A stretch of DNA of 39,199 nucleotides from an uncultured Sphingosinicella sp. (GTDB lineage Bacteria; Pseudomonadota; Alphaproteobacteria; Sphingomonadales; Sphingomonadaceae): NCBI RefSeq assembly GCF_902806315.1, contig NZ_CADCWD010000090.1, positions 1-39,199 of the forward strand. Direction: 5' to 3'. The translations under genes were made by a program, and so were the position numbers. Shown in pieces: positions 1 through 39,199 of the stretch. The notes beneath the pieces are model-generated. The model saw only the letters and a program-made list of their open reading frames with translations. It ran no database searches and was not told where the DNA came from. Within the stretch, counting starts at the first letter, position 1. Each line of letters opens with the position of its first letter.

Positions 1-2
1 CG

Positions 3-1310
3 ACCACTGCCTGCTCGCTTGCAGACCGCCAGAACTGGGCCGCCACCCAGCTCACCGAATCCTATCTGTTCCCGGATTTGCTGGCGACAAACGCAAATCC
101 GGGCAGCTTCACCACCGTGAAGGACTATGTCGACGCCCTCACCGCCCCTGCCCGCGCTTTGGGCCGCGACCGTTTCTACACCAAAGTCACCTCCATCGCG
201 GAGGATAAGGAGTTCCTGGACACGGGATCGGCCGCCGGCTTTGGCATGCGAGTGGCCGCGGACGACGCTGCCCGCCGGGTCTTCATTCTCGAGGCCTTTG
301 AAGGCACGCCCGCGCTTGCCGCGGGAATCGACCGCGGAACTGAGATCCTCGCCATCGGCACGGGCACCGCCGACCTGAAAAATGTCGGCACGATCATCGA
401 CGCCGAAGGCAGCGCCGGGATCTTCGCCGCGCTCGGACCCAACACGGCCGGAACGGCGAGGCTGCTGCGCGTGCGAGATCCGAACGGCACGACGCGGGAC
501 GTGACCATCGCCAAGGCCGACTACCCCCTTCCACCCGTCTCCTCGCGCTACGGAGCCCTGATCCTCGACGACGGTGGCAAGAAGGTGGGCTATCTGAACC
601 TGCGAGGCTTCATCGACCCGGCGGAGCAGCCGCTACGAAACGCCTTTGCGCAGTTCAAGGCACAGGGCATCACCGAGGTCGTCGTCGACTTGCGCTACAA
701 TGGCGGCGGCACGTCGGCGGCCGCCGATCTGCTGACCAACCTGCTGCTCGGACGCTCGCCCGCGGAAGTCATGAACTACAGGGTGCACCGCCCGTCCAAG
801 TCGAACCTGAACTTCACCAGATTTTTCGCACCGCAGCCGCAATCGATCGCGTCGATGAAGGTCGCTTTCATCGGCACCAGCAGCACGGCCTCGGCGAGCG
901 AGGCGGTGATGAACTCCGTCATCCCGTATTTGGGCACGAAGACGGCGCTGATCGGCGGCAATACATTCGGCAAGCCAGTGGGCACCGGCACGATCGATCG
1001 CCCGCAATGCGACGACCGGCTGACCCTGCTCGTCTTCGCCACCCAGAATGCGAACAAGCAGGGCGATTATTTCGACGGCCTCGCCTCCAGATTCCAGTCC
1101 ACCTGTAGCGTCACCGACGACATCTCGCGGGCGCTCGGCGATCCGCAAGAAGCAATGATCCGAACGGCCCTGGATTTCCTTTCGGGGAAAAGCTGCACGC
1201 CCATCAGCGCGGGGATTTCGGCACAATCTGTGTCGGAAGCCGGCGCCCTCGAGCTACTGACGCCGAAGCAGCCGGATGCGATGCAGCGCGAGATGCCGGG
1301 CACCTTCTAA
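3..1310 (+). CDS. S41 family (C-terminal processing type) serine peptidase, 5'-truncated by window edge
   Basis: The reading frame is open to the left edge of the window. Residues before the first possible start (TTG at 78) read SLADRQNWAATQLTESYLFP, typical of the N-terminal helical part of S41 peptidases, so the gene begins outside the window. A PDZ-like domain follows (around GFGMRV to VTIAKADYP), then the S41 catalytic core. The strand carrying VDLRYNGGG, the serine in GTSSTASASEAV and the lysine in GGNTFGKPVG match the Ser-Lys dyad region of the family. Such enzymes are usually periplasmic or lipoprotein proteases that cut C-terminal tails of substrates. The signal peptide cannot be seen because the 5' end is missing. 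The ending MPGTF and stop at 1308-1310 look complete. The substrate is unknown. Confidence 0.85.
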   Translation, partial: TTACSLADRQNWAATQLTESYLFPDLLATNANPGSFTTVKDYVDALTAPARALGRDRFYTKVTSIAEDKEFLDTGSAAGFGMRVAADDAARRVFILEAFEGTPALAAGIDRGTEILAIGTGTADLKNVGTIIDAEGSAGIFAALGPNTAGTARLLRVRDPNGTTRDVTIAKADYPLPPVSSRYGALILDDGGKKVGYLNLRGFIDPAEQPLRNAFAQFKAQGITEVVVDLRYNGGGTSAAADLLTNLLLGRSPAEVMNYRVHRPSKSNLNFTRFFAPQPQSIASMKVAFIGTSSTASASEAVMNSVIPYLGTKTALIGGNTFGKPVGTGTIDRPQCDDRLTLLVFATQNANKQGDYFDGLASRFQSTCSVTDDISRALGDPQEAMIRTALDFLSGKSCTPISAGISAQSVSEAGALELLTPKQPDAMQREMPGTF

Positions 1311-1389
1311 GGCGCTTCGGCCTCGCCTTGTCAGAAGGAGAGACTAAAAACCCTGAGATCACCATCCCTCGTCATGCCGCGCGCCATTC

Positions 1390-1638
1390 TCAGACAAGTT
1401 CCTCCTCGCGGCGCTGCATGTCGTCCGCAAGCGCGTCGCGACAAAGCCGCGGCCAATCGATGTCGTTCTCCCGGCGCGGTTTCCAGACCACTTCATAGCC
1501 CTTCGGCACGGCCCTGAAGCCCCTGCCCTGCCCGATCATGTCGGTCTCGCAATGCCTGCAGCGGCTGAAATAGAAGCCGCCGTTCCAAAGCCGGCTCGGC
1601 TCCGCCGCGTGGCGCCCGATGCTGCACAAGATACTCAT
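1390..1638 (-). CDS. Small conserved hypothetical protein with Cys/His pairs (82 aa)
   Basis: The 82-residue product begins MSILCSIGRH and contains C-x2-C (SRCRHC, residues 27-30) plus C5 and H10, a possible small metal-binding arrangement, followed by a conserved-looking GFRAVPKGYEVVWKPR stretch. I chose the ATG at 1638 because GAGGGG lies 6 nt upstream; an alternative ATG at 1644 would abut that ribosome binding site. The frame stays open further upstream (to 1998) but there it runs opposite-phase through the DUF2459 gene and is a shadow. I recall similar short proteins in sphingomonad genomes but know no function. It is downstream of the DUF2459 gene on the same strand, 74 bp apart, so it may be co-transcribed. 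Confidence 0.6.
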   Translation of the reverse strand: MSILCSIGRHAAEPSRLWNGGFYFSRCRHCETDMIGQGRGFRAVPKGYEVVWKPRRENDIDWPRLCRDALADDMQRREEELV

Positions 1639-1712
1639 CTTCATCCCCTCTGCTCTTCGGAGAAGGTGATGGCGCAAGATGGTTAACGGATCGTTCGCGA
1701 AGCCCTCGCGGA

Positions 1713-2384
1713 TCACAGCCTCGCGGTGATGCTCTGCGAAAACGGCGTCCAGATGCCGGTGCGGACGCCCGCGGCGCGAAGCGCGGCGCCGGTCCATTCG
1801 TTGCAGGTCAGAAACGCGTTGTACGGCCCGCGCGCTTCGTAGAAGACGTCGGCCGGCCCATAGCCGCGGCCGAGCAGCGGCCGCGTCCGCCCCGCCTCGT
1901 CCAGCTCGAAGCTCCGGACCATGTGGCCCGCGAGCCGGCGATACTGGTCCGGCGTCAGGACGAGCCGCTGCTGGTCCTCGTTCACGCGCGGGTTCCACTC
2001 ATGCTCGACATGCATCAGGCTTCGCCCTCCCCCGAACGCGGCGGCCAGCGCGGTGCGGGGCCTGAGGTCCGCCCAGCGCGGCGTGTTGAGGTAGAATTCG
2101 CGGTTGCCGTAACCCAGCGCCAGATAGTTGCCGGCGTAGCGCGGATCCCGGATGTGCGCGGCCGGAGCGAGCGGCCGCCAGTCCATCTGCGCGTTCACCG
2201 TCGGCACCATGATCCAGGTGTGAACGCCGTTGGTGCGCACGAACACCACGACGCCGTCGCGCGGCTCCTCCCAGCCGGCATTGGCCGGGATCAACCCCCC
2301 GATCAGCGCCGCCAGCGCATAAAGCAGGGGCAGCGCCGCCAGGACGCCCAGCGCCCACGCCGCCGCTCTCCACATCCGCTTCAT
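1713..2384 (-). CDS. DUF2459 / TIGR02117 family membrane-anchored protein
   Basis: The 223-residue protein has an N-terminal hydrophobic segment (residues about 7-32, WRAAAWALGVLAALPLLYAL) that should anchor or export it. The body has the family features VVFVRTNGVHTWIMVP, NYLALGYGNREFYLNTP, and LTCNEWTGAALRAAGV near the C-terminus. DUF2459 proteins have no established biochemical role; some were first noted near urease genes. No urease gene is here. It is divergent from mtnP with only 76 bp between the two starts, so the promoters share this short gap. Family assignment is confident, function is not. Confidence 0.8.
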   Translation of the reverse strand: MKRMWRAAAWALGVLAALPLLYALAALIGGLIPANAGWEEPRDGVVVFVRTNGVHTWIMVPTVNAQMDWRPLAPAAHIRDPRYAGNYLALGYGNREFYLNTPRWADLRPRTALAAAFGGGRSLMHVEHEWNPRVNEDQQRLVLTPDQYRRLAGHMVRSFELDEAGRTRPLLGRGYGPADVFYEARGPYNAFLTCNEWTGAALRAAGVRTGIWTPFSQSITARL

Positions 2385-2460
2385 CGCGCCAGCCTAACGC
2401 GCCATCCGCCCGACATGAAGATCGCTTGCGCCCGCCGATGCGCAATCGCAAAGAACAGCC

Positions 2461-3330
2461 ATGAGCGAATGGACGATCGGCATCATCGGCGGCTCGGGCC
2501 TTTACGAGATCGACGCGCTCGAGGATGCGCAATGGATCGCGGTGGACACACCCTGGGGCCCGCCCTCCGACGAGTTGCTGATCGGCCGCATCGAAGGCGT
2601 GAAGTTCGTCTTCCTCCCCCGCCACGGCCGCGGCCACCGCATCCCGCCGAGCCAGGTCAACGCCCGCGCCAATATCGACGCGCTGAAGCGGGCGGGCTGC
2701 ACCGACCTCGTCGCCATCTCCGCCATCGGCTCCCTCCAGGAGGAGCTCGAGCCGGGCCGGTTCGTCGTCGTCGACCAGTTCATCGACCGCACCTTCGCGC
2801 GCGAGAAGAGCTTCTTCGGCCCCGGCCTCGTCGCCCACGTCTCGATGGCCGATCCCGTCTGCCCGCGTCTGTCCTCGCTCGCGGCGGCCGCGGCGGAAAG
2901 CGCCGGCGCGAAGGTGAGCAAGGGCGGCACTTATCTGGCCATGGAAGGCCCGCAATTTTCGTCGCGTGCCGAATCCGAGCTCTACCGCGCCTGGGGCTGC
3001 GACGTGATCGGAATGACGGCGATGCCGGAGGCCAAGCTCGCGCGCGAGGCGGAGCTCCCCTACGCGCTTGTCGGCATGGTCACCGACTATGATTGCTGGC
3101 GGGTGGGCGTCGAGGCGGTCGAGGTGTCGGCCGTGATCGCCCAGCTGATGGCAAACGCGGACCTCGGCCGAAAGCTCGTCGTCGAGCTCGCCCGCGCGCT
3201 TCCGGCGGAGCGTTCCCCCTCGCCCATCGACACCAATCTCGACACCGCCCTCATCACCGCGCCCGGCGCCCGCGATCCCGCCATGCTGGCGAAACTGGAC
3301 GCCGTCTGCCGCCGCATGCTGCAGCGCTAG
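2461..3330 (+). CDS. mtnP: S-methyl-5'-thioadenosine phosphorylase
   Basis: This 289-residue protein is a PNP/MTAP-family phosphorylase that cleaves 5'-methylthioadenosine with phosphate to adenine and methylthioribose 1-phosphate, the first salvage step after polyamine and homoserine-lactone synthesis. Seen in the sequence are the N-terminal phosphate loop GIIGGSGLY (residues 7-15), the LPRHGRGH motif, the AMEGPQFSSRAESE nucleoside/phosphate site and VTDYDCW near the end, all diagnostic of the MTAP rather than the general purine phosphorylase branch. Length is normal. No other methionine-salvage gene is adjacent. The cytosolic enzyme should act as a trimer, by family knowledge. Confidence 0.93.
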   Translation: MSEWTIGIIGGSGLYEIDALEDAQWIAVDTPWGPPSDELLIGRIEGVKFVFLPRHGRGHRIPPSQVNARANIDALKRAGCTDLVAISAIGSLQEELEPGRFVVVDQFIDRTFAREKSFFGPGLVAHVSMADPVCPRLSSLAAAAAESAGAKVSKGGTYLAMEGPQFSSRAESELYRAWGCDVIGMTAMPEAKLAREAELPYALVGMVTDYDCWRVGVEAVEVSAVIAQLMANADLGRKLVVELARALPAERSPSPIDTNLDTALITAPGARDPAMLAKLDAVCRRMLQR

Positions 3331-3334
3331 GCGC

Positions 3335-3839
3335 TCAGCCGACCCGGTAGAAATCCCCCAGCCGGTCGAGCGCGAAGCCGAGCACCAGCTTGCCCGCGCG
3401 GGACGGCCAGCCGAGCGCCCGCTCGGCATCGCGCATCCCCTCGCCTGCGCACACCGTTCGCCACAGCACGTCGCTGAGGCCCGGCCCCACCGATTCCACC
3501 GCCTCCTCGAAGCGGCGCTTGGCCCCGATCTGCGCGGAGGTCGCATCCACGCCGACCGGAGCGGCGCGCGCGCCCTTGCGCAGCGGCGGCGCGTCCCATT
3601 TCATCGTCACGGACGGCCCAAGCTGCGCCCGCTCCCAATCGTCGCGCAGCCGCTTCGCCCGCCGCGAACTGCCGCTCCGTGATGAGGCCGCGCGCCTTCA
3701 ACCAGCCGAGCGGCGCTTCGGCCAGGTTGACGGTGACGGACCGCACGCGCCGCCGCGGACGCGGTCCAGCGGCGAGCCCTCTCTCTTCCCCGTCCTGCGG
3801 CAAGGAGCGTTCAACCAAAAGCCTGTTGTTCAAGATCAT
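3335..3839 (-). pseudogene. DUF6456 domain protein, frameshifted
   Basis: Two minus-strand frames together make one protein. The upstream frame gives RSVTVNLAEAPLGWL and then ERQFAAGE. The downstream frame gives RLRDDWERAQLGPSVTMKWD and ends LVLGFALDRLGDFYRVG. They join if one base is removed near 3650-3657 (the extra G of GAAGCGGCTG on the minus strand). The joined product of about 165 residues matches what I know of the DUF6456 family in sphingomonads, which is of unknown role and sometimes called replication-associated. I take the start at the ATG at 3839 (GAGG 9 nt upstream); 3848 is an alternative. This is either a real single-base disruption or a sequencing error. It is divergent from the XRE regulator. 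Confidence 0.7.
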
Positions 3840-3870
3840 CTCTCCCATCCTCGCCCGAGTCGCTTTCCAC

Positions 3871-3925
3871 TTGCCAGAAGGGGCAACCTATAGGAAAGGA
3901 CATAACCGCACAGGTTCACAGGATA
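3871..3925. promoter_or_regulatory. Divergent intergenic region with two inverted repeats
   Basis: Between the DUF6456 start (3839) and the XRE start (3931) lie two perfect small inverted repeats. TTGCC-N6-GGCAA is at 3871-3886 and AACC-N5-GGTT is at 3904-3916. CCTATAGG at 3887-3894 is itself palindromic and could form part of a -10 element. An operator for the neighbouring helix-turn-helix protein is a reasonable inference; nothing here proves it. Confidence 0.35.
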
Positions 3926-3930
3926 TCGCC

Positions 3931-4494
3931 ATGATCACCCGCATCCGGGAAGTCCGCCGCGCCAAGAAGATGACCCTTCAAGACGTCGCCGACCGCTGCA
4001 CGCCGCCAACGACCCCGCAGACGATCGGCCGTCTCGAGACCGGCACGCGGACCGTCTCGGTCGGCTGGCTGAACCGCATCGCCAAGGCGCTGGGGGTCGA
4101 GGCCGGCGATCTCGTCCAGCTGCCCGACCGCGAGGACATTCCCGTCGCGGCCACGCTCGAACATGACGGTGCCCATGCTCCGCGCCGTTCCGGAGTGATC
4201 ATCCCGCCCCAGGCCGAGCCCGGCCTCGTTGCGGTCAGCGTCACCGCCGGGATTGGCGACTATCGCAGCGGCGACGAGATCTGGCTGGCCCGCATCCCGC
4301 CCGAGCAGTTCGGCCGCGCCATGAACCGGGACGTGCTCCTCCCCCGCCCCGCCGGCCGCTTCCTGTTCGGCCGCCTGATCGGCCGCGAGGAAGGCAAGCT
4401 CCACGTGCTTCCGCTCGGCAGCGGCCAGCGCCAGCTCGTGCTCGCCAATCCCCCTTGGGCCGCAATGGCCGTGCGGCTGATCCGCACGCTCTAG
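3931..4494 (+). CDS. XRE family transcriptional regulator
   Basis: The 187-residue protein starts at the ATG at 3931, with AGGAT 6 nt upstream; the frame is open further left but only as a shadow. Residues 1-60 form a helix-turn-helix of the Cro/C1 type (IREVRRAKKMTLQDVADRC, then TIGRLETGTRTVSVGWLNRI). The C-terminal part, about residues 85-187, is beta-rich with RSGDEIWLARI and FLFGRLIGREEGKLHVLPLG. This resembles the short sensor or peptidase-like tail of some XRE regulators but lacks a clear Ser-Lys dyad. The stop overlaps the MAPEG gene stop tail-to-tail. It probably regulates itself and the divergent DUF6456 gene. Confidence 0.8.
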   Translation: MITRIREVRRAKKMTLQDVADRCTPPTTPQTIGRLETGTRTVSVGWLNRIAKALGVEAGDLVQLPDREDIPVAATLEHDGAHAPRRSGVIIPPQAEPGLVAVSVTAGIGDYRSGDEIWLARIPPEQFGRAMNRDVLLPRPAGRFLFGRLIGREEGKLHVLPLGSGQRQLVLANPPWAAMAVRLIRTL

Positions 4495-4886
4495 CCGAAC
4501 AGGGCCGCGCGCAGGATCAGCGCAATCCCGCCGACGCTGATCAGAAACACGACCGTCCTCACCTTCGGGACGCCGAAGGCATAAAGCGGCAGGTAGACGA
4601 TCCGCGCCGCGAGCCACACGAGCGCGCCGATCGCCGTCCACCGGTCGGTCCGCCCTGCAACCTCGACGATCAGGATCGCGGCAACAGCGATCGGAAACGT
4701 TTCGAAGAAATTCGCCTGCGCCCGTGCCAGCCGCCCGACGATCGGTTGCGGCGGCGGCAGTTCCTCGTCGCGCGCGCCCCTGTTCCAGGCGGTGCCATAT
4801 TGGCGCGTCTTGAAGCGCACGGCGGTGAAGATGTGAACGAGCGCGAGCACGCAGCCCCAGGCGAGCACGGTCAATTCGGTCGACAT
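4491..4886 (-). CDS. MAPEG family membrane protein
   Basis: The 131-residue product has four hydrophobic helices (about residues 5-22, 57-78, 83-102 and 108-128) and the MAPEG hallmark RAQANFFETFPIAVAAI, where conserved Asn and Glu residues lie at the membrane face of the second helix. MAPEG proteins are membrane-associated proteins of eicosanoid and glutathione metabolism. Bacterial members of this short type are common in alphaproteobacteria and mostly uncharacterised. Length fits the family. It is convergent with the XRE gene, sharing the last bases. Confidence 0.85.
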   Translation of the reverse strand: MSTELTVLAWGCVLALVHIFTAVRFKTRQYGTAWNRGARDEELPPPQPIVGRLARAQANFFETFPIAVAAILIVEVAGRTDRWTAIGALVWLAARIVYLPLYAFGVPKVRTVVFLISVGGIALILRAALFG

Positions 4887-4976
4887 AAGCTTTTGTCACC
4901 GATCCCGCCGCGACCGGCAAGGCACCAAAGCGCGCATCGCCGCGTTGCGTGCGGGAACCCGTTCAGGAGCCAAGCC

Positions 4977-5075
4977 TTGTTCTTCTTCTTTTCAAACCGC
5001 CTCGGCTGCCTGGGATCGCTGGCGATTTCGGCGATCCTCACCCTCGCCTTGCTGATGTTCTTCGGCTTCCTTTGA
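4977..5075 (+). CDS. 32-residue single-span membrane peptide
   Basis: A TTG start at 4977 lies 7 nt after AGGAG (4965-4969). The frame encodes M-FFFFSNRLGCLGSLA and then a hydrophobic helix ending LALLMFFGFL before TGA. The positive residue and asparagine lie before a single transmembrane segment. I recall tiny proteins of this shape in sphingomonads but no named function. Support comes from the strong ribosome binding site, the complete membrane-peptide character and its place in an otherwise empty 300-bp gap. The TTG start keeps the call moderate. Confidence 0.55.
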   Translation: MFFFFSNRLGCLGSLAISAILTLALLMFFGFL

Positions 5076-5188
5076 GGCGCTCAGCCTTCCGCGCAGCCAC
5101 CGCGCCTCGGCCTTCCGTAGCCGGAACATTCTCCCCGCATGTCCCGTTCACCCTTCGCCCACTGAAGGGCGAGTGAGAGGAGCGTGAC

Positions 5189-5770
5189 ATGGACCTCCTG
5201 TTGATACTGATCCTCGTCGTCGTCGTCATCGCCGTCGCCGCATTCTTCTTCATGCAGCGCCGCAAGAGCGACCAGATCCGATCGAAGTTCGGCCCGGAAT
5301 ATGACCGCGCCCTCCAGGAAACCGGCAAGCCCGCCAAGGCCGAGGCCGCGCTCCGGGAGCGCGAGCAGCGCGTGTCGAAGTTCAACATCCGGCCGCTCGC
5401 GGCTGGCGACCGCGACCGCTTCACCGAATCCTGGACACGCGTGCAGGCCGAGTTCGTCGACGATCCGCAGGGCGCGGTGACACGCGCGGACGCGCTTCTG
5501 GGCGAGCTCATGTCGGCGCGCGGCTATCCTGTCACGGATTTCGAGCAGCGCTCCGCCGATCTGTCGGTCGATCATCCTCAGGTCGTGCAGAATTACCGGC
5601 AGGCCCACGACATCGCGCTGCGCCACGCGCGGGGCGAAGCCGGCACGGAGGATCTGCGCCAGGCGATGATCCACTTCCGCTCGCTCTTCGAGGAACTCGT
5701 CCACGAGGGGCATGAGGGGCATGACGGCCGCGGCAGCTCCGAACTCGACCGGGACAAGCGTCACGTCTGA
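5189..5770 (+). CDS. Membrane-anchored hypothetical protein
   Basis: The 193-residue protein has a very hydrophobic N-terminus (MDLLLILILVVVVIAVAAFF, residues 1-20) followed by basic QRRK, so it is anchored with the bulk probably in the cytoplasm. The remainder is helical and charged: FGPEYDRALQETG, then EREQRVSKFNIRPL, then DDPQGAVTRADALLGELM and SARGYPV. The pattern occurs in a widespread uncharacterised group of alphaproteobacterial and other proteins. The start is supported by GAGAGGAG 9-10 nt upstream. The C-terminal tail has a short repeat (HEGHEGHDG). No operon partner is evident. Confidence 0.75.
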   Translation: MDLLLILILVVVVIAVAAFFFMQRRKSDQIRSKFGPEYDRALQETGKPAKAEAALREREQRVSKFNIRPLAAGDRDRFTESWTRVQAEFVDDPQGAVTRADALLGELMSARGYPVTDFEQRSADLSVDHPQVVQNYRQAHDIALRHARGEAGTEDLRQAMIHFRSLFEELVHEGHEGHDGRGSSELDRDKRHV

Positions 5771-5823
5771 CCCCGCAGGGCGTCAGGACCGGAGTTCCGG
5801 CTAGCGAGCGGCCATCGCCGGGA

Positions 5824-6678
5824 TCACTCCAGCCGCCCCCCCGCCAGAGCGTGCCCGCCGCCCGCGATCAGCAATTCGCCATTGGGTCCTACCAGATAGC
5901 GCGGGTTGGAGCGCATCAGGTCCGCGAAGTTGCCGTCGATGCGCGCAAGGTCCGCTGGGCACAGCTGCTCGGTGCTTGGGATCTCTCTCCCGACGATAAT
6001 CCGGTTGCCGTTCCGCCGCCATGTGCCGGACAAAGTGGCGCACGAGGCCATGCCCTGCCACCCTTCCCCGCCGAAGCGCAGCACACGCCCGACCGGATCT
6101 GACGACTTCTCCTCCCCGTCCATCATGACGATGCGCCAGCTCGTGCCCTCCAACTCCTCTGGCCCGGCGGCCACAGGCGGGCTGTCGTTCGGGCCGGCGC
6201 GCTCCAGCTCCAGCGCATGATCCTTGCTTTCGAACCGAATGCGGTTCGGCCCCAACCTCGTCATGCGCGGCCGTGCGAAGAACAGCATCGATATCGCCCG
6301 CTCCTGCGCCCCCACCTCGCCGCCACAGCCGATCGCGGTGCCTCCCCAGCTGTGGATCGCGAAGTGCCCGTCGGCCAGCAGTCCGAGGCCGCCGAAATCG
6401 TTGCACCCCAAGGTGCCGCCGATCGAATTGCCGGTGATGACGATCGAAGCTGCGCGGCCGCTCCGTGTGGGACTGGCGGGCGGACGGGCGTCGATCGACA
6501 GGACGCGCCAGCGGCCTTCGAGATCGATCGGCGCGGCCGGGCGCTGCTGCTGCGTGGGAACGCTCCTCTGTCGCGCCGGCTCCTCCGAGCAGGCAGCGAG
6601 CGCCGCGCAGGCGATCAAGCCTGGCACGCTCCAGATCGAGGTGAAGCCTAGGTGGCGAAGTCTAGAAACTAACCGCAT
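5824..6678 (-). CDS. META-domain lipoprotein with two repeats
   Basis: From the ATG at 6678 the product is 284 residues. The N-terminus is a signal peptide with a lipobox (ACAALAAC), so lipidation is at the Cys about 30 residues in. Two META-like units follow: LEGRWRVLSIDARPP...GGTLGCNDFGG, then LEGTSWRIVMMDGEE...GMASCATLSGTWRR. Both hold the W-x-V opening and a small-residue turn with Cys that mark META/HslJ domains. HslJ-type proteins are envelope proteins linked to stress and drug tolerance in other bacteria; here the role is unknown. It lies 24 bp downstream of a second lipoprotein gene, likely one operon. A GTG at 6696 is an alternative start. Confidence 0.75.
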   Translation of the reverse strand: MRLVSRLRHLGFTSIWSVPGLIACAALAACSEEPARQRSVPTQQQRPAAPIDLEGRWRVLSIDARPPASPTRSGRAASIVITGNSIGGTLGCNDFGGLGLLADGHFAIHSWGGTAIGCGGEVGAQERAISMLFFARPRMTRLGPNRIRFESKDHALELERAGPNDSPPVAAGPEELEGTSWRIVMMDGEEKSSDPVGRVLRFGGEGWQGMASCATLSGTWRRNGNRIIVGREIPSTEQLCPADLARIDGNFADLMRSNPRYLVGPNGELLIAGGGHALAGGRLE

Positions 6679-6694
6679 CGGCAAGAGGCGCTCC

Positions 6695-6728
6695 ACGAAG
6701 CATCAGCCTACACGAAGCATCAGTCTAC
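6695..6728. repeat. 17-bp tandem duplication at a stop codon
   Basis: ACGAAGCATCAGCCTAC (6695-6711) is followed directly by ACGAAGCATCAGTCTAC (6712-6728), with one mismatch. The stop codon of the upstream lipoprotein gene (6703-6705, minus strand) lies in the first copy and its last residues LMLRVG in the second. Confidence 0.85.
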
Positions 6729-7149
6729 GAAGCTCCACGGTCCGTCCACCGCCCATGGCCGACAGCCGCAGGCTGTGCCGGGACAGCAGCACTTCGGAGC
6801 CATCGAACGGCGCGACCTCCGGCCCCGGTCTCCACACGCCGCACCCTTCCGTCGCGTAGCCGCTCTCGTAACGATCGATCCGAAAGCGATCGCCGCCCAG
6901 CGGCACGAGGACTCCGCCGGTCGCCACGCAGCCTTTGCGTGCCGCGAATGTGTAGGGATGAGGATAGCCGATCGACAGGCTGTAGCCGTTGCGCACAGGC
7001 CGGCCCTCCCGCGTCACCTCCTGCCACGCGCCCGTGATGGTGCCCGGATCCTCACGAGCAAGGTCGCCGGGCAGCCCTGGCGCGAGCTGCCAGGCGGCGG
7101 GCGCGCAGCCGCTCAACAGCATGGTGACGATGATCGGGCTCAGCCGCAT
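6703..7149 (-). CDS. Small lipoprotein, META-like
   Basis: From the ATG at 7149 the product is 148 residues and starts MRLSPIIVTMLLSGC, a short signal peptide with lipobox LLSGC. The body (ITGAWQEVTREGRPVRNGYSLSIG, FAARKGCVATGGVLVPLG, VLLSRHSLRLSAMGGGRTVEL) has the small beta-strand layout and Cys-Gly turn seen in META-like proteins, but I would not name a family with certainty. It precedes the two-domain META lipoprotein by 24 bp on the same strand. The open frame extends left to 7239 but that part is Cys/Ser-rich and not signal-like. Confidence 0.6.
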   Translation of the reverse strand: MRLSPIIVTMLLSGCAPAAWQLAPGLPGDLAREDPGTITGAWQEVTREGRPVRNGYSLSIGYPHPYTFAARKGCVATGGVLVPLGGDRFRIDRYESGYATEGCGVWRPGPEVAPFDGSEVLLSRHSLRLSAMGGGRTVELRRLMLRVG

Positions 7150-7341
7150 GGACCGGCAAACGCTCGAACCGCCGGGCCTGCTCCGCGAGCACGTCGCCAC
7201 AGACCAAAACCTGCTGCAATCTGAACAACTTGGACACACCCAATTCAGTGTGGTTCGGCCACAAGCGAGCCCGTCACATGGTGGCGAGTGTGCGTAGGGA
7301 AGGGTTGCGGAAGCTCAGGGAGACGACCGCAGCCCTTCTCG

Positions 7342-7809
7342 CTACCCGGCGTCTCCGACGGGCGTCTCCGCCCCCGCCATCGGCCGGCCAAAACTCTCCA
7401 GTAGATTACGCAGCGAATCCCGCCTCTGATCTACGAGGTCGGCGAGCGTGTAGCCGTCCAGCGTCCGCATGAACGCAGCCAGGGCCTCGGCAAGCGCAGC
7501 GGTGAGCGCGCAGGCCGGCGCAATCACGCATGAGCCGCAGTCGGCGAGATCGAAACCCTCCTCCGTGTGGCGGACGACCTGGCCGACATTGATCTCGGAG
7601 GCCGGCCGCCCCAGCCGAATGCCGCCCGTTCGGCCCCGCACCGCCGCCACATATCCTTCCTTCCTGAGGTCGTGCACCACCTTCATCAGGTGGTTCTGCG
7701 AAATGCGATAGGTTCGCGCGATCTCACCGATCGAGGACAGCCGCTCGGGACGCGCGGCCAGGTGCATCAGCACGCGCAGCGCATAGTCGGTGTAGCGGGT
7801 CAGCCTCAC
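7342..7809 (-). CDS. nsrR: Rrf2 family regulator, NsrR-like nitric-oxide sensor
   Basis: The 155-residue protein opens (M)RLTRYTDYALRVLMHLA, the classical Rrf2 winged-helix start. I chose GTG at 7809, with GGAG 6-7 nt upstream, over earlier in-frame codons. The recognition helix region is YRISQNHLMKVVHDLRKEG, residues about 34-52, followed by the wing RGRTGGIRL. Three cysteines (C91, C94, C100 in ADCGSCVIAPAC) sit where NsrR binds its Fe-S cluster, and TLADLV near the C-terminus is NsrR-like. NsrR represses nitrosative-stress genes until NO damages the cluster. The divergent operon (truncated haemoglobin, alternative oxidase, DUF1971) fits that role very well. Confidence 0.85.
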   Translation of the reverse strand: MRLTRYTDYALRVLMHLAARPERLSSIGEIARTYRISQNHLMKVVHDLRKEGYVAAVRGRTGGIRLGRPASEINVGQVVRHTEEGFDLADCGSCVIAPACALTAALAEALAAFMRTLDGYTLADLVDQRRDSLRNLLESFGRPMAGAETPVGDAG

Positions 7810-7841
7810 ATGATTCTCCGTCCGCGGCCAGCAGCAGCAAC

Positions 7842-7900
7842 ATACATGTATATCACTTGCATGTTTTCCAGCAGCTGAATACATTCACCTGCAATACATG
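7842..7900. promoter_or_regulatory. Cluster of ATACATG-type repeats, putative NsrR operator
   Basis: Between nsrR and the divergent operon are the perfect palindrome ATACATGTAT (7842-7851), GCATGT (7859-7864), AATACAT (7878-7884) and AATACATG (7893-7900). The last two are 15 bp apart in direct orientation. NsrR sites in other bacteria are built from ATGCAT/ATACAT-like half-sites, so this is a good operator candidate acting on both transcripts. The assignment is by motif resemblance and position only. Confidence 0.6.
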
Positions 7901-7931
7901 ATTATCGAGTCGCAGAAAAAAGGGGGCGGCG

Positions 7932-8411
7932 ATGCGTCATGAACAGGTACAAAGCAGGCGCGGCTTCGATCTCGTCGACGTCGCGCAGATCTGGCCGGCC
8001 GGGGCGGGGGGATCGCCCCCGCTCGGCGAAGTCGAGGCAGCGATCGACCGGCGCGCGACGCCTGCCGTTCCCGACATGCCCGCAGCCGTCGGCCGCTTCA
8101 TCGTCGGCATCTATGGGGCGCTGATCGGCGCCTTCATCCTCACCATGGCACGAAGCGCCGAGGCGAGCTTCATGATCGCGGTCAGCGCGCTTTACCTCGC
8201 CGTCTTCCTTGCGGTGCCGGCCATCTTCCTCAAGATCGAAAGCGATCCGTCGAACCGCCCAAGCCTCGGGCGCTTCATGAGGACCGGCGTCGACACCTTC
8301 ACCGGCCACGTTTCCGCGGGCTCCGCACTGGTCCAGATCTTCGTCGTCCCGGTGCTGCTGACCTTCGCCATCCTCGCAATGGGCATCACCGGCCTGCTGG
8401 TGATCCAGTGA
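7932..8411 (+). CDS. Membrane protein of the putative NsrR regulon
   Basis: The 159-residue protein starts at the ATG at 7932 after AGGGGGCGGCG. Its first 50 residues are polar. Three hydrophobic helices follow, at about residues 53-72 (VGRFIVGIYGALIGAFIL), 77-97 (FMIAVSALYLAVFLAV) and 132-156 (LVQIFVVPVLLTFAILAMGI). I recognise no domain. It is the first gene of an operon whose second gene begins within its own stop codon (TGATG), so translation is coupled to the truncated haemoglobin gene. A membrane role in nitrosative-stress respiration is inferred from context alone. Confidence 0.7.
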   Translation: MRHEQVQSRRGFDLVDVAQIWPAGAGGSPPLGEVEAAIDRRATPAVPDMPAAVGRFIVGIYGALIGAFILTMARSAEASFMIAVSALYLAVFLAVPAIFLKIESDPSNRPSLGRFMRTGVDTFTGHVSAGSALVQIFVVPVLLTFAILAMGITGLLVIQ

Positions 8412-8788
8412 TGGAGCAGGATCTCGGCACGCTGGTCGACAGCTTCTACGCGAAGGTTCGCGAGGACGAGCTGATCGGCCCCGTCTTCAACCGCGCGATC
8501 GAGGACTGGCCCGAGCATCTGGTCACTCTCCGCGCCTTCTGGTCCTCGGTCATGCTCACCAGCGGGCGCTACAAGGGCAATCCAATGGCCGCCCACCTCC
8601 GCCAGGCGGGCGCGATCGAACCCGGTATGTTCGACAGGTGGCTCGAGCTCTGGCGCGAGACCGCACGCGACACCCTCGAAGATGCGGATGCCGCCGCGGT
8701 CATCGCGAAGGCCGAGCGCATCGCCGAAAGCCTCAAGCTCGCACTTTATTTCCGGCTCGATCCCGCATCGCGCCGAGCCGTTGCCTAG
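8411..8788 (+). CDS. Group III truncated haemoglobin
   Basis: The 125-residue product begins [30 protein letters not shown], the standard opening of group III (trHbP) globins. It continues with [31 protein letters not shown]; the histidine in AAHL is the expected proximal haem ligand and the WSS(V)ML region matches the family. Such globins bind O2/NO and are often NO-protective. The ATG at 8411 shares one base with the stop of the upstream gene. The alternative oxidase gene follows 13 bp later. Control by the divergent NsrR-like protein is inferred. Confidence 0.88.
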
Positions 8789-8801
8789 AAGGAGAAGTCC
8801 C

Positions 8802-9488
8802 ATGTCCGCTCCACTTGTCGACATCAGCATCCATCATAAGCCCCGCGGCGCATCGGATCGCATCGCCTATGGCTTCACCAAGATGTTGCGCTTCTGCGCC
8901 GACACCTTTTTCGCCAAGCGCTACGGTCATCGCGCCATCGTCCTGGAAACGGTCGCGGCGGTCCCGGGCATGGTCGGCGCCACCCTCACCCATCTTCGCT
9001 GCCTGCGCCGAATGTGCGACGACAAGGGCTGGATCCGCACCCTGATGGACGAAGCGGAAAACGAACGCATGCACCTCATGACCTTCATCGAAGTCGCGCA
9101 GCCCACCCTGTTCGAACGCTTCGTCATCCTGGCGGTGCAGTGGGTCTTCTACCTCGCCTTTTTCGCGCTCTACCTTGTGAGCGCCCGCACCGCGCACCGC
9201 GTCGTCGGCTATTTCGAGGAGGAAGCGGTGCTCAGCTACACCCTTTATCTCGACGAGATCGACCAGGGGCGCAGCGCCAATGTCCCGGCGCCGCTGATCG
9301 CGAGGCGCTACTGGAGCCTGCCGGAAGAGGCGACGCTCCGCGACGTGGTCCTGGTCGTCCGCGCGGACGAGGCCCATCACCGCGACGTCAATCACGGCTT
9401 TGCCGACGAACTTGCCGGTTTGCCGGTGGACGAGGACGCGTTCGCGCCCTCTCCGCCGCATGAGACCGGCATTCGGCTCGCGGCCTGA
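8802..9488 (+). CDS. aox: Alternative oxidase, di-iron ubiquinol oxidase
   Basis: The 228-residue protein starts at the ATG at 8802 with AAGGAG about 8 nt upstream. It carries all four iron-binding helices of the alternative oxidases: LET (residues 48-50), NERMH (87-91), FEEEA (138-142) and RADEAHH (187-193). A hydrophobic stretch at residues 107-127 is the membrane-surface region. The enzyme passes electrons from ubiquinol to O2 without pumping protons and is insensitive to cyanide and NO. Alternative oxidases are known in alphaproteobacteria and in marine gammaproteobacteria, where NsrR control has been described. Here it sits in the operon facing nsrR, so it would keep respiration running under NO. 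Confidence 0.95.
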
Positions 9489-9492
9489 ACCG

Positions 9493-9801
9493 ATGAGCGC
9501 GCCATACAAAACCACGCCGGTCTTCGACCAGCATACGATCCCGCTTGCCCTCCAGCGCGAGCACCGCACCAAGGCCGGCGTCTGGGGCATCGTCCGCGTG
9601 CTGGAAGGCGAGCTTCGCCTGAACTTCGGCGACGCCAGTGAGGACCAGCTTCTCACCCCCACCAACCCAGGGCTGGTCGCGCCCGAACAGCCGCACTCGG
9701 TGGAACCGATCGGACCGGTTCGAATGCAGATCGAGTTCTACGCAGCCGCACCCGCGGTGTCGGCGCGAACGCAAACGACCAGCCTATCGCTGCCCAGCTG
9801 A
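9493..9801 (+). CDS. DUF1971 domain protein (TehB-like cupin)
   Basis: The 102-residue protein begins MSAPYKTTPVFDQHTIP. It shows the DUF1971 core LALQREHRTKAGVWGIVRVLEGELRL, ending with NPGLVAPEQPHSVEPIGPVRMQIEFY. It is a small cupin-like fold with several His residues that could bind metal. DUF1971 genes are repeatedly found near nitrite, nitric-oxide and tellurite response genes. It starts 4 bp after the alternative oxidase stop and is the last gene of this operon. Its end overlaps the convergent RNase H-like gene by 18 bp. Biochemical function is unknown. Confidence 0.85.
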   Translation: MSAPYKTTPVFDQHTIPLALQREHRTKAGVWGIVRVLEGELRLNFGDASEDQLLTPTNPGLVAPEQPHSVEPIGPVRMQIEFYAAAPAVSARTQTTSLSLPS

Positions 9802-10179
9802 GCCCCGCGCTGCTTCGCGGATCCGGCCAAGCGCGATCCCCGCGAGATTCTGCGTACGCCGCACGTGCCTGACCCGGAGCTTGGTGAAGAAGAGCGCCTC
9901 CTTCCGATACTTGGCCAACATGGCACCCGCGGATGCACTGCCAGGCTTTGTCGAGCCGTTCACCCGGTTGATCACGGCGGCGGAATCGCCAAGCAAGACG
10001 ACCTCCTTCACTCCGAGATCCCTTGCCACCTCCAGGCCGTGCAACAGCGCCAGCCACTCGGCCTCGTCGCTCGATCCAAGGCCCAGACCCGTCCGGTGAT
10101 AGAGCCTTCCGCGCGCAACAACCGCCACCTCCATCTCGCCGGGATTGGGGCGGCAGCCGCCGTCGAAGAAGATCTTCAT
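9784..10179 (-). CDS. RNase HI-like / reverse-transcriptase-like domain protein
   Basis: The 131-residue protein starts at the ATG at 10179 with AAGG about 5 nt upstream. It opens MKIFFDGGCRPNPGEMEVAVV, with the first catalytic Asp in FDGG. E in SSDEAEWLALLHGLEVA and D in VVLLGDSAAVINRVNGS are the next carboxylates of the RNase H fold. This matches the short RNase HI family members that cut RNA in RNA/DNA hybrids. The C-terminus is basic (RVRHVRRTQNLAG). It overlaps the DUF1971 gene end tail-to-tail. Activity is likely but a housekeeping rnhA may exist elsewhere, so I leave the symbol blank. Confidence 0.8.
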   Translation of the reverse strand: MKIFFDGGCRPNPGEMEVAVVARGRLYHRTGLGLGSSDEAEWLALLHGLEVARDLGVKEVVLLGDSAAVINRVNGSTKPGSASAGAMLAKYRKEALFFTKLRVRHVRRTQNLAGIALGRIREAARGSAGQR

Positions 10180-10311
10180 CGCGGCCTTCTGCGTGCGGCG
10201 GCAACCTGCGTAAAGGCACCCGGTGCGGGAGCCGGAGTCCTCACTCGGCAAAGCGCGTGTTGACCCCGCCCGCAAAACCGAGACTGTTCGCACGGTGAAC
10301 GCCCCTCGCTC

Positions 10312-10668
10312 ATGCACCGACTGAAGATCGAGGCTCATGCCGCCTGGCTGGCGGCCCGCGATCCGCGCACGCCCTGGTATGCGCGGCTGCTCGGGCTGGC
10401 GATCACGGCCTACGCGCTTTCGCCCATCGACCTCATCCCGGATTTCATCCCGGTGCTCGGGCTGCTCGATGATGCCCTGCTCATCCCGGCCGGCATCTGG
10501 CTGTTCGTGAGATTGCTGCCGCCCGGCCTGATGGACGAGCATCGCCGCGCCGCCGAAACCGCGGCGCAGCGCCCGTGCTCGCGAACCGGCGCGGTGCTGG
10601 TAATCGCGGTCTGGATCGCGGCGGCGCTGGCCTCTTGGCTGCTCGTCCGCGCATACCGCGAGGGGTGA
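10312..10668 (+). CDS. YkvA / DUF1232 family membrane protein
   Basis: The 118-residue protein has the DUF1232 signature ARDPRTPWYARLLGLAITAYALSPIDLIPDFIPVLGLLDD across residues 15-54. A second hydrophobic helix sits at residues 57-70 and a C-terminal one at about 94-112 (GAVLVIAVWIAAALASWLL). The LSPIDLIPDF motif is diagnostic. Proteins of this kind are inner-membrane and of unknown role. It starts at the ATG at 10312 and lies 39 bp upstream of tilS on the same strand, so the two may be co-transcribed. Confidence 0.85.
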   Translation: MHRLKIEAHAAWLAARDPRTPWYARLLGLAITAYALSPIDLIPDFIPVLGLLDDALLIPAGIWLFVRLLPPGLMDEHRRAAETAAQRPCSRTGAVLVIAVWIAAALASWLLVRAYREG

Positions 10669-10707
10669 ACCTCGCCCCCGCCCCGCCTTTCGCCTAAGCT
10701 TGCCGCC

Positions 10708-11694
10708 ATGGCGCTGCCCTCGCCCGCTCCCGATCTCGTCGCCCGCTTCCGCCGCGACGTCGAGATGCTCGCGCCGGAGCCCGCGCCCGCCCCCAATCGC
10801 CTCGCCCTCGCTGTGTCGGGCGGCCCCGACAGCCTCGCCTTGCTCCTCCTGGCCCACGCCGCCTTCCCGGGCCGCATCGAAGCCGCCACCGTTGACCACG
10901 GCCTGCGCAAGGAAAGCACGCTGGAAGCGCTCCACGTCGAAGATATCTGCGCGCGCCTCGGCTGCCCCCATTCGATCCTCGAAGTGAAGGTCCCCGACAC
11001 CCCCGCCGGCCTCCAGGCCGAAGCCCGCCGCGCCCGCTACGCCGCCCTTTCCGCCTGGGCCCAAAAGCGTGGGCTGGGCCTGCTCGCCACCGCCCACCAT
11101 GCCGACGACCAGGCCGAGACCCTGCTGATGCGCGTCCAGCGCGGCTCCGGAGTGGCGGGCCTTGCCGGCATCCGCCCGGTCCGGCCCGAAGGCGCCCTCC
11201 TCCTTATCCGCCCGCTGCTCGGCTGGACCAAATCCGAGCTCGTCCACATCGTCGCTTCTGCGGGCATCGAAGCGGTCGAGGACCCCTCCAACCACGACCC
11301 CCGCTTCGACCGCGCCGCCACCCGCCGCTTCCTGCGCGACAACCCGCAATTCGAGGCCTCCCGCCTCGCCCGCACCGCCGCCGCCACCCGCGAGGCGAAC
11401 GACGCGCTCGACTGGGCCGCCGACCAGCTCGCCGAGGACCGCATCACCGCCCAGGGCGGCGAATGGCGCATCGACGCCTCCGCCCTCCCCCGCGAACTGA
11501 AGCGCCGCCTGCTGCTGCGCGCCATCGCCATCGTGCGCGAGGCGCACTGCCTCCCCGAATGGACCGGCGGCGAAGATGTCGAAGGCCTCCTCACCGCGCT
11601 CGAAGCGGGCGAGACCGCCACCCGCGCCGATCTCCTCGCCCGCGGCGGCCCCGTCTGGCAGCTCCGCCTCGCGCCCCCCCGCCGCGCCCGTTGA
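10708..11694 (+). CDS. tilS: tRNA(Ile)-lysidine synthase
   Basis: The 328-residue protein has the PP-loop ATP pyrophosphatase motif SGGPDS (residues 37-42) and the downstream LATAHHADDQAETLLMRVQRGSGVAGL and DPSNHDPRFDR stretches. Together these mark TilS, which modifies cytidine 34 of tRNA-Ile(CAU) with lysine so that AUA codons are read. The protein is shorter than the E. coli enzyme and seems to lack the full C-terminal domain; short versions are usual in alphaproteobacteria. The ending RLAPPRRAR and stop fall in a tandem duplication. It is an essential cytosolic enzyme in most bacteria. Confidence 0.93.
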   Translation: MALPSPAPDLVARFRRDVEMLAPEPAPAPNRLALAVSGGPDSLALLLLAHAAFPGRIEAATVDHGLRKESTLEALHVEDICARLGCPHSILEVKVPDTPAGLQAEARRARYAALSAWAQKRGLGLLATAHHADDQAETLLMRVQRGSGVAGLAGIRPVRPEGALLLIRPLLGWTKSELVHIVASAGIEAVEDPSNHDPRFDRAATRRFLRDNPQFEASRLARTAAATREANDALDWAADQLAEDRITAQGGEWRIDASALPRELKRRLLLRAIAIVREAHCLPEWTGGEDVEGLLTALEAGETATRADLLARGGPVWQLRLAPPRRAR

Positions 11695-11714
11695 TCCGCC
11701 GCGCCCGTTGACCC
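11681..11714. repeat. 17-bp tandem duplication at the tilS stop
   Basis: GCCGCGCCCGTTGATCC (11681-11697) is followed by GCCGCGCCCGTTGACCC (11698-11714), with one mismatch. The tilS stop codon lies in the first copy. Confidence 0.85.
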
Positions 11715-11743
11715 GCCGCTCGCGCTTCGTCACACCAGCGAAT

Positions 11744-12073
11744 ATGCAGCGTCTTCTTGTACTTGCGGCCGCGTCCCTCCTCACGGCCTCCTGCGCCACC
11801 CAAAGCCGGACCCATCTCGTCTGGATCGACCTCGGCGGCAGCGGAAGCACAGCCCCCTGCACGGTCAGCCTCGATCGCCGCCCCTTCACGCTCCCCGCCG
11901 ACGAAGCCGCGCTCGCGGCGCGCTCCGCCCGTCTCGCCGCCCGCTATCCCGGCGCGCTGGTCTCCGGCTCGGAAGGCCTCAGCCTCGCCTGCTACCGCAC
12001 CGCCATGGCCGTCATCGACCGCGCCGGCTTCCGCCGGGTCGGGTTCGTCTCGGACTTCCAGCCGGAGGGCTAG
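11744..12073 (+). CDS. Lipoprotein with ExbD-like periplasmic domain
   Basis: From the ATG at 11744 the product is 109 residues, starting MQRLLVLAAASLLTASCATQ, a signal peptide with lipobox TASC. The mature part reads VWIDLGGSGSTAPCTVSLDRRPFTL, then EAALAARSARLAARYPGALVSG and RTAMAVIDRAGFRRVGFVSDF. This order (a strand with the residue to be set, a helix, a strand, and a final helix plus RAGFxxVGFV) is like the periplasmic domain of ExbD/TolR, but without a transmembrane anchor and with a lipid anchor instead. No ExbB/TonB gene is adjacent. I am confident it is a lipoprotein, less so of the ExbD likeness. Confidence 0.65.
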   Translation: MQRLLVLAAASLLTASCATQSRTHLVWIDLGGSGSTAPCTVSLDRRPFTLPADEAALAARSARLAARYPGALVSGSEGLSLACYRTAMAVIDRAGFRRVGFVSDFQPEG

Positions 12074-12858
12074 GTGAGCGCCGAATAGATGCCGTAAAGG
12101 CTGGTCACGATCAGCACGACGGAGACCATCAAAAGCAGCGGCTTGGCCGGCACTCGCTTCGCCACGAACCCGCCCAGCGGCGCCCCCAGCACGCCGCCGA
12201 TCAGCAGCCCCAGGGTGGCGATGGTGAACGCCTCCAGCCCCATCGTCGCGATAAAGGTCGCCGAGATCGTGACCGTGAGGAAGAACTCGGCCGTGTTGAC
12301 GGTCCCGATCACCTTCCGGGGGCTCGCCCCCTGCACCAGCAGGTTGGACGTCACGACGGGGCCCCAGCCGCCGCCGCCCGCCGCGTCGAGGAAACCGCCC
12401 ACCAGCCCCAGCGGCGCGACATGCTTGGGGCTCTTCTCGACATGCTCGTGCCTCAGCGCCCGCCACAGCAGGTAGAATCCGATCGCGCTGAGATAAGCCA
12501 GCACCACCGGCCGCGCCGTTCCCGCATCGATCTGCGTCAGCACATAAGCGCCGAGCACGCCACCGATCACGCCCGGCACCACCAGCCGCCCGAACAGCTT
12601 CCAGTCGACGTTGCGGTGCGCGACATGGCTCACCCCCGACACCGCCGTCGTGAAGCTCTCCACCGTGTGCACGCTCGCCGAAGCCGCCGCCGGCGGCACC
12701 CCCACGCTCACCAGCAAGGTCGAGGAGATCACTCCGAACGCCATCCCCAGCGCCCCGTCCACCAGCTGCGCCGCGAAGCCGACCGCGATCAGCGGCAGGA
12801 TGTCGAGAATCGAGATGCCCCAAAGCTCCATCGCGCCCGCCGCTGCCGCATCGCCCAA
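12070..12858 (-). CDS. TauE/SafE family sulfite/anion exporter
   Basis: The 262-residue membrane protein has about eight hydrophobic helices. The family glycine-rich segments are visible: VGFAAQLVDGALGMAFG near residues 25-43, SVHTVESFTTAVSGVSH, and the second-half copy VGGFLDAAGGGGWGPVVTSNLLVQG. TauE/SafE proteins export sulfite or organosulfur anions, but most members are uncharacterised. The start lies at 12858; an internal ATG 9 codons later (MELWGIS) is possible. It is convergent with the ExbD-like lipoprotein (4-bp overlap) and 33 bp downstream of the terminase gene, where GTA portal and capsid genes would be expected. Confidence 0.88.
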   Translation of the reverse strand: MGDAAAAGAMELWGISILDILPLIAVGFAAQLVDGALGMAFGVISSTLLVSVGVPPAAASASVHTVESFTTAVSGVSHVAHRNVDWKLFGRLVVPGVIGGVLGAYVLTQIDAGTARPVVLAYLSAIGFYLLWRALRHEHVEKSPKHVAPLGLVGGFLDAAGGGGWGPVVTSNLLVQGASPRKVIGTVNTAEFFLTVTISATFIATMGLEAFTIATLGLLIGGVLGAPLGGFVAKRVPAKPLLLMVSVVLIVTSLYGIYSALT

Positions 12859-12891
12859 GTCTTGTCCACCGCGCGCGCGCCTTGAACGCGC

Positions 12892-14274
12892 TCAGAGCAG
12901 CCGAATCCGCGGCTCGGCGCGGCCGGCGCCCTCCATCAGTTCGGTCAACGCCCACACGCACGCATCCGCCCGGTCGGGCGAGCGCCCGGGCCCCTGATAG
13001 CCGCCGCCCACGATCAGCCCCGCCAGCTCGTCCTCCAGCTCGCGAAACACGCCGGCGAACTTCGCCGCGCCGCGCTCGAACAAGGCCGCGACCGGCTCCG
13101 CCCGCTTCACCTTCCCCTCGCTCGCATGGACGAGCTTGAGCGGCAGGTGCCGCTCCACCGCCCGCAGCACGCTTTCCACCATCCGCCCGCCCTGGTTCGC
13201 CTCGGCCACTACCCGGTCCGCCCGCCACAGCGCCGCCGCCCGCGCCACCGCCTCCGCCCACCCCTCGGGCGACGCTCCGGCCACGCTCTCGTCCGCCAGC
13301 ACGTAGAACAAACCCCCACGCTCCCCCGCCACCACGATCCCGCACGCATCGCCATCCGTGCCGGCCGGCGGATCCACCCCAACTACGATCCGCGCGAAAG
13401 CCCTCTCCCCTTCAGGGGAGAGGGTCGGGAGAGGGGGAGTCCGACACCCCTCGATCAGCGTCCGGCTCCACAAAGCCCCCGCCACATCCTTGATCATCTC
13501 GCCGTCCAACTCCTGCCGCCCGAGCCGCGTCCCCGCATACATGCCCGTCACGGCGGCCATGAAGTCCTCCGGCAGATGCGCATTCTCCGCCGTTCGCCCG
13601 CCGGTCGTCACGCACCGTTCCAGCTCCTTGATGCGCTTCAGCACCCGCGCGGCCGCGGTCCCGCCCTGCGGCGTCGTCGTCACCACCGCCCGCGGCCGCT
13701 CCCCCAGCCGCAGCCCCAGCATCAGATTGTCCCAGGTCGCGTCCGCATGCGCCCATTTCCCCAGCTCGTCGCACCATGCGAAATGATGCTGCGGCCCCCT
13801 GAGCTTCTCCGGCCGCTCGCCCGACAAGGCGAAAGCCTGCGCTCCCGTGGAAAAGTCCACCCGCCTGAGGCTGGCGATCCACCTCACCTCCTCGTCCGCC
13901 CGCACCACCGCCTTCAGCCCGCTCTCCCCCTCGACCATCACCTTCGCAACGTCGTCGAGATTGGCGCCCACCAGCGCGATCCGGGCCTCCGGCACTTCCC
14001 GAGCCCGGGCCCAGACCCACTCCGCTCCCGCGCGCGTCTTCCCGAACCCGCGCCCAGCCATCATCAACCACACCCGCCACGGCAGCCCGGTCCTGTCGTC
14101 CAGCTTCGGCTCCTGCTGACCGCCATGCGCCTGCCAATGCCACAGCTGATAAATTGCGCGCCGCGTCGGCGTTGCCATTCCTTTTAGGAACCGCTTCAAC
14201 TCCGTCTCGTCGAAGCTGCGCAACTGGGAGAGCGCGCGCGTGATCGCCGCCTCGTCCGGCGCCCGGGCCGTCAT
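12892..14274 (-). CDS. Phage/GTA-type terminase large subunit
   Basis: The 460-residue protein has a Walker A AGRGFGKT (residues 73-80), a Walker B ending WCDE (about 167-170) and TTTPQGG as the coupling motif. A nuclease half starts at IVVGVDPPAGTDGDACGIVV and runs to SPDRADACVWALTELM. The sequence is close in style to the DNA-packaging motor of alphaproteobacterial gene transfer agents. It should be able to package DNA, but no portal, protease, capsid or tail gene follows, so the locus is a remnant or the partners are elsewhere. A stretch encoded by a palindromic repeat (RTPPLPTLSPEGERAFAR) lies in the linker between the two domains. The start overlaps the upstream gene stop as ATGA. Confidence 0.9.
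   Translation of the reverse strand: MTARAPDEAAITRALSQLRSFDETELKRFLKGMATPTRRAIYQLWHWQAHGGQQEPKLDDRTGLPWRVWLMMAGRGFGKTRAGAEWVWARAREVPEARIALVGANLDDVAKVMVEGESGLKAVVRADEEVRWIASLRRVDFSTGAQAFALSGERPEKLRGPQHHFAWCDELGKWAHADATWDNLMLGLRLGERPRAVVTTTPQGGTAAARVLKRIKELERCVTTGGRTAENAHLPEDFMAAVTGMYAGTRLGRQELDGEMIKDVAGALWSRTLIEGCRTPPLPTLSPEGERAFARIVVGVDPPAGTDGDACGIVVAGERGGLFYVLADESVAGASPEGWAEAVARAAALWRADRVVAEANQGGRMVESVLRAVERHLPLKLVHASEGKVKRAEPVAALFERGAAKFAGVFRELEDELAGLIVGGGYQGPGRSPDRADACVWALTELMEGAGRAEPRIRLL
13401..13437. repeat. Palindromic repeat inside the terminase coding sequence
   Basis: CCCTCTCCCC (13401-13410) and GGGGAGAGGG (13415-13424) form a perfect 10-bp stem with a TTCA loop, followed by another GGGAGAGGG. 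I know this kind of element as a dispersed intergenic repeat in alphaproteobacterial genomes. Here it is in frame within the terminase gene and encodes the residues LPTLSPEGERA. Confidence 0.8.
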
Positions 14275-14816
14275 AGCGGGTTGCCATCCTTGCCGATGCG
14301 GATGCCGAACGCCTTCAACCGCTTGACCAGCGCGTCCATCACTTCCGCATTGCTGGCGGCGCCCGGCGCGCGCCCGGGTTTGCCGCCTTGCCCCTGCCCT
14401 GCCGAACCGCCGCCGGCACTGCGCTTGTGCTCGCGCAGCAATTGCAGCGCGATCGTCGGATCCATCCAGTGCGCGTCAGCGGGCCCAGGCGGAGCCGACG
14501 GCCCACTGATGCGGGGCCGCCGCTTCAGCGCTCGCTCCGCCTCCCGCAGCGCGATCTCCTCCAGCCGGACATAGCCGAGCTTCAGCGCCTCGTCCCATCC
14601 GGCGGCGAACTCGGGATCCTCGCGCCGATGGCGAAAGGCGGTGCGATAATCGAACCCCACCTTGCGCGCCGAGAGCGAGGCGTTGCACGTCGCTGCGAAC
14701 CATTCCAGGAACTCGGCCTTCGCCTTGCATGTGAACAGCTTGCGCCGGGTGGGCGCCACCTGCAGCTTGCGCCCCTTGTTCGGCACGATCCGCGCCCGCC
14801 TCTTCCCGCTTCCCAT
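14271..14816 (-). CDS. Terminase-associated small protein (small-subunit-like)
   Basis: From the ATG at 14816, with GGAGG 5 nt upstream, the product is 181 residues. It starts MGSGKRRARIVPNKGRKLQ and continues FTCKAKAEFLEWFAATCNASLSARKVGFDYRTAFRHRREDPEFAAGWDEAL, a helix-turn-helix-like block as in terminase small subunits. It then has a Pro/Gly-rich linker and a C-terminal helix VMDALVKRLKAFGIRIG. Its stop overlaps the terminase start by ATGA, so the two are translationally coupled. A small-subunit role (DNA recognition for packaging) is inferred from position and the N-terminal half; no direct proof. Confidence 0.7.
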   Translation of the reverse strand: MGSGKRRARIVPNKGRKLQVAPTRRKLFTCKAKAEFLEWFAATCNASLSARKVGFDYRTAFRHRREDPEFAAGWDEALKLGYVRLEEIALREAERALKRRPRISGPSAPPGPADAHWMDPTIALQLLREHKRSAGGGSAGQGQGGKPGRAPGAASNAEVMDALVKRLKAFGIRIGKDGNPL

Positions 14817-14828
14817 CCCCGCCTCCCC

Positions 14829-14861
14829 AAACAAAAAGGCCGGCGCGTCCCCGCACCAGCC
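14829..14861 (-). terminator. Hairpin with T-tract upstream of the terminase genes
   Basis: Read on the minus strand, GGCTGG-N12-CCGGCC is followed by TTTTTGTTT, a Rho-independent terminator shape, ending immediately before the ribosome binding site of the small gene. It could end upstream transcription or act as a leader attenuator. A near copy lies at 18343-18368. Confidence 0.5.
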
Positions 14862-15029
14862 TCCATTTCGATTGTCATTTCCGACGTGCCTGCCCTGACG
14901 GAGTTTAGGGGATCAGCAAATCCACCTACACCTGTAGAGCGTGCTTGACCTGTGCCATATTAGCGTCACGCTGTCAAGAGAATTAGCTCATTTGGTTAGC
15001 GGTGTAGTCCTTTGGGGGGCACCCCCGGG

Positions 15030-15893
15030 TCAGATGCGGCGCTCTACCGTGCGGATGATATGATCGCTTAAACGCTGTGCAGGGACGGTGAGCGAGTTTG
15101 CCGACAGCAAGGCGATCTCCGTGTCCTGGAGGTCGGGCAGTTCATGCGGGGAATCGATCGCGGCAAGATCGTCGGGCACCATGTCGCGCGGGAGCACCGT
15201 TACCCCGAGTCCCGCGCGCACGGCGGCCTGGCTGCCTGCCAGCGAGCCGCAGGTATAGGCGATGCGCCATTGCCGGCCCGCCTCGTTAAGCGCGCCCACC
15301 GCGCGCGCTCTATAAACGCAAGGTGAAGGGCTCACCACCAGCGGCAGCGCCCCGGCGGCCATCGGATCGAAACGCGGACTCGCCGCCCAGACCAATGGCT
15401 CCCTCCACACGCGTACCCCTCCCTCGCCGCCGGTCACCTCGCGTTTGACGAGCACCAGGTCGAACTCGCCGCCCAGGAAGCGGTCGAGCAGGTTGAGCGT
15501 GAGATCACAGCTCACCTCCAGGCTGACCCGCGGGTGGCTTTCGGCGAACTTCGCCAGAACGATCGGCAGGTGCGTCGTCGCGAAGTCCTCGGGAGTGCCG
15601 AGGCGGACCGTCCCCTCGAGCGCCGGCTCCGCAAGTTCGTCGATGATGGAGTCGTTCAGCGCGAGCATGGCCCGCGCGTGGCTCATCAGCCGCTCGCCCG
15701 CCGCAGTCAGCCGCACCGCACGCGGCGAGCGGTCGAACAGGCGCAGCTCCAGGCAGGTTTCCAGCCGCTTGATCTGCAGGCTCACCGCCGACTGCGACCG
15801 GCGCAGCCGCTCGCCTGCGCTTGTCATGTTGCCGGTCTCGGCGACGGTGACGAAGGCCCGCAGCAGGTCGAGGTCCAGATTGGCGAGCGGCAT
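15030..15893 (-). CDS. LysR family transcriptional regulator
   Basis: The 287-residue protein opens MPLANLDLDLLRAFVTVAETGN. Its helix-turn-helix (MTSAGERLRRSQSAVSLQIKRLE, residues about 23-45) is the standard LysR DNA-binding domain, and a typical two-lobe effector domain follows from about residue 90. It is divergent from the carbonic anhydrase gene, 111 bp start to start, the usual arrangement for a LysR protein controlling its neighbour. By analogy with CmpR/CbbR it might sense a metabolite linked to inorganic carbon, but the effector cannot be read from sequence. The stop lies after RTVERRI at 15030. Confidence 0.88.
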   Translation of the reverse strand: MPLANLDLDLLRAFVTVAETGNMTSAGERLRRSQSAVSLQIKRLETCLELRLFDRSPRAVRLTAAGERLMSHARAMLALNDSIIDELAEPALEGTVRLGTPEDFATTHLPIVLAKFAESHPRVSLEVSCDLTLNLLDRFLGGEFDLVLVKREVTGGEGGVRVWREPLVWAASPRFDPMAAGALPLVVSPSPCVYRARAVGALNEAGRQWRIAYTCGSLAGSQAAVRAGLGVTVLPRDMVPDDLAAIDSPHELPDLQDTEIALLSANSLTVPAQRLSDHIIRTVERRI

Positions 15894-16004
15894 GTCGAAC
15901 CCGGCTTATCATTGCCAAACCTCATGATCCATATCTCATCAATTCATTTTAGACATGGGACCTGCTCTCGTATCGGCCCTCAAACGAACGGGGAGACAGC
16001 TCAA
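15894..16004. promoter_or_regulatory. Divergent promoter region, LysR / carbonic anhydrase
   Basis: This 111-bp AT-richer gap carries both promoters. GAT-N9-ATC within TCATGATCCATATCTCATC (about 15923-15941) is a candidate LysR-type interrupted dyad. It is only a suggestion from position. Confidence 0.35.
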
Positions 16005-16745
16005 ATGATTGCATCACGACGGAATTTTCTCGGCGCTGCGAGCGCCGGCGCAGTCGGGGCCGCGGCGGCGGCGCTGACCAGCGCCCCTGCGCTCGCCGGC
16101 TCGGCGCCCGCCACCGCGCCCGCCAAGGGCGGCAAGACCATCCTGACGCCGGACCAGGCGCTCAACTTGCTCAAGGAGGGCAACCGCAAATTCCTTACCG
16201 ACAGCCCGGTGCGCTCCGCTGTCGGCCGACCCCGCCGCCTGGAGATCGCGCAGAGCCAGGCGCCCTTCGCCGCTTATGTGAGCTGCTCCGACAGCCGGGT
16301 TCCTCCCGAGCTGCTGTTCGGCCGCGGCCTCGGCGAGCTGTTCATCATCCGCAACGCCGGCAACACCGTCGACACGGTGGCGCTGGGCAGCATCGAATAT
16401 GCGGTGGCGGTGCTTGGCGTGCCGCTCGTTGTCGTGATGGGCCACGAGCGCTGCGGCGCGGTGGCGGCGGCGGCCTCCGTCGTCAGCGACAACGCCACCT
16501 TCCCCGGCTCGATCGGGCGCATGATCGAACCGATCATCCCGGCCGTGCTCAAGGCGCGGGGCCAATCCGGAGACCTGGTTGAAAACTCCGTTCGCGAGAA
16601 TGTGCGACGGACCGTCAACCAGCTCCGCACCGCGACCGACCCGCTGCTGCTCGATCCGCAGCGCGCTGGAAAGCTGAAGGTCGTCGGCGCCTATTACGAC
16701 CTCGACACCGGCACCGTCGACTTCTTCGACACACCGACAGCCTGA
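16005..16745 (+). CDS. Beta-carbonic anhydrase with Tat signal peptide
   Basis: The 246-residue protein starts at the ATG at 16005 after GGGAGA. The N-terminus MIASRRNFLGAASAGAVGAA followed by an Ala-rich h-region and APALAGS is a twin-arginine signal, so the enzyme should act in the periplasm. The catalytic set of beta-class enzymes is complete: C94, D96 and R98 in SCSDSRVPPE, and H147 and C150 in GHERCGA binding zinc. It interconverts CO2 and bicarbonate. It is followed after 11 bp by an SbtA-type bicarbonate permease and then an SbtB-like PII protein. Supplying bicarbonate outside the inner membrane for the permease is a sensible inference. Confidence 0.93.
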   Translation: MIASRRNFLGAASAGAVGAAAAALTSAPALAGSAPATAPAKGGKTILTPDQALNLLKEGNRKFLTDSPVRSAVGRPRRLEIAQSQAPFAAYVSCSDSRVPPELLFGRGLGELFIIRNAGNTVDTVALGSIEYAVAVLGVPLVVVMGHERCGAVAAAASVVSDNATFPGSIGRMIEPIIPAVLKARGQSGDLVENSVRENVRRTVNQLRTATDPLLLDPQRAGKLKVVGAYYDLDTGTVDFFDTPTA

Positions 16746-16756
16746 GAGCAACGGGG

Positions 16757-17716
16757 ATGGCCGGGGGGTTCGAGGCGCTGCTGTCGCCGGTCATCCTGTT
16801 CTTCGTGTTGGGCGCGGCGGCCGCCTTCGCGCGCTCGGACCTCTCGATCCCCGAGGCGATTGCCAAGGGAATGTCGCTCTACCTGATGGCCGCCATCGGC
16901 CTGAAGGGCGGCGTTCAGGTGGCGGCGAGCGGCTTCACGTCCGACATGCTCGCCGCCGCGTGTGCCGGCCTGGCCCTCAGTTTCCTTCTCCCGCTGCCCG
17001 CCTTCTTGGCCCTGCGGCGTTTCGGGCGGCTGGACTCGGTCAACGCGGCTGCGGTGGCCGCCCATTACGGCTCGGTCAGCGTGGTCACCTTCGTCACCGG
17101 CGCCGAGGTGCTGACAAGCGGCGGCCTGCCCCCCGCCGGCTACATGGTCGCCGTCCTCGCGCTGATGGAGACGCCGGCCATTGTGGTGGGCCTGTGGCTC
17201 GCCCGGCGCGGCGCTGGGGTGGGCGCGCAGCCCAAAGGCGACCTCCTCCACGAAACGCTGCTCAACGGCTCGGTGGTGTTGCTGGTCGGCAGCTTCGCCA
17301 TCGGCCTGGTGGCGGGCAAGGAGGGCTTCGCGCCCATCGCGCCGGTGTTCGACACGGCGTTTCGCGGCATCCTCTGCCTGTTCCTGCTGGACATGGGGCT
17401 GGTTGCTGCCCGGCGCCTGCGCGAGGCCCGCGCGCTGACCGCCCGGCTGGCCGGCCTCGCCTTGCTGTTTCCGGTCGTCAACGGGACGCTGGGCGTGGCG
17501 GTGGCGGCGCTGATCGGCCTCGATGCCGGCTCAGCCGCTGCACTGGGCATCCTCGCGGCCAGCGCTTCTTACATCGCGGTCCCCGCGGCAATGCGCCTCG
17601 CACTGCCGCAGGCCGATCCAGGCCTGTACCTGGCCATGTCGCTTGCCGTGACCTTTCCCTTCAACATCACGCTGGGCATACCGTTCTTCACTTTCCTCGC
17701 GACGCGGATGACCTGA
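16757..17716 (+). CDS. sbtA: SbtA-type sodium-dependent bicarbonate permease
   Basis: The 319-residue membrane protein has about ten helices in two inverted halves, as in cyanobacterial SbtA (DUF897). Features seen are the N-terminal LLSPVILFFVLGAAAAFARSDLSIPEAIAKG, then MSLYLMAAIGLKGGVQ and VAAHYGSVSVVTFVTG in the first half, and FRGILCLFLLDMGLVAARRL plus GILAASASYIAVPAAMRLALPQ in the second half. The substrate is assumed to be HCO3- with Na+ from the family. Some non-cyanobacterial members may carry other anions. The position between a carbonic anhydrase and an SbtB-like protein strongly supports the assignment. Confidence 0.9.
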   Translation: MAGGFEALLSPVILFFVLGAAAAFARSDLSIPEAIAKGMSLYLMAAIGLKGGVQVAASGFTSDMLAAACAGLALSFLLPLPAFLALRRFGRLDSVNAAAVAAHYGSVSVVTFVTGAEVLTSGGLPPAGYMVAVLALMETPAIVVGLWLARRGAGVGAQPKGDLLHETLLNGSVVLLVGSFAIGLVAGKEGFAPIAPVFDTAFRGILCLFLLDMGLVAARRLREARALTARLAGLALLFPVVNGTLGVAVAALIGLDAGSAAALGILAASASYIAVPAAMRLALPQADPGLYLAMSLAVTFPFNITLGIPFFTFLATRMT

Positions 17717-17719
17717 GCC

Positions 17720-18031
17720 ATGGTGGATACCGTTCAACGCCGGAAACTCGAGATCCTCGTCGACGCCCCGCTCGTCCGACGCGTCGTCGCGGCGGCCGAG
17801 GCGGTGGGCGTCAGCGGATACACCCTGCTTCCGACCCTCGGCGGCGCGGGGCACGCCGGCCGCTGGTCGGACGACCAAGTGGCCGGCGCGGACGCCAAGG
17901 TGATGTTCGTGACGATCACAAACGAAGCCAAGGCCGCGGCGCTCGGCGACGCCCTCGCGCCGCTTCTTGAGAGTCACGGCCTGCTCCTCGTCTACAGCGT
18001 CGTGGAAGTCGTTCGCGCCGACAAGTTCTAA
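17720..18031 (+). CDS. SbtB-like PII family regulator
   Basis: The 103-residue protein starts 3 bp after the sbtA stop. It has a PII-like fold pattern: KLEILVDAPLVRRVVAAAEAVGVSGYTLLPTLGG, then GAGHAGRWSDDQVAGADAKVMFVTITNEAK and LLLVYSVVEVVRADKF. The T-loop region is short, and the C-terminal Cys-containing redox loop of some cyanobacterial SbtB proteins is absent. SbtB binds adenine nucleotides and closes SbtA; that is the likely role here. The stop codon is at 18029-18031, and a decayed minus-strand gene begins right after it. Confidence 0.88.
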   Translation: MVDTVQRRKLEILVDAPLVRRVVAAAEAVGVSGYTLLPTLGGAGHAGRWSDDQVAGADAKVMFVTITNEAKAAALGDALAPLLESHGLLLVYSVVEVVRADKF

Positions 18032-18297
18032 GCGCCTCCTGCCGCTCGGTCCTTCCGGCGCGGCCCCCGCAACCGCGTGAACATCCGGACCAGCGGAAAA
18101 CACGTTCGCTTTTCGGGGTCCTTCATCCGGCGATCGTAAACCGTCCCCACCGCCACCCCGCCAACGTCGGCCGAAACGGCGACATCACAGTTCGCCGCCA
18201 GATGCTAGAGAAACAGCTCCTTCTTCGCCTTCCCGAACAACACCCGCTTCTCCTTCCGCCGCTTCTGCATCGCCCGGTTATTCCCCGGCACGATCAT
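18028..18297 (-). pseudogene. Decayed paralog of the terminase-associated small gene
   Basis: An ATG at 18297 with GAGG 5 nt upstream starts MIVPGNNRAMQKRRKEKRVL and then FGKAKKELFL, followed by an in-frame TAG at 18205-18207. Beyond the stop the same frame reads HLAANCDVAVSADVGGVAVG and then VYDRRMKDPEKR. This lines up with the intact gene at 14271-14816 (IVPNKGRK, FTCKAKAEFLEWFAATCNASLSARKVGF and FRHRREDPE). So it is a second, broken copy. The leader hairpin upstream is also shared. The similarity fades before 18100, so the left end is approximate. Confidence 0.7.
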
Positions 18298-18342
18298 GTC
18301 TTCCTCGTTCCCGCTCGTCCCAATCTCCCCTCGCCAACAAAC

Positions 18343-18368
18343 AAGCCGGCGCGTCCCCGCACCGGCTT
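18343..18368 (-). promoter_or_regulatory. Leader hairpin matching the one at 14829-14861
   Basis: AAGCCGG (18343-18349) pairs with CCGGCTT (18362-18368), a perfect 7-bp stem. On the minus strand it is followed by GTTTGTTGG. The 19 bases GCCGGCGCGTCCCCGCACC are identical to those at 14839-14857. Confidence 0.6.
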
Positions 18369-18380
18369 CACCACCTTCTC

Positions 18381-18407
18381 GTCATTCCGGACTTGATCCG
18401 GGATCCA
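18381..18407. repeat. REP-like palindrome
   Basis: CCGGA-CTTGA-TCCGG within GTCATTCCGGACTTGATCCG is a short palindrome that I know as a very common dispersed repeat in sphingomonad and other alphaproteobacterial genomes. Confidence 0.65.
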
Positions 18408-18419
18408 TCTACACTCCTA

Positions 18420-19593
18420 GTCATCTGAATCTAAAGTTCGCCGCATAATGTACGCTCTGTGGTTTGGCAAAAGCGCCTGACAGAGGCGAGGATTTCGTCG
18501 GCGGACTTCGTCCATCGGTATGGTTTCGGGTTTTCATTGTGCCGCTCGATGAAGGATCGGATGTCCTGCTCGAGCTGGCTGGTGGAGGTATGGACGCCTC
18601 GGCGCAGCTGCTTGCGGGTGAGTTCGGCAAACCAGCGCTCGACCTGGTTGATCCACGATGCCGAGGTCGGCGTGAAGTGGACATGATAGTGCGGCCGGCG
18701 GGCGAGCCAGGCCCGGACCAGAGCCGTTTTGTGGGTCGCGTAGTTATCCATGATAATGTGGACGTCGAGGTCTGGCGGCACCTGCGCGTCGATCTGCTTG
18801 AGGAAGTCCAAGAACTCGGCGGCGCGGTGCCGCTTGTAGCATTTGCCGATCACGAAGCCGGAAGCGATGTCGAGTGCCGCGAACAGCGAGGTCGTCCCAT
18901 GGCGGACGTAGCTGTGGGTGCGGCGCTCGGGCACGCCCGGCATCATCGGCAGGACCGGCTGCTCGCGATCAAGCGCCTGGATCTGGCTCTTCTCGTCGAC
19001 GCTGAGCACGAGCGCGCGATTAGGCGGTGAGAGATAGAGGCCGACAATGTCGCGCACCTTGTCGACGAACAGCGGGTCGCTGGACAGCTTGAACGTCTCC
19101 GACCGGTGCGGCTGCAGTCCGAAGGCCGTCCAGATCCGCCGGATCGTCGTATGCGAAAAGCCGGTCACACCCGCCATCGACCGGATTGACCAGTGGGTCG
19201 CATCAACCGGCTTCGAGCGCAGGGTCCGCTCGATCACCGCGGCGACCTGGTCATCCTCGATCGTCCTGGGCCGCCCCGGCCGCGCTTCATCCAGAAGCCC
19301 TTCGATACGATCCTTCAGAAAGCGCCGCCGCCACTTGCCGACGGTGTGCTCGTGCACGCCCAGCTCGGCAGCGACGACCTTGCTCTGGATGCCGTCAGCG
19401 CAGCGCAGGATGATCCGGCAACGCTCCGACATGGAACGCGCCACCCGTCGTCGGCGAACCTGCCGCTCCAAATACTCCCGCTCCTCCGGCTCTAGAACCA
19501 AAGGTGCCGTCGGCCGCCCGCCCGCGTTCGCCATGCTGCCCTCCCAGATATAAGGCACAGCATACAATGCGACTTACTTCGGTTCCAGACGAC
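18420..19593 (-). mobile_element. IS630 family insertion sequence, 1174 bp
   Basis: The element is bounded by TA on both sides (18418-18419 and 19594-19595), the target duplicated by IS630. The ends form an imperfect inverted repeat: left GTCATCTGAATCTAAAGT, right (complement) GTCGTCTGGAACCGAAGT. It contains one intact transposase gene. It sits 11 bp right of a REP-like palindrome. Confidence 0.85.
18431..19534 (-). CDS. IS630 family transposase
   Basis: The 367-residue protein starts at the ATG at 19534 with GGGAGG about 5 nt upstream. An N-terminal helix-turn-helix region (VVAAELGVHEHTVGKWRRRF) is followed by GLLDEARPGRPRTI and a DDE core: D in LVLSVDEKSQIQAL, D in VHIIMDNYATHKT, and E in SWINQVERWFAELTRKQ. 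All catalytic residues are present and the frame is unbroken, so it may be active. Length is normal for the IS630 family. Confidence 0.93.
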   Translation of the reverse strand: MANAGGRPTAPLVLEPEEREYLERQVRRRRVARSMSERCRIILRCADGIQSKVVAAELGVHEHTVGKWRRRFLKDRIEGLLDEARPGRPRTIEDDQVAAVIERTLRSKPVDATHWSIRSMAGVTGFSHTTIRRIWTAFGLQPHRSETFKLSSDPLFVDKVRDIVGLYLSPPNRALVLSVDEKSQIQALDREQPVLPMMPGVPERRTHSYVRHGTTSLFAALDIASGFVIGKCYKRHRAAEFLDFLKQIDAQVPPDLDVHIIMDNYATHKTALVRAWLARRPHYHVHFTPTSASWINQVERWFAELTRKQLRRGVHTSTSQLEQDIRSFIERHNENPKPYRWTKSADEILASVRRFCQTTERTLCGEL

Positions 19594-19596
19594 TAG

Positions 19597-20431
19597 GGTC
19601 GGGACTCATAACCACCATGTGACGGCGGCGGCGAGGTAGATTGCGCCGAGGAAGTTGGTGGCGAGCTTGTCGTAGCGGGTGGCGATGCGGCGGTAATCCT
19701 TGAGGCGGCAGAACATGCGCTCGACGGCGTTGCGCCCTTTGTAGAGGGTCTTGGAAAAGCAACTTTTCCAGCGTCGGTTGGCTTTGGACGGGATGTTCGG
19801 AACGGCGCCCTGGCGCTCGATCAGGTCGCGGATGGCGTTGCTGTCATAGGCTTTGTCGGCGAGCACGATGGTGCGCGGCGCGAGATCATCAAGCAGCACA
19901 TCGGCGGCGCGACAGTCGGCGACCTGGCCGCCGGTCAGCAGGAAGCGGAGCGGCCGGCCTTCGCCGTCGGTGAGCGCGTGGAGCTTGCTGTTGCGGCCGC
20001 CCCGGCTGATCCCGATCGCCTGGCGGAGCGCCCCCCTTTTCCGCCGCCCGCCGAGCGGTGCGCCTTCATGTGAGTGCTGTCGATCAGAACCTCGGCCGGC
20101 GGTCCGCCGGCTGCCGCAAGGGTCACGAACAGCTCCTGCCAGATGCCCTTCTCCGCCCACCGCACAAACCGGTTGTATAGCGTCTTCCTCGGTCCATAGC
20201 AGGCCGGCGCATCGACCCAGCGCCCGCCCGACTTCACGACATGGATGATCCCGCTGATCACCCGCCGGTCATCGACCCGGGCGACCCCGCGCACCTTGTC
20301 CGGCAGCATCGGCCGAAGCCGCTCAAACTGCGCCTCACTCAACCAGAACTCGCTCAAATCCATGCTCCCGCTGTCGCGGAGCCTGAATCACATCCCAGCC
20401 GCTATGGGAATCCCGTTTATAGGTCTCGACC
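19597..20431 (-). mobile_element. IS5 family (IS427 group) insertion sequence, 835 bp
   Basis: CTAG is duplicated at both sides (19593-19596 and 20432-20435). The ends match as an imperfect inverted repeat: left GGTCGGGACTCATAACC, right (complement) GGTCGAGACCTATAAAC. The left CTAG is made from the last base of IS630 plus its TA target, so this element landed exactly on the right border of the IS630 copy and is the younger insertion. Confidence 0.85.
19606..20363 (-). CDS. IS5/IS427-type transposase made by programmed frameshift
   Basis: The first frame starts MDLSEFWLSEAQFERLRPML at 20363 and includes the first catalytic Asp in AEVLIDSTHMKAHRS. It runs on out of phase to a stop at 19935. 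The second frame carries the rest: SRGGRNSKLHALTDGEGRPL, D in IVLADKAYDS and E in RNAVERMFCRLKDYRR, stopping at 19606. The overlap contains A4G6 on the minus strand (20040-20031), the slippery run typical of this group. A fused DDE transposase is therefore expected after ribosomal frameshifting; no decay is seen. Confidence 0.88.
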
Positions 20432-20468
20432 CTAGGATATTGGCTATGATGCGTAAGATTGTGCTGCG

Positions 20469-20990
20469 ATGGCCATGCTGGCCTTCGTGTCGGCCGCGCC
20501 CGCCGCGGCGCAATTTCCCTTTGGCCTCGGCTCGGGCTCGAAGAAGAGCGAGAGCGCAGAGAAGGGCGGCTGCAACCTGTCCTCGAACAAGAAGCGCGGC
20601 TCCTCGATCGCCGGCAACATCCTCGCCGGCCTCGCCAACCGGGCGATCGGCGGCCGCGCGAGCGCGGTCACCAGCTTCGTGCCCATCAACACCTTCACCA
20701 CCGCGCTCACCGACGTCATCGCCTGCAAGCTCGACAAGGACGAGCAGAAGCAGGCCGCGACCGCCACCGAGCAGGCGATCGCCGGCGGCGTCGGCGCCAG
20801 GCAGAGCTGGACCAGCGCCACCCGTCAGGGCGTCACCGGCTCCTCGGTCGTCACCGCGTCCAACACCCGCGCCGACGGCGGCAGCTGCATGACCGTTACC
20901 GACGTGGTCATCGTCGACGGCGAGGAGACCAATGTCTCCAAGCAGATGTGCCGCACGCCCGGCTCCAGCGGCTACGTCCTCTCCGCCTGA
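20469..20990 (+). CDS. Secreted hypothetical protein with damaged signal peptide
   Basis: The 173-residue frame begins MAMLAFVSAAPAAAQFPFGL, the end of a signal peptide, then continues with SKKSESAEKGGCNLSSNKKRG and VVIVDGEETNVSKQMCRTPGS. The missing n-region is found 23 bases upstream in another frame: ATGATGCGTAAGATTGTGCT at 20446 encodes MMRKIVL. One extra G after the CTG would join it as MMRKIVLAMAMLAFVS. So either one base was lost or the sequence has an error. The gene starts only about 11 bp after the IS5 element's target copy, so its old promoter was cut off. No family is recognised. Confidence 0.65.
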   Translation: MAMLAFVSAAPAAAQFPFGLGSGSKKSESAEKGGCNLSSNKKRGSSIAGNILAGLANRAIGGRASAVTSFVPINTFTTALTDVIACKLDKDEQKQAATATEQAIAGGVGARQSWTSATRQGVTGSSVVTASNTRADGGSCMTVTDVVIVDGEETNVSKQMCRTPGSSGYVLSA

Positions 20991-21735
20991 GCGCGCGTGG
21001 CGCTGCTTCGATCGTTGGACGTGCTGCGAAAGAGCCGAGGCCGCAGCGGTTTGACGGTTCCTGGGCCTTAGCGCTGGCGAGGCGCGGCTCGGCCACCGCA
21101 ATTGACTGGGTCGCTTAGAAGCTCCGACGGACGAATATCCGATGATCGCCTCGGCACCCGCCGAGAGCCGGCGGGCAGAACCGGTTAGAGATCTCAGCAC
21201 CGCGCGGAGAGCTGTTAGGCGCGAAGGATGGTCCTGCCGCCCTCGCAAAGGCGCGCGCCGCGGTAGACGCGACGAAGCGCGCTTTGGTGAGCGGGACCCC
21301 CTGGTCGACGGACGGAGCGCCTGACCTCAACCGGACCCTGGTGCGAAACAGCCCATTTGCCTCATGGTGGGAGGAGCCAGCCGATGGAGGAGCTAGACGG
21401 CTGACGCACTCGGTGACGGGTGGCCTGGAGCCATCAGGGTTGACGGGGCAGAACCCTTCAAACTAGAATTCAAAACCGACATTCTTCTGACCGGCGTCGT
21501 TGCACTTCGGTGGTGCTGCCGCAGCATCACCTCCGCTCACCATCAGGCGCTCCGTGCGCGAATGCTTGCTCCTGCTCCTGCGCCCGCTTGGCTTGCCTCG
21601 ACATTTTCTCAGGCTACTTGGGGCGGAGCGCATTCTAACCCGAAGCGACCGCATCGGACGCTTAGAGGAACGGTGAAAGCCATGGGGAGGCCGGCGCTTA
21701 CCGCCTCCCCGCTGGTCGATCGGCTTCTGCCGCGA
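20991..21735. other. 745-bp stretch without a supportable gene
   Basis: Open frames here lack ribosome binding sites, recognisable domains and a convincing start. A minus-strand frame ending APPKCNDAGQKNVGFEF (stop at 21463) has an ending that could be real, but its upstream part is Arg/Ser-rich and noise-like. It may be decayed sequence. Confidence 0.5.
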
Positions 21736-22251
21736 TCAGGCAGAGTGCATATCGGCCTTGCGATTGATGCGGGCCTCAGCGAGGCCGGTCAGCTTCTTGT
21801 CGGTGGCATATTCTTCGTCCAGCGTCTGCTGGAGCAGGCTTGCGATATCCGTCCGACCCATCTCCTTGGACCAGGCGATCAGCGTCCCGTATTGCGCAAT
21901 CTCGTAATGCTCGACCATCTGCGCCGCGTGGGTGAGACCTGCGTCGAGCACCTCCTTGTCGTCGATGTCGCCGGCCAAAGCGTTGCCCGCCTTCAAGATG
22001 CCGTCGATCGCAGGACAGGTCGCTTCCTCCGGATCCTTGCCGAACATGCGAAAGGCCTCCTCGGCGCGACGATACTGGTTGCGGGTCTCCTGCAGGTGCT
22101 GCTCGAAACTGGCGCGTAGCTCGGGCGCGGTCGCCTTGCCGATCATCACTTCGAGCTGCTCGCCAATCTGCCGCTCTGCATAATAGATCTGCTGCAGGAC
22201 GCTGACAAACAGGTCATCGAAGCTTTTGATGCTCTTGAAGAGAATGCCCAT
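21736..22251 (-). CDS. YciF/DUF892 family ferritin-like protein
   Basis: The 171-residue protein starts at the ATG at 22251 with AGGAA 6 nt upstream. It reads MGILFKSIKSFDDLFVSVLQ then QIYYAERQIGEQLEVMIGKAT. Conserved Glu/His residues of a four-helix ferritin-like fold occur in YYAERQI, ASFEQHLQETRNQ, QMVEHYEIAQYGTL and LDEEYATDKKLTGL. YciE/YciF proteins are induced by osmotic and other stresses; a di-metal centre is likely but the reaction is unknown. It faces a 650-bp region of remnants to the right. Intact. Confidence 0.9.
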   Translation of the reverse strand: MGILFKSIKSFDDLFVSVLQQIYYAERQIGEQLEVMIGKATAPELRASFEQHLQETRNQYRRAEEAFRMFGKDPEEATCPAIDGILKAGNALAGDIDDKEVLDAGLTHAAQMVEHYEIAQYGTLIAWSKEMGRTDIASLLQQTLDEEYATDKKLTGLAEARINRKADMHSA

Positions 22252-22489
22252 GGCTGTTCCTTTCCGATGGTTGGGAGGAAGCCCGTGCTGCGGGCTCGGT
22301 AGGTCAACGTCCCGGCCGTGCCGCACGTTGCAATCGATGCGCAGCCGAAAGTAACCCATTTCAGTCGGCTCCTCGAGGGCGCTGTTCCGCCGACTGACGC
22401 TGACAGCAGCTGCTGCACCGGACAGCCGCGAACGCTACGTCCCCCGCAATTGCAGCTGCGCCGGCACCGCTTCAAGAGCGGCGCGCCTG

Positions 22490-22651
22490 TCATTGGGATC
22501 GGTGAGTATCCGATGCAGACGCGAGCGCGGGCGTTGGCAGGATGTTCGTCACGAGCCCCTGAGCCTTGGTCTTGAGACTTGCGGTGAACACATGATGCCT
22601 GTTGCTCATCAGCGCGTGGCAGGCCTGCCGCGCAACCTGTGCTGGATCGTC
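22490..22651 (-). pseudogene. C-terminal fragment of a short-chain dehydrogenase
   Basis: The minus-strand frame reads DDPAQVARQACHALMSNRHH and then VFTASLKTKAQGLVTNILPTPALA before a stop at 22490. This resembles the last 50 residues of classical SDR oxidoreductases of the type ending DPAEVARQGYxALM...HVVAGSxxNKxQ...P. The N-terminal Rossmann part is absent; upstream sequence is unrelated. The remaining 650 bp between 22252 and 22909 shows nothing else I can name. Confidence 0.5.
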
Positions 22652-22909
22652 TCTCTTGCCTTCGCCAGCCGGCGTGTCTCCGCCCGGAGGTACGTCACGA
22701 TCACCCGCGAATGAGCCAAGCGTAGCGGACACGATCGCAGATAGGAATGAGCCTCAGAAAGGCTCAAATCGGGACGGTCTTAACCCGTCACTTGAAGCAC
22801 CTGAAAATATGTGTCATGCGGACCCAACCTACTCGTATTGAATGATATTTGGTAAGCGTGTCTGTCGGCCCGGAGGTCGCAAGGCGAGCAATAATCCCAG
22901 GAGAGTAAA

Positions 22910-24574
22910 ATGGCGCGTATCGAAGGCACTTCCTCGAATGACACCTTGTTCGGGTTTGACGATCAGAATGATGAGCTCTTCGGTTTGGACGGCAATGACG
23001 TGCTTGACGGCCGTTCGGGAGCGGATCGAATGGTCGGCGGGACTGGCAACGAAACCTACGTTGTCGACGATCAGAATGACGAGGTTGTTGAATTCGCTGG
23101 CGAGGGTTTCGACGCGGTCTCGACAAAATTGCGCTTCTACAGGCTCGGGGACCATCTTGAGGCGCTCGTTTACACTGGAACGTTTGGCTTTGAGGGGCTC
23201 GGCAACGGTCTTGATAATGAGATCAGAGGCGGCGAACAGAACGACATTCTCCGAGGCTTCGGCGGCGCTGATACGCTGATCGGGAATGCCGGCGACGACC
23301 TGCTTGACGGCGGCGAAGGAGATGACCAGCTGGCCGGCGGCGCGGGGGACGACATTTTCTTCCTTCAGCACGTCGGTGATGACCTGGCCTTCGGTGGCGC
23401 TGGGAACGACGGCTTTTACCTTGGCGCGGCATTTACGGCCGCTGACATTCTCGATGGTGGCGAGGGCGCGCTAGATCAGGTCGCTTTGCAGGGAGGCTAT
23501 TCTGGCCTTACCTTTGCCGCCGGCAGTTTGGTCGGCGTCGAACAGCTTGTGCTGCTGCCAGGTTCCGACGCTCGCTTTGGCGACACGTCGGGTGCGCTCT
23601 ACAGCTATAATCTGACCACGGTCGACGCGAACGTAGCGGCAGGGAAGCAGCTTATCGTTACGTCCAACACGCTGCGGGTCGGCGAGGATCTGACGCTTAA
23701 TGGCTCGGCTGAAACCGACGGCTCGTTCCTGACCTTTGGTGGCAAGGGCGTTGACCAGATTACTGGTGGTCAGGGCTCCGACGGTTTCTTCTTCGGCATC
23801 GACAAGCGCTTTGGCGATCAGGATGCGATCGATGGTCAGGGCGGCAGCGACCAGGTCGGACTGCAGGGCGACTATTCGGGCGCGAACAAAATCGTGTTTG
23901 GTGAAGCTCAGCTCAAGAATGTTGAATTCATCGTTGCCCTGACCGGCGGCGACGCTCGCTTTGGCAACAATGGCCTGGGCTACAGCTACGATCTTACCAC
24001 CAGCGACGGCAACGTGGCGAGCGGCGCAAACATGATTGTGAGCGCCAACACGCTGCGTTCGGACGAGACTTTGACCTTCAACGGCTCCGCTGAAACCGAC
24101 GGGCGTTTTCAGATCTTCAGCGGCGCGGGTGCGGACAGGATCACGGGTGGATCGGGTGCTGATAGGATCAGCGGCGGGCGCGGGGCGGATGTGCTGAGGG
24201 GCGGCGATGGCGCAGATGTGTTCATCTACACCTCGGTTGCGGACTCGACGAGCACCGCCTTTGATCAGATTGTCGGCTTTGACTACACGGCGGACAAGAT
24301 CGATCTGCCCACCACTGTCGGCAACTTCTCCGATGCGGTCGAGGGCAGCCTTAGCCTGTCCACCTTCAACGCTGATCTGACAGCGGCTCTGAATGGCGTG
24401 CTGGGGATTGGCGAGGCGGCGGCTTTTCAAGCGACCAGCGGCGACATGGCTGGGCGAATCTTCGGCATTGTTGATGCAAATGGCATCGCGGGCTACCAGG
24501 CGGGCGAGGACTTCGTTATTGAATTCGTCACGCCTTTAACCGCCCCAGACCCCACCATCGACTTCCTGATCTGA
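22910..24574 (+). CDS. RTX-type calcium-binding protein with duplicated module
   Basis: The 554-residue protein starts at the ATG at 22910 with AGGAG 6 nt upstream. It has no N-terminal signal. Gly/Asp nonapeptide repeats (GLDGNDVLDG, GNAGDDLLDGGEGDDQLAGGAGDD, GGSGADRISGGRGADVLRGGDGADVF) bind calcium. Two similar modules at about residues 187-294 and 312-417 share the pattern DQVxLQGxYSG, DARFG, YSYxLTT and TLxxNGSAETDG. The C-terminus has a hydrophobic, acidic tail (DANGIAGYQAGEDFVIEF) as in substrates of type I secretion. No type I transporter is in the window. The gene reads less GC-rich than the core genes. Confidence 0.88.
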   Translation: MARIEGTSSNDTLFGFDDQNDELFGLDGNDVLDGRSGADRMVGGTGNETYVVDDQNDEVVEFAGEGFDAVSTKLRFYRLGDHLEALVYTGTFGFEGLGNGLDNEIRGGEQNDILRGFGGADTLIGNAGDDLLDGGEGDDQLAGGAGDDIFFLQHVGDDLAFGGAGNDGFYLGAAFTAADILDGGEGALDQVALQGGYSGLTFAAGSLVGVEQLVLLPGSDARFGDTSGALYSYNLTTVDANVAAGKQLIVTSNTLRVGEDLTLNGSAETDGSFLTFGGKGVDQITGGQGSDGFFFGIDKRFGDQDAIDGQGGSDQVGLQGDYSGANKIVFGEAQLKNVEFIVALTGGDARFGNNGLGYSYDLTTSDGNVASGANMIVSANTLRSDETLTFNGSAETDGRFQIFSGAGADRITGGSGADRISGGRGADVLRGGDGADVFIYTSVADSTSTAFDQIVGFDYTADKIDLPTTVGNFSDAVEGSLSLSTFNADLTAALNGVLGIGEAAAFQATSGDMAGRIFGIVDANGIAGYQAGEDFVIEFVTPLTAPDPTIDFLI

Positions 24575-24581
24575 AGGCGTC

Positions 24582-24635
24582 GGCTACGGGGACTCGGTAG
24601 CCTAGTCGTATGCCGTGAAAGCGTGAAAAGCACGC
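24582..24635 (+). terminator. Two hairpins after the RTX gene
   Basis: GGCTAC-N9-GTAGCC (24582-24602) and GCGTG-AAAAG-CACGC (24621-24635) are perfect stems directly after the RTX stop. Neither has a clear T-tract, so terminator activity is uncertain. Confidence 0.35.
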
Positions 24636-24641
24636 TATCTG

Positions 24642-24669
24642 TTGATCTTCGCTGCCGCAGGTATATGAT
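24642..24669 (+). promoter_or_regulatory. Candidate promoter of the peptide/cyclase pair
   Basis: TTGATC (24642-24647) and TATGAT (24664-24669) are separated by 16 bp, a fair sigma-70 type match, about 30 bp before the small gene. Confidence 0.4.
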
Positions 24670-24698
24670 GCACAGACTCATCAGGAGCAAGATCAGCC

Positions 24699-24842
24699 AT
24701 GAATTCGAATGTTTGCGTACGCGGTTCCGAGACCAAGCAATCGTGGGTAAAGCCGATGCTGCAGCGACTGGACGCAGGAAGTGCCGAGGTGGGCCCTAAT
24801 GCGCAGAGGCCAGAAGGACAGTTCGCATCGGGTGCGTCGTAA
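24699..24842 (+). CDS. 47-residue RiPP precursor candidate, lasso-peptide-like
   Basis: The ATG at 24699 opens a 47-residue frame ending TAA at 24840-24842. AGGAG is 11 nt upstream, a little far. The leader part contains W16-V-K-P19-M-L21, then G27 in DAGSAE, which resembles the lasso leader signature Y-x2-P-x-L-x(n)-G with W in place of Y. The last 16 residues, GPNAQRPEGQFASGAS, start with Gly and have Glu at position 8, as needed for a Gly1-Glu8 macrolactam ring. The usual Thr at position -2 is missing (Glu there). It lies 36 bp upstream of an asparagine-synthetase-like gene on the same strand. Precursor identity is inferred from size, motif and neighbour together. Confidence 0.6.
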   Translation: MNSNVCVRGSETKQSWVKPMLQRLDAGSAEVGPNAQRPEGQFASGAS

Positions 24843-24878
24843 CCTACCGAGCTGAGTTCGGCTTAGCAGGCTAGCCTT

Positions 24879-26762
24879 TTGACAGCGCTAGCAGGTTACT
24901 TGGGTCAGTCTGCGGGAGAGGACCGGCCCCGCGTTGCGGCTATGCTCGATGCGCAGGCCGCCTTCGGCCGGGAAGCTGCGGCATACCAGTCGGTGAATCG
25001 GGTCACATTCGGACGACGGCTGACGCGCGTACTTCCGGAAGACGATTTCGACGAGGGGCCACTGCTTGGAGGTAGCGGCTCCCTCCTGCTCACTGCTGAC
25101 GTTCGGCTCGACAATCGCGATGAACTGCGTCATGATCTGAGGCTTGCTGCCGAATGCAGAGAGATGAGCGACAGCGCACTGTTGCTTCGGGCTTGGGAAC
25201 GTTGGCGCGACGCGGCATTAGATAGGCTCTCGGGAGCCTTTGCATTCGCGATTTGGGACAACTCTGCGGGTGCTTTACTGCTTGTGCGAGACCCGCAGGG
25301 CCAAAAACCGCTTCACTATCATCTGGGTAGGAGCTTCTCGGCTTTTGCGTCGATGCCGCGGGGTATTCATGCCCTTTCGACTGCGCCGCGCCGGCCAAAC
25401 TTGCAAACGCTAGCACGTTTCATCGATCTTGCTCCACCTGCGCCCGCAGCGACCTTCTTTGCGGGCGTGGATCAAGTTGCGCCCGGGCACCTCGTGAGAA
25501 TTCGTCGCGGAGAGGTCCAGATCAGCCGCTATTGGAGACCGTCATTTGAGCCGATCAGGCTGCGGGACACCGCCGAGTATGTCGAGGCCGTTCGTGAGCG
25601 CCTGGACATTGCTGTGCGTGCCTGTCTGCGTGGGACGAACGGCCTCGTTGGTTCGCATCTCAGCGCCGGTCTCGACAGCAGCGGTGTCACGGCGACGGCG
25701 GCTCGCATGGTCGGGGCTGGCGAAATCGTCGGCTTTACGGCCGTGCCCGCGCCAAGTTTTATTCAAAAATTCAAAACTCAGGACATCGTAGATGAAGGCC
25801 CATTGGCGGCAGAGACCGCGGGTCTTTATTCGAATATCCGGCATATGCTTATCCAGACCGAGGCGACTCCGCTGGACTCGCTTGAAGATGGTCCCGCCTG
25901 GTTCGACCATCCTGTTCCCAATCCGTGCAACCACCGCTGGGCAAGAGCTATCCTGAATGAGGCGCGGTCGAACGGCTTACCTGTGATGCTGACTGGGCAG
26001 ATGGGAAATCTAAGCCTCAGTCACGACGGCGGCGATTTGCTCCCGAATCTACTTCGATCAGGGCGCTTTATGAGGCTTGCACAGGAAGCGCGGGCATTAC
26101 GACGCGAAGGCACGGGGATTCGCCCACTGGCGTCCGCAATGATCGGACCGTTCGTGCCTCCCGCCGCGTGGCGTGCGCTTGCGCGGACGCTTCGAAAACC
26201 GCATCGGCAATCTGATTTCAGTCTATCGCGTCCAAATCTGTGGTCAGATGGCGATCGCGGGCGGAGATATGGGCAGCAGCCCGTTTTCGACATGGTCGCG
26301 CCGCGAATGGCAATGCTCGAGCAGTTGGATTTTGGCCTTTTCAACAGCGGCATCTTAGCGGGGTGGGGTATCGATATGCGCGACCCCACCGGGGACCGAC
26401 GCCTAATCGAGCTCTGCTTGCGAATACCCGCAGACCAATTTTTGCAGAACGGCGAGCGCCGCGCAATCGCCCGGCGTGTGCTGAGCGACCGCTTGCCAGC
26501 TGCCGTCCTACATGAGCGTCGTCGCGGCAGGCAGTCCGCGGATTGGCACTTATTTTTGGATGCCTCGAAGCCGCGCATTGAGCATGAAGTGAGTCTCGTT
26601 GCGAGCGACCCGATCCTTATAGACCTTATCGACACAGGACGACTTCGCAAACTTGTGGAAAACTGGCCAAGGCACTGGGACGGCAGCGTGCAGCAGGAAT
26701 TCCTTTACCGGCGCGCACTCCTCCGGGCCTTATCTGCCGCTCGATTTGTGAACTCGTTTTGA
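24879..26762 (+). CDS. Asparagine synthetase-like protein, probable lasso peptide cyclase
   Basis: The 627-residue protein has an N-terminal glutaminase-like domain (about 1-190; DVRLDNRDELRHDL and LSGAFAFAIWDNSAGALLLVRDP) and a C-terminal synthetase domain with PP-loop SAGLDSS (262-268). The start is TTG at 24879 with AGG 8 nt upstream. The N-terminus reads (M)TALAGYLG where active AsnB enzymes have MCGIAGxxG, so the nucleophile Cys is absent and glutamine hydrolysis is unlikely. That state is normal for lasso cyclases (McjC type), which adenylate a side-chain carboxylate of the precursor. The small gene directly upstream supports this. No B protein (leader peptidase) or ABC exporter follows. 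A plain AsnB relative with another acceptor remains possible. Confidence 0.8.
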   Translation: MTALAGYLGQSAGEDRPRVAAMLDAQAAFGREAAAYQSVNRVTFGRRLTRVLPEDDFDEGPLLGGSGSLLLTADVRLDNRDELRHDLRLAAECREMSDSALLLRAWERWRDAALDRLSGAFAFAIWDNSAGALLLVRDPQGQKPLHYHLGRSFSAFASMPRGIHALSTAPRRPNLQTLARFIDLAPPAPAATFFAGVDQVAPGHLVRIRRGEVQISRYWRPSFEPIRLRDTAEYVEAVRERLDIAVRACLRGTNGLVGSHLSAGLDSSGVTATAARMVGAGEIVGFTAVPAPSFIQKFKTQDIVDEGPLAAETAGLYSNIRHMLIQTEATPLDSLEDGPAWFDHPVPNPCNHRWARAILNEARSNGLPVMLTGQMGNLSLSHDGGDLLPNLLRSGRFMRLAQEARALRREGTGIRPLASAMIGPFVPPAAWRALARTLRKPHRQSDFSLSRPNLWSDGDRGRRYGQQPVFDMVAPRMAMLEQLDFGLFNSGILAGWGIDMRDPTGDRRLIELCLRIPADQFLQNGERRAIARRVLSDRLPAAVLHERRRGRQSADWHLFLDASKPRIEHEVSLVASDPILIDLIDTGRLRKLVENWPRHWDGSVQQEFLYRRALLRALSAARFVNSF

Positions 26763-27194
26763 GTTCAGCCAGGTTGCAATATCAGGGGCACCTCTCCGCC
26801 TCTATTGCTGAGGTAGGGCCTTGGCATTCGGCCAGGCCGTCATACTCTGGGCGCTCCGCCTGATTTTCGCCCGCCTGGCGCTGGGCGGCTCTCCGGACGA
26901 GGATTGCCGCCTTTCGCCAGTAGGATCGCCGGCAGGGTTGAGCCTTGTCTCGACAGGTTCGCAGTCGCGCCTCGCTCGAAGCCCATAGCTCCTCAAGGTA
27001 ATGCGTTTCCTAGGCGGCATGGCACGCGAGATCAGGGGGGGCTTTCATCGTTTCAGGCCGGAGCTGGTTTTGCGGAGCAAGGGAGGCCGCGCAGCGGATT
27101 CGTTAGTACTACCTTAGCGCTGCCACTCGCGCCGCTTGCTTGCACAAAGCCTCACGAGCGCCGCTGATCCGCTGAACGGAAGCAGGAGGATCAC

Positions 27195-27248
27195 ATGGCA
27201 AAACCTCACAAAGAAGCTAATTTGAGCGGAACCGACAGGGCTCATTGA
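27195..27248 (+). CDS. Possible 17-residue peptide with strong ribosome binding site
   Basis: ATG at 27195 follows AGGAGG by 5 nt and opens MAKPHKEANLSGTDRAH then TGA. The Shine-Dalgarno match is better than at most genes in this window. The product is polar and unlike anything I know. It could be a leader peptide, a remnant of a larger gene, or chance. Confidence 0.25.
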   Translation: MAKPHKEANLSGTDRAH

Positions 27249-27323
27249 AACGATGATCTGGGACGGCGTTTGTTGAGTTTCGGTGTGTGCATCCTGCCTT
27301 CCCGCTGCCGCAGCTAGATGGTG

Positions 27324-27379
27324 CAGTCTTGAGCGGCCGTCGCGCCGAGCGGCGCTCGACCATGGGGTGCTCAAGACTG
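27324..27379. repeat. 11-bp perfect inverted repeat with nested stem
   Basis: CAGTCTTGAGC (27324-27334) and GCTCAAGACTG (27369-27379) are exact complements. A further GGT/ACC pair lies outside after a one-base bulge, and inside are GTCG/CGAC and CGCCG-AG-CGGCG. The whole could fold as one long hairpin. There is no gene at this position. Confidence 0.7.
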
Positions 27380-27513
27380 ACCAGACCCGCGGCATGGCCA
27401 TTCAGCTGCCGGAGGAAGTCAGAATCGATTGTGATGCAGCTATAACAGCCAGGGACTCGAATGTTAGGACTGAACAGGACCCTTCCTCTACGCTGGTTCA
27501 TGCTCCACTTACT

Positions 27514-28800
27514 CTAGGCGGCCCAGGCGGCGAGGTCTGCTTCCTGCCCGATAAGTGCGAGGCCATGTGCGATCGAAGTGAGCTCGTTGCCGCTCGCGAT
27601 CCGCTCCTCGCCGAAGCGATCTTCGAACAGGCGCCGGATCCGGGGGATGAGAGAAGTACCTCCGGTGAGAAATACGCGATCCACTTCCCGTGCGCGGAGG
27701 CCGGCGCGGGCTAAGGCGTGGGTAACGACTCCCTCGATCCGATCGACATCTGGAGATATCCAGGCCTCGAACTCGTCGCGCGTCACCCCTGCCTCAATGG
27801 ACAGACCTGCTCCAGTGAAATTGAAGCGCGCGGTTTGCGCCGTTGAGAGATCGCGCTTCACCTGCCCCACGGCTTCGTAGAGCCGATAGCCGAGTTCCTG
27901 CTCTAAGATCGCGATCATCTTCTCGATGGGCTGCGGTTCGATTGCCGCTCGGCGCAGCTTCTCGAGTTCGCTAAGCGTCTTGCGATTACGCATCAGCGCA
28001 AGCCGGGACCAGTCCGCAAAGTCTGAGAAATATCCTCCGGGGATCTCCAGCACCTTGTCGAAAGACCGATAAGATCCGCCCTTGCCGAGAAGCGGCATGA
28101 CGAGGTTCTCGAGCAGCCGGTAGTCGAACCTGTCGCCGGCGAGGCCGACGCCCGCATAGCCTAGCGGCTCGCACCGCTTTGCAGCTCCGGGCGCCGCAAT
28201 CCGCACCACCGAAAAGTCGCTGGTCCCGCCTCCGAAATCGGCGACGAGAACTGTCGCTGGCTCGCTGATCTGCGCGGCGAAGCTGAACGCTGCTCCAAGC
28301 GGCTCGTACACATAGTGCACCTCGGCCCCTAAGCGGGCGAAGACGGCATCGTAACGCTGGCGCGCGAGGGCTTCGTTGGGCCGATGGCCGGCAAATTCGA
28401 CCGGGCGGCCGACAACCACACGCGCAGCTTCGCCGTCCCTGGCTCCGCCCGCCCGCCTGGACATTCTGTCGACGAACACCCGGCCAAGGTCCTCAAAGCG
28501 GTAGCGCCGCTCGAAGATCGCGGCATGTTCGAAGATCGATGAGGCCGCGACACTCTTGAAGGATTGTATGAAGCGGCTTCCTTGCGGGTATTCGAGATAT
28601 TCGGCGATCGCCCATGGTCCCGCTTCAACGGCCACCCGCGCTTCATCCTCCCAGAAGCAGAGGGAAGACCTGAAAACAGGATCCGCCCCGCAGGGCCCGA
28701 GCAGCGAAATGAGGTCCGCCTGACCGTCGCGGGCGACTGCCGCGACGGAGTTGGTCGTGCCGAAGTCCAAGCCGAGGGAAGCAGGATTGGTCATAGACAT
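27514..28800 (-). CDS. Hsp70 family protein, YegD-like
   Basis: The 428-residue protein has the actin/Hsp70 ATPase motifs: LGLDFGTTNSVAAVA near the N-terminus (phosphate 1), VLVADFGGGTSDFSVVRI (phosphate 2) and VDRVFLTGGTSLIPRIRRLF (adenosine site). It ends soon after the ATPase domain, so it lacks the substrate-binding half of DnaK, as in the YegD group of atypical chaperones. Cytosolic; the client is unknown. The start is ATG at 28800, or 28794 two codons later; neither has a strong ribosome binding site. It is divergent from DUF2855, and the 167-bp gap has two perfect small hairpins (CAGGC-TTC-GCCTG and GGTGCT-GCAA-AGCACC). Confidence 0.9.
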   Translation of the reverse strand: MSMTNPASLGLDFGTTNSVAAVARDGQADLISLLGPCGADPVFRSSLCFWEDEARVAVEAGPWAIAEYLEYPQGSRFIQSFKSVAASSIFEHAAIFERRYRFEDLGRVFVDRMSRRAGGARDGEAARVVVGRPVEFAGHRPNEALARQRYDAVFARLGAEVHYVYEPLGAAFSFAAQISEPATVLVADFGGGTSDFSVVRIAAPGAAKRCEPLGYAGVGLAGDRFDYRLLENLVMPLLGKGGSYRSFDKVLEIPGGYFSDFADWSRLALMRNRKTLSELEKLRRAAIEPQPIEKMIAILEQELGYRLYEAVGQVKRDLSTAQTARFNFTGAGLSIEAGVTRDEFEAWISPDVDRIEGVVTHALARAGLRAREVDRVFLTGGTSLIPRIRRLFEDRFGEERIASGNELTSIAHGLALIGQEADLAAWAA

Positions 28801-28967
28801 GGGCCGCGCTGCCTAGCGACCTGTCACGACATGCGCAAAGCAGGCTTCGCCTGCGCCTGTCTGGTGCTCTCCTGACTCGTCCCCGGTGCTGCAAAGCACC
28901 TAAGGTTCAGGGCCATTGCGGACATTCGCCTCACGTTGCACAACTTCGCGCGACGAGGAGGCTGGCT

Positions 28968-30029
28968 ATGGTTGCTTGGGATTTCGAGGTAGACATGGCC
29001 GACCTTTCGCGAACCCAGCTCCGGGCCGCGCCGCCGCCTGCGTCTGTCGAGCTCGCGCCCGGCGAAGTCCTGCTCGGGGTCGAACGCTTCTCCCTCACCG
29101 CCAACAACATCACCTATGGGGTGATCGGCGTTCAGCTCAGCTACTGGCGGTTCTTCCCCACCTCGGACGGCTGGGGACGCTTACCCGTCTGGGGCTTCGC
29201 GCAGGTGGTGAGGTCGCGCGCCGAGAGGGTCCCCGAAGGGCTGCGGCTGTATGGCTACTATCCGATGTCGACCCACCTGGTTGCGAGCCTACGGCCGGAT
29301 GCCGGCGGCTATGTCGACGAAGCGCCTCATCGTGCCGGCCTCGCCGCAGTGTACAATCGCTATATGGAGGCCTCGGAGACCCCGCACGACGATCACATCG
29401 CGCTTCTCCGGCCGCTCTTCGCAACCTCGTTTCTGCTGGATGACTATCTGGGTGAAGTGGCCCCCGGTGCGACCGTGCTGGTGTCGAGCGCTTCCAGCAA
29501 AACCGCTCTGGGGCTGGCGTGGCAGCTCGCCCAACGAGGGGTGCAAGTCGTCGGCCTCACGTCGGAGCAGAACCTGCCCTTCCTGAAAGGCCTGAACTTC
29601 TTTGAACCGGCGGCGCTTTACGATGACGTGAGCTCGCTCGACGTTAGCGGCCACGTGGTGTTCGTGAACGTCGCAGGAAATGCCAGCGTCCGCTCGGCCG
29701 TGCATGAGCGGTTTAACGAACGTCTCATCCACAGCGCCGTCGTCGGCGGAACACACCACCAAGCCAGGGATACGAATGCGAGTGGCGATCTTCCGGGGCC
29801 CAAGCCGCAGTTCTTCTTCGCACCAGATCGATTTGCGAAGCGGAGTGCCGACTGGGGGCCTGCCGAGCTGAACGCGCGAATACGCGAGGCAATGTCCCGA
29901 TTCATCGATACCAGCTCTTGGCTGAAAATTGAACGCCATCATGGCCCCGACGCGCTGGCGCTTCTGTATCGAACCGTGCTGCAAGGGTCAGCCAGTCCCG
30001 CAATTGGTGACGTCGTGTACCCTCGCTGA
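28968..30029 (+). CDS. DUF2855 family protein
   Basis: The 353-residue protein starts at the ATG at 28968 with GAGGAGG about 7 nt upstream. It has features of the DUF2855 family, a relative of the zinc-free MDR reductases: GEVLLGVERFSLTANNITYGVIG near residues 32-54, LPVWGFAQVVRSRA, RLYGYYPMSTHLV, and VLVSSASSKTALGLAWQLAQRG as a nucleotide-binding-like turn. The reaction is unknown. It stands alone between Hsp70 and small genes and looks intact. Confidence 0.85.
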   Translation: MVAWDFEVDMADLSRTQLRAAPPPASVELAPGEVLLGVERFSLTANNITYGVIGVQLSYWRFFPTSDGWGRLPVWGFAQVVRSRAERVPEGLRLYGYYPMSTHLVASLRPDAGGYVDEAPHRAGLAAVYNRYMEASETPHDDHIALLRPLFATSFLLDDYLGEVAPGATVLVSSASSKTALGLAWQLAQRGVQVVGLTSEQNLPFLKGLNFFEPAALYDDVSSLDVSGHVVFVNVAGNASVRSAVHERFNERLIHSAVVGGTHHQARDTNASGDLPGPKPQFFFAPDRFAKRSADWGPAELNARIREAMSRFIDTSSWLKIERHHGPDALALLYRTVLQGSASPAIGDVVYPR

Positions 30030-30240
30030 CCCTCGACGCCCCATCTTGATCGATGCTGGCGCTAGCGGTCGCCTAAGCGTTGAACGAACTTTGAGGGTCT
30101 TCTCGCACCCGCACGATCTGCTCGGGTTTGCCTCGATGCTCGTCCTGCTCGTCATGGAGTTTGTTGCTGCTGTTTTCCTTCTTGGCCGATTAGCCCGCGA
30201 GTCTGCAGCGATGTGCTTGCCTCCACGATGAAGCGCTCTT

Positions 30241-30594
30241 TCATTGCACAACCTCTGCCCTCAGCCGGTGCCGGAAGGAGTGGTGGTCCGCGAGCGACCG
30301 CCGAAGGTTCGAAAAGATGCCGTGCGCCACCGACGGCAATAGGGTCTCCGTCCTCGCGAGGTCCCGGAGGTCGCGCATATCGATATTGATGTGCAGCCGA
30401 TCGCCGAAATGGAAGCTGATCAGCGTGTCGCCCGGCACGACCAACTGCACCGCCGCGCGCAGCCGCATCAGCTCTTCGGTCACCTTCCGGCAGCTTGAAG
30501 CCACCGCTGCAGCCCGCATCGGCACGCCGCCATTCGTCTCTTCCTGCGTCAATCCTCGTCTCCCGCTAAGGTTGCCTCCGGCAGGGGCGATCAT
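30241..30594 (-). CDS. Hypothetical protein (117 aa)
   Basis: From the ATG at 30594, with GAGG 5 nt upstream, the frame gives 117 residues: MIAPAGGNLSGRRGLTQEET, then VASSCRKVTEELMRLRAAVQ and GDTLISFHFGDRLHINIDMR, ending HRLRAEVVQ. The mix of helix and strand looks protein-like, and the ribosome binding site supports this start rather than the longer frame to 30801, which runs antisense into the nuclease gene. I recognise no family. Confidence 0.5.
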   Translation of the reverse strand: MIAPAGGNLSGRRGLTQEETNGGVPMRAAAVASSCRKVTEELMRLRAAVQLVVPGDTLISFHFGDRLHINIDMRDLRDLARTETLLPSVAHGIFSNLRRSLADHHSFRHRLRAEVVQ

Positions 30595-30715
30595 CCCAGC
30601 CTCTACTTGCTTCGTGAACTGGCCAAGGTAGCATCCGGATAAGACGACCGGAGCGCCCCGGGCGAACGGCTCGCCATTGACGAAAGCGCAACCCTCATGA
30701 CAGCAGACCAAGCTG

Positions 30716-31072
30716 ATGCTGTCTGAACTCGCCTCCGCCTTCTTCCTCTGCACATCCCCCTCGATCACTGATGGCGACACGGTGCGGTGCGCCAACGGCA
30801 CCCGCGTGCGCCTGGCGGCCGTGGATGCACCGGAGATAACTCAGTGCCGTGAAGGCCGCGCCTGCGCGCCTGGCGACGGCGAAAGGTCTAAGCGCTCGCT
30901 CGCGCAGCTCGTCGGAGGCCGGACCCTGTCATGCCGCAAAAGCGGAACCAGCTACAACCGAGTGGTCGCCTGGTGCTCGGCCGGCGGACGGGATCTGAGC
31001 TGCGCAATGTGGCGCGGCGGCTACGCGATCAGGCTGGAACAGTTCGACCGCGAGCGGAGGCTCTGCCGCTAG
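30716..31072 (+). CDS. Thermonuclease-like (SNase) family protein
   Basis: The 118-residue product has a hydrophobic N-terminus (MLSELASAFFLC) and the staphylococcal nuclease core: SITDGDTVRCANGTRVRLAAVDAPE (with D in DGDT and R in RVRLAAVDAPE), then GERSKRSLAQLVGGRTLSC and SYNRVVAWCSAGGRDLSCAM, ending YAIRLEQFDRERRLC. It is rich in cysteine, which fits an exported protein. These enzymes cut DNA and RNA with Ca2+. The start has only a weak ribosome binding site, and the N-terminal signal is short, so export is uncertain. Confidence 0.8.
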   Translation: MLSELASAFFLCTSPSITDGDTVRCANGTRVRLAAVDAPEITQCREGRACAPGDGERSKRSLAQLVGGRTLSCRKSGTSYNRVVAWCSAGGRDLSCAMWRGGYAIRLEQFDRERRLCR

Positions 31073-31411
31073 CTTGAAAATCGTTGCAGCGCGGCCCGAC
31101 AAGCCTGGGGCGTCGGAATGACTCGAAGCTCACGCTGCCGGATTGGGAACTCTGGGCGTGCGCTCACACGCTGATGTGCCAGCACGGCGACAAAGCGTCT
31201 TTCCCCCCCGACTGAGCGCCTCCGACGATTAGCGCTTGCCGGAGACCAGGAGGGTAACGCCGTGTGGAAGGCCATTGCCCAAAGGGTCGAACGGTTGTCG
31301 CGGCCGGACGGAGCTTTCCACGAGCGCTGGTGGAGATCCCCAGAACGCCGGACGGTCGTTCAAGTGTCGCAACCGGAGCCGCCGGTCCAAGGCTGTGGCA
31401 AAGTCCTGCTA
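31073..31411. other. 339-bp gap without a supportable gene
   Basis: A GTG at 31262 follows AGGAGG by 8 nt and opens a frame that runs antisense into the DUF2171 gene. The product (MWKAIAQRVERLSRPDGAF...) resembles nothing known and I do not call it. Confidence 0.4.
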
Positions 31412-32011
31412 TCAATTGTTTGTGGATTCGTCATCCCACGAGTCCCGACCGCCCGTCGCGGGAATATCCGTGTTGTCTCCGTCGTCCATGCCGTATCGCG
31501 TCGTTGCGGCTTCGCCGGCTCGTTGCGGGCGTATCTCTGTTCGCTTCCGACCGCCAAACACAAACGGGATAGCGACAACCGCTACAATGCCAAGAAGCAC
31601 TGCTCCCGCAGCGATCACGGAGCTGGAGCCCGACCATTCGTGCCTTGACGCGCTTTTGCCGGAGGTCGCGCCACGTCGCACGGGCAAGCTGCTGGAGTCG
31701 CCGCTGATTGCTGCTCCCTGGGGCCCGCTACGTGCGCTGTAGGCGTGCATCTTAGCTTCGTTCGAGGTCGGCTCGGCATGAGCTTCCGCAAGGATCAGCG
31801 CCGCTTCAGCATCCTTCGACAGGAGTATCCGTCCTTCGTCCAAGCCTGCGATAAGCACGTTCGCAACCTGATAATGCCCATCCGCATACGCACTGTCCGA
31901 ATCGCCCAATACGGTCAGTCGATCCTCATCGAGATTATAGACCGTCCCGATCCGGCTACCGTCGGCCGAGAAGACTCCCATACCCACTCGCATTTCACTG
32001 ATGGCAGCCAA
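31412..32011 (-). CDS. DUF2171 domain protein with C-terminal membrane helix
   Basis: The start is TTG at 32011, because GGAGG lies 6 nt upstream and the DUF2171 domain begins at once: (M)AAISEMRVGMGVFSADGSR, IGTVYNLDEDRLTVLGDSDS, YQVANVLIAGLDEGRILLSK. After residue 80 comes a low-complexity Ser/Gly linker, then a hydrophobic helix (SSVIAAGAVLLGIVAVVAIPFVFG, about 141-164) and a polar, acidic tail. DUF2171 is a small beta barrel related to PRC-barrel proteins, often in envelope or stress contexts. Function unknown; the longer frame to 32101 has no support. Confidence 0.75.
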   Translation of the reverse strand: MAAISEMRVGMGVFSADGSRIGTVYNLDEDRLTVLGDSDSAYADGHYQVANVLIAGLDEGRILLSKDAEAALILAEAHAEPTSNEAKMHAYSARSGPQGAAISGDSSSLPVRRGATSGKSASRHEWSGSSSVIAAGAVLLGIVAVVAIPFVFGGRKRTEIRPQRAGEAATTRYGMDDGDNTDIPATGGRDSWDDESTNN

Positions 32012-32476
32012 GCTGTTCCTCCTCTTTGGCCCCCCAGCACAGCGCGAGCGGCTGTCTTTCAGCGTCAGCAAGCCCGCGGCGTTCCCGCTCCGCGAAACCA
32101 AGGCGGCGAAGCGGTTGAGGAGCGGGGCAATGCGATCGCCCTTGCGGGTGGAACGTCCTCATTGAGGCAAAAGCAAACATTCAGCGGAGTGTTTCGATCC
32201 GGCGCAAAATCGCGTTAGGAATGCAAGGGTTCCAGGTTGACGAGCACCTTGCGGCCCTCGGGGAGAGGCTGGAGAAGCTCCGCGGCTGAACCCGCATTGT
32301 GCGTTTCTGCACCAAGCGGCAATAGCTTGGGTAATGGTTTGCCCGAATGGCCTCTCCGCAACCGTTCGGACGCAAACGTTGGGATGGGCGTCAGCAGCGG
32401 GCGAACGTGGACGCGGCGCAGATTCGGTCTCGTTCAAGAGCGGACATTCGGGGCTCACTCTACTATTGGGTGCCGA
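32012..32476. other. 465-bp divergent gap between DUF2171 and DsbA-like genes
   Basis: It should carry both promoters. No clear protein gene is seen; a 22-codon frame from 32220 lacks a proper ribosome binding site. Confidence 0.4.
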
Positions 32477-33115
32477 ATGAGGCTGACGCGCAGGGAGGTA
32501 AAGCAGCTGTGCGCATTGGTCGTTCTGTCGGTGGTGCTCGCGCTTTCTCTTCAGAGCGAACGATCCCTGGGACAGAATGTCGGCGACAATTTGCTCGCAC
32601 GCGCAGTGGGCGAGGACCAGTCTTCGCCCGCCGAGGGCAGTCCCGCAGCAGACCTCACTCTTGTCGTTTTCACTGACTATCGCTGTCCGGCATGCCGTGC
32701 TGCTCATCCGGCGATGAAGCGGGCCGTGGCAACGGATGGCAAGGTGCGCATCGTCTACAAGGACTGGCCCCTCTTTGGCGCTGCTTCGGAGCGCGCGGCG
32801 CAGATTGCGATCGCCTCCGAATTTCAAGGAATTTACCCGCTCGTCTACGATCGGCTGATGAGCGGACGCACCGACAGCGAGGATGCTCTCCGGAATGCGG
32901 TTCGGCATTCAGGAGGAAATTGGCGCCACTTGCAAGGTGACCTGGCGAGCAATCGGACGCTGATCTCGGCGCAGCTGGCGCGCAACAAGAGGCAGGCGTT
33001 CGAGTTGGGGCTGCCCGGAACGCCCGGCTACCTCATCGGGCCGATCCTGGTGCGAGGCGCTTTGACCGAGGCGGAATTCACTCGCGTGTTCCGTGAGGCG
33101 CGCGAAGCCAGCTGA
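32477..33115 (+). CDS. DsbA-family thioredoxin-fold protein
   Basis: From the ATG at 32477 the product is 212 residues. MRLTRREVKQ followed by LCALVVLSVVLALSLQ is a signal peptide or membrane anchor. The thioredoxin fold begins LTLVVFTDYRCPACRAAHPA with the CPAC active site at residues 70-73. It continues with VRIVYKDWPLFGAASERAAQIA, an inserted helical domain, and the cis-proline loop ELGLPGTPGYLIG. It should act in the periplasm on disulfides. The frame is open for 80 codons upstream, but that part has no signal and no domain. Confidence 0.88.
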   Translation: MRLTRREVKQLCALVVLSVVLALSLQSERSLGQNVGDNLLARAVGEDQSSPAEGSPAADLTLVVFTDYRCPACRAAHPAMKRAVATDGKVRIVYKDWPLFGAASERAAQIAIASEFQGIYPLVYDRLMSGRTDSEDALRNAVRHSGGNWRHLQGDLASNRTLISAQLARNKRQAFELGLPGTPGYLIGPILVRGALTEAEFTRVFREAREAS

Positions 33116-33214
33116 GCGTCCAGCAACGGGTCGAAGCGGGCGTTCGGCGAGGTTCAAACGGGCGCCATTGACTCGATGTTCGTCCTTCGGCAGCATCCGA
33201 GCGCTGGACAATGA

Positions 33215-33632
33215 TCAGGACTTGTTGACGGTGACTAGCAGGTAGGTGGCTGAGATCGCCGTGCGAGCGCCCACCTTGGTTCTGAGCCTCGAACAGCTCC
33301 ACGAGTTCGGCCTGCAGTTGCTCCGCACGCTTGTGCTTTTCTGCGGCTTTGAACGCGATCATGGTTGGGCCGTAATAGCGCCGGAACGCCTCGAGGAATT
33401 CGGCCGGAGGGCCGGGATGCCTGAAGGTATAGGTAGCGGGCTCGCAAGCGATGTCTTTTCTGCTGTATCCCGGCCGCTCCGAACCGCTCGCGCACATTCG
33501 CCTCAAGGCCCCAGGTAACCGGGCTGACGAAGCCGTTGGGCGGCGGAGGAGTATAGGCCGCGCTGATCTTGAGAACCTGCGCGACAAGAGTTGGGTCACC
33601 GGGAATCCAGTTCCCCATTACGAGCCTAAGCT
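33215..33632 (-). pseudogene. Class I SAM methyltransferase C-terminal part, broken by frameshifts
   Basis: Three minus-strand frames in sequence make one protein end. First comes VMGNWIPGDPTLVAQVLKIS then TPPPPNGFVSPVTWGLEANV and RERFGAAGI. Second is ATYTFRHPGPPAEFLEAFRR, YYGPTMIAFKAAEKHKRAEQ and LVELFEAQN. Third is TKVGARTAISATYLLVTVNKS then TGA at 33215-33217. This is the C-terminal half of a UbiE-like methyltransferase. The frames shift near 33460 and 33280. The N-terminal SAM-binding half is missing; at about 33632 the frame joins an integrase start instead. Confidence 0.7.
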
Positions 33633-33792
33633 TGAGGACGACGTGCGAGCCCGGAAGCCTGCGGCGAAACTGCCAGCTCTTTCTGCCGCTCGGCAGCGGC
33701 AGAATTGAGAGGCCTGGCGTCTCCGGATGCGAAATCGGTACACAAAATCTATCGTCGAGAGTCGCGGGCGTAAAAGGTTTTCGCCTTGCCAT
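33633..33792 (-). pseudogene. Tyrosine recombinase (integrase) N-terminal stub
   Basis: From the ATG at 33792 the frame reads MARRKPFTPATLDDRFCVPI, then TPGLSILPLPSGRKSWQFRR and LPGSHVVLKL, matching the arm-binding N-terminus of phage/island integrases. After about 53 residues it passes without a stop into methyltransferase sequence, so the catalytic domain is gone. It sits 160 bp from the 3' end of tRNA-Gln, the usual place for an island integrase. Confidence 0.7.
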
Positions 33793-33951
33793 ACCGATCC
33801 TTACCGGCCTTGGCGGAGCAGAAAATCGATACAGAAATCGGTACACAAGTGCTGTCAAATCCGGTCTAAATGAGGCGAACCGGGTCCAACTGCCTGGCGT
33901 GTCGATCTGAGCGCAACTTATTGTTCCGAGGCCGAATATTGAGGATTCGGT

Positions 33952-34026
33952 TGGCTGGGGCGGCAGGATTCGAACCTGCGGATGCCGGTACCAAAAACCG
34001 GTGCCTTACCACTTGGCGACGCCCCA
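33952..34026 (-). tRNA. tRNA-Gln (TTG)
   Basis: The minus strand folds as a cloverleaf: acceptor TGGGGCG/CGCCCCA, anticodon stem CCGGT/ACCGG around TTTTGGT with anticodon TTG, and a T-arm with GGTTCGAATCC. GCCA, including CCA, is encoded at the 3' end. Confidence 0.93.
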
Positions 34027-34075
34027 GCATCGGTCGCGAGCGGCCTTATAGCCGCCGCGCGGGCGAGCGAAAGAC

Positions 34076-34966
34076 TTAAGAGTTGGAATTGCGCCGATTG
34101 ACGAGGTCGAGATAGTCGCTGCGCAGCTGCAGCGTCAGTGCGCCGACCTCGAAATTCCATGGGCCCGCCGACGCGACCGGCGTCACTTCCGCCGCGCTGC
34201 CGGTGAGGAAGAATTGCTCGAAGCTCTCCAGCTCCTCCGGCCAGATCTTGCGCTCGATCACTTCGATGCCGCGGCGCCGGGCGAGGTCCATCACCGTGCG
34301 CCGGGTGATGCCGTCCAGGAAGCAATCGGGCGTCGGCGTGTGGAGAGCGCCGTCCTTGACGAAAAAGGCATTGGCACCCGTCGCCTCCGCCACTTGCCCG
34401 CGCCAGTCGAACATCAAGGCGTCGGCAAAGCCGCGATCCTCGGCTGCGTGCTTGGCCATCGTGCAGATCATGTAGAGGCCCGCGGCCTTGCTGTCGGTCG
34501 GGGCGGTGTAAGGCGCGGGGCGGCGCCAGGGCGAAATGTCGATCCGTATCCCCTTCTGCGCCGCCTCGTCGCCGAAATAAGCGCCCCAATGCCAGCAGGC
34601 GATCGCCATGTGCGGCTTGGTGCGCTGCGCGGCGACCCCCATCTGCTCGGAGCCGCGCCAGGCGACCGGGCGCATATAGGCGTCCACGAGGCCGTTGGCG
34701 GCCAGCGTCTCGCGGCAGGCCTGGTCGATCTCGTCGGCGCTCCACGGCAGCTCGAAGCCGAGGATCGACGCGCTCTTCCTCAGCCGCGTGCTATGCTCGG
34801 ACAGCTTGAAGATCTCGCCGCCATAGGCGCGCTGCCCCTCGAACACGGACGAGGCGTAATGGAGCGCGTGGGTGAGCACGTGGATGTTCGCCTCGCGCCA
34901 GGGCACCAGCTTGCCGTCGAACCAGATCCAGCCGTCGCGGTCGTCATAGCTTCTGGTGTCGGTCAT
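34076..34966 (-). CDS. ilvE: Branched-chain amino acid aminotransferase
   Basis: From the ATG at 34966 (AGGA 9 nt upstream) the protein is 296 residues. It is a fold-type IV PLP enzyme with WIWFDGKLVPWREANIHVLTHALHYASSVFEG at the N-terminus, Lys160 in APTDSKAAGLYM as the PLP lysine, and EATGANAFFVKDGALHTP plus the C-terminal TGSAAEVTPV. It transfers amino groups between glutamate and Leu, Ile and Val. An ATG at 34993 is in frame but has a poorer ribosome binding site. It stands alone next to tRNA-Gln; core metabolism. Confidence 0.93.
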   Translation of the reverse strand: MTDTRSYDDRDGWIWFDGKLVPWREANIHVLTHALHYASSVFEGQRAYGGEIFKLSEHSTRLRKSASILGFELPWSADEIDQACRETLAANGLVDAYMRPVAWRGSEQMGVAAQRTKPHMAIACWHWGAYFGDEAAQKGIRIDISPWRRPAPYTAPTDSKAAGLYMICTMAKHAAEDRGFADALMFDWRGQVAEATGANAFFVKDGALHTPTPDCFLDGITRRTVMDLARRRGIEVIERKIWPEELESFEQFFLTGSAAEVTPVASAGPWNFEVGALTLQLRSDYLDLVNRRNSNS

Positions 34967-35031
34967 TCGGGGATCCTGCAGGGGAGGAGCCATGCGCGAT
35001 AAGTCCGACCGCCCGGTCGGTCAACTTGGGC

Positions 35032-35850
35032 TCACCCGTCGGAGCGAGCGCTTGCCGCCATCTCCAGACCCCGCCGCCGCGAAGCGTCGAGGGTGCGCAG
35101 CATCAGCGCACGAAGCGCCTCGCCCTCGTCGAGCACCCGCAAGCCCGCTTCCGTCGTCCCGCCCGGGCTCGCGACCCGCCGGGCAAGTTCCGCCGGAGGC
35201 TCGTCTGAAGCGCCGGCGAGCGCTCCGGCGCCCTCCACCATCGCAGTCGCAAGCCGCCGCGCCTGCCCCGGCTCGAGGCCGAGCCGCTCGGCTGCGTCCG
35301 CAAGCGCATCGATGAAGCGGAACAGGAAGGCCGGCCCCGCACCCGTCAGATGCCCAGCCAGCGCGAAGCTCGCTTCGTCCTCGAACCATTCCGCCACGCC
35401 CAGGCTCGCCATCACTGCCGTCACCGCCTGGCGGGTCCCCGCGCCCGCGTCCCCGTGGAGGTTCACGACGCCCTTGCCGAGCCGCACCGGAGTGTTCGGC
35501 ATCGCCCGCACGATCGCCCGCGGCGCCGGGAAGCGCGTTCGCAGCGTCTCCAGCTCCACGCCCGCGAGGATCGACACCAGCACCGTCTCCGCCCCCAGCC
35601 GCGGCGCGAGCGCCGGCGCCACCTCGTCCAGCTTCTGCGGCTTCACTCCGAGCAGCACGAGCCCCGGCGCCTCGCCCTCCGGCAGGTCGGTGAGCACGCG
35701 CACCCCCTCCCCTGCCGCACGCCCGCTCGGCCGCACCACCGTCACCTGCTCGGGATCGAGCCCGACCTCGAGCCATCGCTCCAGCATCGCCCCGGCCATG
35801 TTGCCGCAGCCCACCAGCCATATCGGCCCACCCGTCCAGATCGCGTCCAT
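35032..35850 (-). CDS. proC: Pyrroline-5-carboxylate reductase
   Basis: The 272-residue protein has the Rossmann start IWLVGCGNMAGAMLERWLEVGL (residues 10-31), VLLGVKPQKLDEVAPAL, then AIVRAMPNTPVRLGKGVVNL. The C-terminal signature is HLTGAGPAFLFRFIDALADAAERLGL to RRVASPGGTTEAGLRVLD. It makes proline from pyrroline-5-carboxylate with NAD(P)H. It is 66 bp upstream of ilvE on the same strand, so the two may share a transcript. Confidence 0.95.
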   Translation of the reverse strand: MDAIWTGGPIWLVGCGNMAGAMLERWLEVGLDPEQVTVVRPSGRAAGEGVRVLTDLPEGEAPGLVLLGVKPQKLDEVAPALAPRLGAETVLVSILAGVELETLRTRFPAPRAIVRAMPNTPVRLGKGVVNLHGDAGAGTRQAVTAVMASLGVAEWFEDEASFALAGHLTGAGPAFLFRFIDALADAAERLGLEPGQARRLATAMVEGAGALAGASDEPPAELARRVASPGGTTEAGLRVLDEGEALRALMLRTLDASRRRGLEMAASARSDG

Positions 35851-36083
35851 CCCCCGCCCTTAGCCCGCTCCGCGCCACGCTAGAAGCACGCGATACGCGG
35901 AGGCGCGGAGACGCGAGAGGAGCTAGCACCAAGGTCCAGACCGATGATCGGGCTCATCTCCGCTCCCTCCACTGCTAGTTTGGCCGCCGCGTGGCGACCG
36001 ATACTCGGACACGACGATACCGTGCTGAGGAAATGAACGGAGATCAAACTCATCCATGCTGTTTCGTTTCCGAATAGTATGGC
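35851..36083. other. Gap between proC and the rpsA promoter
   Basis: There is no gene here that I can support. It holds the proC promoter region and low-information sequence. The cmk gene that often precedes rpsA is not present. Confidence 0.4.
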
Positions 36084-36112
36084 TTGCCCGCTCTCCCCCT
36101 CTCCCCTATACG
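36084..36112 (+). promoter_or_regulatory. Candidate rpsA promoter
   Basis: TTGCCC (36084-36089) and TATACG (36107-36112) are 17 bp apart, giving a leader of about 230 nt before rpsA. The leader contains hairpins such as GGCC-N7-GGCC-type GC stems, which could serve S1 autoregulation. Confidence 0.45.
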
Positions 36113-36346
36113 CGCACCCGTCCAGCGGGCGCTAAGCGCTTGCGGAGGCTCAGGCTTTGTACAAGCGCGTGAGGCGAGGCCCGTAAAGGCCAGCCCTCGA
36201 CGCGCTCTTTTGCTATTCGCCGCCCTCCGCAATCACTGCGCTCTCCTGGACGCCGCATCGGCATGGGGCCGGGGCGGCAGTCGGGTCAAAAGACCGTGGG
36301 AGACAACCTGCGGCCGGCAAAACAAACACGAAGGAAGACACCTCTT

Positions 36347-38059
<1,713 letters not shown>

Positions 38060-38073
38060 CCCATTCCGGACGG

Positions 38074-38110
38074 GGTGCGGGCGCTGGAAATGCGTCCGCA
38101 CCTCCTTTTG
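38074..38110 (+). terminator. Rho-independent terminator after rpsA
   Basis: GGTGCGG (38074-38080) pairs with CCGCACC (38096-38102), followed by TCCTTTTG. Confidence 0.75.
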
Positions 38111-38190
38111 CTGCGTCGAAACGATCCCTAGCGCCGCCATATCCCCTTGCGGGGCATTGCTTTTCCAGCTCTCCAGTGCGATTGATTTGG

Positions 38191-38218
38191 ATTAGCCGCT
38201 TTGGGGAATGCGGCTGAT
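38191..38218. promoter_or_regulatory. Inverted repeat upstream of ihfB
   Basis: ATTAGCCGC-N10-GCGGCTGAT is a 9-bp dyad with one mismatch, about 52 bp before the ihfB start. It may be an operator or a leader stem. Confidence 0.35.
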
Positions 38219-38269
38219 CTGGTCCGGCAACCCGCTTGGCCTTAACATATTTGGGTGGGGGATAGTGTC

Positions 38270-38548
38270 TTGATCCGTTCCGAACTGGTGCAGAAGCTCT
38301 GCGAAGATCATCCCGACCTCACGGCCAGGGAAATCGAGCGCGTGGTGTCCGCCTTTTTTGACTCGATCATTGACCAGCTCCAGACGGGCGGGCGTGTCGA
38401 GCTTCGCGGTTTCGGTGCATTTTCGACCCGCGAGCGCGAAGCGCGCAAGGGGCGCAACCCGCGCACGGGTGCCGCAGTCGACGTGAACGCCAAGCGCGTC
38501 CCCTATTTCAAGCCCGGCAAGGAAATGCGCGAGCGCCTCAACGTCTGA
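38270..38548 (+). CDS. ihfB: Integration host factor subunit beta
   Basis: I choose the TTG at 38270, with GGGGGA 7 nt upstream, because IHF-beta proteins begin MIRSELxxxL. A GTG at 38255 would add five residues. The 92-residue protein has the full HU/IHF fold: TAREIERVVSAFFDSIIDQL, then GRVELRGFGAFSTREREARK, and the DNA-bending arm GRNPRTGAAVDVNAKRVPYF, ending KPGKEMRERLNV. With IhfA it bends DNA at specific sites. It follows rpsA and precedes tRNA-Leu. Confidence 0.95.
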   Translation: MIRSELVQKLCEDHPDLTAREIERVVSAFFDSIIDQLQTGGRVELRGFGAFSTREREARKGRNPRTGAAVDVNAKRVPYFKPGKEMRERLNV

Positions 38549-38617
38549 GACCCGCCGGTGCTGCCATTGTCATTCCTGCTTTCGCGAAGATGCCGAATGG
38601 GGCAGACCGCCCGCTGT

Positions 38618-38703
38618 GCGGACGTGGCGGAACCGGTAGACGCTGGAGACTTAAAATCTTCTGCCCTTAGGGCGTGCGGGTTCGAGTCCCGCCGTCCGCA
38701 CCA
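38618..38703 (+). tRNA. tRNA-Leu (TAA)
   Basis: Acceptor GCGGACG/CGTCCGC with encoded ACCA; anticodon loop CTTAAAA, anticodon TAA. The long variable arm (TGCCCTTAGGGCG) and T-arm GGTTCGAGTCC confirm a class II tRNA-Leu. Confidence 0.94.
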
Positions 38704-38726
38704 TCAACTGTCAGCGACCCATCCCG

Positions 38727-39059
38727 TCAGGCTGGGACACGCGGCGCCTCCGACCGCACCGCAGTCCACTCGCACTGAGTGAGGCTGATCGGGTCGAGGA
38801 AGAGGCCGCCCATGCGGCCGCCAACTTGCCAGCGAACTTGTGCGTGGACCGGACCGATCCCCGGAACGTCCAGCGAGACGGTGCTTCCGATCCTGATCGG
38901 CTGCGCGCACTCGGCCATGAATCCGCTCTGCGAGACATCCCTGACCCGCACCTCGACATCATACCACTCGTCGCTGCGCAGGCTCGTTTTCGAGGAGACG
39001 GGCGTGCGCTCGCGCTGGCGCGCAACGAAGTCGTCGGGGCGGTCCTGATCGGACTTCAT
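38727..39059 (-). CDS. PilZ domain protein
   Basis: The 110-residue protein has a short N-terminal segment with RQRERTPV (RxxxR-like c-di-GMP motif), then DVEVRVRDVSQSGFMAECA, containing the D/N-x-S-x-x-G second motif as DVSQSG, and a beta barrel to RMGGLFLDPISL. PilZ domains bind cyclic di-GMP, and single-domain members often modulate motility or surface growth. It is convergent with tRNA-Leu, 23 bp away. Whether the binding motif is fully functional is not certain. Confidence 0.85.
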   Translation of the reverse strand: MKSDQDRPDDFVARQRERTPVSSKTSLRSDEWYDVEVRVRDVSQSGFMAECAQPIRIGSTVSLDVPGIGPVHAQVRWQVGGRMGGLFLDPISLTQCEWTAVRSEAPRVPA

Positions 39060-39118
39060 ACAAGCATCCCATCGAAGCAGAGGCAGCTAAGCGGGAGGGT
39101 ATGAAGGAGGGGTAAAGA

Positions 39119-39190
39119 TTCCACACCTGCTGAAAACTTCCACACCCGAAAATGCGCAATTCCAAACCCCCAATGACTCACTTCCACACC
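39119..39190. repeat. Four TTCCACACC-like direct repeats
   Basis: TTCCACACC at 39119, 39138 and 39182, and TTCCAAACC at 39160, all in the same orientation, are spaced 19, 22 and 22 bp apart, close to two helical turns. The array lies beyond the PilZ start and runs to the window edge; more copies may follow. It may be an operator. Confidence 0.6.
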
Positions 39191-39199
39191 GCAAGCGGC

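Follow-up and report, generated by a model that had tools for sequence, protein, structure and literature searches.

Genes at the locus

The window, i.e. the whole stretch of DNA analysed here (39 199 nucleotides), is the complete contig C90 of a 2.69-Mb genome from an uncultured Sphingosinicella sp. that has been assembled into 97 contigs (95.78% complete, 2.12% contamination). On its forward strand, a 47-aa frame with an ATG start (positions 24699–24842), which encodes the peptide MNSNVCVRGSETKQSWVKPMLQRLDAGSAEVGPNAQRPEGQFASGAS, is followed after 36 bp by a 627-aa frame that starts with TTG (24879–26762). The initial annotation had described a 47-residue frame 36 bp before an asparagine-synthetase-like gene, and both frames are indeed there, with the same coordinates and spacing. 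A gene for a 554-aa RTX (hemolysin-type Ca-binding repeat) protein on the same strand (22910–24574; Pfam HemolysinCabind, E = 6.6e-26) stops 124 bp ahead of the small frame. This gene had been missed at first and forms part of the finding.

The three genes have a G + C content of 58–60% as against 66% in 13 sampled stretches of the same genome (20 were fetched, of which 7 short ones were left unused). Two IS transposase genes (18431–20363; DDE_3/HTH and DDE_Tnp_1) lie 2.5–4.5 kb upstream of the RTX gene. IS matches were found at the ends of contigs C95 (100% over 127 bp) and C30 (95%), and the C95 match indicates that the window contig belongs to this genome. Around the 24699–26762 pair there are two terminator-like sites (shuffle mean 4.8) and three promoter-like sites (shuffle mean 1.5). 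Elsewhere on the contig, a DUF2855 protein (28968–30029) has a 61% paralog on contig C17; a search of 25 other genomes of the genus gave no match to it.

The cyclase

The product of the 24879–26762 gene, a lasso macrolactam synthetase (C) by its best match, carries the Pfam domains Asn_synthase and GATase_7. Among the NCBIfam models, the lasso cyclase model NF033535 fits this product best (E = 7.3e-74; 249.5 bits, under the 525-bit cut-off of that model), with the asparagine synthase model TIGR01536 (151.6 bits) behind it; an AsnB-like cyclase of the lasso type is therefore present by best match below the cut-off. Cys2 of the glutaminase domain is catalytic in glutamine-using asparagine synthetases. 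This residue, a feature of asparagine synthetase B, is absent from the window cyclase, which has Thr at position 2, as do the four relatives aligned with it.

The cyclase retains all 27 columns that are invariant in 42 other cyclases and 59 of the 60 near-invariant ones, and is thus no visible pseudogene; its 627 codons contain no stop, and its identity to its nearest kin is ∼ 42–44%. In the cyclase tree, where its placement is weakly supported, its end branch is long (0.86 versus a median of 0.34), and its third-position GC is low (0.62); both features are compatible with relaxed selection. A viral collection contained only distant cyclases (21–26% identity).

The precursor and its leader

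The 47-aa frame has no Pfam or NCBIfam match at E ≤ 0.1. With a leave-one-out profile of 20 related precursors, from which the window's own copy was excluded, it nevertheless ranked first among the 1063 frames of the window (E = 1.5e-11; runner-up 0.45), and a profile that included the window row found it to be the sole convincing copy in its own genome (E = 1.8e-13; next 0.26). The W-x2-P-x-L leader that had been read in this frame is there as W-V-K-P-M-L (24744–24761, with W at position −16 on the predicted parse), so that the [YW]-x2-P-x-[LV] motif is present, in a frame that the leave-one-out profile places beyond chance. A second motif, A-G-S-A-E (24774–24788), has its Glu at the predicted position −2.

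Both motifs, as W-x2-P-x-[LV] and A-G-x-A-E, are common to the relatives. Small frames of like design stand beside the three close cyclases of loci L038 (KPWTRPRVTRMRAGEAELGATPVKPEGPFAFGS), L039 (MPWTPPRVARIDAGQAEIGTRATGDGAFTTS) and L051 (KVWTAPQVVKIRAGDAELGANPVIPEGQFGKGS), and precursor-type frames were also seen near many of the best 80 of 240 cyclase relatives (see below). In an alignment of 21 precursors, chosen by eye with duplicates and dissimilar frames omitted (as was L089, which has a similar motif), W and P of the first motif and the second Ala and the Glu of A-G-x-A-E are invariant, whereas the first Ala and the Gly are nearly so. Thus, a conserved small frame with the W-x2-P-x-L/AGxAE pattern does accompany close cyclase homologs, the point on which the initial annotation had proposed that its reading should be checked and might fail. 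Two precursor-like frames beside more distant cyclases (L050 and L057) combine W-x2-P with a G-x-D-G tail.

Thr(−2) is the usual penultimate leader residue of lasso precursors (PMC7549694, in the part consulted). Its replacement by Glu, noted earlier for the window, proved to be widespread: the window precursor has Glu and not Thr in this column, and Glu stands there in 23 of 25 precursors, so that Glu(−2) is a trait of the family and not damage. The 25 precursors were those selected by a leader-only profile (E ≤ 1e-3; trained on the rows of the 21-precursor alignment), with duplicate loci and identical copies dropped. Since Ile and Val at −2 are described, and Ala(−2) is mentioned, for other lasso precursors in the part of PMC10368454 consulted, Thr(−2) is not an absolute criterion. 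The AGxAE leader is what is new in this pair, a variant of the lasso peptide theme, and the family may escape search rules that rely on Thr(−2). An easy signature would be A-G-x-A-E, an acid 8–9 residues further on, and a terminal Ser.

The predicted core peptide

The predicted core GPNAQRPEGQFASGAS (24792–24839, forward strand) agrees with the 16-residue tail that had been proposed, with Gly first and Glu at position 8, and ends in Ser. The acid spacing suggests a Gly1–Glu8 ring, for which the computed [M+H]+ after loss of water is 1555.725. Among the 25 leader-selected precursors, an Asp or Glu follows the Glu of AGxAE at a distance of 8 or 9 residues in 24 (the best of 2000 shuffles gave 14) and all 25 end in Ser; Gly at the predicted core position 1 is found in only 12 by our count. 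A looser leader-only selection (E ≤ 0.05) gave an acid at 8 or 9 in 26 of 29 cases, the exceptions being L116, L054 and L057. An earlier set of 31 rows had given 30/31, but it was hand-picked, and we rely on the leader-only count for this reason; that set omitted L116, L099 and L062, with acids at 10, 10 and 11 by hand count, and also L075, L091, L064 and L067, which have the acid at 8 or 9.

Lasso rings close on residues 7–9 (PMC9266682, in the part consulted), and the window precursor has an acid in this range, namely E8 on the predicted parse. The parse is supported by the precursors of L101, L105 and L109 (loci of Blastomonas and Ferrovibrio), in which, by ungapped count from W, Thr stands in the Glu column; these precursors fall below the threshold of the leader-only profile. 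If their Thr is the usual Thr(−2), the window core would start at Gly32 and its acid would be residue 8, with Glu at −2. On the same Gly1-type parse, relatives with the acid at +8 would have 7-residue rings. One L105 precursor has no acid at 8 or 9 and has acids at 7 and 10 instead. Moving the start back by one residue (Val1, Ala(−2), ring of 9; computed [M+H]+ 1654.793) would also fit the 7–9 range, but the T(−2) relatives make this the less likely choice. A core start inside AGxAE was rejected, as the acid Glu38 would fall at position 10 or later. Cleavage site, ring and threading are all predictions.

Distribution and gene neighbourhoods of the relatives

Cyclase relatives (E ≤ 1e-30) were found in 45 of 298 genomes of the bacterial family, including that of the window. 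A scan of 84 980 species, one genome each, with an alignment of five cyclases yielded the 240 relatives mentioned above; only the 80 best were carried forward. Iterated profiles of the B1, B2, kinase, nucleotidyltransferase, ABC and RTX proteins were derived from the relatives. With these locally built profiles, 34 close-cyclase neighbourhoods were found to encode B1 in 31 cases, B2 in 26, the kinase in 30 and the nucleotidyltransferase in 15. The 34 loci (deduplicated, window included) had cyclase scores of at least 330 bits and at least 5 kb of sequence upstream and 7 kb downstream of the match start; the counts leave out ten further close-cyclase loci for which the available sequence did not reach this length. 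The only two neighbourhoods with neither B gene were the window and L074. The kinase of L038 scored 20 bits against Hpr_kinase_C, below the cut-off of 33.3. At L091, a single 788-aa frame (−57 to 2309 relative to the cyclase match) matches the B2 profile as well as that of the cyclase and is a possible cyclase–B2 fusion.

Taken together, these data lead us to regard 24699–26762, with a probability of about 0.8, as a genuine lasso-type precursor/cyclase (A + C) pair that belongs to a sphingomonad-centred AGxAE family and lies behind an RTX gene in DNA of lower G + C content. In the route that we propose, B1, the RRE protein, would bind the W-x2-P-x-L leader and the B2 peptidase would cut after A-G-S-A-E-V, with Glu(−2) standing in for Thr(−2). 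The cyclase, with ATP, would then activate the side chain of Glu8 and join it to the amine of Gly1, and the product would be a threaded 16-residue peptide with Ser at its end. Among the points against this reading is that no B1 or B2 was found, so that the route to the product is only a proposed one.

Partner genes missing from the assembly

The B protein and ABC exporter had been reported as absent from the locus, and the locally built profiles indeed detected neither B1 nor B2 on the 39-kb contig, nor any kinase, nucleotidyltransferase or ABC exporter there (best match, E = 0.12). Since the window is a whole contig, the absence of B1 and B2 is not an effect of where the window was cut. A tblastn search of the contig returned the window cyclase itself (E = 1.6e-99, with the 788-aa L091 frame that holds cyclase and B2 as the query) and eight other matches, short and scattered (E = 0.002–0.046), with no convincing decayed pieces of B1, B2, kinase (K) or nucleotidyltransferase (N) genes.

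The whole-genome search for lasso B1 and B2 suggested in the initial annotation gave the same result: the two genes expected of a complete lasso cluster, for the RRE protein and the peptidase, were not found in the 95.78%-complete assembly. PF13471 (E ≤ 0.001) and PF05402 (E ≤ 10) had no match in it, and NF033537 had one partial match (15.7 bits) on contig C33. The corresponding B2 candidate, a 158-aa frame, was rejected because it is overlapped, in a different reading frame, by a 325-aa open frame whose motifs suggest a beta-lactamase-type serine hydrolase. By comparison, NF033537 and PF05402 (the latter also covers true PqqD) had matches over their cut-offs in nine of the ten genomes of a first set, the exception being that of the window, and in all four genomes of a second set; as the sets share one genome, both B families are present in 12 of 12 other genomes with such cyclases. 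Thus, the window pair either needs partners in trans or has lost them recently. The three possibilities first raised, a minimal or diverged system, one served in trans and a decayed locus, have fared differently: the cyclase shows no decay and a B-free system is unlikely, whereas supply in trans and recent loss are not separated by these data.

A stranded remnant, i.e. a pair that came with a mobile island or was left over from a deletion, with its B genes gone and no peptide made, has in our estimate somewhat less than an even chance. It would account for the two IS transposase genes upstream of the RTX gene, the lower G + C content, the lack of any B1 or B2 family match over the cut-off in the assembly and the long end branch of the cyclase, and for the observation that six genomes of the same genus contain no cyclase at E ≤ 1e-30. 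On the other hand, a cyclase that has kept its invariant and near-invariant residues and an open frame, at such a distance from its nearest kin, speaks against a leftover, and the contig showed no trace of decayed B1, B2, K or N genes.

Supply in trans, with B1 and B2 on a plasmid or island that is missing from the 97-contig assembly, is likewise plausible, if a little short of probable. In addition to the 12/12 count, it is favoured by five of these 12 genomes (G205, G289, G317, G318 and G319), each of which holds at least one cyclase without adjoining B1 and B2. The cyclases with neither gene in the surrounding stretch are L051 in G205, L041 and L044 in G289, L074 in G317, L073 in G318 and L100 in G319; the last four of the five genomes made up the second set, for which they had been chosen on account of these cyclases. 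At L051, the A and C genes have no B gene within 8–10 kb on each side, and B is found elsewhere in the genome. The incompleteness of the assembly and the IS matches at contig ends also favour this explanation, although only ∼ 4% of the marker genes are missing and both B genes would have to fit into that small gap. The window copy offers a naturally occurring example of a cyclase that is intact but separated from its protease.

A minimal system without B proteins, relying on a host protease for leader removal, agrees with nothing beyond the absence of B1 and B2 and appears highly improbable, because both genes were present in each of the 12 other genomes examined and the leader motifs read by B1 have been retained here. 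That the cyclase is a plain asparagine synthetase, the other outcome named in advance as damaging to the lasso reading, and that the small frame arose by chance can hardly be maintained on the strength of the Asn_synthase domain, given the lasso model as best match, the Thr in place of Cys2, the leave-one-out profile match with its conserved precursors and the lasso-type neighbours of the relatives.

The RTX gene and its association with AGxAE precursors

The RTX protein of the window belongs, as a small member, to a subfamily with relatives encoded next to lasso precursors; the repeat domain of the window protein is 44–51% identical to the RTX proteins of L038, L039 and L051. Of the 298 family genomes, in each of which up to eight first-look candidates were scored, this repeat-domain subfamily (E ≤ 1e-15) occurs in only four, namely that of the window and G204, G205 and G268. 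L039 lies in G204, L051 in G205 and L038 in G268, and all three of these genomes have AGxAE precursors.

An RTX gene stands directly before the precursor on the same strand at six loci: the window (gap of 124 bp), L038 (−4 bp), L039 (60 and 60 bp), L069 of Sphingomonas albertensis (22 bp), L094 (27 bp) and L107 of S. aurantiaca (35 bp). In total, 13 of 44 close-cyclase loci have an RTX gene (window included; L063 is a weak match), compared with 2 of 52 more distant ones (one of them weak); the weak matches are L048 (E = 2e-7) and L063 (E = 9e-5). At L051, L059 and L060 the RTX gene is nearby but off the strand of the precursor, at L071 and L081 it is 5–6 kb upstream, and at L084 it is ∼ 8 kb away. 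Many AGxAE loci have no RTX gene in the stretch around them, and seven RTX matches in G204 and G205 (L142, L143, L145, L147, L150, L153 and L154) have no precursor within ∼ 1.5 kb. L039 also has genes for a set of ABC, HlyD and OEP proteins as found in type I secretion. In its genome, two identical precursors occur in RTX–precursor units near one lasso enzyme set, and a third RTX–precursor pair, with a near-identical precursor, is found at L148.

Mapped on the cyclase tree, the presence of an RTX gene requires 10 changes, at least 7 of them forced, as compared with a shuffled mean of 13.1 (11 of 500 shuffles were as low). The RTX label therefore clusters only moderately, and the partnership either has come and gone several times or travels with exchanged DNA. 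A full-text literature search found no paper on a lasso peptide–RTX partnership, as judged by title or abstract. We suggest, tentatively, that the lasso peptide works in partnership with an RTX protein exported by type I secretion, with precursor and RTX gene co-transcribed, kept and multiplied together, and combined with different cyclases. The peptide may act with or on the secreted RTX protein, e.g. by serving as its ligand or cap or as a signal that is secreted with it. The RTX link, whose function is putative, is what interests us most at this locus, and the gene partnership could be followed experimentally for clues to the benefit that producers draw from some lasso peptides.

Comparison with known lasso systems

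Among the closest counterparts of the AGxAE family are the phosphorylated lasso clusters of the paeninodin and pseudomycoidin kind. Like these, the relatives of the window carry A, K, B1, C and B2 genes, often with N, and the AGxAE cores end in Ser; PadeK phosphorylates the terminal Ser (PMC9266682, in the part consulted). The family differs from them in having Glu instead of Thr at the predicted position −2, in having Trp at −16 where they have Tyr at −17, and in the RTX gene that accompanies part of its members. Of the features of this subgroup, the window has the C-terminal Ser and has no HPr-kinase-like K on its contig; unlike the paeninodin and pseudomycoidin clusters, which have separate B1 and B2, a kinase and a nucleotidyltransferase, the contig is without K, N, B1 and B2.

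According to the part of PMC10368454 consulted, BsfA-type precursors have Ile or Val at −2, belong to clusters with a kinase and occur in Bradymonadales, Acidobacteriaceae and Sphingomonadales. The AGxAE family resembles them in its non-Thr penultimate residue, in its kinase clusters and, in part, in the bacterial orders concerned, and differs in the charged Glu within A-G-x-A-E, although the Sphingomonadales examples of that study may overlap with ours. Among solved structures, the sequence relatives of the window cyclase are asparagine synthetase B (1ct9) and the hydroxyamidotransferase 7ylz, and it differs from both in its lack of Cys2 and in having a lasso cyclase as its best NCBIfam model.
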